Assembly: GCA_945883785.1 (NCBI GenBank)
Contig: CAMCYD010000009.1
Coordinates: forward strand, 1 to 34,378
Source of the DNA: Helicobacter pylori PMSS1
GTDB taxonomy: Bacteria; Campylobacterota; Campylobacteria; Campylobacterales; Arcobacteraceae
DNA: 34,378 nucleotides
Reading direction: 5' to 3'
Below, piece by piece: positions 1 through 34,378 of this stretch; position 1 is the first letter of the stretch; the number at the start of each line of letters is the position of its first letter. The position numbers were made by a program, and so were the translations under genes. The notes beneath the pieces were generated by a model. It searched no databases, was not told the origin of the DNA, and saw nothing but the letters and a program-made list of their open reading frames with translations.

Positions 1-62
1 TCACTTATTTATATATTTATTGTACCAAAATAATTGCTACTAATGGCTTAAATAAGGTGTTT

Positions 63-129
63 GTGGAGGAAAATAGCGGGGAATCTTGAAAAGATTGTTG
101 TGAGTTTATTTCCGACAGGCTCCTAGCAC
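63..129 (+). promoter_or_regulatory. Structured 5' leader with anti-Shine-Dalgarno (possible cis-regulatory RNA)
   Basis: The leader of the ankyrin lipoprotein gene can fold. GTG (63-65) pairs with CAC (127-129), AGGA (67-70) with TCCT (121-124), and AATCTT (82-87) with AAGATT (91-96) around a GAA loop. The segment CTCCT (120-124) is also an exact complement of the Shine-Dalgarno AGGAG (140-144). It can therefore pair either upstream, leaving the ribosome site free, or with the ribosome site itself. This is the architecture of a riboswitch or thermosensor, but no known class is recognised and no ligand can be proposed. Confidence 0.35.
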
Positions 130-152
130 AAATTAAATAAGGAGACAAGAGA

Positions 153-707
153 ATGAAGAATTATTTCTTTAAAAGTATTGGGGTATTGTCGTTGGTATTG
201 TTTTTAGGAGGATGCGGCGCAGCTAACCAAGCTTTGCATCTACCAGCTGCTAAAGGAGATTTAATTGCAATCCAACAAGAGTTAGCAAAAGGTGCCGATA
301 TTAATGTAAAAGATGCTGCAGATCAAACACCGTTAATGTATGCTTCCGAAACAGGAAGATTAGAAATTGTGAAATATTTGGTTGAAAATGGTGCAGATGT
401 CAATGCAAAATCATTTAATAAAATTACAAGAGGAACAGCACTTATTTATGCAAGTTCAAATAATAGAGTTGATGTTATGAATTATCTTTTAGATCATGGT
501 GCAAATATCAATGAAACAACTGATCCTATGGAAGAAAGTTCACTTTTTTGGACAGTAGCAAAAGGGTATGCTGAAGGAACTGAGCTTTTATTAAAAAGAG
601 GGATAATGGTAAATCTTAAAAATAAAAAAGGTGAAACAGCTCTTGATATAGGAAGAAAACTCAATAGAACCCAACTTGTTAATCTTATAGAGCAGTATAA
701 AAAGTAA
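153..707 (+). CDS. Ankyrin-repeat lipoprotein
   Basis: A 184-residue protein with a lipoprotein signal peptide: a short K-containing n-region, a hydrophobic stretch and the lipobox LGGC ending at Cys 21, so it should be lipidated and sorted to the inner or outer membrane. The rest is built of ankyrin repeats, recognisable from TPLMYASETGRLEIVKYLVE followed by NGADVNAK, then TALIYASSNNRVDVMNYLLD with HGANINE, and a more degenerate C-terminal pair. Ankyrin repeats bind other proteins; the partner cannot be read from the sequence. The ATG is preceded by a strong AAGGAGA at 139-145 in a leader that may fold over it. The gene is convergent with ywbE, and a hairpin without a T-run (GGGC 717-720 with GCCC) lies between them. 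The gene appears monocistronic. Confidence 0.88.
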   Translation: MKNYFFKSIGVLSLVLFLGGCGAANQALHLPAAKGDLIAIQQELAKGADINVKDAADQTPLMYASETGRLEIVKYLVENGADVNAKSFNKITRGTALIYASSNNRVDVMNYLLDHGANINETTDPMEESSLFWTVAKGYAEGTELLLKRGIMVNLKNKKGETALDIGRKLNRTQLVNLIEQYKK

Positions 708-754
708 TTAGAAATAGGGCGAGGAGTAGAGTAATAATCCTACGGCCCAATTCC

Positions 755-946
755 CTAAAGCACTTCTTGGACTCTCCCAACTGCACCACTTTCAAGTCTC
801 ACTTTTATTCCGTGGGGATGGCTAGGTGAGTTTGTAAGGATATTTTTTACGATACCAGAAGTGAGTTTTCCACTTCGTTGATCCTCTTTTAAAACAATAT
901 TTACACGTGATCCTATTTTTATGTTTATTCTATTTTTTCCATTCAT
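755..946 (-). CDS. ywbE: YwbE family protein (DUF2196)
   Basis: A 63-residue protein matching the small YwbE family from memory: IKIGSRVNIVLKEDQRSGKL near the N-terminus, then the signature LTNSPSHPHGIKVRLESG and GRVQEVL at the end. The family is widespread, basic and predicted to form a small beta-rich fold; its function is not established. Its ATG overlaps the TGA of the upstream ribbon-helix-helix-like gene in an ATGA arrangement, so the two are probably translationally coupled. It is the last gene of the leftward cluster that starts near 2044. Length is normal for the family. Confidence 0.85.
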   Translation of the reverse strand: MNGKNRINIKIGSRVNIVLKEDQRSGKLTSGIVKNILTNSPSHPHGIKVRLESGAVGRVQEVL

Positions 947-1146
947 AGTTCAACCCCATCCCAAAACTCATCATAATCTAAATTTGTATTGTGATTCTCA
1001 TCACCTTGTTTTTTATGAAGATTATTGAAGTATTGCTCAAGTGCTTCATTGATGATTGTATTTGGATTTTTATGGAGCATTTGAGAATATACTTCTAAAT
1101 TTTCCATATTGGTAGCAGTTAGTTCTATTTTTTCGATATTTTCCAT
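943..1146 (-). CDS. Small ribbon-helix-helix-like protein
   Basis: A 67-residue protein. A short strand-like start (IEKIELTATNMENLEVY) is followed by a helix-turn-helix pair ending NPNTIINEALEQYFNNL, the pattern of a ribbon-helix-helix (Arc/MetJ/CopG-like) DNA-binding unit. The tail is acidic (DYDEFWDGVEL), as often seen in antitoxins. It resembles the 80-residue protein at 2513-2755, which has SIEEIINEAIISYLD at the equivalent place, so the two may be paralogues on the two arms of this locus. Its stop overlaps the ywbE start by 4 nt. It could autoregulate through the 16-bp motif at 2100-2115; that is inference. Confidence 0.6.
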   Translation of the reverse strand: MENIEKIELTATNMENLEVYSQMLHKNPNTIINEALEQYFNNLHKKQGDENHNTNLDYDEFWDGVEL

Positions 1147-1149
1147 TAA

Positions 1150-1275
1150 CTATGATTCCTCATTCTTTTTATCTAGCTTATTTGCATAAAAGTTTCCAAA
1201 GAAAGCAAGAGCGATAACCACAATAGCTATTATTGAAAAGCTTATGAGTTCATTTAAAAGTGCATCATCTATCAT
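1150..1275 (-). CDS. 41-residue membrane protein
   Basis: A short reading frame of 41 codons plus stop lies directly upstream of the ribbon-helix-helix-like gene, separated from it by 3 nt. The product starts MIDDALLNELISF, has one hydrophobic segment (IIAIVVIALAFFG) and ends with a charged tail (NKLDKKNEES). It is a probable single-pass membrane protein with a short acidic N-terminus. Support comes from tight spacing in a run of same-strand genes and a clean membrane-protein composition; no family is recognised. Confidence 0.5.
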   Translation of the reverse strand: MIDDALLNELISFSIIAIVVIALAFFGNFYANKLDKKNEES

Positions 1276-1412
1276 TTGGTATCCATTGTAATTTTTTAGG
1301 GAAGGATACATTGTAAAAACTTTATCTTTTATTTATAGCTTTGACACAACCTAATCCAAGCTATTAATGAGATAGTTTTGGATATTGAAGAGTTTTGAAC
1401 GAATAATAAGAT

Positions 1413-1694
1413 TTACTCATCATCTGAATTGCCCCAGCTAGAATCACAAGAGCTGTCATTATCCCAAAAACTTTTAGTGCAGTAATCATCATCATTATAA
1501 TTTGCATCTCCACCACCACCTGAAGAATTAGGACTACTGCCACTACTCCCAAACAAAAATGAAACAGTACCAATAAGTAAAATAAACCAAAACAAAGCAC
1601 TCCAACCTCTACTTTGTTGGTAATTATCATTTATAAACTTAGCCAAATAAAGCCAAGCAACAAAACCCACAAAGATATGGATAAGTGTTTCCAT
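1413..1694 (-). CDS. Small membrane protein with Gly/Ser/Asp-rich tail
   Basis: A 93-residue protein with two hydrophobic segments (about residues 5-20 and 31-49) and a low-complexity tail rich in Gly, Ser, Asn and Asp that contains two Cys. The tail pattern (SSGGGGDANYNDDDY) resembles that of small uncharacterised membrane proteins with disordered acidic ends. Its start lies 2 nt from the stop of the upstream gene (1697-2044), so the two are almost certainly co-transcribed. Another frame across the same DNA (1364-1630) is open but lacks the spacing and composition of a real gene. Function unknown. Confidence 0.6.
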   Translation of the reverse strand: METLIHIFVGFVAWLYLAKFINDNYQQSRGWSALFWFILLIGTVSFLFGSSGSSPNSSGGGGDANYNDDDYCTKSFWDNDSSCDSSWGNSDDE

Positions 1695-1696
1695 TG

Positions 1697-2044
1697 CTAC
1701 TCCTCACACTTATGAGCCATAACCATCAAGCCATCATCTCTTACGAACTCATACTCTTTTACTGTCCAATTTTGGTTATTGACAAGGAACTTTTCAGTGC
1801 TTCCGAAGTTCTTTTGGTTTGAGATGCACTCTAAAGATTTTCCATTGTTAAAGATTCTAATACTATCAATGGCATATCTATATTGAACATAAGGAAACAG
1901 TGTAAAAGTATAAGTGAAGAGTAAAAGTGTAAATGTTAAAAAAGTGTACTTTCTTTTCTCTTTCTTTTTATCTAATGAGATGAGTGCAACTAGTACTACT
2001 AGAGATGTGATTATTGTAAGTTTTATATCAAAGAATTGAAACAT
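1697..2044 (-). CDS. Small membrane protein with extracytoplasmic domain
   Basis: A 115-residue protein when started at the ATG at 2044, which has AAGGAAAA 8 nt upstream; a longer frame to 2098 has no ribosome site. Two hydrophobic helices (about residues 8-24 and 34-52) flank a Lys-rich loop, KKKEKRK, that should face the cytoplasm. The remaining 60 or so residues would be outside and contain two Cys (in SLECIS and HKCEE) that could pair. It is the first gene of the leftward cluster, and a copy of the 16-bp motif lies 55 bp upstream. No family recognised. Confidence 0.6.
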   Translation of the reverse strand: MFQFFDIKLTIITSLVVLVALISLDKKKEKRKYTFLTFTLLLFTYTFTLFPYVQYRYAIDSIRIFNNGKSLECISNQKNFGSTEKFLVNNQNWTVKEYEFVRDDGLMVMAHKCEE

Positions 2045-2099
2045 TGTGTTTTCCTTTTGGTTTGGTTTTGTTTTATAGTGAAAGTGTAAAACAACCATT

Positions 2100-2115
2100 C
2101 GAATACCCTCTTTCG
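2100..2115. promoter_or_regulatory. 16-bp CGAA...TTCG motif, copy 1
   Basis: CGAATACCCTCTTTCG. An imperfect palindrome with CGAA and TTCG ends, 55 bp upstream of the first gene of the leftward cluster (start 2044). Related copies are at 2180-2195 and 5267-5282, each also a short distance upstream of a transcription unit. It is a probable operator for a shared regulator; the local ribbon-helix-helix-like proteins are candidates. Confidence 0.5.
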
Positions 2116-2179
2116 TTTTGATTTAAAAACTATTTAAAATATGGAGATTTTGAAAATATAAAGTCTTAGATGCTCCTTA

Positions 2180-2195
2180 CGAAAAACCCTATTCG
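2180..2195. promoter_or_regulatory. 16-bp CGAA...TTCG motif, copy 2
   Basis: CGAAAAACCCTATTCG, 49 bp upstream of the ATG at 2245 that opens the rightward cluster. It matches the complement of copy 3 at 14 of 16 positions. It sits in the divergent intergenic region 64 bp from copy 1, so both operons could answer to one regulator. Confidence 0.5.
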
Positions 2196-2244
2196 TTAGT
2201 TATTTGTAAAGTTTCAATAGAGAGAAACAATGCTGGAGGGGACT

Positions 2245-2526
2245 ATGACACAAGCTGAAAAGTTAGAAAGGTTACAAATTATTATTGGTATACAAACAAA
2301 GATGAAACGGAGCACATTTTACTATTTACTTATTTCTATTGGATTATCTTTATGGTTTATGTTTTTAGAGTACCCAGATTTTCTATCTTATCTTCCTATT
2401 GGTGTTGTCACTTTTACATATGTTGGGTTTATGGGCTATCTTTACAACAATGCTAGAGTATCCCTAGAAGAAACATACCAACAATACCAAGAGGTAGAAG
2501 AAGGGGATAGTGATGGGGAATACTAA
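2245..2526 (+). CDS. Small two-helix membrane protein
   Basis: A 93-residue protein started at the ATG at 2245, which follows GGAGGGG at 2235-2241; an earlier in-frame ATG at 2230 has a weaker ribosome site. An N-terminal amphipathic helix (TQAEKLERLQIIIGIQTK) precedes two hydrophobic segments (FYYLLISIGLSLWFMFL and YLPIGVVTFTYVGFMGYL). The C-terminus is acidic and coiled (EETYQQYQEVEEGDSDGEY). It is the first gene of the rightward cluster and overlaps the next gene by 14 nt. No family recognised. Confidence 0.6.
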   Translation: MTQAEKLERLQIIIGIQTKMKRSTFYYLLISIGLSLWFMFLEYPDFLSYLPIGVVTFTYVGFMGYLYNNARVSLEETYQQYQEVEEGDSDGEY

Positions 2527-2755
2527 AAAAAGAGGTAAAAAACGAAGTGATATTGTGAAAACTATAAAAGGTGAAAAGCCTCTAAAAGTGATAGTAAATC
2601 TATCATGTGAACAAAAAGCAAAATTAGATGATTTACAAAAAGAGCTTCATCTCTCAATAGAAGAGATTATAAATGAAGCAATTATCTCCTATCTTGATAT
2701 GAAACAATATAAAAACCTATGGGAAAATGGAGATAAAAATGATGACACGAAATAA
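2513..2755 (+). CDS. Small ribbon-helix-helix-like protein, second copy
   Basis: An 80-residue protein. I prefer the ATG at 2513, a few nt after AAGGGG; a GTG at 2510 is also possible. The N-terminus is strongly basic (GNTKKRGKKRSDIVKTIKG). It is followed by a strand-helix-helix core, PLKVIVNLSCEQKAKLDDLQ then LSIEEIINEAIISYLD, fitting a ribbon-helix-helix fold, and a charged tail (LWENGDKNDDTK). It resembles the 67-residue protein at 943-1146. The gene overlaps both neighbours, implying translational coupling. A DNA-binding regulator or antitoxin role is likely but not shown. Confidence 0.55.
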   Translation: MGNTKKRGKKRSDIVKTIKGEKPLKVIVNLSCEQKAKLDDLQKELHLSIEEIINEAIISYLDMKQYKNLWENGDKNDDTK

Positions 2756-2939
2756 TCTAAAAAGCTTATTTATGCTCTTTGTGTTTTTTTATTCATCTGG
2801 TATCTATTTGATAATAAACTACACAAATTATGAAGAGTTAGCAGGTGGATTATTGCTTCTTAGTTTTGGGATAATTTTTAGCTACGATAAATTTGTGCTA
2901 GATTCTAAGATGATAAAAACATTCGCTGATTATATTTAA
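2739..2939 (+). CDS. Small two-helix membrane protein
   Basis: A 66-residue protein from the ATG at 2739, which has GGAG 6 nt upstream; an in-frame ATG at 2727 would add four residues. Two hydrophobic segments (LKSLFMLFVFFYSSGIYLII and LAGGLLLLSFGIIF) are linked by NYTNYEE, and the C-terminus (DKFVLDSKMIKTFADYI) should be cytoplasmic. It overlaps the end of the preceding gene and is followed 29 nt later by the NYN nuclease gene. No family recognised. Confidence 0.5.
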   Translation: MMTRNNLKSLFMLFVFFYSSGIYLIINYTNYEELAGGLLLLSFGIIFSYDKFVLDSKMIKTFADYI

Positions 2940-2968
2940 AAAACAATAGATTCAAAAAGGAAAATAAG

Positions 2969-3850
2969 ATGATTTTAGAAATAGTTGTAAGTGCAATTGT
3001 GATTGCGCTAGTTTATATTGTAGTAAAGATGAAAAGAAAAAAGCTAGAGGAAGAAAATTCTAAAAATCTTCTACAACCAAAAACACTTCTTATATGGGAT
3101 GTTGAAAATTACTCTATTCGTTACTTTGATACTTTATTTGAAAAGATTAAAAAAACTCCTTTGGTTGTATTTGCATCAACCAATAGAGATCTTTTATATT
3201 TTGAAAAACTTATTATCGAAAAATTTGGTTTTATCTATATGCGAGCAAAAAGAACTGAGATTGCAGATGATGTATTGATGCAATATGCACTTCATAATAA
3301 AGAGAAATATGAATCATTTATTTTTTTAACAAGTGATAGTGACTTTGTACCTTGTATTCAAGAACTACTTGAGTTGAAGAAAAAAGTTACTCTATTTACC
3401 CTAAGTATCAAAAATCAAAGAATGCTAACAATGCTTAATCAAACAGATCCAAATCTAAAGATATCACCACTTAATATTAGTAAACCTTTATGGAAAAAGA
3501 AAAAAGTAACTAATGAGATAAAACCACCAAAAGTAAAACCAAAAGTAAAACCAATCTATCCACAATGTTCAATTTGCAATAAAATGACCAGAAAAATGGC
3601 AATAACAAATTTAGATGAAGCACCTGTTTGTATTACTTGTATTAATTTATTTGTAAAAAGATTTCCCATAAGACAAAGAATTGGTAGTAGAGCCGTTTTA
3701 TATACACAGTTCAAAAATGAGTATCAAAATGATATGAAAAGATTTGGATTTTATGATATTGAAAAATATGTCACAAAAAATACCCCTTCTAATCAACAAA
3801 ATGAAGAGCTTATAAACAAAGGAGAGATTAATGACGCCAGAACAAATTGA
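2969..3850 (+). CDS. Membrane-anchored NYN-domain nuclease with C-terminal zinc-binding region
   Basis: A 293-residue protein with three parts. Residues 3-20 form one hydrophobic helix followed by the basic stretch KMKRKK, so the body is cytoplasmic. Residues 39-150 are a NYN (PIN-like) RNase domain: LLIWDVENYS carries the first Asp/Asn pair (D44, N47), TEIADDVLMQYAL the second acidic patch (D100, D101), and FLTSDSDF the third (D123, D125). All expected metal ligands are present. After a Lys/Pro-rich linker, C200/C203 and C221/C224 form a probable zinc ribbon. NYN domains cleave RNA in several processing and defence proteins; the membrane anchor suggests activity at the membrane together with the small membrane proteins around it. 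AAGGA precedes the ATG. The gene overlaps the next by 20 nt. Confidence 0.8.
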   Translation: MILEIVVSAIVIALVYIVVKMKRKKLEEENSKNLLQPKTLLIWDVENYSIRYFDTLFEKIKKTPLVVFASTNRDLLYFEKLIIEKFGFIYMRAKRTEIADDVLMQYALHNKEKYESFIFLTSDSDFVPCIQELLELKKKVTLFTLSIKNQRMLTMLNQTDPNLKISPLNISKPLWKKKKVTNEIKPPKVKPKVKPIYPQCSICNKMTRKMAITNLDEAPVCITCINLFVKRFPIRQRIGSRAVLYTQFKNEYQNDMKRFGFYDIEKYVTKNTPSNQQNEELINKGEINDARTN

Positions 3851-4118
3851 AAAACACTTAGCCTATTTGAATCGAGATTTTTATGAAGGGTTTCCATTTC
3901 AAGGAAAAGATGTAGTTGAATTGAAAAGTTTCAAAGAGAATTCTAAAGTGTTACTTCAATCTTTACAAACCAATCTAGCTCTCGTGGAGAATGATACACT
4001 TCAAGCAATAGTGGTAAAACCAGATTTTTATTTTGAACTACTAAGAGCTTGGAACTATGTTGATGATTTGGAAGTGTGCAAGATACTAAAAAATAGAGGT
4101 ATCGATGAAATGTGTTAG
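3831..4118 (+). CDS. Hypothetical protein, partner of NYN nuclease
   Basis: A 95-residue soluble, mostly helical protein with AAGGAG just before its ATG and a 20-nt overlap with the nuclease gene, so it is probably translated with it. It contains EIKSFKE-like helices and the segment QAIVVKPDFYFELLRAWNYV, reminiscent of small antitoxin-like proteins, but no family is recognised. The position next to a predicted RNase makes an inhibitor or adaptor role possible; this rests on context only. Confidence 0.55.
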   Translation: MTPEQIEKHLAYLNRDFYEGFPFQGKDVVELKSFKENSKVLLQSLQTNLALVENDTLQAIVVKPDFYFELLRAWNYVDDLEVCKILKNRGIDEMC

Positions 4119-4269
4119 AAATATGATGATAATTTATGGGATTGCTACTGCATATTTGGTTTTTATTGAAGCCTATGGAGCAATTATCCCAATTGTGATA
4201 TCTGTATTGGTAACTCACAACTATGTCGAAAATGAGAAATTTAGAGAGAAAATAAACCATTGGATTTAA
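4105..4269 (+). CDS. 54-residue membrane protein
   Basis: A short frame starting at an ATG inside the end of the preceding gene and ending inside the start of the next, so it overlaps both. The product MKCVRNMMIIYGIATAYLVF continues with a second hydrophobic stretch (AIIPIVISVLVTH) and a charged end (ENEKFREKINHWI). Tight overlap on both sides and two clear membrane segments support it. Function unknown. Confidence 0.5.
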   Translation: MKCVRNMMIIYGIATAYLVFIEAYGAIIPIVISVLVTHNYVENEKFREKINHWI

Positions 4270-4628
4270 AAAGATTATCTTTAGAGATTATTGCTCTTTC
4301 AGTATCATTTTTAATTTTAGTTGCTATTTTCCTATTTTTTAGTGGTTTATCATTTGTTATAGTTTATTTTTTATCCTATATGGTAGAAATTGTAGTTGAA
4401 TATCTCTTTTATTTTGAATTTAAAGGACAAGAAAAACTGATAGTTTCTCTTTTTAGTGCATCTTTACTATTAAACTTACACCTTAAAAAATTCAATAGAA
4501 AAATCGATGGTGAATTAAAGAGCAAAGAGGAATCACTTTTTAAAATATTAAGATTGGTATTGTTGTATAGCCCATTTGTTGGGGCTTTTTGTGGGGTGAG
4601 TTGTTATAGTTTGGGGGTCTTCCAATAA
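4260..4628 (+). CDS. Membrane protein, last gene of the NYN cluster
   Basis: A 122-residue protein that starts at a TTG (4260); no ATG is available nearby, and a purine-rich AGAGAAA lies upstream. It has about three or four hydrophobic segments: ALSVSFLILVAIFLFFSG, FVIVYFLSYMVEIVVEYLFYF, IVSLFSASLLLNL and LVLLYSPFVGAFCGVSCYS. It overlaps the preceding small gene by 10 nt. It is convergent with the coiled-coil gene at 4656-5201. No family recognised. Confidence 0.5.
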   Translation: MDLKRLSLEIIALSVSFLILVAIFLFFSGLSFVIVYFLSYMVEIVVEYLFYFEFKGQEKLIVSLFSASLLLNLHLKKFNRKIDGELKSKEESLFKILRLVLLYSPFVGAFCGVSCYSLGVFQ

Positions 4629-4655
4629 AATATTATATCTATATGCTCTCAAATA

Positions 4656-5201
4656 CTACTTAAAGATTCTCAAATTCATCGCTATCTCCATCTTCACAAT
4701 AATCATCCATAAATTTATCCAAATATTTTTTGGTTTTTTATCTTTTGGATTTTTTTGAGAAAAATGGGGCTTTTTTGTTTGTTTTTTTGGCTTTACAGGT
4801 TTAACAGGTTTGGATGTTTGAGCATCCTCTTTTGCCGTAACTGTAACAATTACATTATCAACAACTTTAATAAAATGATTGTTATGAGTATAAGTACCAT
4901 TTCCAAGTTTTGTGACACTTTTTTTAAATTCATCACTAATTATCTCTTTATGAAGTTTTTCCATATCAATTTTTAAAACTCTCTCAATATATCTTACAAT
5001 AGCATGTTCTGAGATGATGATATCACTTGAAGCAGTTTGGAGCTTTGCAAGTTCAGCTTTATAGTTTTTAATTTGCTGCGCTTTGGTAGAGATATTCATC
5101 TGAATATCACTTATATCATTATTGTATCGTTTAATATCCTCTTCGATCTTTGCGATTTGCACTTGAATCGCTTTTATTCGTGAGCTATTGAGATTTGCCA
5201 T
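4656..5201 (-). CDS. Coiled-coil protein with probable C-terminal frameshift
   Basis: A 181-residue frame. Residues 5-55 are a coiled coil (IQVQIAKIEEDIKRYNND and the following heptads). A compact domain follows (SEHAIVRYIERVLKIDMEKL ... THNNHFIKVVDNVIVTVTAK), similar in pattern to short domains of phage and plasmid proteins. Then comes a Lys/Pro-rich linker. The last residues (NIWINLWMIIVKMEIAMN) look wrong. One extra A in the A6 run complementary to about 4725-4731 would instead give KYLDKFMDDYCEDGDSDEF followed by ENL and a stop at 4660, an acidic tail typical of this locus. This suggests an indel, a sequencing error or slippage. AAGGA precedes the ATG. The third 16-bp motif is 65 bp upstream. 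Confidence 0.65.
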   Translation of the reverse strand: MANLNSSRIKAIQVQIAKIEEDIKRYNNDISDIQMNISTKAQQIKNYKAELAKLQTASSDIIISEHAIVRYIERVLKIDMEKLHKEIISDEFKKSVTKLGNGTYTHNNHFIKVVDNVIVTVTAKEDAQTSKPVKPVKPKKQTKKPHFSQKNPKDKKPKNIWINLWMIIVKMEIAMNLRIFK

Positions 5202-5266
5202 TTTTCTATCCTTTTTTGAAAGTCTCAGTGAACAGTTTTTATTAATTGAACTATAAATTATTTACT

Positions 5267-5282
5267 CGAAGAGGGTATTTCG
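5267..5282. promoter_or_regulatory. 16-bp CGAA...TTCG motif, copy 3
   Basis: CGAAGAGGGTATTTCG on this strand; its complement CGAAATACCCTCTTCG matches copy 2 at 14 of 16 positions. It lies 65 bp upstream of the leftward coiled-coil gene, ties that gene to the two divergent operons, and marks the right edge of the cluster. Confidence 0.5.
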
Positions 5283-5413
5283 CGAATTGAATTAAAATAG
5301 AAATTTTGTAAATGAGGACTTTTAAAAACGAAATTTCAGATGCGGTAAGTTCTTATACAATTGAATAATGCAAATAAAACAGTGCAAGAAAGGATAAAAA
5401 GAGGTTTATGCGC

Positions 5414-5444
5414 AATATTACATACTAAGCTAGTATGTAATATT
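5414..5444. repeat. Perfect 14-bp inverted repeat with 3-nt loop
   Basis: AATATTACATACTA, loop AGC, TAGTATGTAATATT. Every base of the 14-bp arms pairs. No T-run follows on either strand, so it is not a normal Rho-independent terminator. A dimeric operator or a cruciform-forming site is more likely. Confidence 0.7.
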
Positions 5445-5602
5445 AGTAAGGTTTAAAAAAGTGGTTCAAAGTATTATAAAATTGAGGTTCGCAAGATATA
5501 TAAGTTTTTTAGTTATTTTAAAATCTGGTTAGCACTAAGCGGGAACTGGATTAAACGAGCTAGTTTGATAAGATATGTTACCTAATAAAAAGATTATTAT
5601 AA

Positions 5603-5641
5603 TTATAGTAATATACATTACCGTAACGAAAATTACTATAA
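5603..5641. promoter_or_regulatory. Inverted repeat before the ATPase gene
   Basis: TTATAGTAAT (5603-5612) and ATTACTATAA (5632-5641) are exact inverted copies separated by 19 bp, ending at the ribosome site of the ATPase gene. The spacing suits a dimeric repressor covering promoter and ribosome site. Confidence 0.4.
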
Positions 5642-5650
5642 AGAGTGAAT

Positions 5651-6955
5651 ATGAAATTTTATAACAGAGAAAAAGAACTCCAACATTTAAGAGCAATTGA
5701 GCAATCATCGCAAATCACATCAAAAATGACAATCATTGTTGGACGAAGAAGGATTGGAAAAACAAAACTTATTAAAGAGGCATTTGCCCAAAAAGTCTAT
5801 CTCTTTATCTCAAAAAAAGATGAACGGATGTTATGTGAAGAGTTTGTCGAAATCATTGCAAAAGAACTCAACATCAAAGTATTAGGGGAATTTAGAAGTT
5901 TTAAAAATCTATTTGAATATTTGATGCAACTCTCCATCACACTTCATTTTACACTGGTACTTGATGAATTTCAAGAGTTTCTCTCTATCAATAGCTCCAT
6001 CTATAGTGATATGCAAAACATTTGGGATGAGTACAAAGACAAATCAAAAATGAACCTTGTGCTCAGTGGTTCAATCTATAGCTTAATGAAACGAATCTTT
6101 GAAGATAAAAAAGAGCCTTTATTTGGTAGAGCTGATAATAAAATCCATCTCAAGCCTTTTAGTGTTGTTACACTTAAAGAGATACTAGCAGATTACAATC
6201 CAAACTTTTTAAACCAAGATTTACTTTCATTTTATATTTTAACAGGTGGAGTTGCTAAATATGTAGAACTCTTTGTAGAGAAAAAAGCTTTCACATTTGA
6301 AGAGCAACTAGAAACGATCTTTGATGAGTTTTCATTATTTTTAGAAGAGGGGAAAAATCTTTTGATAGAGGAATTTGGAAAAGAGTACACCACTTATTTT
6401 TCTATTCTTTCACTTATCGCTTCAAGTAAAACATCAAGAAGCGATATAGAATCTATACTAGGGAAAAACATAGGTGGATATCTTGATAGACTCGAAAATG
6501 AATATACACTTATCAAGAAAATAAAACCAATCCTTGCAAAAGAGGGTGGTAGAGTTGTTAAATATGAGATCATTGATAACTACTTCTCTTTTTGGTTTCG
6601 TTTTATCTACAAATACAAAAGTGCCATAGAAATTGAAAATTATGAGTATGTAAAAGAGATTGTTAAAAGAGATTTCTCAGTTTTTAGTGGTAAATTTCTT
6701 GAAAAATATTTTGTGGAACTTTTAAAAATCAAAGGTGAATATTCTCAAATAGGTACCTATTGGGAGAAAGGAAATCAAAATGAGATTGATATAGTTGCTC
6801 TTAATGAAACCCAAAAACAACTCACTTTTATAGAAGTGAAACTGAGTAAAAGAAAAATTGATCTTGAACTTTTAAAACAAAAATCTTTGAAATTAGTAGA
6901 TAAGTTTGGTGGATATGAGAGTGAATATAGAGGATTCAGCTTAGAGGATATGTGA
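5651..6955 (+). CDS. DUF234-type AAA ATPase with PD-(D/E)XK-like C-terminal domain
   Basis: A 434-residue protein from the ATG at 5651 (AAAGAG upstream; a GTG two codons earlier is possible). Residues 3-12, FYNREKELQH, are the usual start of the archaeal-type ATPase family. The Walker A motif is GRRRIGKT (31-38) and Walker B is TLVLDEFQ (101-108). The middle region (winged-helix-like, LTGGVAKYVELF) leads to a C-terminal DUF234 domain in which NEIDIVALNE and LTFIEVKLSKRK supply the D...ExK pattern of a PD-(D/E)XK nuclease fold. Length and domain order are normal for the family. Such ATPases are common in mobile DNA of archaea and bacteria; no precise role is established. It stands alone behind an inverted repeat. 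Confidence 0.85.
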   Translation: MKFYNREKELQHLRAIEQSSQITSKMTIIVGRRRIGKTKLIKEAFAQKVYLFISKKDERMLCEEFVEIIAKELNIKVLGEFRSFKNLFEYLMQLSITLHFTLVLDEFQEFLSINSSIYSDMQNIWDEYKDKSKMNLVLSGSIYSLMKRIFEDKKEPLFGRADNKIHLKPFSVVTLKEILADYNPNFLNQDLLSFYILTGGVAKYVELFVEKKAFTFEEQLETIFDEFSLFLEEGKNLLIEEFGKEYTTYFSILSLIASSKTSRSDIESILGKNIGGYLDRLENEYTLIKKIKPILAKEGGRVVKYEIIDNYFSFWFRFIYKYKSAIEIENYEYVKEIVKRDFSVFSGKFLEKYFVELLKIKGEYSQIGTYWEKGNQNEIDIVALNETQKQLTFIEVKLSKRKIDLELLKQKSLKLVDKFGGYESEYRGFSLEDM

Positions 6956-7573
6956 TAATTATCAATTTGTTTCATGCTTTAATTTCTCAAAATCTCTTTG
7001 AGTTTATTCATCTTTAGTTTCCATATATACTCCAAAATAATTTTGGAGGTAGTGTATATCTTGAAACTTATTCACCAACTAAACAATCCAAATTCGTTTC
7101 ATTATTACCTCAAAAATTGGAAACATAATTGTGAAACAAGTGGAAAGATGTTAGTGAAATGAGTGTGAAATCTTTATCCACATGACCCATTTTATTGCTT
7201 CAAAAAATGCTCTAGCTCACACATTTTACAGCTCGCAATTTAATCAATTCAAACAACTTTTCATGCATTCCAATATAGCCTTTCCAATAGACGTATTTAT
7301 TCTACAAAACAGATAGATGCAAAGGCAAAAAGTATCTCTTGTCTCACCACTTTTTGAAGCTTTGGCACTACATGTAAAGGTGACTTGAGGGGGTATCTTT
7401 TGTTCTTCAAATATCACGACTAAAGGCATTTTTTGTCTTTCGATTTTAATCTCCAAGTTGATGTTTTGGACTATAAATTTTTAAATCTTAGATCGCTTTT
7501 TCTCTTGTTCATTTTCCATTTTTTGATGCTTTTTGTAGTTTCAAAAAAGTAAAACAAAGGGGGGGGGTCAACG
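6956..7573. other. 618-bp intergenic region without a convincing gene
   Basis: It contains a hairpin at 7030-7048 (CTCCAAAAT, A, ATTTTGGAG) without a T-run, several scattered TGAAAC/GTTTCA words between 6970 and 7140, a perfect TTATCCACA at 7174-7182 and the G9 tract at 7559-7567. A rightward frame from 7182 reads well but is broken by TAG at 7314 and a later TGA, so it may be gene debris. A 70-codon leftward frame (7244-7456) overlaps it and is not convincing. Confidence 0.5.
7559..7567 (+). repeat. Poly-G tract (9 G) next to a start codon
   Basis: Nine consecutive G residues end 6 nt before the ATG at 7574. In Campylobacterota, tracts of about eight or more G residues are classic slipped-strand sites that switch genes on and off. 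Here the tract lies at the ribosome-binding position rather than inside the frame, so length changes would alter ribosome-site spacing or strength. Confidence 0.7.
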
Positions 7574-7957
7574 ATGATAAAAGATAGCTGGTTATGTAAG
7601 AAAGTGAGAGGTCTTGGATTCTCTCTAATTGATGGTTGTCTAAGTGATAAAATGAAAGCAGAAGTGCTTGATGTGTTCACAAAAGATATACAAACAATAA
7701 GCATAGCAGAAGAGATTTTGCGCGATGACGAAAGTGGGTTTTGTGTTGCTTCAGAGATGTCGCAAGAGGTCACTTTGTGTCATGAAAAAGTTGCTGAACT
7801 TGAGCTTAAAGTGGTGGAGATGAAGAGGGTGTTACTGCTACAACCGTTGCACATTGGGATGCTTAAGAAAGTGGTTAGTATGCACGAAAATAAGAGTGCT
7901 GAAAACCACTCAAACAGAGCGAATAAAATTAAAAAAAAAGGAGATTGTAAAAAATGA
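7574..7957 (+). CDS. Hypothetical protein of putative mobile element
   Basis: A 127-residue soluble protein that I do not recognise. The N-terminal half (KVRGLGFSLIDGCLSDKMKA, EVLDVFTKDIQ) looks globular. A helical region (HEKVAELELKVVEMKRVLLL) with coiled-coil character follows, then a basic end rich in Lys and Asn. There is no Shine-Dalgarno other than the G9 tract, which sits at the right distance. Its TGA overlaps the next ATG (ATGA), so the two genes form an operon. The coding strand is G-rich compared with the neighbours at 9094-10611, consistent with acquired DNA. Confidence 0.5.
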   Translation: MIKDSWLCKKVRGLGFSLIDGCLSDKMKAEVLDVFTKDIQTISIAEEILRDDESGFCVASEMSQEVTLCHEKVAELELKVVEMKRVLLLQPLHIGMLKKVVSMHENKSAENHSNRANKIKKKGDCKK

Positions 7958-8658
7958 GTTTCATAAATAATAAGCTAGAACTACCAGATGACCTCAAAGT
8001 AAAATTTGCTGGTTATCAATATCCAGGTGATGTGATTACTATGCTTAGTAGTCCTCCAAAAATTGCTGCGTTTCTTGTTTTCATGATTAAAGCGCTGAAC
8101 GGTTATGAGATTAGATTTAACAATAAAGACATTGATATGATGCCAATTATCACATATATCGATGACAAGGTTTGGACACAATATATAGTGCTTGATCACA
8201 ACTTTTTTGTGCAAACTTTGGGTCAATATACTGAACATTTTTACAAGGGAACAGGGCGACAATTGGTCGAGGATTTTGCAATCAATCCAGAGATTAAAAG
8301 TAACAAAGCAAATGCTATTTTTCTAAACTACAACTATCTGCAAAATGTGCTTGGATTAACATATATTAATACTCCAAGTAACAAACTAAGTGTGCCGTTT
8401 GTTAAGTTCGGAACACCTAGTATTTTTGAGAATGATAAAACAACTGTAGAGTTTACAGCAATTAATTTTCACGCAATGAGACTTGAAAAAGTAGTTGGTG
8501 AGCAGATTGTTGATGAGTTAATAAGGTTCGGGTATATTTCAAATGCAGTACAAGTTGCATTTGGGAAAGCTGCTACTACTTATTTTGCTGATAAAAAGTT
8601 GAAAAAGAAGTATTTTATGGTAATGGACCAAATTACTGTATTTACAAATTTTCAATAA
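7954..8658 (+). CDS. Hypothetical protein, 234 residues
   Basis: A soluble alpha/beta protein with no recognised family. Segments such as IAAFLVFMIKALNGYEIRF, MPIITYIDDKVWTQYIVLDH and VEFTAINFHAMRLEKVVGEQ alternate strands and helices. A conserved-looking FVKFGTPSIFEND lies in the middle. AAGGAG lies upstream of its ATG, which overlaps the preceding stop codon. There are no membrane segments. The two-gene operon followed by hairpin-rich DNA and a membrane coiled-coil gene suggests a plasmid, phage or integrative-element module; a replication or mobilisation role is possible but no motif shows it. Confidence 0.6.
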   Translation: MSFINNKLELPDDLKVKFAGYQYPGDVITMLSSPPKIAAFLVFMIKALNGYEIRFNNKDIDMMPIITYIDDKVWTQYIVLDHNFFVQTLGQYTEHFYKGTGRQLVEDFAINPEIKSNKANAIFLNYNYLQNVLGLTYINTPSNKLSVPFVKFGTPSIFENDKTTVEFTAINFHAMRLEKVVGEQIVDELIRFGYISNAVQVAFGKAATTYFADKKLKKKYFMVMDQITVFTNFQ

Positions 8659-8705
8659 TTTTTTTTGTACTAAATAGATTTAAATCGATTTAGAAGCTTC
8701 TAAAT

Positions 8706-8735
8706 AGTTTTAATTAGTTTTAATTAGTTTTAATT
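8706..8735. repeat. Three tandem copies of AGTTTTAATT
   Basis: Exact 10-bp direct repeats at 8706, 8716 and 8726, followed by a degenerate fourth. The period is close to one helical turn, as in iterons, and the repeats sit in very AT-rich DNA. Confidence 0.65.
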
Positions 8736-8888
8736 ATTTTTAAAATATTTTTGATAAAAAATCGATTTGGGCCAAAAAAAAGTTCGCTGAATTTTGGGGT
8801 AAAAAGGTAGAAATAAGTTTTTCTTATCTTTCTTGGTTTTGGTGGGGGGTTTGATGTTGAGTCATTTTGACCCCCGAATTTCTTGATA

Positions 8889-8917
8889 TTAAAGTCCTAA
8901 TTTTTCTTCGACTTTAA
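8889..8917. repeat. 8-bp inverted repeat (middle hairpin)
   Basis: TTAAAGTC (8889-8896) and GACTTTAA (8910-8917) pair exactly around a 13-nt loop. A GGGGG/CCCCC hairpin (8844-8875) precedes it. Confidence 0.55.
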
Positions 8918-8931
8918 AATCTATCTCAAAA

Positions 8932-8964
8932 TTCCGTTCGCATTATATTCATAATCGAACGGAA
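8932..8964. repeat. Strong imperfect palindrome
   Basis: TTCCGTTCG (8932-8940) pairs exactly with CGAACGGAA (8956-8964). Skipping C8941, the inner ATTAT and ATAAT also pair around loop ATTC, giving a 14-bp stem with a single bulged base. It is not followed by a T-run. Confidence 0.65.
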
Positions 8965-9012
8965 ACGGGTCTAAAAATCAAAATCGTGGTACAATTAGAG
9001 CAATGAATCGAC

Positions 9013-9030
9013 TTGGCTTGGATTTTGCTT
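9013..9030 (+). promoter_or_regulatory. Sigma-54-like promoter
   Basis: TTGGCTTGGATTTTGCTT has GG (9015-9016) and GC (9027-9028) separated by exactly 10 bp, as in the -24/-12 element recognised by RpoN. It lies about 64 bp before the ATG at 9094. One match in AT-rich DNA can be chance. Confidence 0.35.
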
Positions 9031-9093
9031 TTAAGAGCGGTTTATGAGCTTTTTTAGAAAAAGCCTCAAAAAAATTAAAAAAAAGGAGTGAAG

Positions 9094-10611
9094 ATGGAAG
9101 TTTATCTTGCCATTTTAGTGTTGTTTGTTGTTTTTTATTCTTTATTTCAGTTCGCAAAAGTTGTCATTTTTTTACTCATGAAACCTGATGATATTACTTA
9201 CCTCGAGCAATACAAAATCTGGAAAAATTATGTTGCCGATGAGAAAGAAAAAAAACGAGAAAAGAAAAAAGAAATTGACTTGCTCAAAGCTTCAAAATAT
9301 CTCAACCCCCAAACTGAAAAACCCCGAACAAAAAATTCTCCAACGACACAAAAAGAGATGAGCCCAACTGACCTCAAAAGTTACGAAGAATTTTTCTCAA
9401 GATTTCATAAAGCAGAGAAACCACTTTTGACAATTTTACTCCTTGAACATAAAATTATTTCGCGAGACAGCGACACAAAAATTTTCAAAGCATTAGAAAA
9501 TTTACGAAGGGAACAGCGAGAAGAAAATTTCAAAATAGAAATGAAAAAAATAAATGATAGGTTCACTAAAGATGGAGTCACTTCTGTTAAAGTTCCATTC
9601 GATCAAGCATTCTTTCTTTTGCGACATTTCAATCGTCGTAATGTTATCAGCGAGGATGGTACAGTACAGTTAAATAATTTTGCCTATAACGAGAATGAAA
9701 AGAAACTTTTCTTCGATCCAGAAACATACGAAAAAGAACAAACTCATAACATGTTCTCAAAAGCTCCAGAAGCTGTGGAAGAAAAAAAAGTAGAGCAATT
9801 TAAAATCACTAAAAATTCAGATGGAACCAAGAAAGTTCAAAATATTTCAGATGGAAAAACTATCACCATCAAAGACTCTATGATTGTTCATTCTGATTAT
9901 GTGCCACTTGAAATTAAAGATAAAATAAATACTCCCAATGAGGCACTGTTACAAAAAGTTGAAAGTATGCACAATACTATGACTGAACTTGTAATTTCAA
10001 AATACGAAAATGAACTGAACCATCACCATGAAAAAAATATAACTATCGATGTGGAACCTCTGCAAAAATCACAAGAGAAAAAAGAAAATATTGAGCCATC
10101 TATGCTCGATAATTTTTCTAACATCACAACCCTCCCAGAATCAAACAATGATCAAGATGAAATTCAAAAAGAAGATAACAAAGTTGAAGTAGAAAGTTCA
10201 ACAAATCAAGAAGAGAAATTAGAAGAAGAAAATACAAAATCCCAATCATCAATTGACACAAATAAAGATTCAAAAAAAAGATTCACTACTTCAAAAAATA
10301 ACACTGAAAGTAAAGGACAAACTCCAAAACAAATCCAAACTAAACCTGAACTTGATCTGTTCAACCAAGAAGAACTACAAAGAGAAAAAATAGAAAAAAC
10401 AGAAGCAGAAAATAGAAAGTTCCAAGAGCAATTCCTTGAACATCAAAAACATCTCAACTCAATTATGGATGTTGTAACAAATATTCAAAAGCAAATGTCA
10501 AACAAGCATGACGAAAAAGAAGACTCAATCTTAAAACAACAGCTCGAAGAAAAACAAGCCGAGGTAGCACGACTGATGGCGGAGAATGAAATGATACAAT
10601 TAGCGGCATAA
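9094..10611 (+). CDS. Membrane-anchored coiled-coil protein, unrecognised
   Basis: A 505-residue protein from the ATG at 9094 (AAGGAG 5 nt upstream; an in-frame GTG at 9088 lies inside that ribosome site). One hydrophobic segment near the N-terminus (about residues 3-28) anchors it. Residues 30-80 are highly charged, and residues 95-220 form a globular helical domain (YEEFFSRFHKAEKPLLTILL, FDQAFFLLRHFNRRNVISED). A long acidic, Asn/Lys-rich disordered stretch follows. The last 75 or so residues are a coiled coil, and the protein ends QLAA, like an ssrA-type tail. The coding strand is unusually A- and C-rich. No family is recognised; a structural or transfer-related role in a mobile element is possible. 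Confidence 0.65.
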   Translation: MEVYLAILVLFVVFYSLFQFAKVVIFLLMKPDDITYLEQYKIWKNYVADEKEKKREKKKEIDLLKASKYLNPQTEKPRTKNSPTTQKEMSPTDLKSYEEFFSRFHKAEKPLLTILLLEHKIISRDSDTKIFKALENLRREQREENFKIEMKKINDRFTKDGVTSVKVPFDQAFFLLRHFNRRNVISEDGTVQLNNFAYNENEKKLFFDPETYEKEQTHNMFSKAPEAVEEKKVEQFKITKNSDGTKKVQNISDGKTITIKDSMIVHSDYVPLEIKDKINTPNEALLQKVESMHNTMTELVISKYENELNHHHEKNITIDVEPLQKSQEKKENIEPSMLDNFSNITTLPESNNDQDEIQKEDNKVEVESSTNQEEKLEEENTKSQSSIDTNKDSKKRFTTSKNNTESKGQTPKQIQTKPELDLFNQEELQREKIEKTEAENRKFQEQFLEHQKHLNSIMDVVTNIQKQMSNKHDEKEDSILKQQLEEKQAEVARLMAENEMIQLAA

Positions 10612-11361
10612 TTTTTTCACATTTTCGAAGAAAAGTGGGTGAAAAAGGGGAAAAAGGGGACGAGAGTCAGAATAAAACATCCCCAGTTCCGCGTCGAGGG
10701 AAAATTTCAGCCAGATTTCAGCTACAACTGTATTTTTCTCAAAAACGGTGGTTTTTGAGATGGTATTCTATCAATTTTTAGCTTCCCTAAAAATAGTGCT
10801 TCCAACTTTCTCAAAAACTATTCTTAAAACTGATTCTCGTTTTAGAGTATGTTTGATAAGTTTTGAGAAAAAGATGTGGATAATAATTATAAATAGATTG
10901 AGAAGATATGCTTCTCTATCAAGGTGTTTTAGCATTTGAATTATTTACAGGTACAAAAGCCGATAATATCTTGATTTACTGTATGAGAAAGGCTTTACAG
11001 AATGGATAAAAATTCTAATTCATCTAGCCTATTTCTAGCTATACCAAATATAGATATACTGAATTTCGTGAAAACTTTTTAAAGTATCGATTTAAAATAG
11101 ATTTTATAAAACAAAATACACATTCAAAAGTTTGATGCTAGAATTTTGTATGAATGATGAATTTTGCTTGATACAACAATTAGGACATCAACATATTGAT
11201 ATCACTAGGAAAATCATATTCATAAATTGAAGCCTGATTTTAAAAATGCTAACAAAGATTATACTCAAGTAACTTAAGAGGCTGGACAGGGAGAAATTTG
11301 AATTCTACATTATAGTTCAACAAATTATTATAGCGGTCAGCTATTTCTCTCCAAAGTTTTG
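10612..11361. other. 750-bp region without an intact gene
   Basis: It contains two GAAAAAGGGG words near 10650, a perfect hairpin at 10737-10760 (TCTCAAAAAC, GGTG, GTTTTTGAGA), a perfect DnaA-box-like TGTGGATAA near 10875, a decayed tyrosine-recombinase fragment at 11096-11230 and an attC-like site at 11267-11367. A 63-codon frame at 10748-10939 is low in coding character. It looks like degraded mobile DNA. Confidence 0.5.
11096..11230 (+). pseudogene. Decayed tyrosine recombinase (integrase) C-terminal fragment
   Basis: An open stretch between stops translates to about 44 residues containing YTFKSLMLEF, CMNDEFCLIQQLGHQHIDIT and RKI. This matches the C-terminal catalytic region of tyrosine recombinases, where H(T/S)FASLML..G is followed by IQ..LGH..I.TT..Y. 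The LGH motif with its second active-site His is intact, but the R of the RH(T/S)F box reads Y here, the catalytic Tyr is missing, and no upstream domain is open. It is therefore a dead remnant of an integrase, likely from the element that brought in 7574-10611. Confidence 0.5.
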
Positions 11362-11367
11362 TTATAC
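11267..11367 (-). repeat. attC-like site after the protease gene
   Basis: Read on the minus strand, the site opens with GTATAAC at the protease stop codon (11361-11367), an exact R'' box (RYYYAAC form relaxed at one position), then AAAACTT. An inner arm GGAGAGAAAT later pairs with ATTTCTCC. The site ends with GTTACTT (11267-11273) as a possible R' box. The 101-bp length is within the attC range. The 12-mer ATAACAAAACTT is identical at the 12910 site. Confidence 0.5.
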
Positions 11368-12195
11368 GTGTTTTGCAACTTCTTCTTCCAATTCTAATAG
11401 TTTTTTTGAATTTATTGCCACACCAATATTGTTTGGTATTTGGGTAATAGGTAAAGGTATATTAGACGTTGGTGCTGTAATAATTTTTATTTCACCAGTG
11501 GCAGTATGCATTGCGCCTGCATAATGAATACCTAATAGTCTTATTCTATGTGAACCCATAAATGTATTCCCTTTATTATCCATATAGCCACCGATATTAG
11601 CAAGAAATACAGGTGAACCACTTGAACCTGGAAAACTTGCAATATCTGTCAAAAATTCTGTTTTACCATTCCAATCTATATTTGAATGAGTGGCTGTTAT
11701 TCCTTTTCGTATTACAGGAAAATTATTTTTAGCATCCCATATTCCATTTGGATAACCAATCATTACAATATCTTCCATTGAAGATAAGTTTTCTCTTTCA
11801 TGATCTTTAGGTATTAAATCTATATGAAGTGGCACATAAAATAATTGTACATTTGCTGCTTTAAGTTGATTAAGTAGTGGTCCTATTGGAAACGCGACTA
11901 GATCTACATCTGAATCAGGATGTTTAATACATTGTTTTTCAAAATCAGCTATTTGAAAAAGTTGATGATTACCTATGTCTGGTAATCCTTTATCATCTGC
12001 AAGTGTTACAGTGAATTTTCCAACTGTTGCATTAGCAACAACATGTTTATTTGTAATAATAACAGGAACTTGAGAATCATCTTTTTGTAAGAAATTCATG
12101 TAAAACCCTGTACCTGTTGATATGTTTCCATTTAATAATATTGTTTCAATTCTAACGGTACTATGTGTTAATTGTTCTATAATTCCAAGACTCAT
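11362..12195 (-). CDS. Trypsin-like serine protease
   Basis: A 277-residue protein with the fold of a chymotrypsin/trypsin-like peptidase and no signal peptide, so it should be cytoplasmic. The triad is visible: H51 in IITNKHVVAN, D98 in SDVDLVAFP and S192 in FPGSSGSPVF. The sequence GYPNGIWD before the Ser loop fits cytoplasmic stress- or defence-associated trypsins. AAGGAAA lies before the ATG. It is the last gene of the CBASS-associated run, separated from the HEPN-like gene by an 87-bp spacer containing a 12-bp dyad and followed by an attC-like site that begins at its stop codon. Proteases of this kind act as effectors or accessories in several anti-phage systems; whether this one belongs to the CBASS or is an independent cassette is open. 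Confidence 0.82.
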   Translation of the reverse strand: MSLGIIEQLTHSTVRIETILLNGNISTGTGFYMNFLQKDDSQVPVIITNKHVVANATVGKFTVTLADDKGLPDIGNHQLFQIADFEKQCIKHPDSDVDLVAFPIGPLLNQLKAANVQLFYVPLHIDLIPKDHERENLSSMEDIVMIGYPNGIWDAKNNFPVIRKGITATHSNIDWNGKTEFLTDIASFPGSSGSPVFLANIGGYMDNKGNTFMGSHRIRLLGIHYAGAMHTATGEIKIITAPTSNIPLPITQIPNNIGVAINSKKLLELEEEVAKHV

Positions 12196-12225
12196 TATTA
12201 TTTTCCTTTGTATAATGTTTAAAAT

Positions 12226-12260
12226 AAGCTAATAAATTGCCAGCTGGGTAATTTATTAGC
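12226..12260. repeat. 12-bp inverted repeat between cassette-like genes
   Basis: AGCTAATAAATT (12226-12237) and AATTTATTAGCT (12249-12260) pair exactly around an 11-nt loop. It lies where a third attC-like site would be expected, but the outer boxes (CCGTAATG at the stop codon and CATTATAC) lack the AAC core. Confidence 0.55.
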
Positions 12261-12282
12261 TCAACTGGTTTACTAGCATTCA

Positions 12283-12849
12283 TTACGGAAGTTGATAGTA
12301 AAGAGAAATACCACCAGTTTGTATACTTGTTGGTTCTTCGATAATATCAAAAAGAGAAGGTGAACGTGAATAATCAACATGGATACCTCCCGATAATTTT
12401 TCATGAAAATATAGGATGCCACTGAAAAGTGCTCCCATTGAATAGATTGCATTCTCGAGATTTGCCAAATGAAAACAAGTATCCCGTGAATGTTTTATCT
12501 TATTGTATCCATTTACCCACCAATCAGGTCGTAGACTGGACGTCCATTGCTCCCAAGGTTTAAATTGTAGTTTATATCTTGGGATGCTAATTTCAATATT
12601 ACAAAAGTTTGGAAATTCTTGAAGTAAGATTGGATGAATATCGACAATGTTATTTGGACTTGAAGTCGGATCTATTAATTTACATAAATCTTTCGAAACA
12701 TTTTCAAACTCTGCTGATGCAGAGATTATAATCTTAGCAAGCTCGATTGAAAAAGTATTATAATTTCTAACATCAAATTCAATGTATTTCGTACATTTTT
12801 CCAAGTCATCTTCAAGACTAAGAAAATATTCCCAGTATTTTAAACTCAT
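12283..12849 (-). CDS. HEPN-like hypothetical protein (cassette-type)
   Basis: A 188-residue, mainly helical protein. The N-terminus (SLKYWEYFLSLEDDLEKCTK) and the helix IELAKIIISASAEFENVSKD lead to the conserved-looking WWVNGYNKIKHSRDT and a helix of small hydrophobic residues. This resembles a family of HEPN-like hypothetical proteins with a YNKxKH motif that, from memory, are frequent in integron cassettes. The canonical Rx4-6H ribonuclease motif is not clear, so catalytic activity is uncertain. AAGGAAA precedes the ATG. The gene follows an attC-like site, and its start region resembles that of the protease gene. Confidence 0.55.
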   Translation of the reverse strand: MSLKYWEYFLSLEDDLEKCTKYIEFDVRNYNTFSIELAKIIISASAEFENVSKDLCKLIDPTSSPNNIVDIHPILLQEFPNFCNIEISIPRYKLQFKPWEQWTSSLRPDWWVNGYNKIKHSRDTCFHLANLENAIYSMGALFSGILYFHEKLSGGIHVDYSRSPSLFDIIEEPTSIQTGGISLYYQLP

Positions 12850-12862
12850 ATTGTATTTCCTT

Positions 12863-12916
12863 TAGTAACATTTAACTTCAGTGGCGCTATGCATTCACTG
12901 CTAAGTTTTGTTATGT
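12863..12916 (-). repeat. attC-like site after the Cap15-like gene
   Basis: On the minus strand the site begins with ACATAAC at the stop codon of the Cap15-like gene (12910-12916) and continues AAAACTT. A central CAGTG pairs with CACTG and AACTT with AAGTT, and the site ends GTTACTA (12863-12869). The 54-bp imperfect palindrome has the R''-L''-L'-R' layout of short attC sites and shares ATAACAAAACTT with the site at 11267-11367. Confidence 0.5.
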
Positions 12917-13507
12917 GTTTTCTTCTTTTATAAATTTTAAAATACCTTGTGTATTTCTGTCTGTAAAATAATTGCCTTCTAAAATAGTATTAGTATGTGG
13001 AGAAATTTTTAATATAGCAGTACCAATATGAGGTAGCAGTTTATTACTTCCATTGTTTTTAGGTGTATTCCTGTAAATGTAATAAAAATTCAATCTTCCA
13101 GATTCGGCATTCTTTTTTGGTTGAATAACCAATGTTTCCGATTCTGACTCATCTGTAAATAGTTCCATACTTAAAGTTAAAAAATTTTGCTTGATGAAAA
13201 CCTTTCCTTTTTTCATACCACTTTTTATTATACCATCTTGTTGGGTCCAATTCCAATGTATTTCAACTTCCCAAGTTCCATTGATATTTGGAAAGATCCA
13301 ATTATTTAATACTGGGAGAATATCCCAAATCCATTTCCATGCAAACATTAATATAAATATAACTACTAATTCAAAAATTGCCGTATACTTTATAACACTT
13401 AGAACACTAATCTCTCTATTTAATACTGAAAAAAAAAGAACTATTATTCCTGCGTAAAGACCTGAAAACAAAGTAATAAACTTGGGTATTGAATATAAAC
13501 TAATCAT
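12911..13507 (-). CDS. cap15: Cap15-like CBASS effector (two membrane helices plus beta-barrel sensor)
   Basis: A 198-residue protein from the ATG at 13507 (AAAGG upstream; a TTG at 13516 would add three residues). Two hydrophobic helices (about 8-28 and 40-60) are followed by a beta-rich domain opening FPNINGTWEVEIHWNW, the form of the cyclic-nucleotide-binding beta-barrel of Cap15. Later strands end LEGNYFTDRNTQGILKF. Cap15 effectors bind the cyclic nucleotide made by a CD-NTase, assemble and disrupt the inner membrane. The CD-NTase is encoded two genes upstream and all three genes overlap or abut, supporting this call. Its start overlaps the preceding stop by 8 nt. Confidence 0.72.
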   Translation of the reverse strand: MISLYSIPKFITLFSGLYAGIIVLFFSVLNREISVLSVIKYTAIFELVVIFILMFAWKWIWDILPVLNNWIFPNINGTWEVEIHWNWTQQDGIIKSGMKKGKVFIKQNFLTLSMELFTDESESETLVIQPKKNAESGRLNFYYIYRNTPKNNGSNKLLPHIGTAILKISPHTNTILEGNYFTDRNTQGILKFIKEENT

Positions 13508-13934
13508 AATCTTCAACCTTTATTTCTTTTCCATCTTTAAAAATACAAACTCCATACTTACCACCAACAATAGCAGTATATTTAATATTTGGTAAAGTTG
13601 AGCCTACTTTAGCAACAAAATATCTCACTCCATGTCCATCATTTGCATTTATTAAAAATCCTTTGGGGGGTTGTGGATAAAAATATTGAGCCGAGTGTGT
13701 TATTTTTAAATTTGTGGATAAGATATGAAAACCATCATGATGTAAGTTTTGATAATTAGATAAATCTAGTAATTGGTCAAGTAAATTTTCCCCAGAAATT
13801 ATTGCCTCAGTATCATATAAAGAACTGACAGGAACACTACTAATATCATCACATATTAGTAATCCAAGCCCCGTAAATTGTTTATTTGCTTTATTATAAA
13901 GCTCCACTAGAATCTCATGTAGTTTTTCAATCAT
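13500..13934 (-). CDS. Divergent diadenylate-cyclase-like (DisA_N-like) protein
   Basis: A 144-residue protein started at the ATG at 13934, which overlaps the CD-NTase stop as TAATG and has GGAG upstream. The pattern resembles the DisA/DAC fold: HHDGFHILSTN stands where DGA is expected, and GHGVRYFVAKVG where GTRHRAAxG is expected, followed by TAIVGGKYGVCIFKDGK. The RHR catalytic motif is altered to VRY, so synthesis of c-di-AMP is doubtful. Divergent DAC-like sensor domains have been described computationally in nucleotide-centred conflict systems. A sensor or regulator role between cyclase and effector is my inference. Confidence 0.5.
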   Translation of the reverse strand: MIEKLHEILVELYNKANKQFTGLGLLICDDISSVPVSSLYDTEAIISGENLLDQLLDLSNYQNLHHDGFHILSTNLKITHSAQYFYPQPPKGFLINANDGHGVRYFVAKVGSTLPNIKYTAIVGGKYGVCIFKDGKEIKVEDYD

Positions 13935-14827
13935 TATTGATACTCCAAATAATTCCAAAGTTGAACCATATATTTATTAACATCTTCATAAGTCCATTTT
14001 CTACTATCTCTAAACAAGTACAATAATTCCGACACTTCACCCCATTCACTACAATCTTTTTTATTTTTAGTATTGTCATATATATAAACAATTGATTTTC
14101 TCAATAAATCATTCCACTGTTCATCTCCATTAATAATGTCGTTAGGGACATTCCATACTAAGCACTCTAATAAAAACGATGTAATATTTTCATTGACTAC
14201 TTTTCCATCCTCAATCATTTTATACCTGAGTTTTCTGTGTAATCTTGTGAGCCTTTTAAACTTGCGTGATGTTTGTATATTTTTGTTGATCCCATTATCT
14301 ATATGTTGTTTTGGATAGTTTGTGATTTCACTATTAGAATCAGAAAAGAATTTTGCACCTAAAATATAGTCACCATCTATTTTATACCTTCTAAAGTTCC
14401 ATGTTGGAACGACATCAGTTTCTACAATATAACTATTTTCTTCTATATTAATACATTTATCTCGTCTATCTATTCTGCCATGACCAAATTTAGAAATAAG
14501 TGCTTTTTCCACATCGTCTTTAAATTCTTCATATGAATATTTAGATGGACTATTGAAACCAAAATCTTTTTCTTCTTTACCTTTTGGTAAATCATAATAA
14601 AAAGCACCTGTATATCTAACATTTATATCAATATCACTATTGAGTCTGACATTTGTATTATTTGCATATGAACCTTGAGCAAAAACTTCAATAGATTTAG
14701 CTTTTAATTTATTATCATTATTTATAGCCTCTTTGACCATTCTTATTGCATTCTTAACTTTGGATTCTTCTGTGTCACTTGGGGGTTTTGTCCATTTTGA
14801 TAGCTCTTCTTCTGTAAACTTTGACAC
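13934..14827 (-). CDS. cdnE: CD-NTase (CBASS cyclic oligonucleotide synthase)
   Basis: A 297-residue nucleotidyltransferase that starts at GTG with AAAGGATG upstream. The active site is clear: FAQGSYANNTNVRLNSDIDI carries the GS motif (G52, S53) and two Asp (D65, D67), with the third Asp in YIVETDVVPTW (D138). The helical C-terminal half (RLTRLHRKLRYKM, ITSFLLECLVWNVP) matches the OAS/cGAS-like helical domain of bacterial CD-NTases. Sensing infection, it would make a cyclic di- or trinucleotide that activates the Cap15-like effector. No E1/E2-like or TRIP13/HORMA genes are present, so this is a minimal (type I-like) CBASS. The clade symbol is tentative. Confidence 0.82.
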   Translation of the reverse strand: MSKFTEEELSKWTKPPSDTEESKVKNAIRMVKEAINNDNKLKAKSIEVFAQGSYANNTNVRLNSDIDINVRYTGAFYYDLPKGKEEKDFGFNSPSKYSYEEFKDDVEKALISKFGHGRIDRRDKCINIEENSYIVETDVVPTWNFRRYKIDGDYILGAKFFSDSNSEITNYPKQHIDNGINKNIQTSRKFKRLTRLHRKLRYKMIEDGKVVNENITSFLLECLVWNVPNDIINGDEQWNDLLRKSIVYIYDNTKNKKDCSEWGEVSELLYLFRDSRKWTYEDVNKYMVQLWNYLEYQ

Positions 14828-14924
14828 TTTTAAATCATCCTTTATAGTTTTTTATTACCTCTGCCATGTAACTATTTATTTAATGTACATTATATATAAG
14901 ATAGCCTGAAAACCAATAATTTTT

Positions 14925-15563
14925 TCACATTTTAACTTTCTTGAGCTCTTGCGTATGCTCAATATGATACCTCAAACTTGTAATTGTAACAGGTTTCTCT
15001 AGCTTACTATTGATAATCTTCAAAATACTTGCTTGAGATAGATTCATTTTTAAATATTCCAGGATCTCTAAGTTATATGAATCTAAAACTCTTACTTTTG
15101 CTTTTGCACCAACTGGTCGTCCTAGTTGTTTCCCTTGAGCTTTAGCAGCAGCTAAACCTTGCTTGGTTCGTTCACTAATGATTTCTCGCTCGGTCTGAGC
15201 AAAATATCCATAAATTGCCAATAATAAACTTCCAAGAGCATTATTTTGATTTGTAGAAAGTTCTGGTTGATTTACAAAAATAAGTTTAATCCCAACATCA
15301 TTAAATCGTTCTATCAGATTTAATATCTCAAGCATATTTCTTCCAAGTCTTGAAAGTTCAGTGCATATCAAAATATCATCTTTTTGGAGTTTTTCAAAAA
15401 TCTCTTCAATTTTTCTTTTTTTGATGTCAGATTTTGAAGATATTTCCATTTCCACAAACTCATCTATCATGAGCTTGTGAGTTTGAGCATATTCCAATAT
15501 TTTATGTTTTTGGTTATTTAGGTTTTGGGTATCAGTTGATACCCTAATGTAGCCGATTGTCAT
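14925..15563 (-). CDS. Serine recombinase (resolvase/invertase family)
   Basis: A 212-residue protein from the ATG at 15563 (AGGAAAA upstream); longer frames to 15614 have no ribosome site. The catalytic domain is complete: IGYIRVSTDTQN with the nucleophile S9, ELSRLGRNMLEIL with the active-site Arg residues, and the long helix SLLLAIYGYFAQTEREIISE. It ends with GRPVGAKAKVR and a C-terminal helix-turn-helix (LEYLKMNLSQASILKIIN). The family cuts and rejoins DNA at short dyads; a candidate dyad lies 37 bp upstream at 15600-15632. It borders the CBASS region and may have moved it, or belong with the Tn3 remnant at 33255. Confidence 0.88.
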   Translation of the reverse strand: MTIGYIRVSTDTQNLNNQKHKILEYAQTHKLMIDEFVEMEISSKSDIKKRKIEEIFEKLQKDDILICTELSRLGRNMLEILNLIERFNDVGIKLIFVNQPELSTNQNNALGSLLLAIYGYFAQTEREIISERTKQGLAAAKAQGKQLGRPVGAKAKVRVLDSYNLEILEYLKMNLSQASILKIINSKLEKPVTITSLRYHIEHTQELKKVKM

Positions 15564-15599
15564 AAATTTTCCTATTAAAATATATAAATGTTTATTATT

Positions 15600-15632
15600 G
15601 ATTAAATTATACAATATTATTAGTATTTAATC
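15600..15632. repeat. Inverted repeat, possible recombination site or operator
   Basis: GATTAAAT (15600-15607) and ATTTAATC (15625-15632) are exact inverted copies over a 33-bp span, upstream of the serine recombinase. The size suits a crossover subsite of a resolvase. Confidence 0.4.
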
Positions 15633-15832
15633 AAACTATTTTATATTATATTTTAGAACAATATAATGGTCATTTAATTATAACTATTTTCATGCTGTAA
15701 CAAGGAAAATAACATATATAAAAATTTTTAGAAAGACTCAATTAGATGTCTAATGCAACAACACAAAGATTTTTTGCAAACAAAAATTTAAACGCTATAT
15801 CACTAATTTTCAATTCATAAAGCTTACTAAAA

Positions 15833-15863
15833 TCTAGAAATAGATATACTTTTTTCTAGAAAT
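15833..15863 (+). promoter_or_regulatory. Paired TCTAGAAAT repeats before abiEi
   Basis: Exact direct repeats at 15833-15841 and 15855-15863, 22 bp apart (two helical turns), ending 20 bp before the TTG start. AbiEi-type antitoxins repress their own promoter by binding repeats, so this is a candidate operator. Confidence 0.4.
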
Positions 15864-15883
15864 TTATTTTAAAGGAAATAGTC

Positions 15884-16498
15884 TTGAAGCTATATGATAG
15901 TGTATTTTATTTTATCTCTGGACATGGTAGGGGTTGGGCATTTTCATCAAATGATTTGATAAAAAAATTTGAACGGCAACAAATAGATAATGTATTGTCT
16001 GATTTAGTCAAAGAGAAAAAAATTAGAAGAGTATCAAGAGGAATTTATGACTATCCAAAATATAGTGAGCTTCTCAAAAAAGAGTTAAGTCCAGATATCG
16101 AGCAAGTTGCCCGAGCAATTGCGAGTAAATTTAACTGGAGGATAGAAGTTTCAGGTGAAAGTGCTTTAAACATTTTAAATCTCTCTACTCAAATACAAGC
16201 AAAATATATTTATCTAAGTGATGGACCAAATAAAAGCTATAAACTATTTAACGATGTAGTAATAGAGTTTAAAAAATCAGTTTTAAAAGATATTGGTTTT
16301 AAATATAAAGAGAGTTCTCTTATCGTACAGGCTTTAAAATCTTTAGGTAAAGAGCATATTACAGATGAAATTATAGAAAAAATCAAAGAGCAGATAGAGC
16401 CTAAAATGGTTGAAAAAATCTTAAAAGATACACAAAGTACAACTGTATGGGTATATGAGATTATCAAGCAAGTTTGTAAGGATAATAGCCATGAATAA
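15884..16498 (+). CDS. abiEi: AbiEi-like antitoxin (DUF6088 type)
   Basis: A 204-residue protein with a TTG start after AAAGGA. The N-terminus is a winged helix (WAFSSNDLIKKFERQQIDNV, then VKEKKIRRVSRGIYDYPKY), the common form of AbiEi/DUF6088 proteins. A C-terminal domain contains NWRIEVSGESALNILNLSTQ and the strand KYIYLSDGPNKSYKLF. The protein represses its operon and neutralises the AbiEii nucleotidyltransferase toxin without forming a stable complex (type IV system). Its stop overlaps the original start of the toxin gene at 16491. Length is normal. Confidence 0.82.
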   Translation: MKLYDSVFYFISGHGRGWAFSSNDLIKKFERQQIDNVLSDLVKEKKIRRVSRGIYDYPKYSELLKKELSPDIEQVARAIASKFNWRIEVSGESALNILNLSTQIQAKYIYLSDGPNKSYKLFNDVVIEFKKSVLKDIGFKYKESSLIVQALKSLGKEHITDEIIEKIKEQIEPKMVEKILKDTQSTTVWVYEIIKQVCKDNSHE

Positions 16499-16556
16499 AG
16501 TAGCAAATTTATCAAAATAACAAAGAAAAGAGCTATTTGGTGAAACTGCTACTCTT

Positions 16557-17474
16557 ATGAACACTACAAATGCAATAGTTGAAAAAGATTTTTGGGTTGT
16601 GTGGACTTTGGGTAAAATATTTGAAGATGAGAGATTAAATAAAATCCTAATGTTTAAAGGTGGAACAAGTCTTTCAAAAGTATTTAACCTTATTGGAAGA
16701 TTTTCTGAAGATATAGATCTTATTTTGGATTGGAGATTGGTAACAAAAGAAAATCCATTACAAGAGCTGACCTCAAAAAACAAGCAAGTGAAATTTAACG
16801 AAGAGATAAATGAAAATGCAAAAATCTATATCAAAAATGAGTTGTTACCAATCATTTCGCAAATTTTATTACCACTTTGCACTTGTAATATAGCTGATGA
16901 TGGATTTTCTATAAATGTAAGATATCCAAATGCATTTGACGATAGTTATCTAAGACCTGAAATTCTACTTGAAATTGGTCCACTAGCTTCATGGTTACCA
17001 TCTGATAGTTTTGAAATATCATCATTTGCTGCTCAAAAATTTCCACAGATTTTTGAAAGAGCAAAATGCAGTGTAAATACCATAGTTGCCAAAAGAACAT
17101 TTTGGGGAAAGGCTACTATATTACACCACGAAGCAAATAGACCTCGTGAATCACCTATGCCTATAAGATATTCAAGACACTATTATGACTTAGCAATGAT
17201 GGCTGGAGACAATGTAAAAGATGAATCACTAGCTGATTTGGAGCTACTTAAAAATGTGGTTGATTTTAAACAAAAGTTTTATCCTAGAACTTGGGCAAAA
17301 TATGAAGAAGCTAGAATAGGAACACTAAAACTTTTGCCACCAGAGTTTCGACTTGATGCTCTTAGAAAAGACTATCAAGCCATGCAAAATATGATATTTG
17401 ATAAAAAATTATCGTTTGATGAGATAATTATTACTCTAAAAAACCTTGAAAATGAGATAAACAAAACTTTGTAA
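16557..17474 (+). CDS. abiEii: AbiEii-type nucleotidyltransferase toxin, 5' end interrupted by a nonsense codon
   Basis: The frame from 16557 encodes 305 residues of an AbiEii-family toxin: IVEKDFWVVWTLGKIF near the start, FKGGTSLSKVFNLIGRFSED with the GG(T/S) motif and acidic pair (GGTS 35-38, D52, D54), then YSRHYYDLAMM. The natural start is almost certainly the ATG at 16491, overlapping abiEi: MNKVANLSK is followed by TAA at 16518 and the frame then continues QRKELFGETATLMNTT without a shift. Translation could still restart at the ATG at 16557, giving a protein that lacks about 22 residues but keeps the catalytic core; no clear ribosome site supports this. It may be an inactivated or attenuated toxin. 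Confidence 0.78.
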   Translation: MNTTNAIVEKDFWVVWTLGKIFEDERLNKILMFKGGTSLSKVFNLIGRFSEDIDLILDWRLVTKENPLQELTSKNKQVKFNEEINENAKIYIKNELLPIISQILLPLCTCNIADDGFSINVRYPNAFDDSYLRPEILLEIGPLASWLPSDSFEISSFAAQKFPQIFERAKCSVNTIVAKRTFWGKATILHHEANRPRESPMPIRYSRHYYDLAMMAGDNVKDESLADLELLKNVVDFKQKFYPRTWAKYEEARIGTLKLLPPEFRLDALRKDYQAMQNMIFDKKLSFDEIIITLKNLENEINKTL

Positions 17475-17498
17475 AAAAATGATTTTCAGGAGAACTAA

Positions 17499-17672
17499 AT
17501 GGTAGAAAAAGATGATAAAGAAACAGAAATTATAAAATTAAACTTATTGATGAAAGAAGCTTCAAAGAAAGCTATTGAATTAAAAAAACAAGCTATGGCA
17601 ACACATTTTGAAAAGATAAATCAAATTGTTTTAATAACATATACCAATTCTCAATTAAATGTCTCAAAGTAA
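17499..17672 (+). CDS. 57-residue hypothetical protein
   Basis: A short frame with AGGAGA 6 nt before its ATG, 24 nt after the AbiEii gene. The product MVEKDDKETEIIKLNLLMKE continues ASKKAIELKKQAMATHFEKI and ends NSQLNVSK. It is a charged, all-helical small protein without known relatives. Good ribosome site and placement at the end of the abiE operon support it. Confidence 0.45.
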   Translation: MVEKDDKETEIIKLNLLMKEASKKAIELKKQAMATHFEKINQIVLITYTNSQLNVSK

Positions 17673-17771
17673 AAGATTCACACTTATCGCAATTAATCAG
17701 AAATTGTCTAATTAATCAACAAATCCAAATTTCTAATGTATAATTATTTATCAATTCAAAAAGGTCAAACT

Positions 17772-18074
17772 GTGTTAGAACAAAAAGAGATACTATCAAA
17801 ATTAAAAGAACTAAAACCAACCTATGAAAAGGAGGGTTTAATTTTAGTTGGGCTATTTGGTAGCTATGCAAAAGAAACTCAAAGTACTTTTAGTGATATT
17901 GATATTGCATACAAACTTGATTATGATAGATTTTCTAAAAATTATAAAGATGGTTTTTCAAAGATTTTACGAATTGATGATATAAAAGAAGAACTGCAAC
18001 AAACTTTTAACACAAAGATTGATTTTGTACCAGATAATAATAAATCTATTTTAAGTGATATTATCTATGTCTAG
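17772..18074 (+). CDS. mntA: MntA-type nucleotidyltransferase antitoxin
   Basis: About 100 residues from the GTG at 17772, which has AAAGG 7 nt upstream; an ATG at 17736 has no ribosome site. It is a minimal nucleotidyltransferase: LVGLFGSYAKETQSTFSDID holds the GS(x10)DxD signature, with the third Asp in KIDFVPD. In MntA-HepT systems this antitoxin AMPylates a Tyr next to the HEPN active site of its partner and silences it. Its stop overlaps the partner start by 8 nt, the normal arrangement. Confidence 0.85.
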   Translation: MLEQKEILSKLKELKPTYEKEGLILVGLFGSYAKETQSTFSDIDIAYKLDYDRFSKNYKDGFSKILRIDDIKEELQQTFNTKIDFVPDNNKSILSDIIYV

Positions 18075-18423
18075 TGCTATAAATAAACTTGATAAAATAA
18101 TAGAATCTATCGATAATATAAATTTCATACTTGAAAGTAAAGAGATAAAAATCACACAAGCTATTGAAGATAAAATCATCAAACCCGCTATTAGAATGAA
18201 TATTGTTAGAATCGCTGAACAATTTTCAAAACTCAAAGAAGATAATGAATTTAAAATCCTTGAATGTTTTTCAAGTAATGATTTAAAAGGGATAAGTGCC
18301 GTGAGAAACTATATTGCTCATGATTATGATAGCACTGATGATAATATTATAGAGGATGTTATCAGATATAACTTACCTATATTTAAAGAGATTATTGAAA
18401 AGATTAAAATAGATAATTGCTAG
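18067..18423 (+). CDS. hepT: HepT-type HEPN ribonuclease toxin
   Basis: A 118-residue helical protein from the ATG at 18067 (an in-frame GTG at 18055 is possible). The HEPN signature is intact: SAVRNYIAHDYD gives R80, H85 and Y87, the Rx4HxY motif; the Tyr is the known AMPylation target in this family. Other helices (MNIVRIAEQFSKLKED) fit the four-helix bundle. It is a predicted tRNA- or mRNA-cutting toxin held in check by MntA, with which it overlaps. A weak hairpin (GGGT, TAAG, ACCC) followed by ATTTTT at 18485-18502 may end the transcript. Confidence 0.85.
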   Translation: MSSAINKLDKIIESIDNINFILESKEIKITQAIEDKIIKPAIRMNIVRIAEQFSKLKEDNEFKILECFSSNDLKGISAVRNYIAHDYDSTDDNIIEDVIRYNLPIFKEIIEKIKIDNC

Positions 18424-18564
18424 GGTTTTTCCATTTGATATTTTTACTCTTGAAAACCTAGATTTTCAAATAAGTGTATTTGTAGGGTTAAGACCCATTT
18501 TTAAATAGATATTCTTCTTTTTAAATATCATAGAATTGCACTATTTGCTAATTTTATACCACCT

Positions 18565-18939
18565 TTAGTTTCTTACACTAAATGGCTGCACCAATATTTC
18601 CAATGGAATATGTAAACCATGAGATAAATTTCTAATCATTGTCAAAGATAAAGCTATTTTTCTATTTAAAACTTCAGAAACTTTACTTTTATTTCCCACA
18701 TAAGGGATTAAATCTTTTTGTTTTAGATTCATTTGTTCCATACGATACTTAATCGCTTCAATTGGATCTGGAATTGAAATAACCCAATTTAACTCTTCAT
18801 ATTTTTCAATAAGTAAAACTAAAACTTCAAGCTTATTGCTTTCATTTGTACCCATCTCTGGATTTAAATCCATAAGCTCATCTACTCTTGCAAGTGCTTC
18901 ATCATATTCTATTTCGTTGTTAATAGGTTTTAATATCAT
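18565..18939 (-). CDS. higA: HigA antitoxin (XRE-type)
   Basis: A 124-residue protein. The N-terminal helical part (LKPINNEIEYDEALARVDEL, MDLNPEMGTNESNKLEVL) is followed by a helix-turn-helix, YRMEQMNLKQKDLIPYVGNK with SKVSEVLNRKIALSLTMIRN, exactly the form of HigA antitoxins of this subtype. It binds and inhibits HigB and represses the promoter. AAGGAG before its ATG lies in the end of higB. The toxin-first order is typical of higBA. Confidence 0.9.
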   Translation of the reverse strand: MILKPINNEIEYDEALARVDELMDLNPEMGTNESNKLEVLVLLIEKYEELNWVISIPDPIEAIKYRMEQMNLKQKDLIPYVGNKSKVSEVLNRKIALSLTMIRNLSHGLHIPLEILVQPFSVRN

Positions 18940-18941
18940 TG

Positions 18942-19235
18942 TTATATCTCCTTTGCATTTATTTTATCATATCCACTGTGAGTGCCAATAAACTTAACTC
19001 TCACTATCTTTCGCAAATAATCTATATGAACAATCAATCTATAATCGTTCCCTTTGATATTAAAAACTACCCTATTATCTTCTAAAAAAGAAGCACTGTT
19101 ATATATCTTTTTAATATCTTCTGGTGTTTTCCAATCAGCTTTTCTTGTATCCATATGCCACACTTCTAGTGGCGTTTTTGCTTGTGGATGTTTCTCATAA
19201 AATTCGACTAAAGTTCTTCTGCTTATCACATTCAT
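18942..19235 (-). CDS. higB: HigB mRNA interferase toxin
   Basis: A 97-residue RelE-fold protein: MNVISRRTLVEFYEKHPQAK at the start, LEVWHMDTRKADWKTPEDIK, then NRVVFNIKGNDYRLIVHIDY and KFIGTHSGYDKINAKEI. These are hallmark segments of the HigB toxin that cuts mRNA on the ribosome. The gene ends 2 nt before higA and is transcribed from the region 19236-19356. Length is normal and the sequence is intact. Confidence 0.92.
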   Translation of the reverse strand: MNVISRRTLVEFYEKHPQAKTPLEVWHMDTRKADWKTPEDIKKIYNSASFLEDNRVVFNIKGNDYRLIVHIDYLRKIVRVKFIGTHSGYDKINAKEI

Positions 19236-19356
19236 GAGAGAATTATATATTTTATTCCTTTATAAGGAACTTAATAGTATTGCTTTACTCTTTTATTTTC
19301 TGAACAATCTCCAACATAACTCCCCCCTACTCTTTCCACACATATCTCTTTCTTCC

Positions 19357-19965
19357 TCATCTCTTATATTCCATCATTTTAAATGTAAGCTTTTGATTCT
19401 CAAAAGGCTCAATGATAACTTCGATATCTTCGATTTTGTATTGTAATGGAAATCCAATTTGAGAATTTTTAGCAGTTGATTCTAAAATATAATACTTTTT
19501 ACCATCCAAATAGAGCCCTTTTAGATGAGATAGTTTCCTATCATCTAAAGAAATCAGTGTAAAAATATGCTTTAGAACTGTTACAAACAATACCTCATAC
19601 CTTTGCACTTTCAATAATGATGCTAATAGATTCGTTTTATCATCACAATCCCCATATCCAAGTTCAATAGAATCTTTTGGGGATTTTGCGATTGTTGGGT
19701 TTATTTTATATTCAATATTTGTAACATAATCAAGTATTTTCTGAACTCGACAAAGATCACTTTGACACTCTTCTATAAGTTGATTTGATAGCTCTTTGAT
19801 ATAAGGTTTTGTGGAAACTCTATTGGTGTATATCTCTCCATTGATACCAATTTTGTGATCTTTTGTGAAGATAAAACCTTCAAAGGAGATATACCCTAAA
19901 AGAAAAGCAAATACACCAATAGTAAGAATAGAGAGGCGATGGATGAATAGATGATTAGTAAACAT
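19357..19965 (-). CDS. Transglutaminase-like cysteine protease domain protein
   Basis: A 202-residue protein with one N-terminal membrane helix (about residues 9-33), so the body should be periplasmic. The transglutaminase-like core is visible: IELGYGDCDDKTNLLASLLK with C107, then H133 in VLKHIFT and E162 in YYILESTA in place of the usual Asp. Proteins of this type act as peptidases or cross-linking enzymes in the envelope. The C-terminal segment IEDIEVIIEPFENQKLTF is repeated almost exactly in the fragment at 32599-33000. It diverges from the dehydrogenase gene. Confidence 0.75.
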   Translation of the reverse strand: MFTNHLFIHRLSILTIGVFAFLLGYISFEGFIFTKDHKIGINGEIYTNRVSTKPYIKELSNQLIEECQSDLCRVQKILDYVTNIEYKINPTIAKSPKDSIELGYGDCDDKTNLLASLLKVQRYEVLFVTVLKHIFTLISLDDRKLSHLKGLYLDGKKYYILESTAKNSQIGFPLQYKIEDIEVIIEPFENQKLTFKMMEYKR

Positions 19966-20090
19966 AAGTTAATGATACCATCTTATACTAAAAGTAGTTC
20001 AAAGTTAGGCTTGAAGCTAAATTTAAAATTCTTTGTCGTATTTTTCCAAAATTTATAAAAATCGTCATTAAAATTAAGCGCTGTAATTGG

Positions 20091-20096
20091 TATAAT
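20091..20096 (+). promoter_or_regulatory. -10 element of the dehydrogenase gene
   Basis: A consensus TATAAT within TTGGTATAATCATA, about 50 bp before the start. Campylobacterota promoters rely on the -10 box, so this is a plausible sigma-70 promoter. Confidence 0.4.
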
Positions 20097-20146
20097 CATA
20101 AGCTCAATTCATTTTGTATTGATGATAAATAAATAAAGGAAAAATC

Positions 20147-21082
20147 TTGAAAATAGTCATTTTAGATAGAGCAACACTTGGTTATGACATGGATGTATCA
20201 ATTTTTGAAAAATATGGAGAGGTAATATCTTATGATATAACAAAAAAAGAGGATATTAAGCAAAGAATACAAAATGTCGATATTGTCCTTACAAACAAAG
20301 TAATTCTTGGTAAAGATGAGCTTGAAAACTCCCATCTCAAACTTATTTGTATCACAGCAACTGGAATGAATAATGTTGATTTAGCCTATGCAAAAGAAAA
20401 AAACATTGCTGTAAAAAATGTAGCAGGATATTCAACTTCAAGTGTAGTGCAGGTTGCATTTTCGATGATTTTTCACTTTGTTTCTAAACTTGACTATTAT
20501 AAATCGTATGTAGATAATGGAAATTGGGAAAAATCACCCATTTTTACACATCTAGATATTCCATTTTTTGAACTAGATGGGAAAAGAGTTGGAATTATAG
20601 GGCTTGGTGAGATTGGAAGAAATTTTGCAGAAAAAGCTAAAGCTTTTGACTGTGAGGTAGTGTACTACTCAACAAGTGGACAAAACGCAAATGATGAGTA
20701 CAAAAGAGTTGAGCTTGATGAACTTTTAAGTACAAGTGATATCATCTCTATCCATTCCCCTTTAAATGAAAATACAAAAAATTTATTACATTATGAAAAT
20801 ATGAACCATATCAAAGAGGGCGCAATTTTACTTAATCTTGGACGAGGTGGCATCATAAATGAAGCAGATTTAGCAAAAATTATAGATGAAAAAGAGATCT
20901 ATTGTGGTATTGATGTTGTCTCTATTGAACCAATAGAAAACAATAATCCCCTCCTAAAAGTAAAAAATAAAGAAAAGCTTTTACTTACTCCTCATATTGG
21001 TTGGACAAGTTTTGAAGCAAGAAGAAGACTTGTGGAGAAAGTAGCTTTTAATATACAGGAGTTTCATTCAAAAGCCCAATAA
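20147..21082 (+). CDS. D-2-hydroxyacid dehydrogenase (NAD-dependent)
   Basis: A 311-residue member of the D-isomer-specific 2-hydroxyacid dehydrogenase family, starting at TTG after AAAGGA. The NAD-binding motif GLGEIG is at 152-157; the catalytic residues are R233 (LNLGRGGIINE), E261 (VVSIEPIE) and H283 (LTPHIGWTS). The substrate-binding half includes CITATGMNNVDL and AGYSTSSVVQVAF. It most resembles hydroxypyruvate/glycerate or lactate dehydrogenases and interconverts a 2-keto acid and its D-2-hydroxy acid with NAD(H). The exact substrate is not readable from the sequence. Full length, and one of the few metabolic genes here. Confidence 0.9.
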   Translation: MKIVILDRATLGYDMDVSIFEKYGEVISYDITKKEDIKQRIQNVDIVLTNKVILGKDELENSHLKLICITATGMNNVDLAYAKEKNIAVKNVAGYSTSSVVQVAFSMIFHFVSKLDYYKSYVDNGNWEKSPIFTHLDIPFFELDGKRVGIIGLGEIGRNFAEKAKAFDCEVVYYSTSGQNANDEYKRVELDELLSTSDIISIHSPLNENTKNLLHYENMNHIKEGAILLNLGRGGIINEADLAKIIDEKEIYCGIDVVSIEPIENNNPLLKVKNKEKLLLTPHIGWTSFEARRRLVEKVAFNIQEFHSKAQ

Positions 21083-21134
21083 CGATATAATCTACTGATA
21101 CAAAAATAAGCGGTCATAAAAAAGACCTAACGAA

Positions 21135-21950
21135 ATGGATACAATTATGAAATTAAAAAAATGGATATTTATAGCAATATGTTTAGTGATATTTTATTAC
21201 TCGTTTATTGCAAACTTTTTAATAACACTTTCAATTATTACCTCTTTCTATATGCTATTTAAAATATATAAATTTTATGCTAGAAGAAAGTTAAATAAAT
21301 TATCAAGTTCAAAAGAGTTATTTAGAAAAAGTGAGCTAGGTCTTTTTGTTGCACTTGTAGCAAAAGTGGCAAAAGCTGATGGAAGAGTTCAAGAGTTAGA
21401 AGCACAACTCATCGGAATGATGTTTGATGATATCTCTAAAATCTTTGATGAAAAAGAGAAAACAAGAGCTATCATGAAAGAGATTTTCAATGAAGAAAAA
21501 GAACAAGATGATGATACAAAACAAATAGCACAAACTCTAAATACACTACTTGGTAGGAGTAATCTCAAGAAAAAACAGTTTGTAGGTTTTTTGATTCAAT
21601 TAGCTTTTATTGATAGTGGAATTAGTACAGAAGAAGAGATAGTTTTGCGTGAAATTATGCAAGAGTTAAATATCCCTGATTCTGTATATGATGAGATTGT
21701 AACTAAATTTGAAAATATGATGAAAAATAAACAACAAACTATGAGTTCTAAAGAAGCTTATGAGATTTTAGGGGTAAAAGAAACGGATGATATCGACACT
21801 ATCAAAAAAGCATATAGAAAACTAATCCACAAATATCATCCTGATATAATAAGCTCACAAAATAAAGATGAAGCTTATATGGAAAAAGCAACAGCTAAAA
21901 CACAAGAGATAAACCAAGCTTATCAGGTTATTAAGGGTAATAAAAAATAG
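21135..21950 (+). CDS. TerB-DnaJ (DjlA-like) membrane co-chaperone
   Basis: A 271-residue protein: a hydrophobic N-terminal region (about residues 9-45, two helices), a TerB-like acidic helical domain (LFVALVAKVAKADGRVQELE to QLAFIDSGISTEEEIVLREI), and a C-terminal J-domain (AYEILGVKETDDIDTIKKAY, HKYHPDI with HPD at 235-237). This is the architecture of DjlA, a membrane DnaK co-chaperone. An ATG at 21147 is an alternative start; neither has a strong ribosome site. It follows the dehydrogenase by 52 bp and may be co-transcribed. Confidence 0.85.
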   Translation: MDTIMKLKKWIFIAICLVIFYYSFIANFLITLSIITSFYMLFKIYKFYARRKLNKLSSSKELFRKSELGLFVALVAKVAKADGRVQELEAQLIGMMFDDISKIFDEKEKTRAIMKEIFNEEKEQDDDTKQIAQTLNTLLGRSNLKKKQFVGFLIQLAFIDSGISTEEEIVLREIMQELNIPDSVYDEIVTKFENMMKNKQQTMSSKEAYEILGVKETDDIDTIKKAYRKLIHKYHPDIISSQNKDEAYMEKATAKTQEINQAYQVIKGNKK

Positions 21951-22121
21951 AAATTAAGTTAATTTTGTCTTCTCGGATAAGGGTCACGACTATAAATACC
22001 TAAACATTTTCTTATTGAGGCTATTATATATCTATTTAGTCAATACCTTGTAATAATCTTATTAGAGTTTTTTTGAATATATGATATGATTAGAATCGAT
22101 TGTTTGGATTAGGATTTGTAT

Positions 22122-22649
22122 ATGGCGTATATTATAAGTATTATTATTACTATTATTGCTTCTTTATTTATCCTTATTTCAAGATATGAAGTCAATACAA
22201 CTAGTATTCAAAATGAACTAACCCAACTAAAAGTTATGGTTAGTAAAGTTGATAGTTTTGTTGATGCGTATTTAAGTGTTGGTGAAAATTTAACTATTAT
22301 AAATTTTCAAGTCCTAAACTCAGGACACTATTTATTGAGCAATTCTATAATTTTTGGAACTTCATTTGGTTCAACTATGAAGTTCAATGGGAGCGATATT
22401 GTTTGGCATCTCATACCAAATATGAGTGACTCAACATCGTATAAATTGATGATTGATATGAGTTCAAACAAAACACTGATGGAGAAGCCTGCTTTTGCTG
22501 AGATGTTTGTGGGAACTAAATTGTGTGAAAAACTTCTTTTTGGAGATTTTAATACTTTCATCAATACTTACGATGGAGTCAATACAAATTTTATCAGTGT
22601 CAATGGAACAAAAACCGATGGAATTATAGGATGTACAGTATATAAATAA
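22122..22649 (+). CDS. Pilin-like protein 1 (leaderless)
   Basis: A 175-residue protein from the ATG at 22122 (AGGA 7 nt upstream; a TTG two codons earlier is possible; TAG lies in frame 12 nt upstream). The hydrophobic helix starts at once (MAYIISIIITIIASLFILIS) and runs into an amphipathic helix, the shape of a mature type IV pilin but without a basic leader, Gly at -1 or Glu at +5. The globular part has two Cys (GTKLCEKLLF and IIGCTVYK). Its second half is homologous to residues 90-176 of the protein at 29653-30774: SDIVWHLIPNMSDS matches TDMIWQVIPNPADS. It is the first gene of the pilus operon. Confidence 0.65.
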   Translation: MAYIISIIITIIASLFILISRYEVNTTSIQNELTQLKVMVSKVDSFVDAYLSVGENLTIINFQVLNSGHYLLSNSIIFGTSFGSTMKFNGSDIVWHLIPNMSDSTSYKLMIDMSSNKTLMEKPAFAEMFVGTKLCEKLLFGDFNTFINTYDGVNTNFISVNGTKTDGIIGCTVYK

Positions 22650-22662
22650 TAAAGGAAAAAAG

Positions 22663-23316
22663 ATGCCTCAACTCATTGCCATGATAATAATTGTAGTGGT
22701 TGCTATGATTTACATGTTTCAAACATTTGGTGGTACAGGAGATAAAATAACTGCAGTAGCGAAAAAATCAGTTATTGTTACAGAGATAAACAATATCAAA
22801 AGTGGTGTTAATTTAGCAAATGAAAGTGGTCATCTTGAAATTGTAACTGGAACAGATACAAACAAAGCGCATACACTAGAAGGTTTAGCAACATTAGGTT
22901 ATTTTGACAAACTTATAAACGACCAACTCACGAACTCTGTGGACACAAGAAATACTGCAGGTGATGATACTTTCAATGCCTATAAAGCTATCTCTTTTGG
23001 TGGAGATACAACAACTACAGCAGGTGATGTGGAGATATCTTTAGTTGCTCCAACAGCAGCTGCAACGACAGATAAACCAGGAATCCTAGTAAGTATTGCA
23101 AATGGTTTAGCTGACCAAGCTGGATTTTTAGAAGCTCAACTTGCAACAGATTTAGCTTCAATCGCTTACATTGATAGAAATGCTACTACAGTAACAGATA
23201 AAACAACTTTTGATGCTGACGGGGTAGTTTCTGGTACGACAGGAACCCATACAGGAACTGATACTGATGGAAAGTTTACTATCTATTTTAAAGATATTAA
23301 AGCTGGAAAGCTATAA
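22663..23316 (+). CDS. Pilin-like protein 2, probable major pilin (leaderless)
   Basis: A 217-residue protein beginning MPQLIAMIIIVVVAMIYMFQ, a membrane helix starting at residue 3, followed by an amphipathic helix (TAVAKKSVIVTEINNIKSGV) as in type IVb pilins, then a globular part rich in Thr, Asp and Gly. AAAGGA precedes the ATG, and the frame upstream is closed by a TAG without another start, so no leader can be encoded. There are no Cys. Size and place between another pilin-like gene and the secretin gene suggest the main filament subunit. Confidence 0.65.
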   Translation: MPQLIAMIIIVVVAMIYMFQTFGGTGDKITAVAKKSVIVTEINNIKSGVNLANESGHLEIVTGTDTNKAHTLEGLATLGYFDKLINDQLTNSVDTRNTAGDDTFNAYKAISFGGDTTTTAGDVEISLVAPTAAATTDKPGILVSIANGLADQAGFLEAQLATDLASIAYIDRNATTVTDKTTFDADGVVSGTTGTHTGTDTDGKFTIYFKDIKAGKL

Positions 23317-23325
23317 GGTATCACT

Positions 23326-24990
23326 ATGAATAAATTCATCAAACCTACTGTTTTATCATTTTGCTCACTTCTTTTTCTTGTTAGTTGTACTTCTAAAACT
23401 TTCAATGAACAAATGGACGAAAAAGGGAAGAAAAATATAAACAGTAAGGTTTATGAAAAAATCAAAGATTCTTATTCTGAGTCGATTATCAATCAAGCTG
23501 ACCCAAAAAAAACTTATGTAAATATTTTGGAAGATAAAGCACTCAGCTCAGTTTTAAAAGAGCTCGAGCTTATCGATGGGAATTATTATTTTTTAAAAAC
23601 AGGTGACTTTCTTATCCCAAAAAGTAGAATCAAAATAAGCTCTCTCAAACAACTCAATGATTATCTTGCTGTTGTTTTAGGAAAAGTTTTTGTGATAGAA
23701 AGAACCGATTCTTTAAGTTTAGTAAGTTTAGTAGATAAAAGTGAAAGCAAAAAAATATTTTTTTCAAAAATTCCATTTATACTTGAAGGGGATATTACGA
23801 TACAAGAGCTCAGTAAACTTATCACTTCAAGCTCTGGATTTGAAATATCTATCGATAAATATATCTCTGATTTAAAAGATTTCAAAGAAGATATGATCTC
23901 GATAAAAACAGATAATCTCCTCGATGCTATTGATACTTTAGCAAACAATAAAAACTTTTATGTCGATATCGATTACAATGAAAAAAAAATCCACCTCTCA
24001 AAATATAAAGATGTTGTTATCGAACTCAATATCCCAATGCTCAATCTTAAAACATCCAATACAACCTCTTCACAAGAACTTTCAGGGGAAAATAAAGTTG
24101 AAAATCAATCATCACTTTATCTCTATGATGAGTTAAATCAGATTCTCACAAATATCATCAAAAATGACACAACTTCCTCTTTTCACATTGATAAATCAAG
24201 TGGACTTATTTATCTAAAATCAACAAAAGCAACAGAAGAAGCGGTTAGAAATATTACAAAAGCATATGAAGAGAGTTTTTCTAAAGAAGCTGTTATAGAG
24301 TTTGAAAGAATTGAACTTATTTTGAACAAAAATCAAATATACGGTATCGCTTCACTTGTAGCGACAGGAAAAGATGAAAAAGGGGGAACAACAACGGGGA
24401 CAATAAGTAGTAATTCTCCTAATATCACTGCTGAGGGAAGTTTGAGTTTTAGTAAACTGACAAGTTTAACTGCTATTGCCAACAATCAAATTGGTTATCT
24501 TTTAAATTACAGCAAAAACCTTATAGTTTTGAAAAACAATATCCCAACTGTCCAATCTCTTAGTCAAAATACAGACTATATCTCTCAACTTAATAAAACA
24601 GTAAGTGAAAATAATAGTGTTAGTACAAGTGTTGTAGTCAATACTATTAAAGATGGGACTTCAATCACTGCTGTTGCAAAAATAAGTAGAGATAAAATCT
24701 TTTTAAATATCTCTCCTAGCATCAAAAAATTTATAAAGTTCAACAATGCCACTTTTGAAACATCAACAATACAACTTCCAGAATACAAAGACCAAAGTTA
24801 CAATATTTCAAAAGAGATAAATCTTGGGGAGAGTGTGATTGTTGGTTCTATCATTGTCCACGATGATGCCAAAGATTATACTGGTATTTTACCGATAGAT
24901 TCTTTTGCTATTGGGGGGACTGATTCAAAAACTTATGTCAGAAGAGAGATAGTGTATGCTGTCACATTAAAAAGTCTTAAAGGTTTTTAA
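23326..24990 (+). CDS. Lipoprotein secretin (PilN/BfpB/GspD-like outer-membrane channel)
   Basis: A 554-residue protein with a lipoprotein signal (SLLFLVSC, Cys 21). The first 300 or so residues hold N0/N1-like domains (TIQELSKLITSSSGFEISID and the repeat around SSGLIYLKSTKATEEAVRNI). The C-terminal third is a secretin domain, with STIQLPEYKDQS followed by INLGESVIVGSIIV, the well-known region of the secretin beta-barrel. Lipoprotein secretins of this length are typical of type IVb pilus systems (R64 PilN, BfpB). It would form the outer-membrane pore for the pilus. Its stop overlaps the next start as TAATG. Confidence 0.82.
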   Translation: MNKFIKPTVLSFCSLLFLVSCTSKTFNEQMDEKGKKNINSKVYEKIKDSYSESIINQADPKKTYVNILEDKALSSVLKELELIDGNYYFLKTGDFLIPKSRIKISSLKQLNDYLAVVLGKVFVIERTDSLSLVSLVDKSESKKIFFSKIPFILEGDITIQELSKLITSSSGFEISIDKYISDLKDFKEDMISIKTDNLLDAIDTLANNKNFYVDIDYNEKKIHLSKYKDVVIELNIPMLNLKTSNTTSSQELSGENKVENQSSLYLYDELNQILTNIIKNDTTSSFHIDKSSGLIYLKSTKATEEAVRNITKAYEESFSKEAVIEFERIELILNKNQIYGIASLVATGKDEKGGTTTGTISSNSPNITAEGSLSFSKLTSLTAIANNQIGYLLNYSKNLIVLKNNIPTVQSLSQNTDYISQLNKTVSENNSVSTSVVVNTIKDGTSITAVAKISRDKIFLNISPSIKKFIKFNNATFETSTIQLPEYKDQSYNISKEINLGESVIVGSIIVHDDAKDYTGILPIDSFAIGGTDSKTYVRREIVYAVTLKSLKGF

Positions 24991-26006
24991 TGCTTCTCTT
25001 TAGTGACCCTTATGAAGAGTTTTTGTTTGATTACCTTATCACAAAACTAGAAAATGGTTCCAATACAAAACAAGCTCTTGAGTTATATCAAGAGCAAATT
25101 CCATCCTCATCAGCACTCAAAAAGAAACTCAAAAATGTTATAGATGCTCTCGAATCTGGAAAATTAAAACTTGAAGAGATTTTATTTGAACAAAAGATGA
25201 TAAACTCTTTCCAATATGGGCTTGTCAAACATAGTATAAGTACACTAGATGGTTTAAACCTCATACGATCCCTTAAAAAATCAAATTCAAGTTTGATTAT
25301 AAATATGGTCTATCCAATATTTATCCCTCTTATTGTGGTTATTCTTACTTTTTATGGATTGATACTTTATCTTGATATTTTAGAACGAGAACTAACAACT
25401 ATGGGGAAAGTCAATCCACTTATTCATGAATTTATCAATCTTCCCCCCTATTTCAACTTCACATTTGCATATGGTGGATTGTTTCTTTTTAGTATGATTA
25501 CTCTGTTTATTTTAGTTGGGTATCTTTATTCCCATCAATACAAACCAGCTTGGCTTTATAAAGTTTTAAAAACACAAGTCTATAGTGATGGAAGATTTGC
25601 ATTTAAAATAATCTATGAGATGCTTAAAGTTGGGATACCGCTTCACAATATCGCTGAAGTTTTAGCTAAAGATTATGGTCAAGTAGGTTTACGAAGTTTT
25701 TTTGATGATTTATCCAAAACTATCAAAGCTGGAAAACCAATCTATCTTGTATTTGAAAAATACAATTTTCCACCACTGTTGACTATTGATGTAAAGATTT
25801 CAGAATTAAATCAAACAAGTTACCTTGATATCATAAATGGTTTAGAAAAAACATCGGTGATGATGTATGAAAAAAGTATTGAATATATAACTCTCCAATG
25901 GTATCTTATCTTTTGGCTGATAGCTTTTGTTTTTGTAATTGTTATTGGTTCTGATATGATAAATTTACTTGTAAGTTCTTTTACTTTCAAGTTACTTTAT
26001 AGTTAG
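24990..26006 (+). CDS. GspF/PilC/PilR-like inner-membrane platform protein
   Basis: A 338-residue protein with the T2SSF domain layout: an N-terminal cytoplasmic helical repeat (KNVIDALESGKLKLEEILFE), a membrane helix (VYPIFIPLIVVILTFYGLIL), a second one (LFLFSMITLFILVGYLY), the second cytoplasmic repeat (MLKVGIPLHNIAEVLAKDYG, LSKTIKAGKPIYLVFEKYNF) and a C-terminal helix (YLIFWLIAFVFVIVIGSDMI). The duplicated cytoplasmic repeat is diagnostic. It anchors the assembly ATPase at the membrane. It overlaps the secretin gene and is followed 8 nt later by the ATPase gene. Confidence 0.85.
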   Translation: MLLFSDPYEEFLFDYLITKLENGSNTKQALELYQEQIPSSSALKKKLKNVIDALESGKLKLEEILFEQKMINSFQYGLVKHSISTLDGLNLIRSLKKSNSSLIINMVYPIFIPLIVVILTFYGLILYLDILERELTTMGKVNPLIHEFINLPPYFNFTFAYGGLFLFSMITLFILVGYLYSHQYKPAWLYKVLKTQVYSDGRFAFKIIYEMLKVGIPLHNIAEVLAKDYGQVGLRSFFDDLSKTIKAGKPIYLVFEKYNFPPLLTIDVKISELNQTSYLDIINGLEKTSVMMYEKSIEYITLQWYLIFWLIAFVFVIVIGSDMINLLVSSFTFKLLYS

Positions 26007-26014
26007 GAAAAATT

Positions 26015-27547
26015 ATGCTTGCATATGAAGAAGAGTCTCTAATCCCAATCATCAATGAAGTTATAAATAAAAAGTATGGACTCAAAGATGGTTATTCAAA
26101 TCTTATAGCAAATGAGCAACTTTATAGCCAATTTGTACAAAGTTTAGGGTATGAATATTATGATTCATACAATGATTTGAGTGAAAATTATCTCACAATT
26201 ATAGAAAAACTTGATGAAGAAAAACTTCATCTTTGCATTAAAAATCATGTTTTGCCACTTGAAGATAAAAGAACAAAAAATAAAATTTTAGCAATTAGAG
26301 ATATTGCAAATACAAATTTTAAAGTTCTAAATCAATTTTATTTTATGAAAATAATTATTCTTGGGACAAATCTTTTATCGGAAATATTTACAAAAATAAA
26401 TGATATCTCCCTTGATGAAATCAATACAAAAGAAGATGATGATTATATTGACGAGTATCTCAATAAAATACTTTCACAAGCTATTTTAATGGGTGCTTCT
26501 GATATTCATATCCAGAAAATGAATCAATCAGCTTTTGTTTGGTTTAGAATAGATGGGGTAAAAATCGATATTGGAACTATGAAAATTACAACCGCAAAGA
26601 TACTCAAACGAAAATTGGTTACCTTAGCTAATCAAGAAGATTCTGACTTTGACTCAATAAATGGGATTATCAGTTATCTTGATGGACATAAAGAGGTAAA
26701 ATTTCGACTTGGGGTGATTAATTCAAAACTTAATTTTACAGTCACTTTACGACTTATTGGTGGAAAGATGGTCGTTTCTTCTGATTTAAAAGAGCTTAAT
26801 TATCCTTTGCCTGTTGTGGAAGTTTTAGAAAATTTAATAAAATTTGACAATGGAATGGTACTTATTACAGGGCAAGTTGGTTCTGGTAAAACACATTTGA
26901 TGTATGCTTTACTCAAACAACTTGCTCAAAAAAGAAAATATATAGTGACGATTGAAAATCCTGTCGAGTATGTCGATGATGCTTTTTTTCAGATAGATTT
27001 ATCAGAACACGAATCTGCTTCCCTAGAGCATCAATACAGTTACCCACAAGCTGTTGTTGATATTTTACGACAAGATTCAAACATCATCCTTATAGGAGAG
27101 ACAAGAGAACCCCAAACAGCTTTTCAATTAGTCAATGCTGCCAATCTTGGGCAACTTGTATTTTCAACAATGCATACAAACTCAGCAAGAGGAACCGTTT
27201 CACGGATGATAAGTTCACTTGGAATTCAAAAAGGGGATATCGTCGATGAACTCAGAGGGATTGTGGCTCAAAAATTAGTTCGGAAACTGTGTTCAAATTG
27301 TAAATTAAGTGATGATGAGGGTGGTTATAAAAAGAATGGTTGTGAACAATGTAATAATACAGGTTTCAAAAATCGAGTTCCTGTTGTTGAAGTGATAAGA
27401 TTCAAACTCTCAGGTGGTGGAGACTTTGAAGACCCTGCTGAATACATAACACTCGAAGAGGGAACAATGTTACAATATAAAGCTGGCTTTGTCTCAAAAG
27501 AGGATGCTCTTTCAATTATAAATGGAAAAGAATTATGGTTCGATTAA
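26015..27547 (+). CDS. GspE/PilB/PilQ-like assembly ATPase
   Basis: A 510-residue secretion/pilus ATPase. Motifs are complete: Walker A GQVGSGKT (286-293), the Asp-box region VTIENPVEYV, Walker B NIILIGETRE (356-365) and the His box FSTMHTNSA (383-391). A zinc-binding loop has four Cys (C426, C429, C443, C446), as in PilB/GspE. The middle domain GASDIHIQK and RLIGGK fit the N2 region. Only one ATPase is present in the operon and no PilT-type retraction paralogue was seen. It drives pilin insertion through the platform protein. Its end overlaps the next start by 13 nt. Confidence 0.92.
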   Translation: MLAYEEESLIPIINEVINKKYGLKDGYSNLIANEQLYSQFVQSLGYEYYDSYNDLSENYLTIIEKLDEEKLHLCIKNHVLPLEDKRTKNKILAIRDIANTNFKVLNQFYFMKIIILGTNLLSEIFTKINDISLDEINTKEDDDYIDEYLNKILSQAILMGASDIHIQKMNQSAFVWFRIDGVKIDIGTMKITTAKILKRKLVTLANQEDSDFDSINGIISYLDGHKEVKFRLGVINSKLNFTVTLRLIGGKMVVSSDLKELNYPLPVVEVLENLIKFDNGMVLITGQVGSGKTHLMYALLKQLAQKRKYIVTIENPVEYVDDAFFQIDLSEHESASLEHQYSYPQAVVDILRQDSNIILIGETREPQTAFQLVNAANLGQLVFSTMHTNSARGTVSRMISSLGIQKGDIVDELRGIVAQKLVRKLCSNCKLSDDEGGYKKNGCEQCNNTGFKNRVPVVEVIRFKLSGGGDFEDPAEYITLEEGTMLQYKAGFVSKEDALSIINGKELWFD

Positions 27548-28266
27548 TTACAACCGACTGTTTTTATAATAGTAATAATAATGAAACTCTTCAAGATGGT
27601 ATTAAAATATTTGTATATCATGATTTTAAAGAACACTCTTCTATAGTCTCTAAAGATAATTTAAAAGATACTCTTTATTCCCTCAATATTGTCTCAAAAA
27701 CTCATCTTCCAAAAGAGAAGTTTCTCATCTATATGAACGATTTTGAATATTCAATTTGTTTCAATCACAAAACAATCTATTCCCTTAGACTTAGTGAAAC
27801 ATTTAAAATCAATGATATTATAAAATCAGTTCTTATCACCAAAAATCTTATTACGCTTCTTAGTGCTGGAGAGATAGATAAAGTGTATTATATTATAGAT
27901 TCAAAATATGAGGAACTCTATAAAAATCTTTTAGAAGAAAACCTCAAAAATGCTCAAGATAAGTGTATTGTTGAAAGAGTAGGAACTACTGAACATCTTG
28001 TAAAAAAACTCCCAGAACTTGAAACACTCAGCAAATTCCTTTTCAAATATTTGACTTTAGTGATAACATTTATAATAGCAATATTTATCACTTTTAATAC
28101 ATTTAATCAAGATAGAGTTAACTGTTATGAACTCTCTCAAAAAGATAAACTTTTGACAAAAATAAATCGACAAAATATTCAACTCAAAATAAATGAAGAA
28201 AATTTTGCGATACTCAATCAAAAATATTTTACCCACTTTGAATGTATCCAAAAGGATAAAAAATGA
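27535..28266 (+). CDS. PilM/PilN or GspL-like bitopic assembly protein
   Basis: A 243-residue protein: about 165 cytoplasmic residues, then one membrane helix (FKYLTLVITFIIAIFITFNT), then a short periplasmic coiled coil (LLTKINRQNIQLKINEEN). This is the layout of GspL, or of a PilM-PilN fusion, in which the cytoplasmic part binds the ATPase. The ASKHA motifs of PilM are not evident, so the call rests on topology and position. It overlaps both neighbours (13 nt upstream; ATGA downstream). Confidence 0.62.
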   Translation: MVRLITTDCFYNSNNNETLQDGIKIFVYHDFKEHSSIVSKDNLKDTLYSLNIVSKTHLPKEKFLIYMNDFEYSICFNHKTIYSLRLSETFKINDIIKSVLITKNLITLLSAGEIDKVYYIIDSKYEELYKNLLEENLKNAQDKCIVERVGTTEHLVKKLPELETLSKFLFKYLTLVITFIIAIFITFNTFNQDRVNCYELSQKDKLLTKINRQNIQLKINEENFAILNQKYFTHFECIQKDKK

Positions 28267-28760
28267 TAAGTATTAAACAAAATTACTTCAAAATTATCCT
28301 CTTATCATTATTATTTTATAGTGTAGGGTTGAGTCTCTATTCATTTTTAAGAGAGTATCAAAATCGTAATGAAATCCTTAAAACAAATCAATTACTAGAA
28401 CTTCAGCTAGAAAATATCTCAGCTAAAAATAAAATTTTAATAGAAGGGATAGCAAAAAAAGTTGATGATATATCCAAAATAGAGGATAGTTACGATACTG
28501 AAAAAAATGTTAAACTTAAACTTGAAAGAATTTTCAAAAGGCTCTCTTTCCAACAAAAAATCACCTTAATATCACTCAATAAATTGTGTATAGATCATTA
28601 TATTATCGTGGCAAAAGTTGATTCAAATCACCAAGAAGTTATAGAGAGTTTTAGAGAAATTCTATCTCATTTGGGTACAGTAAAACAAAGTGATAAAGAT
28701 AAAAAAATACTCTATATTGACTATATAATGGAGAAAAATAAGGGGAAAAACAATGGATAA
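28263..28760 (+). CDS. PilO/GspM-like alignment protein
   Basis: A 165-residue bitopic protein: a short cytoplasmic start, one membrane helix (FKIILLSLLFYSVGLSLYSF), a coiled coil (ELQLENISAKNKILIEGIAK) and a small ferredoxin-like alpha/beta domain (ITLISLNKLCIDHYIIVAKV). This is the standard design of PilO/GspM, which bridges the platform to the secretin. It starts within the stop codon of the preceding gene and overlaps the next by 8 nt. Confidence 0.65.
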   Translation: MISIKQNYFKIILLSLLFYSVGLSLYSFLREYQNRNEILKTNQLLELQLENISAKNKILIEGIAKKVDDISKIEDSYDTEKNVKLKLERIFKRLSFQQKITLISLNKLCIDHYIIVAKVDSNHQEVIESFREILSHLGTVKQSDKDKKILYIDYIMEKNKGKNNG

Positions 28761-29274
28761 AATAAAAATACTACTAGGGACAATTTTCATAGCTAGTTTG
28801 CTTTATGGTGGGGATAAACTAGATAATTTAGATAAAAAAACGGAAGAATTTTATAAAAATATCTCAAAAATAGAGGTTTCTTCTCCACCCTCAAATTCAG
28901 CAATAAAAAGTAAAACAACGACTAAAGAAAAAACGACACCCAAAGAAACTTCAAATGATACAAAAGGGATAACAGATACAAAAGAGACTATATCAAATAA
29001 TCAAAAAACAACTTCAAGTTTTTCAGATGAAAACAAAAAATTTCAAAACTTGAAAATTTCAAGTATTTACACCTTTAATGGGAAAAATTATGTTGTTTTT
29101 GCCACACAAGATGCCGATGGAAGATATACACAAAATGATACTATTCTTGGTTATACTATTGATGCGATTAATACAACAACAAAAACAATAAGTCTCTCAA
29201 AAGAGCAAGATAAAAATACGAAGTATTATTTGGACATAAGTCCTGAGGGGATCTCATGGAAAAAGAATCGTTAA
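28753..29274 (+). CDS. PilP/GspC-like periplasmic protein
   Basis: A 173-residue protein with an N-terminal hydrophobic signal (ILLGTIFIASLLYGG), a Thr/Ser/Lys-rich linker (about 50-95) and a small beta-domain: ISSIYTFNGKNYVVFATQDA, then YTQNDTILGYTIDAINTTTK and ISLSKE. This is the HR-type domain of PilP/GspC, which docks onto the secretin N0 domain. Its end overlaps the next gene. Sequence identity is low, so the call relies on the domain pattern and gene order. Confidence 0.62.
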   Translation: MDKIKILLGTIFIASLLYGGDKLDNLDKKTEEFYKNISKIEVSSPPSNSAIKSKTTTKEKTTPKETSNDTKGITDTKETISNNQKTTSSFSDENKKFQNLKISSIYTFNGKNYVVFATQDADGRYTQNDTILGYTIDAINTTTKTISLSKEQDKNTKYYLDISPEGISWKKNR

Positions 29275-29615
29275 CGCATTCACTTGATTTTATTGATGAG
29301 ATTTTTAAAACTTTTTTCGATTTTAATATCATTTTTGTACCAAATGGTGATGGAAAAGTTGTTTTAAACTATCGATATATCCAAGAAGCACAAATTGAAA
29401 TTGCAAATAAAATCTCTTTTATCCAAACCCTTGTAGATGATACACTCAAAAAGCAACTCATTTTTTTTGATATTTCTGATATTCTTATAGAACTTGAAAA
29501 TCCAAATTTCAATACCATTGATAGTGAACAAATACTCTCTTTACTCAATAAATTAGCCATCAAATATAAAAATTTTAATGAGATACAAATAAAGATACGA
29601 GTTGAAAATAGATAA
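29256..29615 (+). CDS. Small cytoplasmic protein at the end of the pilus operon
   Basis: A 119-residue soluble, mainly helical protein without signal peptide or membrane helix; it contains LDFIDEIFKTFFDFNIIFV and an acidic helix-rich remainder. Its ATG lies 19 nt inside the preceding gene, so it belongs to the operon. No family is recognised; a cytoplasmic accessory or regulator of the ATPase complex is possible. It is the last gene before the convergent pilin-like adhesin. Confidence 0.6.
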   Translation: MEKESLTHSLDFIDEIFKTFFDFNIIFVPNGDGKVVLNYRYIQEAQIEIANKISFIQTLVDDTLKKQLIFFDISDILIELENPNFNTIDSEQILSLLNKLAIKYKNFNEIQIKIRVENR

Positions 29616-29652
29616 AATTTGCTAAATAAATAATCTATTTACAAATCAAAAT

Positions 29653-30774
29653 CTATTTATCTTCTATCGTTGGAGCTTTATTTTGTGTAGGTTCAACAAC
29701 ATAAACCTCATTATCGTTATCAACATCTACTGCATTAATATCAAGATAAGTCAAAGTATCATGTTTTAAGGTACAACTTCCATCGTTGCTTCTATAAAAT
29801 GTAAATGACTCATGATAATCTGTAGTAGATACATTATTTTCGCTTGTCCCTTCTGTAATTGTTTTACATACAGTTGGAATATCTGAAGTTCTTGTATAAT
29901 CAACACTTCCACTTGCAAATATCACTAAAGGTTCATTTATACCTTTATCTTCTAGTGTTGGAGCTTTATTTTTTGTTGGTGCTATGACAAAAATATCATT
30001 ACTATTATCTACATCAACCGTATCAATATCACTATAACTAAATGTTGCATTTTTAAGGGTACAACTTCCGTCATTACTTTGATAAAATGTGAATGTTTCA
30101 TTTATATTTGAAGTAGATACACTATCTTGGGCCGTATCTTCAGTAATAGTTTGACACGCAACTGGGTTATCGGTACTTCTAGTATAATCAACACTTCCCC
30201 ATGCAAATATGGTTAAAGTTGTAGTTATTGGTGGAGTTATAATCGTTCCATAAGTAAAGGTACAAGAGAAAACCCCATCTTCATTTGTCCCAGCAAGAGC
30301 ATAATCATCGCCATCATAATACAAAGCATTTGTTTCAAAGACACCGTTATAAAGGATAGAACAATAGTATGCTCCAAAATAGTTTTCCACAAATTTTGGA
30401 TTTGCCATTAGGATTTTATTATTTCTAAAATCCCCTAATATTTTACAGGAATGAGAAGAATCAGCTGGATTTGGGATAACTTGCCAAATCATATCGGTAC
30501 TTTTTAGGGTAATTTGTGTGTTATATCCAGTTCCTGTGATAGTTGTATTGTGAAAGATAATATTATCATTGTTGATTTTTTCAAAATCTATTTGCTTTAT
30601 TTGTCCAAGGGAATTTGAGTCTGCCCATTTATTTATAAACGAAGTAACTTTTCCAAAAGCCAACCCTAAATGTTCAGTTTCATATTTTAGAAAATCATTA
30701 CTTCCATCATATTTTGTAAAAATAATTATGATGCAGAGTGCTATTGCTAAAATTACTGCTATTAGAAAAGGCAT
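29653..30774 (-). CDS. Modular pilin-like adhesin with tandem C-terminal repeats (leaderless)
   Basis: A 373-residue protein. It starts MPFLIAVILAIALCIIIIFT, a membrane helix from residue 2 with TAA directly upstream, so no leader exists. Residues 30-176 are homologous to pilin-like protein 1 of the operon (TDMIWQVIPNPADS, GVFSCTF). Residues 188-283 and 284-373 are two repeats of a 96-residue domain: IFAWGSVDYTRSTDNP and IFASGSVDYTRTSDIP, each with Cys pairs, NDGSCTLK, DVDN and an NKAPT(L/I)EDK end. This suits a tip pilin whose repeat number can change. It faces the pilus operon and is transcribed on its own. Confidence 0.68.
   Translation of the reverse strand: MPFLIAVILAIALCIIIIFTKYDGSNDFLKYETEHLGLAFGKVTSFINKWADSNSLGQIKQIDFEKINNDNIIFHNTTITGTGYNTQITLKSTDMIWQVIPNPADSSHSCKILGDFRNNKILMANPKFVENYFGAYYCSILYNGVFETNALYYDGDDYALAGTNEDGVFSCTFTYGTIITPPITTTLTIFAWGSVDYTRSTDNPVACQTITEDTAQDSVSTSNINETFTFYQSNDGSCTLKNATFSYSDIDTVDVDNSNDIFVIAPTKNKAPTLEDKGINEPLVIFASGSVDYTRTSDIPTVCKTITEGTSENNVSTTDYHESFTFYRSNDGSCTLKHDTLTYLDINAVDVDNDNEVYVVEPTQNKAPTIEDK
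29656..30213 (-). repeat. Two tandem 288-bp coding repeats
   Basis: The 96-codon repeat units of the pilin-like adhesin, at 29926-30213 and 29656-29925 (the second lacks the last six codons). The protein sequences are clearly alike along their whole length, so the array could expand or contract by recombination. Confidence 0.7.
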
Positions 30775-30943
30775 TTAAAAAGTTCTATCTTTATCATAAT
30801 TTTATTTTCCTTTAGAAGATCGAGTTTAACATAACTATTGTAAAAGAATTTAATACCATTCCTAATGTTTAGGCAATCCTCTAAATAGTTTTTTAAATTA
30901 TAACAAAAGATAGTCAATCTGGCCTATTTCAGAAACTTTTTTG

Positions 30944-31243
30944 CTATTTTTTTCGTACCTCAAACAACTCGTCATCTCTAACTTTTAAAAGTTGTTCACT
31001 CTCTTCTAGTGAATCTAAACCTCTTAATACATCTATGAACTTCTCCAAAGTTATTTTTCCACTTATTTCAAATTCTTGATACGAGCGAAAACTCATTCCA
31101 ATATGTTCGGCGAACTGTTTTTGGGTACCATATCGTGAACTATTTCTTTTTCGTTTATCTTTTGCTCTTTGGGCTAGTTCTTTAATAATCTCCTCAGTTG
31201 TTGCCAAAGAAAAATCTAATTGCTTAAAATCTATTTCTTGCAT
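30944..31243 (-). CDS. hipB: HipB-like XRE antitoxin
   Basis: A 99-residue protein with a helix-turn-helix, RYGTQKQFAEHIGMSFRSYQ followed by EFEISGKITLEKFIDVLRGL, and a Lys/Arg-rich linker before it. It overlaps the end of the HipA gene by 13 nt and is translated after it, the reverse of the common hipB-hipA order. It should bind HipA and the promoter region upstream of hipA. Confidence 0.8.
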   Translation of the reverse strand: MQEIDFKQLDFSLATTEEIIKELAQRAKDKRKRNSSRYGTQKQFAEHIGMSFRSYQEFEISGKITLEKFIDVLRGLDSLEESEQLLKVRDDELFEVRKK

Positions 31244-32520
31244 AAATTGACTCCTGTACTAAAGTTTTCATCTACGATTTTTGTATCATTAAGTATTTGT
31301 ATTGCAAATTCTTTAGGAATACCAAGATTTATACACTCATTCACTAGTTTTGTATTTTTTAGTTCACACAACTTTTCTATATTTTCTTTTAAAAATGACT
31401 CATTTATATTGTATGGTTTAAAAGCATTTTTCAAATCATTAAATGTTGCACGATTCAGCACTTTGTTTCCAAGTAACATTTGATGATACCCATTACTTGT
31501 ATATGTTAAATCATATGCAGGAGCAAAAGACCAGATTCCCACTCTATTCATAAGAAACGAAAAGTTTTTTGAATGGTCATCCCTATTTCCAAAAATTGCA
31601 TTAAATAAAATTACCTTTGCCATTTGTTCTTTTTCTTTTTGAGGTAAGTTAAGCTTATTAGCAATTCTAAATATATCCATATAGTCGTTATATGTCTCGC
31701 TTGGGTTATAATGCATCATTCCAGAGAGTGAATGGATATGAAACCTCTCATTATCTTTTCTATCGAATCTATATGTTAAAAAATGGCTTTGTCCATCATA
31801 TTCTAAGAGTTCACATGGACTCATGGTAATGCCAGCCTCTTTAGCAAAAAGATGATAGAGATATTCTAACTTTGTTGGAACTGATGCATCTTTATACTTC
31901 CCAGCCAAGTTAGGATAGATAGATATATCTCCATCATCATACTTGATAATAACAGGATAATACCCTTTAGGAAAGTCCTCTTGTTTTCTAGTCAAACTTA
32001 TTGTTTTATCAATAGGGTTAAATCCTACTATTGCTTTTGCCCTAGCTCCACCACCTGCGGAATTTGAAACAGCAATAAGTGTTTTTAATGTTGGTATAGA
32101 GTAATTATTGTCTTCATGCCCTTGATTCAATAGTTTTTTAGATTCGTTATAAAGTTCCGATATATTTAATATCTTTTTATAATCATCTGTTTTGTGTGGA
32201 GGATGAAACTCTAAAGCACCTAATGTATGAGTTCCCAAAAATTGTAATCTCTCCATAATAGTAGGCTTTCTTTTTAAATGTTCAAACATAAAACGATCCA
32301 TATAATCCATACCGTAACTTCCAGGTAAATGATCACTAATTAAGCCAGGCAGTCCATATTGATAAGCCAGGTGAGAAAATTCATAGATTTTTTTATTTGT
32401 GGCAGGCATTTTTATAGGAGAGAAATCAAGTCTATTAGTATCTAAATATTTGAACTTGATTATCCCTTTATGCTCTATAAGTTGACCTATATCTTCTCCC
32501 CAAGCTTTTACATAAATCAT
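31231..32520 (-). CDS. hipA: HipA family serine/threonine kinase toxin
   Basis: A 429-residue HipA protein. The N-subdomain precedes the activation segment with the autophosphorylated Ser (VSNSAGGGARAKAIVGF, residues 151-167). The catalytic loop GNRDDHSKNFSFL (311-323) and the metal-binding PAYDLTYT (334-341) are intact, as is the ending typical of the family. HipA phosphorylates an aminoacyl-tRNA synthetase in E. coli; targets differ in other subgroups. AAGGATAAAA precedes the ATG. The dyad at 32535-32582 is a likely HipB operator. Confidence 0.92.
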   Translation of the reverse strand: MIYVKAWGEDIGQLIEHKGIIKFKYLDTNRLDFSPIKMPATNKKIYEFSHLAYQYGLPGLISDHLPGSYGMDYMDRFMFEHLKRKPTIMERLQFLGTHTLGALEFHPPHKTDDYKKILNISELYNESKKLLNQGHEDNNYSIPTLKTLIAVSNSAGGGARAKAIVGFNPIDKTISLTRKQEDFPKGYYPVIIKYDDGDISIYPNLAGKYKDASVPTKLEYLYHLFAKEAGITMSPCELLEYDGQSHFLTYRFDRKDNERFHIHSLSGMMHYNPSETYNDYMDIFRIANKLNLPQKEKEQMAKVILFNAIFGNRDDHSKNFSFLMNRVGIWSFAPAYDLTYTSNGYHQMLLGNKVLNRATFNDLKNAFKPYNINESFLKENIEKLCELKNTKLVNECINLGIPKEFAIQILNDTKIVDENFSTGVNLCKK

Positions 32521-32534
32521 TTTTATCCTTTTAT

Positions 32535-32582
32535 AGTGTATATTATATCATATTAATATTATTAAATACACTAATAATGTAT
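32535..32582. promoter_or_regulatory. AT-rich dyad upstream of hipA, candidate HipB operator
   Basis: AGTGTA (32535-32540) and TACACT (32577-32582) are inverted copies 36 bp apart, spanning an AT-rich segment with further TATAT/ATATA symmetry. They cover the promoter of hipA, where HipB proteins usually bind. Confidence 0.35.
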
Positions 32583-32598
32583 ATAATAATTTTCTAAT

Positions 32599-33000
32599 TT
32601 ATATTATATTTGCTAGTGCTACTTTTCTTTGTAAAATATTTGCAAGTGGTGTTGGGATATTTTTAACTATCTCATATTGATTTGAAGCTATTGATTTTAA
32701 TCGAAATCTTCTATCCCATACTTTAGCAACACCATAAATTTGTCTTTCAGGTAAAGTTACATAAAGCTTTTTGATAGTTTGTTTTGACAATCCAAAATGA
32801 AGTATTAATGTTTCAAAATCATTTACATCACACTCTTTAAAAAATTTTGCATAAATAGTTCTTTCTTTTTGGGTTGCTTTAGAGTAATCATCTTTGAAAA
32901 ATGCTCTTTGAATATCTTCATAAGTGTAGTTTTTTTGAACCTTTTCAAATACAAGCTTTTGATTCTCAAAAGGCTCAATGATAGCTTCAATATCGGGCAA
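32599..33000 (-). pseudogene. Chimeric fragment starting with a transglutaminase-like C-terminus
   Basis: A 133-codon frame starting at TTG. Its first residues, PDIEAIIEPFENQKLVFE, repeat the end of the transglutaminase-like protein at 19357-19965 (IEDIEVIIEPFENQKLTF); 40 of 42 bases match between 32953-32994 and 19387-19428. The following residues (YTYEDIQRAFFKDDYSKATQ, FETLILHFGLSKQTIKKLYV, WDRRFRLKSI) have no recognised family. No start with a ribosome site exists, and the upstream part of a transglutaminase is absent. It is probably a truncated gene end joined to other DNA by recombination. Confidence 0.45.
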
Positions 33001-33124
33001 AACAGCACAATGGTACCAAATGCGACATGCGATTTAAAAATAGCTTAAATTAAGCAGTATTTAACTTCTTAAAGCCCTATAAATAAGGCTTCTCTATAAA
33101 ATAAGTACATTTGGATAAAAGGTG

Positions 33125-33160
33125 GCATAATAAATTAAAGTTTCCTTAACTTTATTATGC
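33125..33160. repeat. Inverted repeat downstream of the Tn3 remnant
   Basis: GCATAATAAA (33125-33134) and TTTATTATGC (33151-33160) are exact inverted copies, and the inner bases pair further with one bulge. It lies about 95 bp past the transposase stop codon. It does not match the G-rich ends of Tn3-family elements, so it is more likely a terminator-like hairpin. Confidence 0.4.
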
Positions 33161-33254
33161 TTATCTCTAGAATCCTCTACAAATGATTTTCCTTTGCAAC
33201 GATACAGATTTCAGTTAAAAAACCATTCCTCGTTAAAATATGAGATAATCTTTT

Positions 33255-33983
33255 TTAACTGATCATATCATTTACTTTTTTATCAATTTGTGTGAAATCA
33301 TACGTTCCAAAAAAGTTAAAAAATGACCAATGTATTATTGAGCTGTTTTTGATAGCATCAATTATTTCATCTTTTTGCACTTGAGATTTAGCATCCCGTA
33401 TTTTCTTATCAATATAAAGATAATTCCAAAGAATAACCGCATTTTGGATAAGGCGTTTGCAATTATTTGCAATATTTTGCTCCTCTTGAGATGCAAATAT
33501 AAACTCTGCGTTGTTGCCAAAGAATACAGCTTTAGAAAATCTATTTGAAGCTTCCACTTTATTGAGTTGCTTTTCAATTCTTTGTCTGAGCTCCACATCA
33601 TCGATGTAAGTGAGTAAGAAATCAGTTTTGATAATCTTTCCAAATTCTTTAATGGCTGTATAGAGTTTGTGGTGCTTTGAATAAGAAGTAAGCCTTTTTA
33701 GTAGTTGTGATGCTGTGGTTCTTCGTGATTTGATAGTTAGGATAAATCGTAAAATATCATCCCAATTATCTTTAATTATCTCAAAGTTGATTTTTCGTTT
33801 TGGGGTTAATTGATACCCTTTTTGTTGATAATACTTTGGAGAATGTGTCCCATAAAGTTGTTGATCTTTGAAGTTTTTAATTCTAGGTGCAAACGAGAAT
33901 CCTAATAGATGAGTCAAACCAAATATCACTTCTGAGAATCCATGGGTGTTACCCGTTATTTTTTTAATAAATTTATATATCAT
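33255..33983 (-). pseudogene. tnpA: Tn3-family transposase, C-terminal remnant
   Basis: A 242-residue frame matching only the last quarter of Tn3-family TnpA (normally about 970-1000 residues). Landmarks are TGNTHGFSEVIFGLTHLLGF, FAPRIKNFKDQQLYG, QLNKVEASNRFSKAVFFG with the final catalytic Glu, and LIQNAVILWNYLYI. The frame is closed just upstream of 33983 and the first two catalytic Asp are absent, so it cannot transpose. The missing part is not in this window; the break is at about 33984, next to a short dyad (TTATGGA 33994, TCCATAA 34015) and the divergent DUF1016 gene. Confidence 0.85.
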
Positions 33984-34045
33984 TAATTATATTTTATGGA
34001 CACAAATGCTACAATCCATAATTATTTAAAAACAAGTTGGTAAAA

Positions 34046-34372
34046 ATGAAAGAGTTAGTTTCAATTGAATACAAAATATGGATAGAATCTTTAAAGAATA
34101 AATTTCGATCTTCACAAATCAAAGCTTCTATCAGGGTCAATACAACACTTCTTGAATTTTATTGGGATTTGGGTGAACAAATTGTACAAAAACAAGAAGA
34201 GCATAAGTGGGGAAGTGGGTTTTTAGAAAAACTATACTACCCCAAAACTACTAGACAACTTTTTTCAAATCTAAATTCTTTTCCTGACCTGTTACCTTAC
34301 GAAACATATAAGTTACAATTACCTCCACTAACTACAAGATTTTCATCAGATTCATCTCCAATTTTTTCATAA
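34046..34372 (+). CDS. Truncated DUF1016 (YhcG-type PD-(D/E)XK nuclease family) N-terminal domain
   Basis: About 108 residues from the ATG at 34046 (a TTG at 34037 is possible). Residues 5-60 match the DUF1016 N-terminal domain: YKIWIESLKNKFRSSQIKAS, LLEFYWDLGEQIVQKQEE and WGSGFLEKL. After FLEKL the family normally continues with a helix leading to RNL and then the nuclease domain; here the sequence changes abruptly to LYYPKTTRQLFSNLNSF and stops at 34372. The gene is therefore truncated or fused to foreign DNA at about 34230 and cannot encode the catalytic half. A minus-strand frame ending at 34297 may be the tail of a gene continuing beyond the window. Confidence 0.6.
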   Translation: MKELVSIEYKIWIESLKNKFRSSQIKASIRVNTTLLEFYWDLGEQIVQKQEEHKWGSGFLEKLYYPKTTRQLFSNLNSFPDLLPYETYKLQLPPLTTRFSSDSSPIFS

Positions 34373-34378
34373 CTTTTA

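Follow-up and report, generated by a model that had tools for sequence, protein, structure and literature searches.

Reviews of type IV filaments define pilins by a class III signal peptide and count the prepilin peptidase among the five ancestral parts of the machinery (PMC10191384, PMC4471445). The described systems closest to the locus analyzed here are the thin pilus of R64 (PilS/PilN/PilQ/PilR) and the MSHA pilus, both of which likewise possess a PilN/MshL-type secretin, a single GspE-type ATPase and a GspF platform. As in type IVb pili, the subunits encoded here (175-217 aa) are predicted to combine a long alpha1 helix with an alpha/beta domain, and they are accompanied by a candidate minor pilin with extra C-terminal domains, comparable to PilV. 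R64 PilS and PilV, however, have both a leader and Glu5 (GWAILE, GWASLE) and their operon encodes its own prepilin peptidase, whereas the operon described here has none of the three. A second point of comparison is the archaellum, in which ArlF and ArlG, two proteins not known to carry a class III signal peptide, are pilin-fold proteins derived from filament subunits; they are archaeal stator parts that function beside normally processed archaellins, whereas the operon described here showed no processed subunit. ArlF and ArlG are paralogous to archaellins (PMC12024892). Within the same phylum, the Cts natural-transformation system of Campylobacter and Aliarcobacter also employs type II secretion/type IV pilus parts, but it is apparently encoded by separate genes, and homologues of ctsD, ctsE and ctsG lie elsewhere in A. 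butzleri (PMC8308473).

The operon described here lies in a window of 34,378 nucleotides that makes up contig C9 in a draft genome of 2.65 Mb. We propose, with a probability of about two in three, that this operon encodes a type IVb/MSHA-like machine for assembling a filament out of pilins that have no class III signal peptide. Translation of the subunits begins right where the hydrophobic helix does, at a start that is conserved. The features of the locus are as follows:

22111..22114, plus strand: AGGA ribosome-binding site, 7 nt before the ATG at 22122; homologues have the same type of site
22122..22649, plus strand: leaderless pilin-like protein 1, 175 aa, beginning MAYIISIIITIIASLFILISRYE (MAYIIS start)
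22663..23316, plus strand: leaderless pilin-like protein 2, probable major subunit, 217 aa, beginning MPQLIAMIIIVVVAMIYMFQTFGGTGDKI (MPQLIA start)
23326..24990, plus strand: secretin of T4b/MSHA type with a lipobox-like N-terminus, FLVSC (TIGR02519 MshL 2.4e-12, TIGR02520 PilN 4.8e-6)
24990..26006, plus strand: GspF-like inner-membrane platform protein, 338 aa (PF00482 5.7e-5)
26015..27547, plus strand: GspE/PilB-type extension ATPase (PF00437 213 bits) with GQVGSGKT and CxxC...CxxC motifs
27535..28266, plus strand: bitopic candidate for an alignment-complex protein, PilN-like by position only; conserved in relatives, no family match
28263..28760, plus strand: bitopic coiled-coil protein, PilO-like by position only; conserved in relatives, no family match
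28753..29274, plus strand: signal-peptide protein, PilP-like by position only, 173 aa versus 268-351 aa in relatives
29256..29615, plus strand: small protein; relatives have proteins of 347-358 aa in this place, with which no sequence match was detected
29653..30774, minus strand: leaderless pilin-like protein 3, candidate tip/minor pilin, 373 aa, beginning MPFLIAVILAIALC (MPFLIA start)

The original prediction held that the three pilin-like proteins begin at the membrane helix with stops close upstream and that none of them has Gly or Ala at -1 or Glu at +5; both statements are borne out at 22122, 22663 and 30774. Ahead of the 22122 gene, an in-frame TAG at 22110 is followed by GAT TTG TAT ATG, and the sole alternative start, TTG at 22116, would add Met-Tyr. 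The 22663 gene starts with ATG; TAAAGGAAAAAAG lies closely upstream, and 12 codons ahead of the start there is an in-frame stop. On the minus strand, the ATG of the 30774 gene is immediately preceded by TAA, and its ribosome site is weak. A small ORF, MIKIELF, was considered as an in-frame neighbour before MPFLIA and was rejected, as translation places it in another frame.

The MP/MA start was then followed through homologues, 24 of which were aligned for family 1 (MPQLIA; 22663) and 24 for family 2 (MPYLV/MAYIIS; 22122 and its paralogue 30774). Met is followed by Pro, Ala or Gly in 48/48 aligned members (Pro 42, Ala 5, Gly 1). By comparison, residue 2 is Pro in 0/191 other ATG ORFs with an upstream AGG, GGA or GAG and is Ala or Gly in ~4%, a background from which M[PAG][YL] starts were excluded (a small bias) and in which related sequences are not independent. 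Family 1 begins M-P-(Q/L)-L-I-A in 24/24 members, with M1, P2, L4, I5 and A6 invariant in the alignment; every member starts with ATG and has an upstream in-frame stop within ~18 codons, and most have a GG(A)-type ribosome site directly upstream. Its helix is almost invariant and its globular domain variable. The family 2 gene lies upstream of the MPQLIA gene and begins M-[P/A/G] in 24/24 members (P 18, A 5, G 1), the individual starts being MPYLV, MPYIV, MPYFV, MAYFL, MAYIL, MGYFL or MPLLI, and nearly all of them carry AAGG(A) 5-9 nt ahead of the start; two further members have a TTG-CCA start. C135 and C171 (22122 numbering) are invariant in this family. The 22122 protein has a paralogue in the 30774 protein, which matches the family 2 profile from its Met with 186 bits and bears at its C-terminus two tandem repeats of ~85 aa (29653-30250, minus strand; FxxxSVDYTR...NKAPTxEDK).

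Across both families, residues 2-20 are free of D/E in 48/48 members and residues 2-18 are free of K/R. A leader is present in 0/48, and in all 48 members position 6 is occupied by A, S or G, leaving no Glu at mature position 5. A start-site error is rejected, as 48 homologues share the start, nearly all with a Shine-Dalgarno sequence and an in-frame stop nearby; likewise, an assembly error at the starts is rejected by the identical starts found across many independent assemblies, single-contig ones included. Because the leaderless start is conserved among homologues, we regard the question of the start as settled.

The machine attributed to the operon is recovered by profiles for the secretin, GspF and GspE, but not for the PilM/N-, PilO- and PilP-like genes, which match no profile and are plausible by order and shape. 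The secretin scores below the equivalog cut-off of TIGR02519 and aligns with the secretins of loci L027/L028 at hhalign probabilities of 100/99.8%; the platform protein falls slightly under the curated cut-off of PF00482 and aligns with the GspF proteins of the same loci at 97.6/98.2%. The extension ATPase matches PF00437 (5.6e-63) and TIGR02533 (3.7e-56). Three or four small genes after GspE are partly conserved among relatives. L027/L028 are T4b-like operons of genomes G043 (the genus of the window) and G075 (the same order), whose secretin, GspF and GspE are homologous to those of the window (hhalign 97.6-100%); in the G075 operon the globular domain of the pilin is probably homologous to the leaderless families as well. 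Unlike the leaderless families, the G043 and G075 pilins have a leader and Glu5 (MKKGITLIEII, MKKGFTILEVI, MRKAISMVEVI), and the gene order differs. No ordinary prepilin was seen in the leaderless-pilin operons that we read.

Leaderless pilin families are present in 25/104 sampled Arcobacteraceae genomes, and strong homologues of the secretin (E <= 1e-84) occur in exactly those 25/104. Only two other genomes have a secretin scoring above threshold (26-29% identity), among them G043, with ordinary prepilins in its operon. In a sample of 397 genomes from the phylum, strong matches to both pilin families were found solely within the Arcobacteraceae, and first scans of viral contigs, GspE-bearing genome contigs and plasmids yielded no hits; the leaderless-pilin machine is apparently restricted to this family. 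The closest operons come from genomes named Aliarcobacter, Arcobacter vandammei and Poseidonibacter lekithochrous and from Arcobacteraceae MAGs, which places the host of the window in the Arcobacteraceae.

The operons of relatives additionally encode signal-peptide proteins of 634-1183 aa, with RCC1-like propeller repeats in those scanned, which the window operon does not have. Large signal-peptide proteins lie at L023:4093-6780, L023:12415-14583, L092:12942-15749, L095:13321-16872 and L099:11296-15890; several end in YPTYIGGFxYxFxFK, and smaller neighbours (~240 aa) have a motif in common with them. Relatives also possess a third conserved short protein 3' of the MPQLIA gene, leaderless and with an N-terminal membrane helix, that is absent from the window (L092:10742-11488, L032:9945-10667, L099:10755-11321; starts MLGNIWLSSA, MFSNIFIKSA, MQALIVVLVL). 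Together, the repeat-bearing paralogue and the large RCC1-like proteins of relatives point to a putative function in adhesion or surface contact.

These large proteins bear on a different reading of the locus, in which the leaderless proteins are pilin-derived but non-polymerising, fixed in the inner membrane as parts of the machine, like ArlF/ArlG, and the surface or exported part is another protein, for example an RCC1 propeller protein. The loss of both Glu5 and the processing site would suit such a role, as would the large proteins in the operons of relatives, and archaellin-derived ArlF/ArlG do serve as stator parts (PMC12024892). We nevertheless consider this unlikely: the window operon has retained the pilins and the machine without any large protein, the near-invariant helix and variable globular domain of the major family resemble those of filament subunits, and ArlG itself has been described as filament-forming (PMC12024892).

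Searches of Pfam, NCBIfam and PDB sequences gave no pilin match for the leaderless proteins, and a Foldseek search of the PDB with the predicted models found no pilin. None of the 24 major-subunit members matched a Pfam family, PilS (PF08805) included; R64 PilS itself scores 134 bits. Neither leaderless family gave a direct profile match to R64 PilS/PilV. AlphaFold models of two of the proteins (pLDDT 82 and 89) have a pilin-length N-terminal helix (residues 2-55; 2-22 plus 26-52) and, after it, an alpha/beta domain. Homology between the two families is recovered by hhalign (95%, E 2e-8). Because Pfam, PDB sequences and Foldseek yielded no pilin, homology was sought among ordinary prepilins by scoring both family profiles against >100 real ORFs and 200 shuffles. 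For both profiles, the ordinary prepilin of G075 (MRKAISMVEVILV, MRKA/ISMVE) ranks first once the leaderless families are set aside; the match covers the globular domain, and its score is reached by 0/200 shuffles. With the family 2 profile the score is 33.0, where the best shuffle reaches 19.8 (22.4 in an earlier 120 shuffles); with the family 1 profile it is 23.9 against 22.7, a slight margin. Leaderless families and a duplicate form of the G075 prepilin aside, the rankings continue, among real proteins, with ordinary prepilins in L030 and L027. The G075 prepilin adjoins homologues of the window secretin, GspF and GspE. Since the globular domain matches this prepilin above all shuffles, pilin ancestry is probable: by sequence, descent from pilins is likely, though not certain, for both families, which have probably lost the leader. 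Furthermore, the invariant Cys pair of family 2 and the acidic C-flank of the helix would fit a periplasmic globular domain.

The absence of a prepilin peptidase, a further element of the original prediction, holds for the window but fails for the genome. A search of the whole assembly for the enzyme and for other pilin sets found a prepilin peptidase on contig C5 (47.5 bits), six N_methyl prepilin matches outside the window and two other GspE-type ATPases, one of which adjoins prepilins on contig C3. Ordinary prepilins on other contigs, taken with the missing pilin family or PDB match, would be compatible with a view of the leaderless proteins as unrelated bitopic membrane proteins, perhaps N-out/C-in, the true pilin being an ordinary prepilin encoded elsewhere. 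That view is quite improbable: the globular domain matches an ordinary prepilin, the Cys pair is invariant, the C-flank is acidic, and the C3 prepilins adjoin an ATPase of their own.

A prepilin peptidase is encoded in 25/25 carrier genomes, unlinked to the operon, as expected because ordinary prepilins are also present. The missing enzyme is rejected as proof of PilD independence, which we infer instead from the missing cleavage site, because every carrier has the peptidase and the leaderless subunits have no recognisable site for it. That this resident peptidase, PilD being encoded by every carrier genome, cuts at a cryptic site, either within the hydrophobic segment or behind residue 2 or 3, is very hard to credit, as no hydrophilic leader with Gly/Ala in a -1 context is present, most members have Pro as residue 2, and bacterial leaders are 6-26 residues long and end in Gly (PMC4471445).

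We return to the proposed type IVb/MSHA-like machine and its leaderless pilins. These subunits would insert N-in/C-out, and the prepilin peptidase, made for ordinary prepilins, would find no site in them. Methionine aminopeptidase prefers small second residues and would remove a Met that precedes Pro, Ala or Gly; alternatively, the pilins may stay unprocessed. The predicted mature end P1-Q2-L3-I4-A5 would align with that of a processed pilin, F1-T2-L3-I4-E5, minus Glu5. GspE and GspF would extrude the subunits through the secretin. The MPQLIA protein would be the major subunit, and members of the MAYIIS/MPFLIA family, one of which has repeat domains, would be minor or tip subunits. More speculatively, Met-Pro could substitute for both PilD steps, because a proline at the N-terminus presents a secondary amine, as does the first residue once PilD has N-methylated it. 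Glu5 mutants of known pilins form no homopolymers (PMC4471445), so assembly without Glu5 would need another contact. The more specific proposal of a filament class built from leaderless pilins only, in which methionine aminopeptidase replaces the prepilin peptidase and N-terminal proline replaces the N-methylated residue, is tentative, and we hold it at somewhat less than even odds.

The system would thus work like a type IV filament machine, yet it has neither the leader nor Glu5. Phrase searches of literature that included few subscription papers gave no mention of leaderless or PilD-independent pilins, and no paper on the Arcobacter system was found. A conserved machine without leader or Glu5 makes it testable what purpose cleavage and N-methylation serve, and what drives docking if not Glu5. 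Leader-motif searches for pilins miss such systems, and leaderless subunits suggest that a fibre may be made without a dedicated trimming enzyme.

Two further observations concern the integrity and surroundings of these loci. In genome G057 (L025, reverse complement, 6383-8718), a transposase-like ORF (6634-7836) interrupts the GspF gene while both pilins are intact; the split in GspF probably leaves this machine copy non-functional. The window operon is flanked by toxin-antitoxin-like pairs at 18565-19235 (minus), 17736-18423 and 30944-32520 (minus) which, judged from sequence, resemble HigB/HigA, nucleotidyltransferase/HEPN and HipA/HipB pairs.
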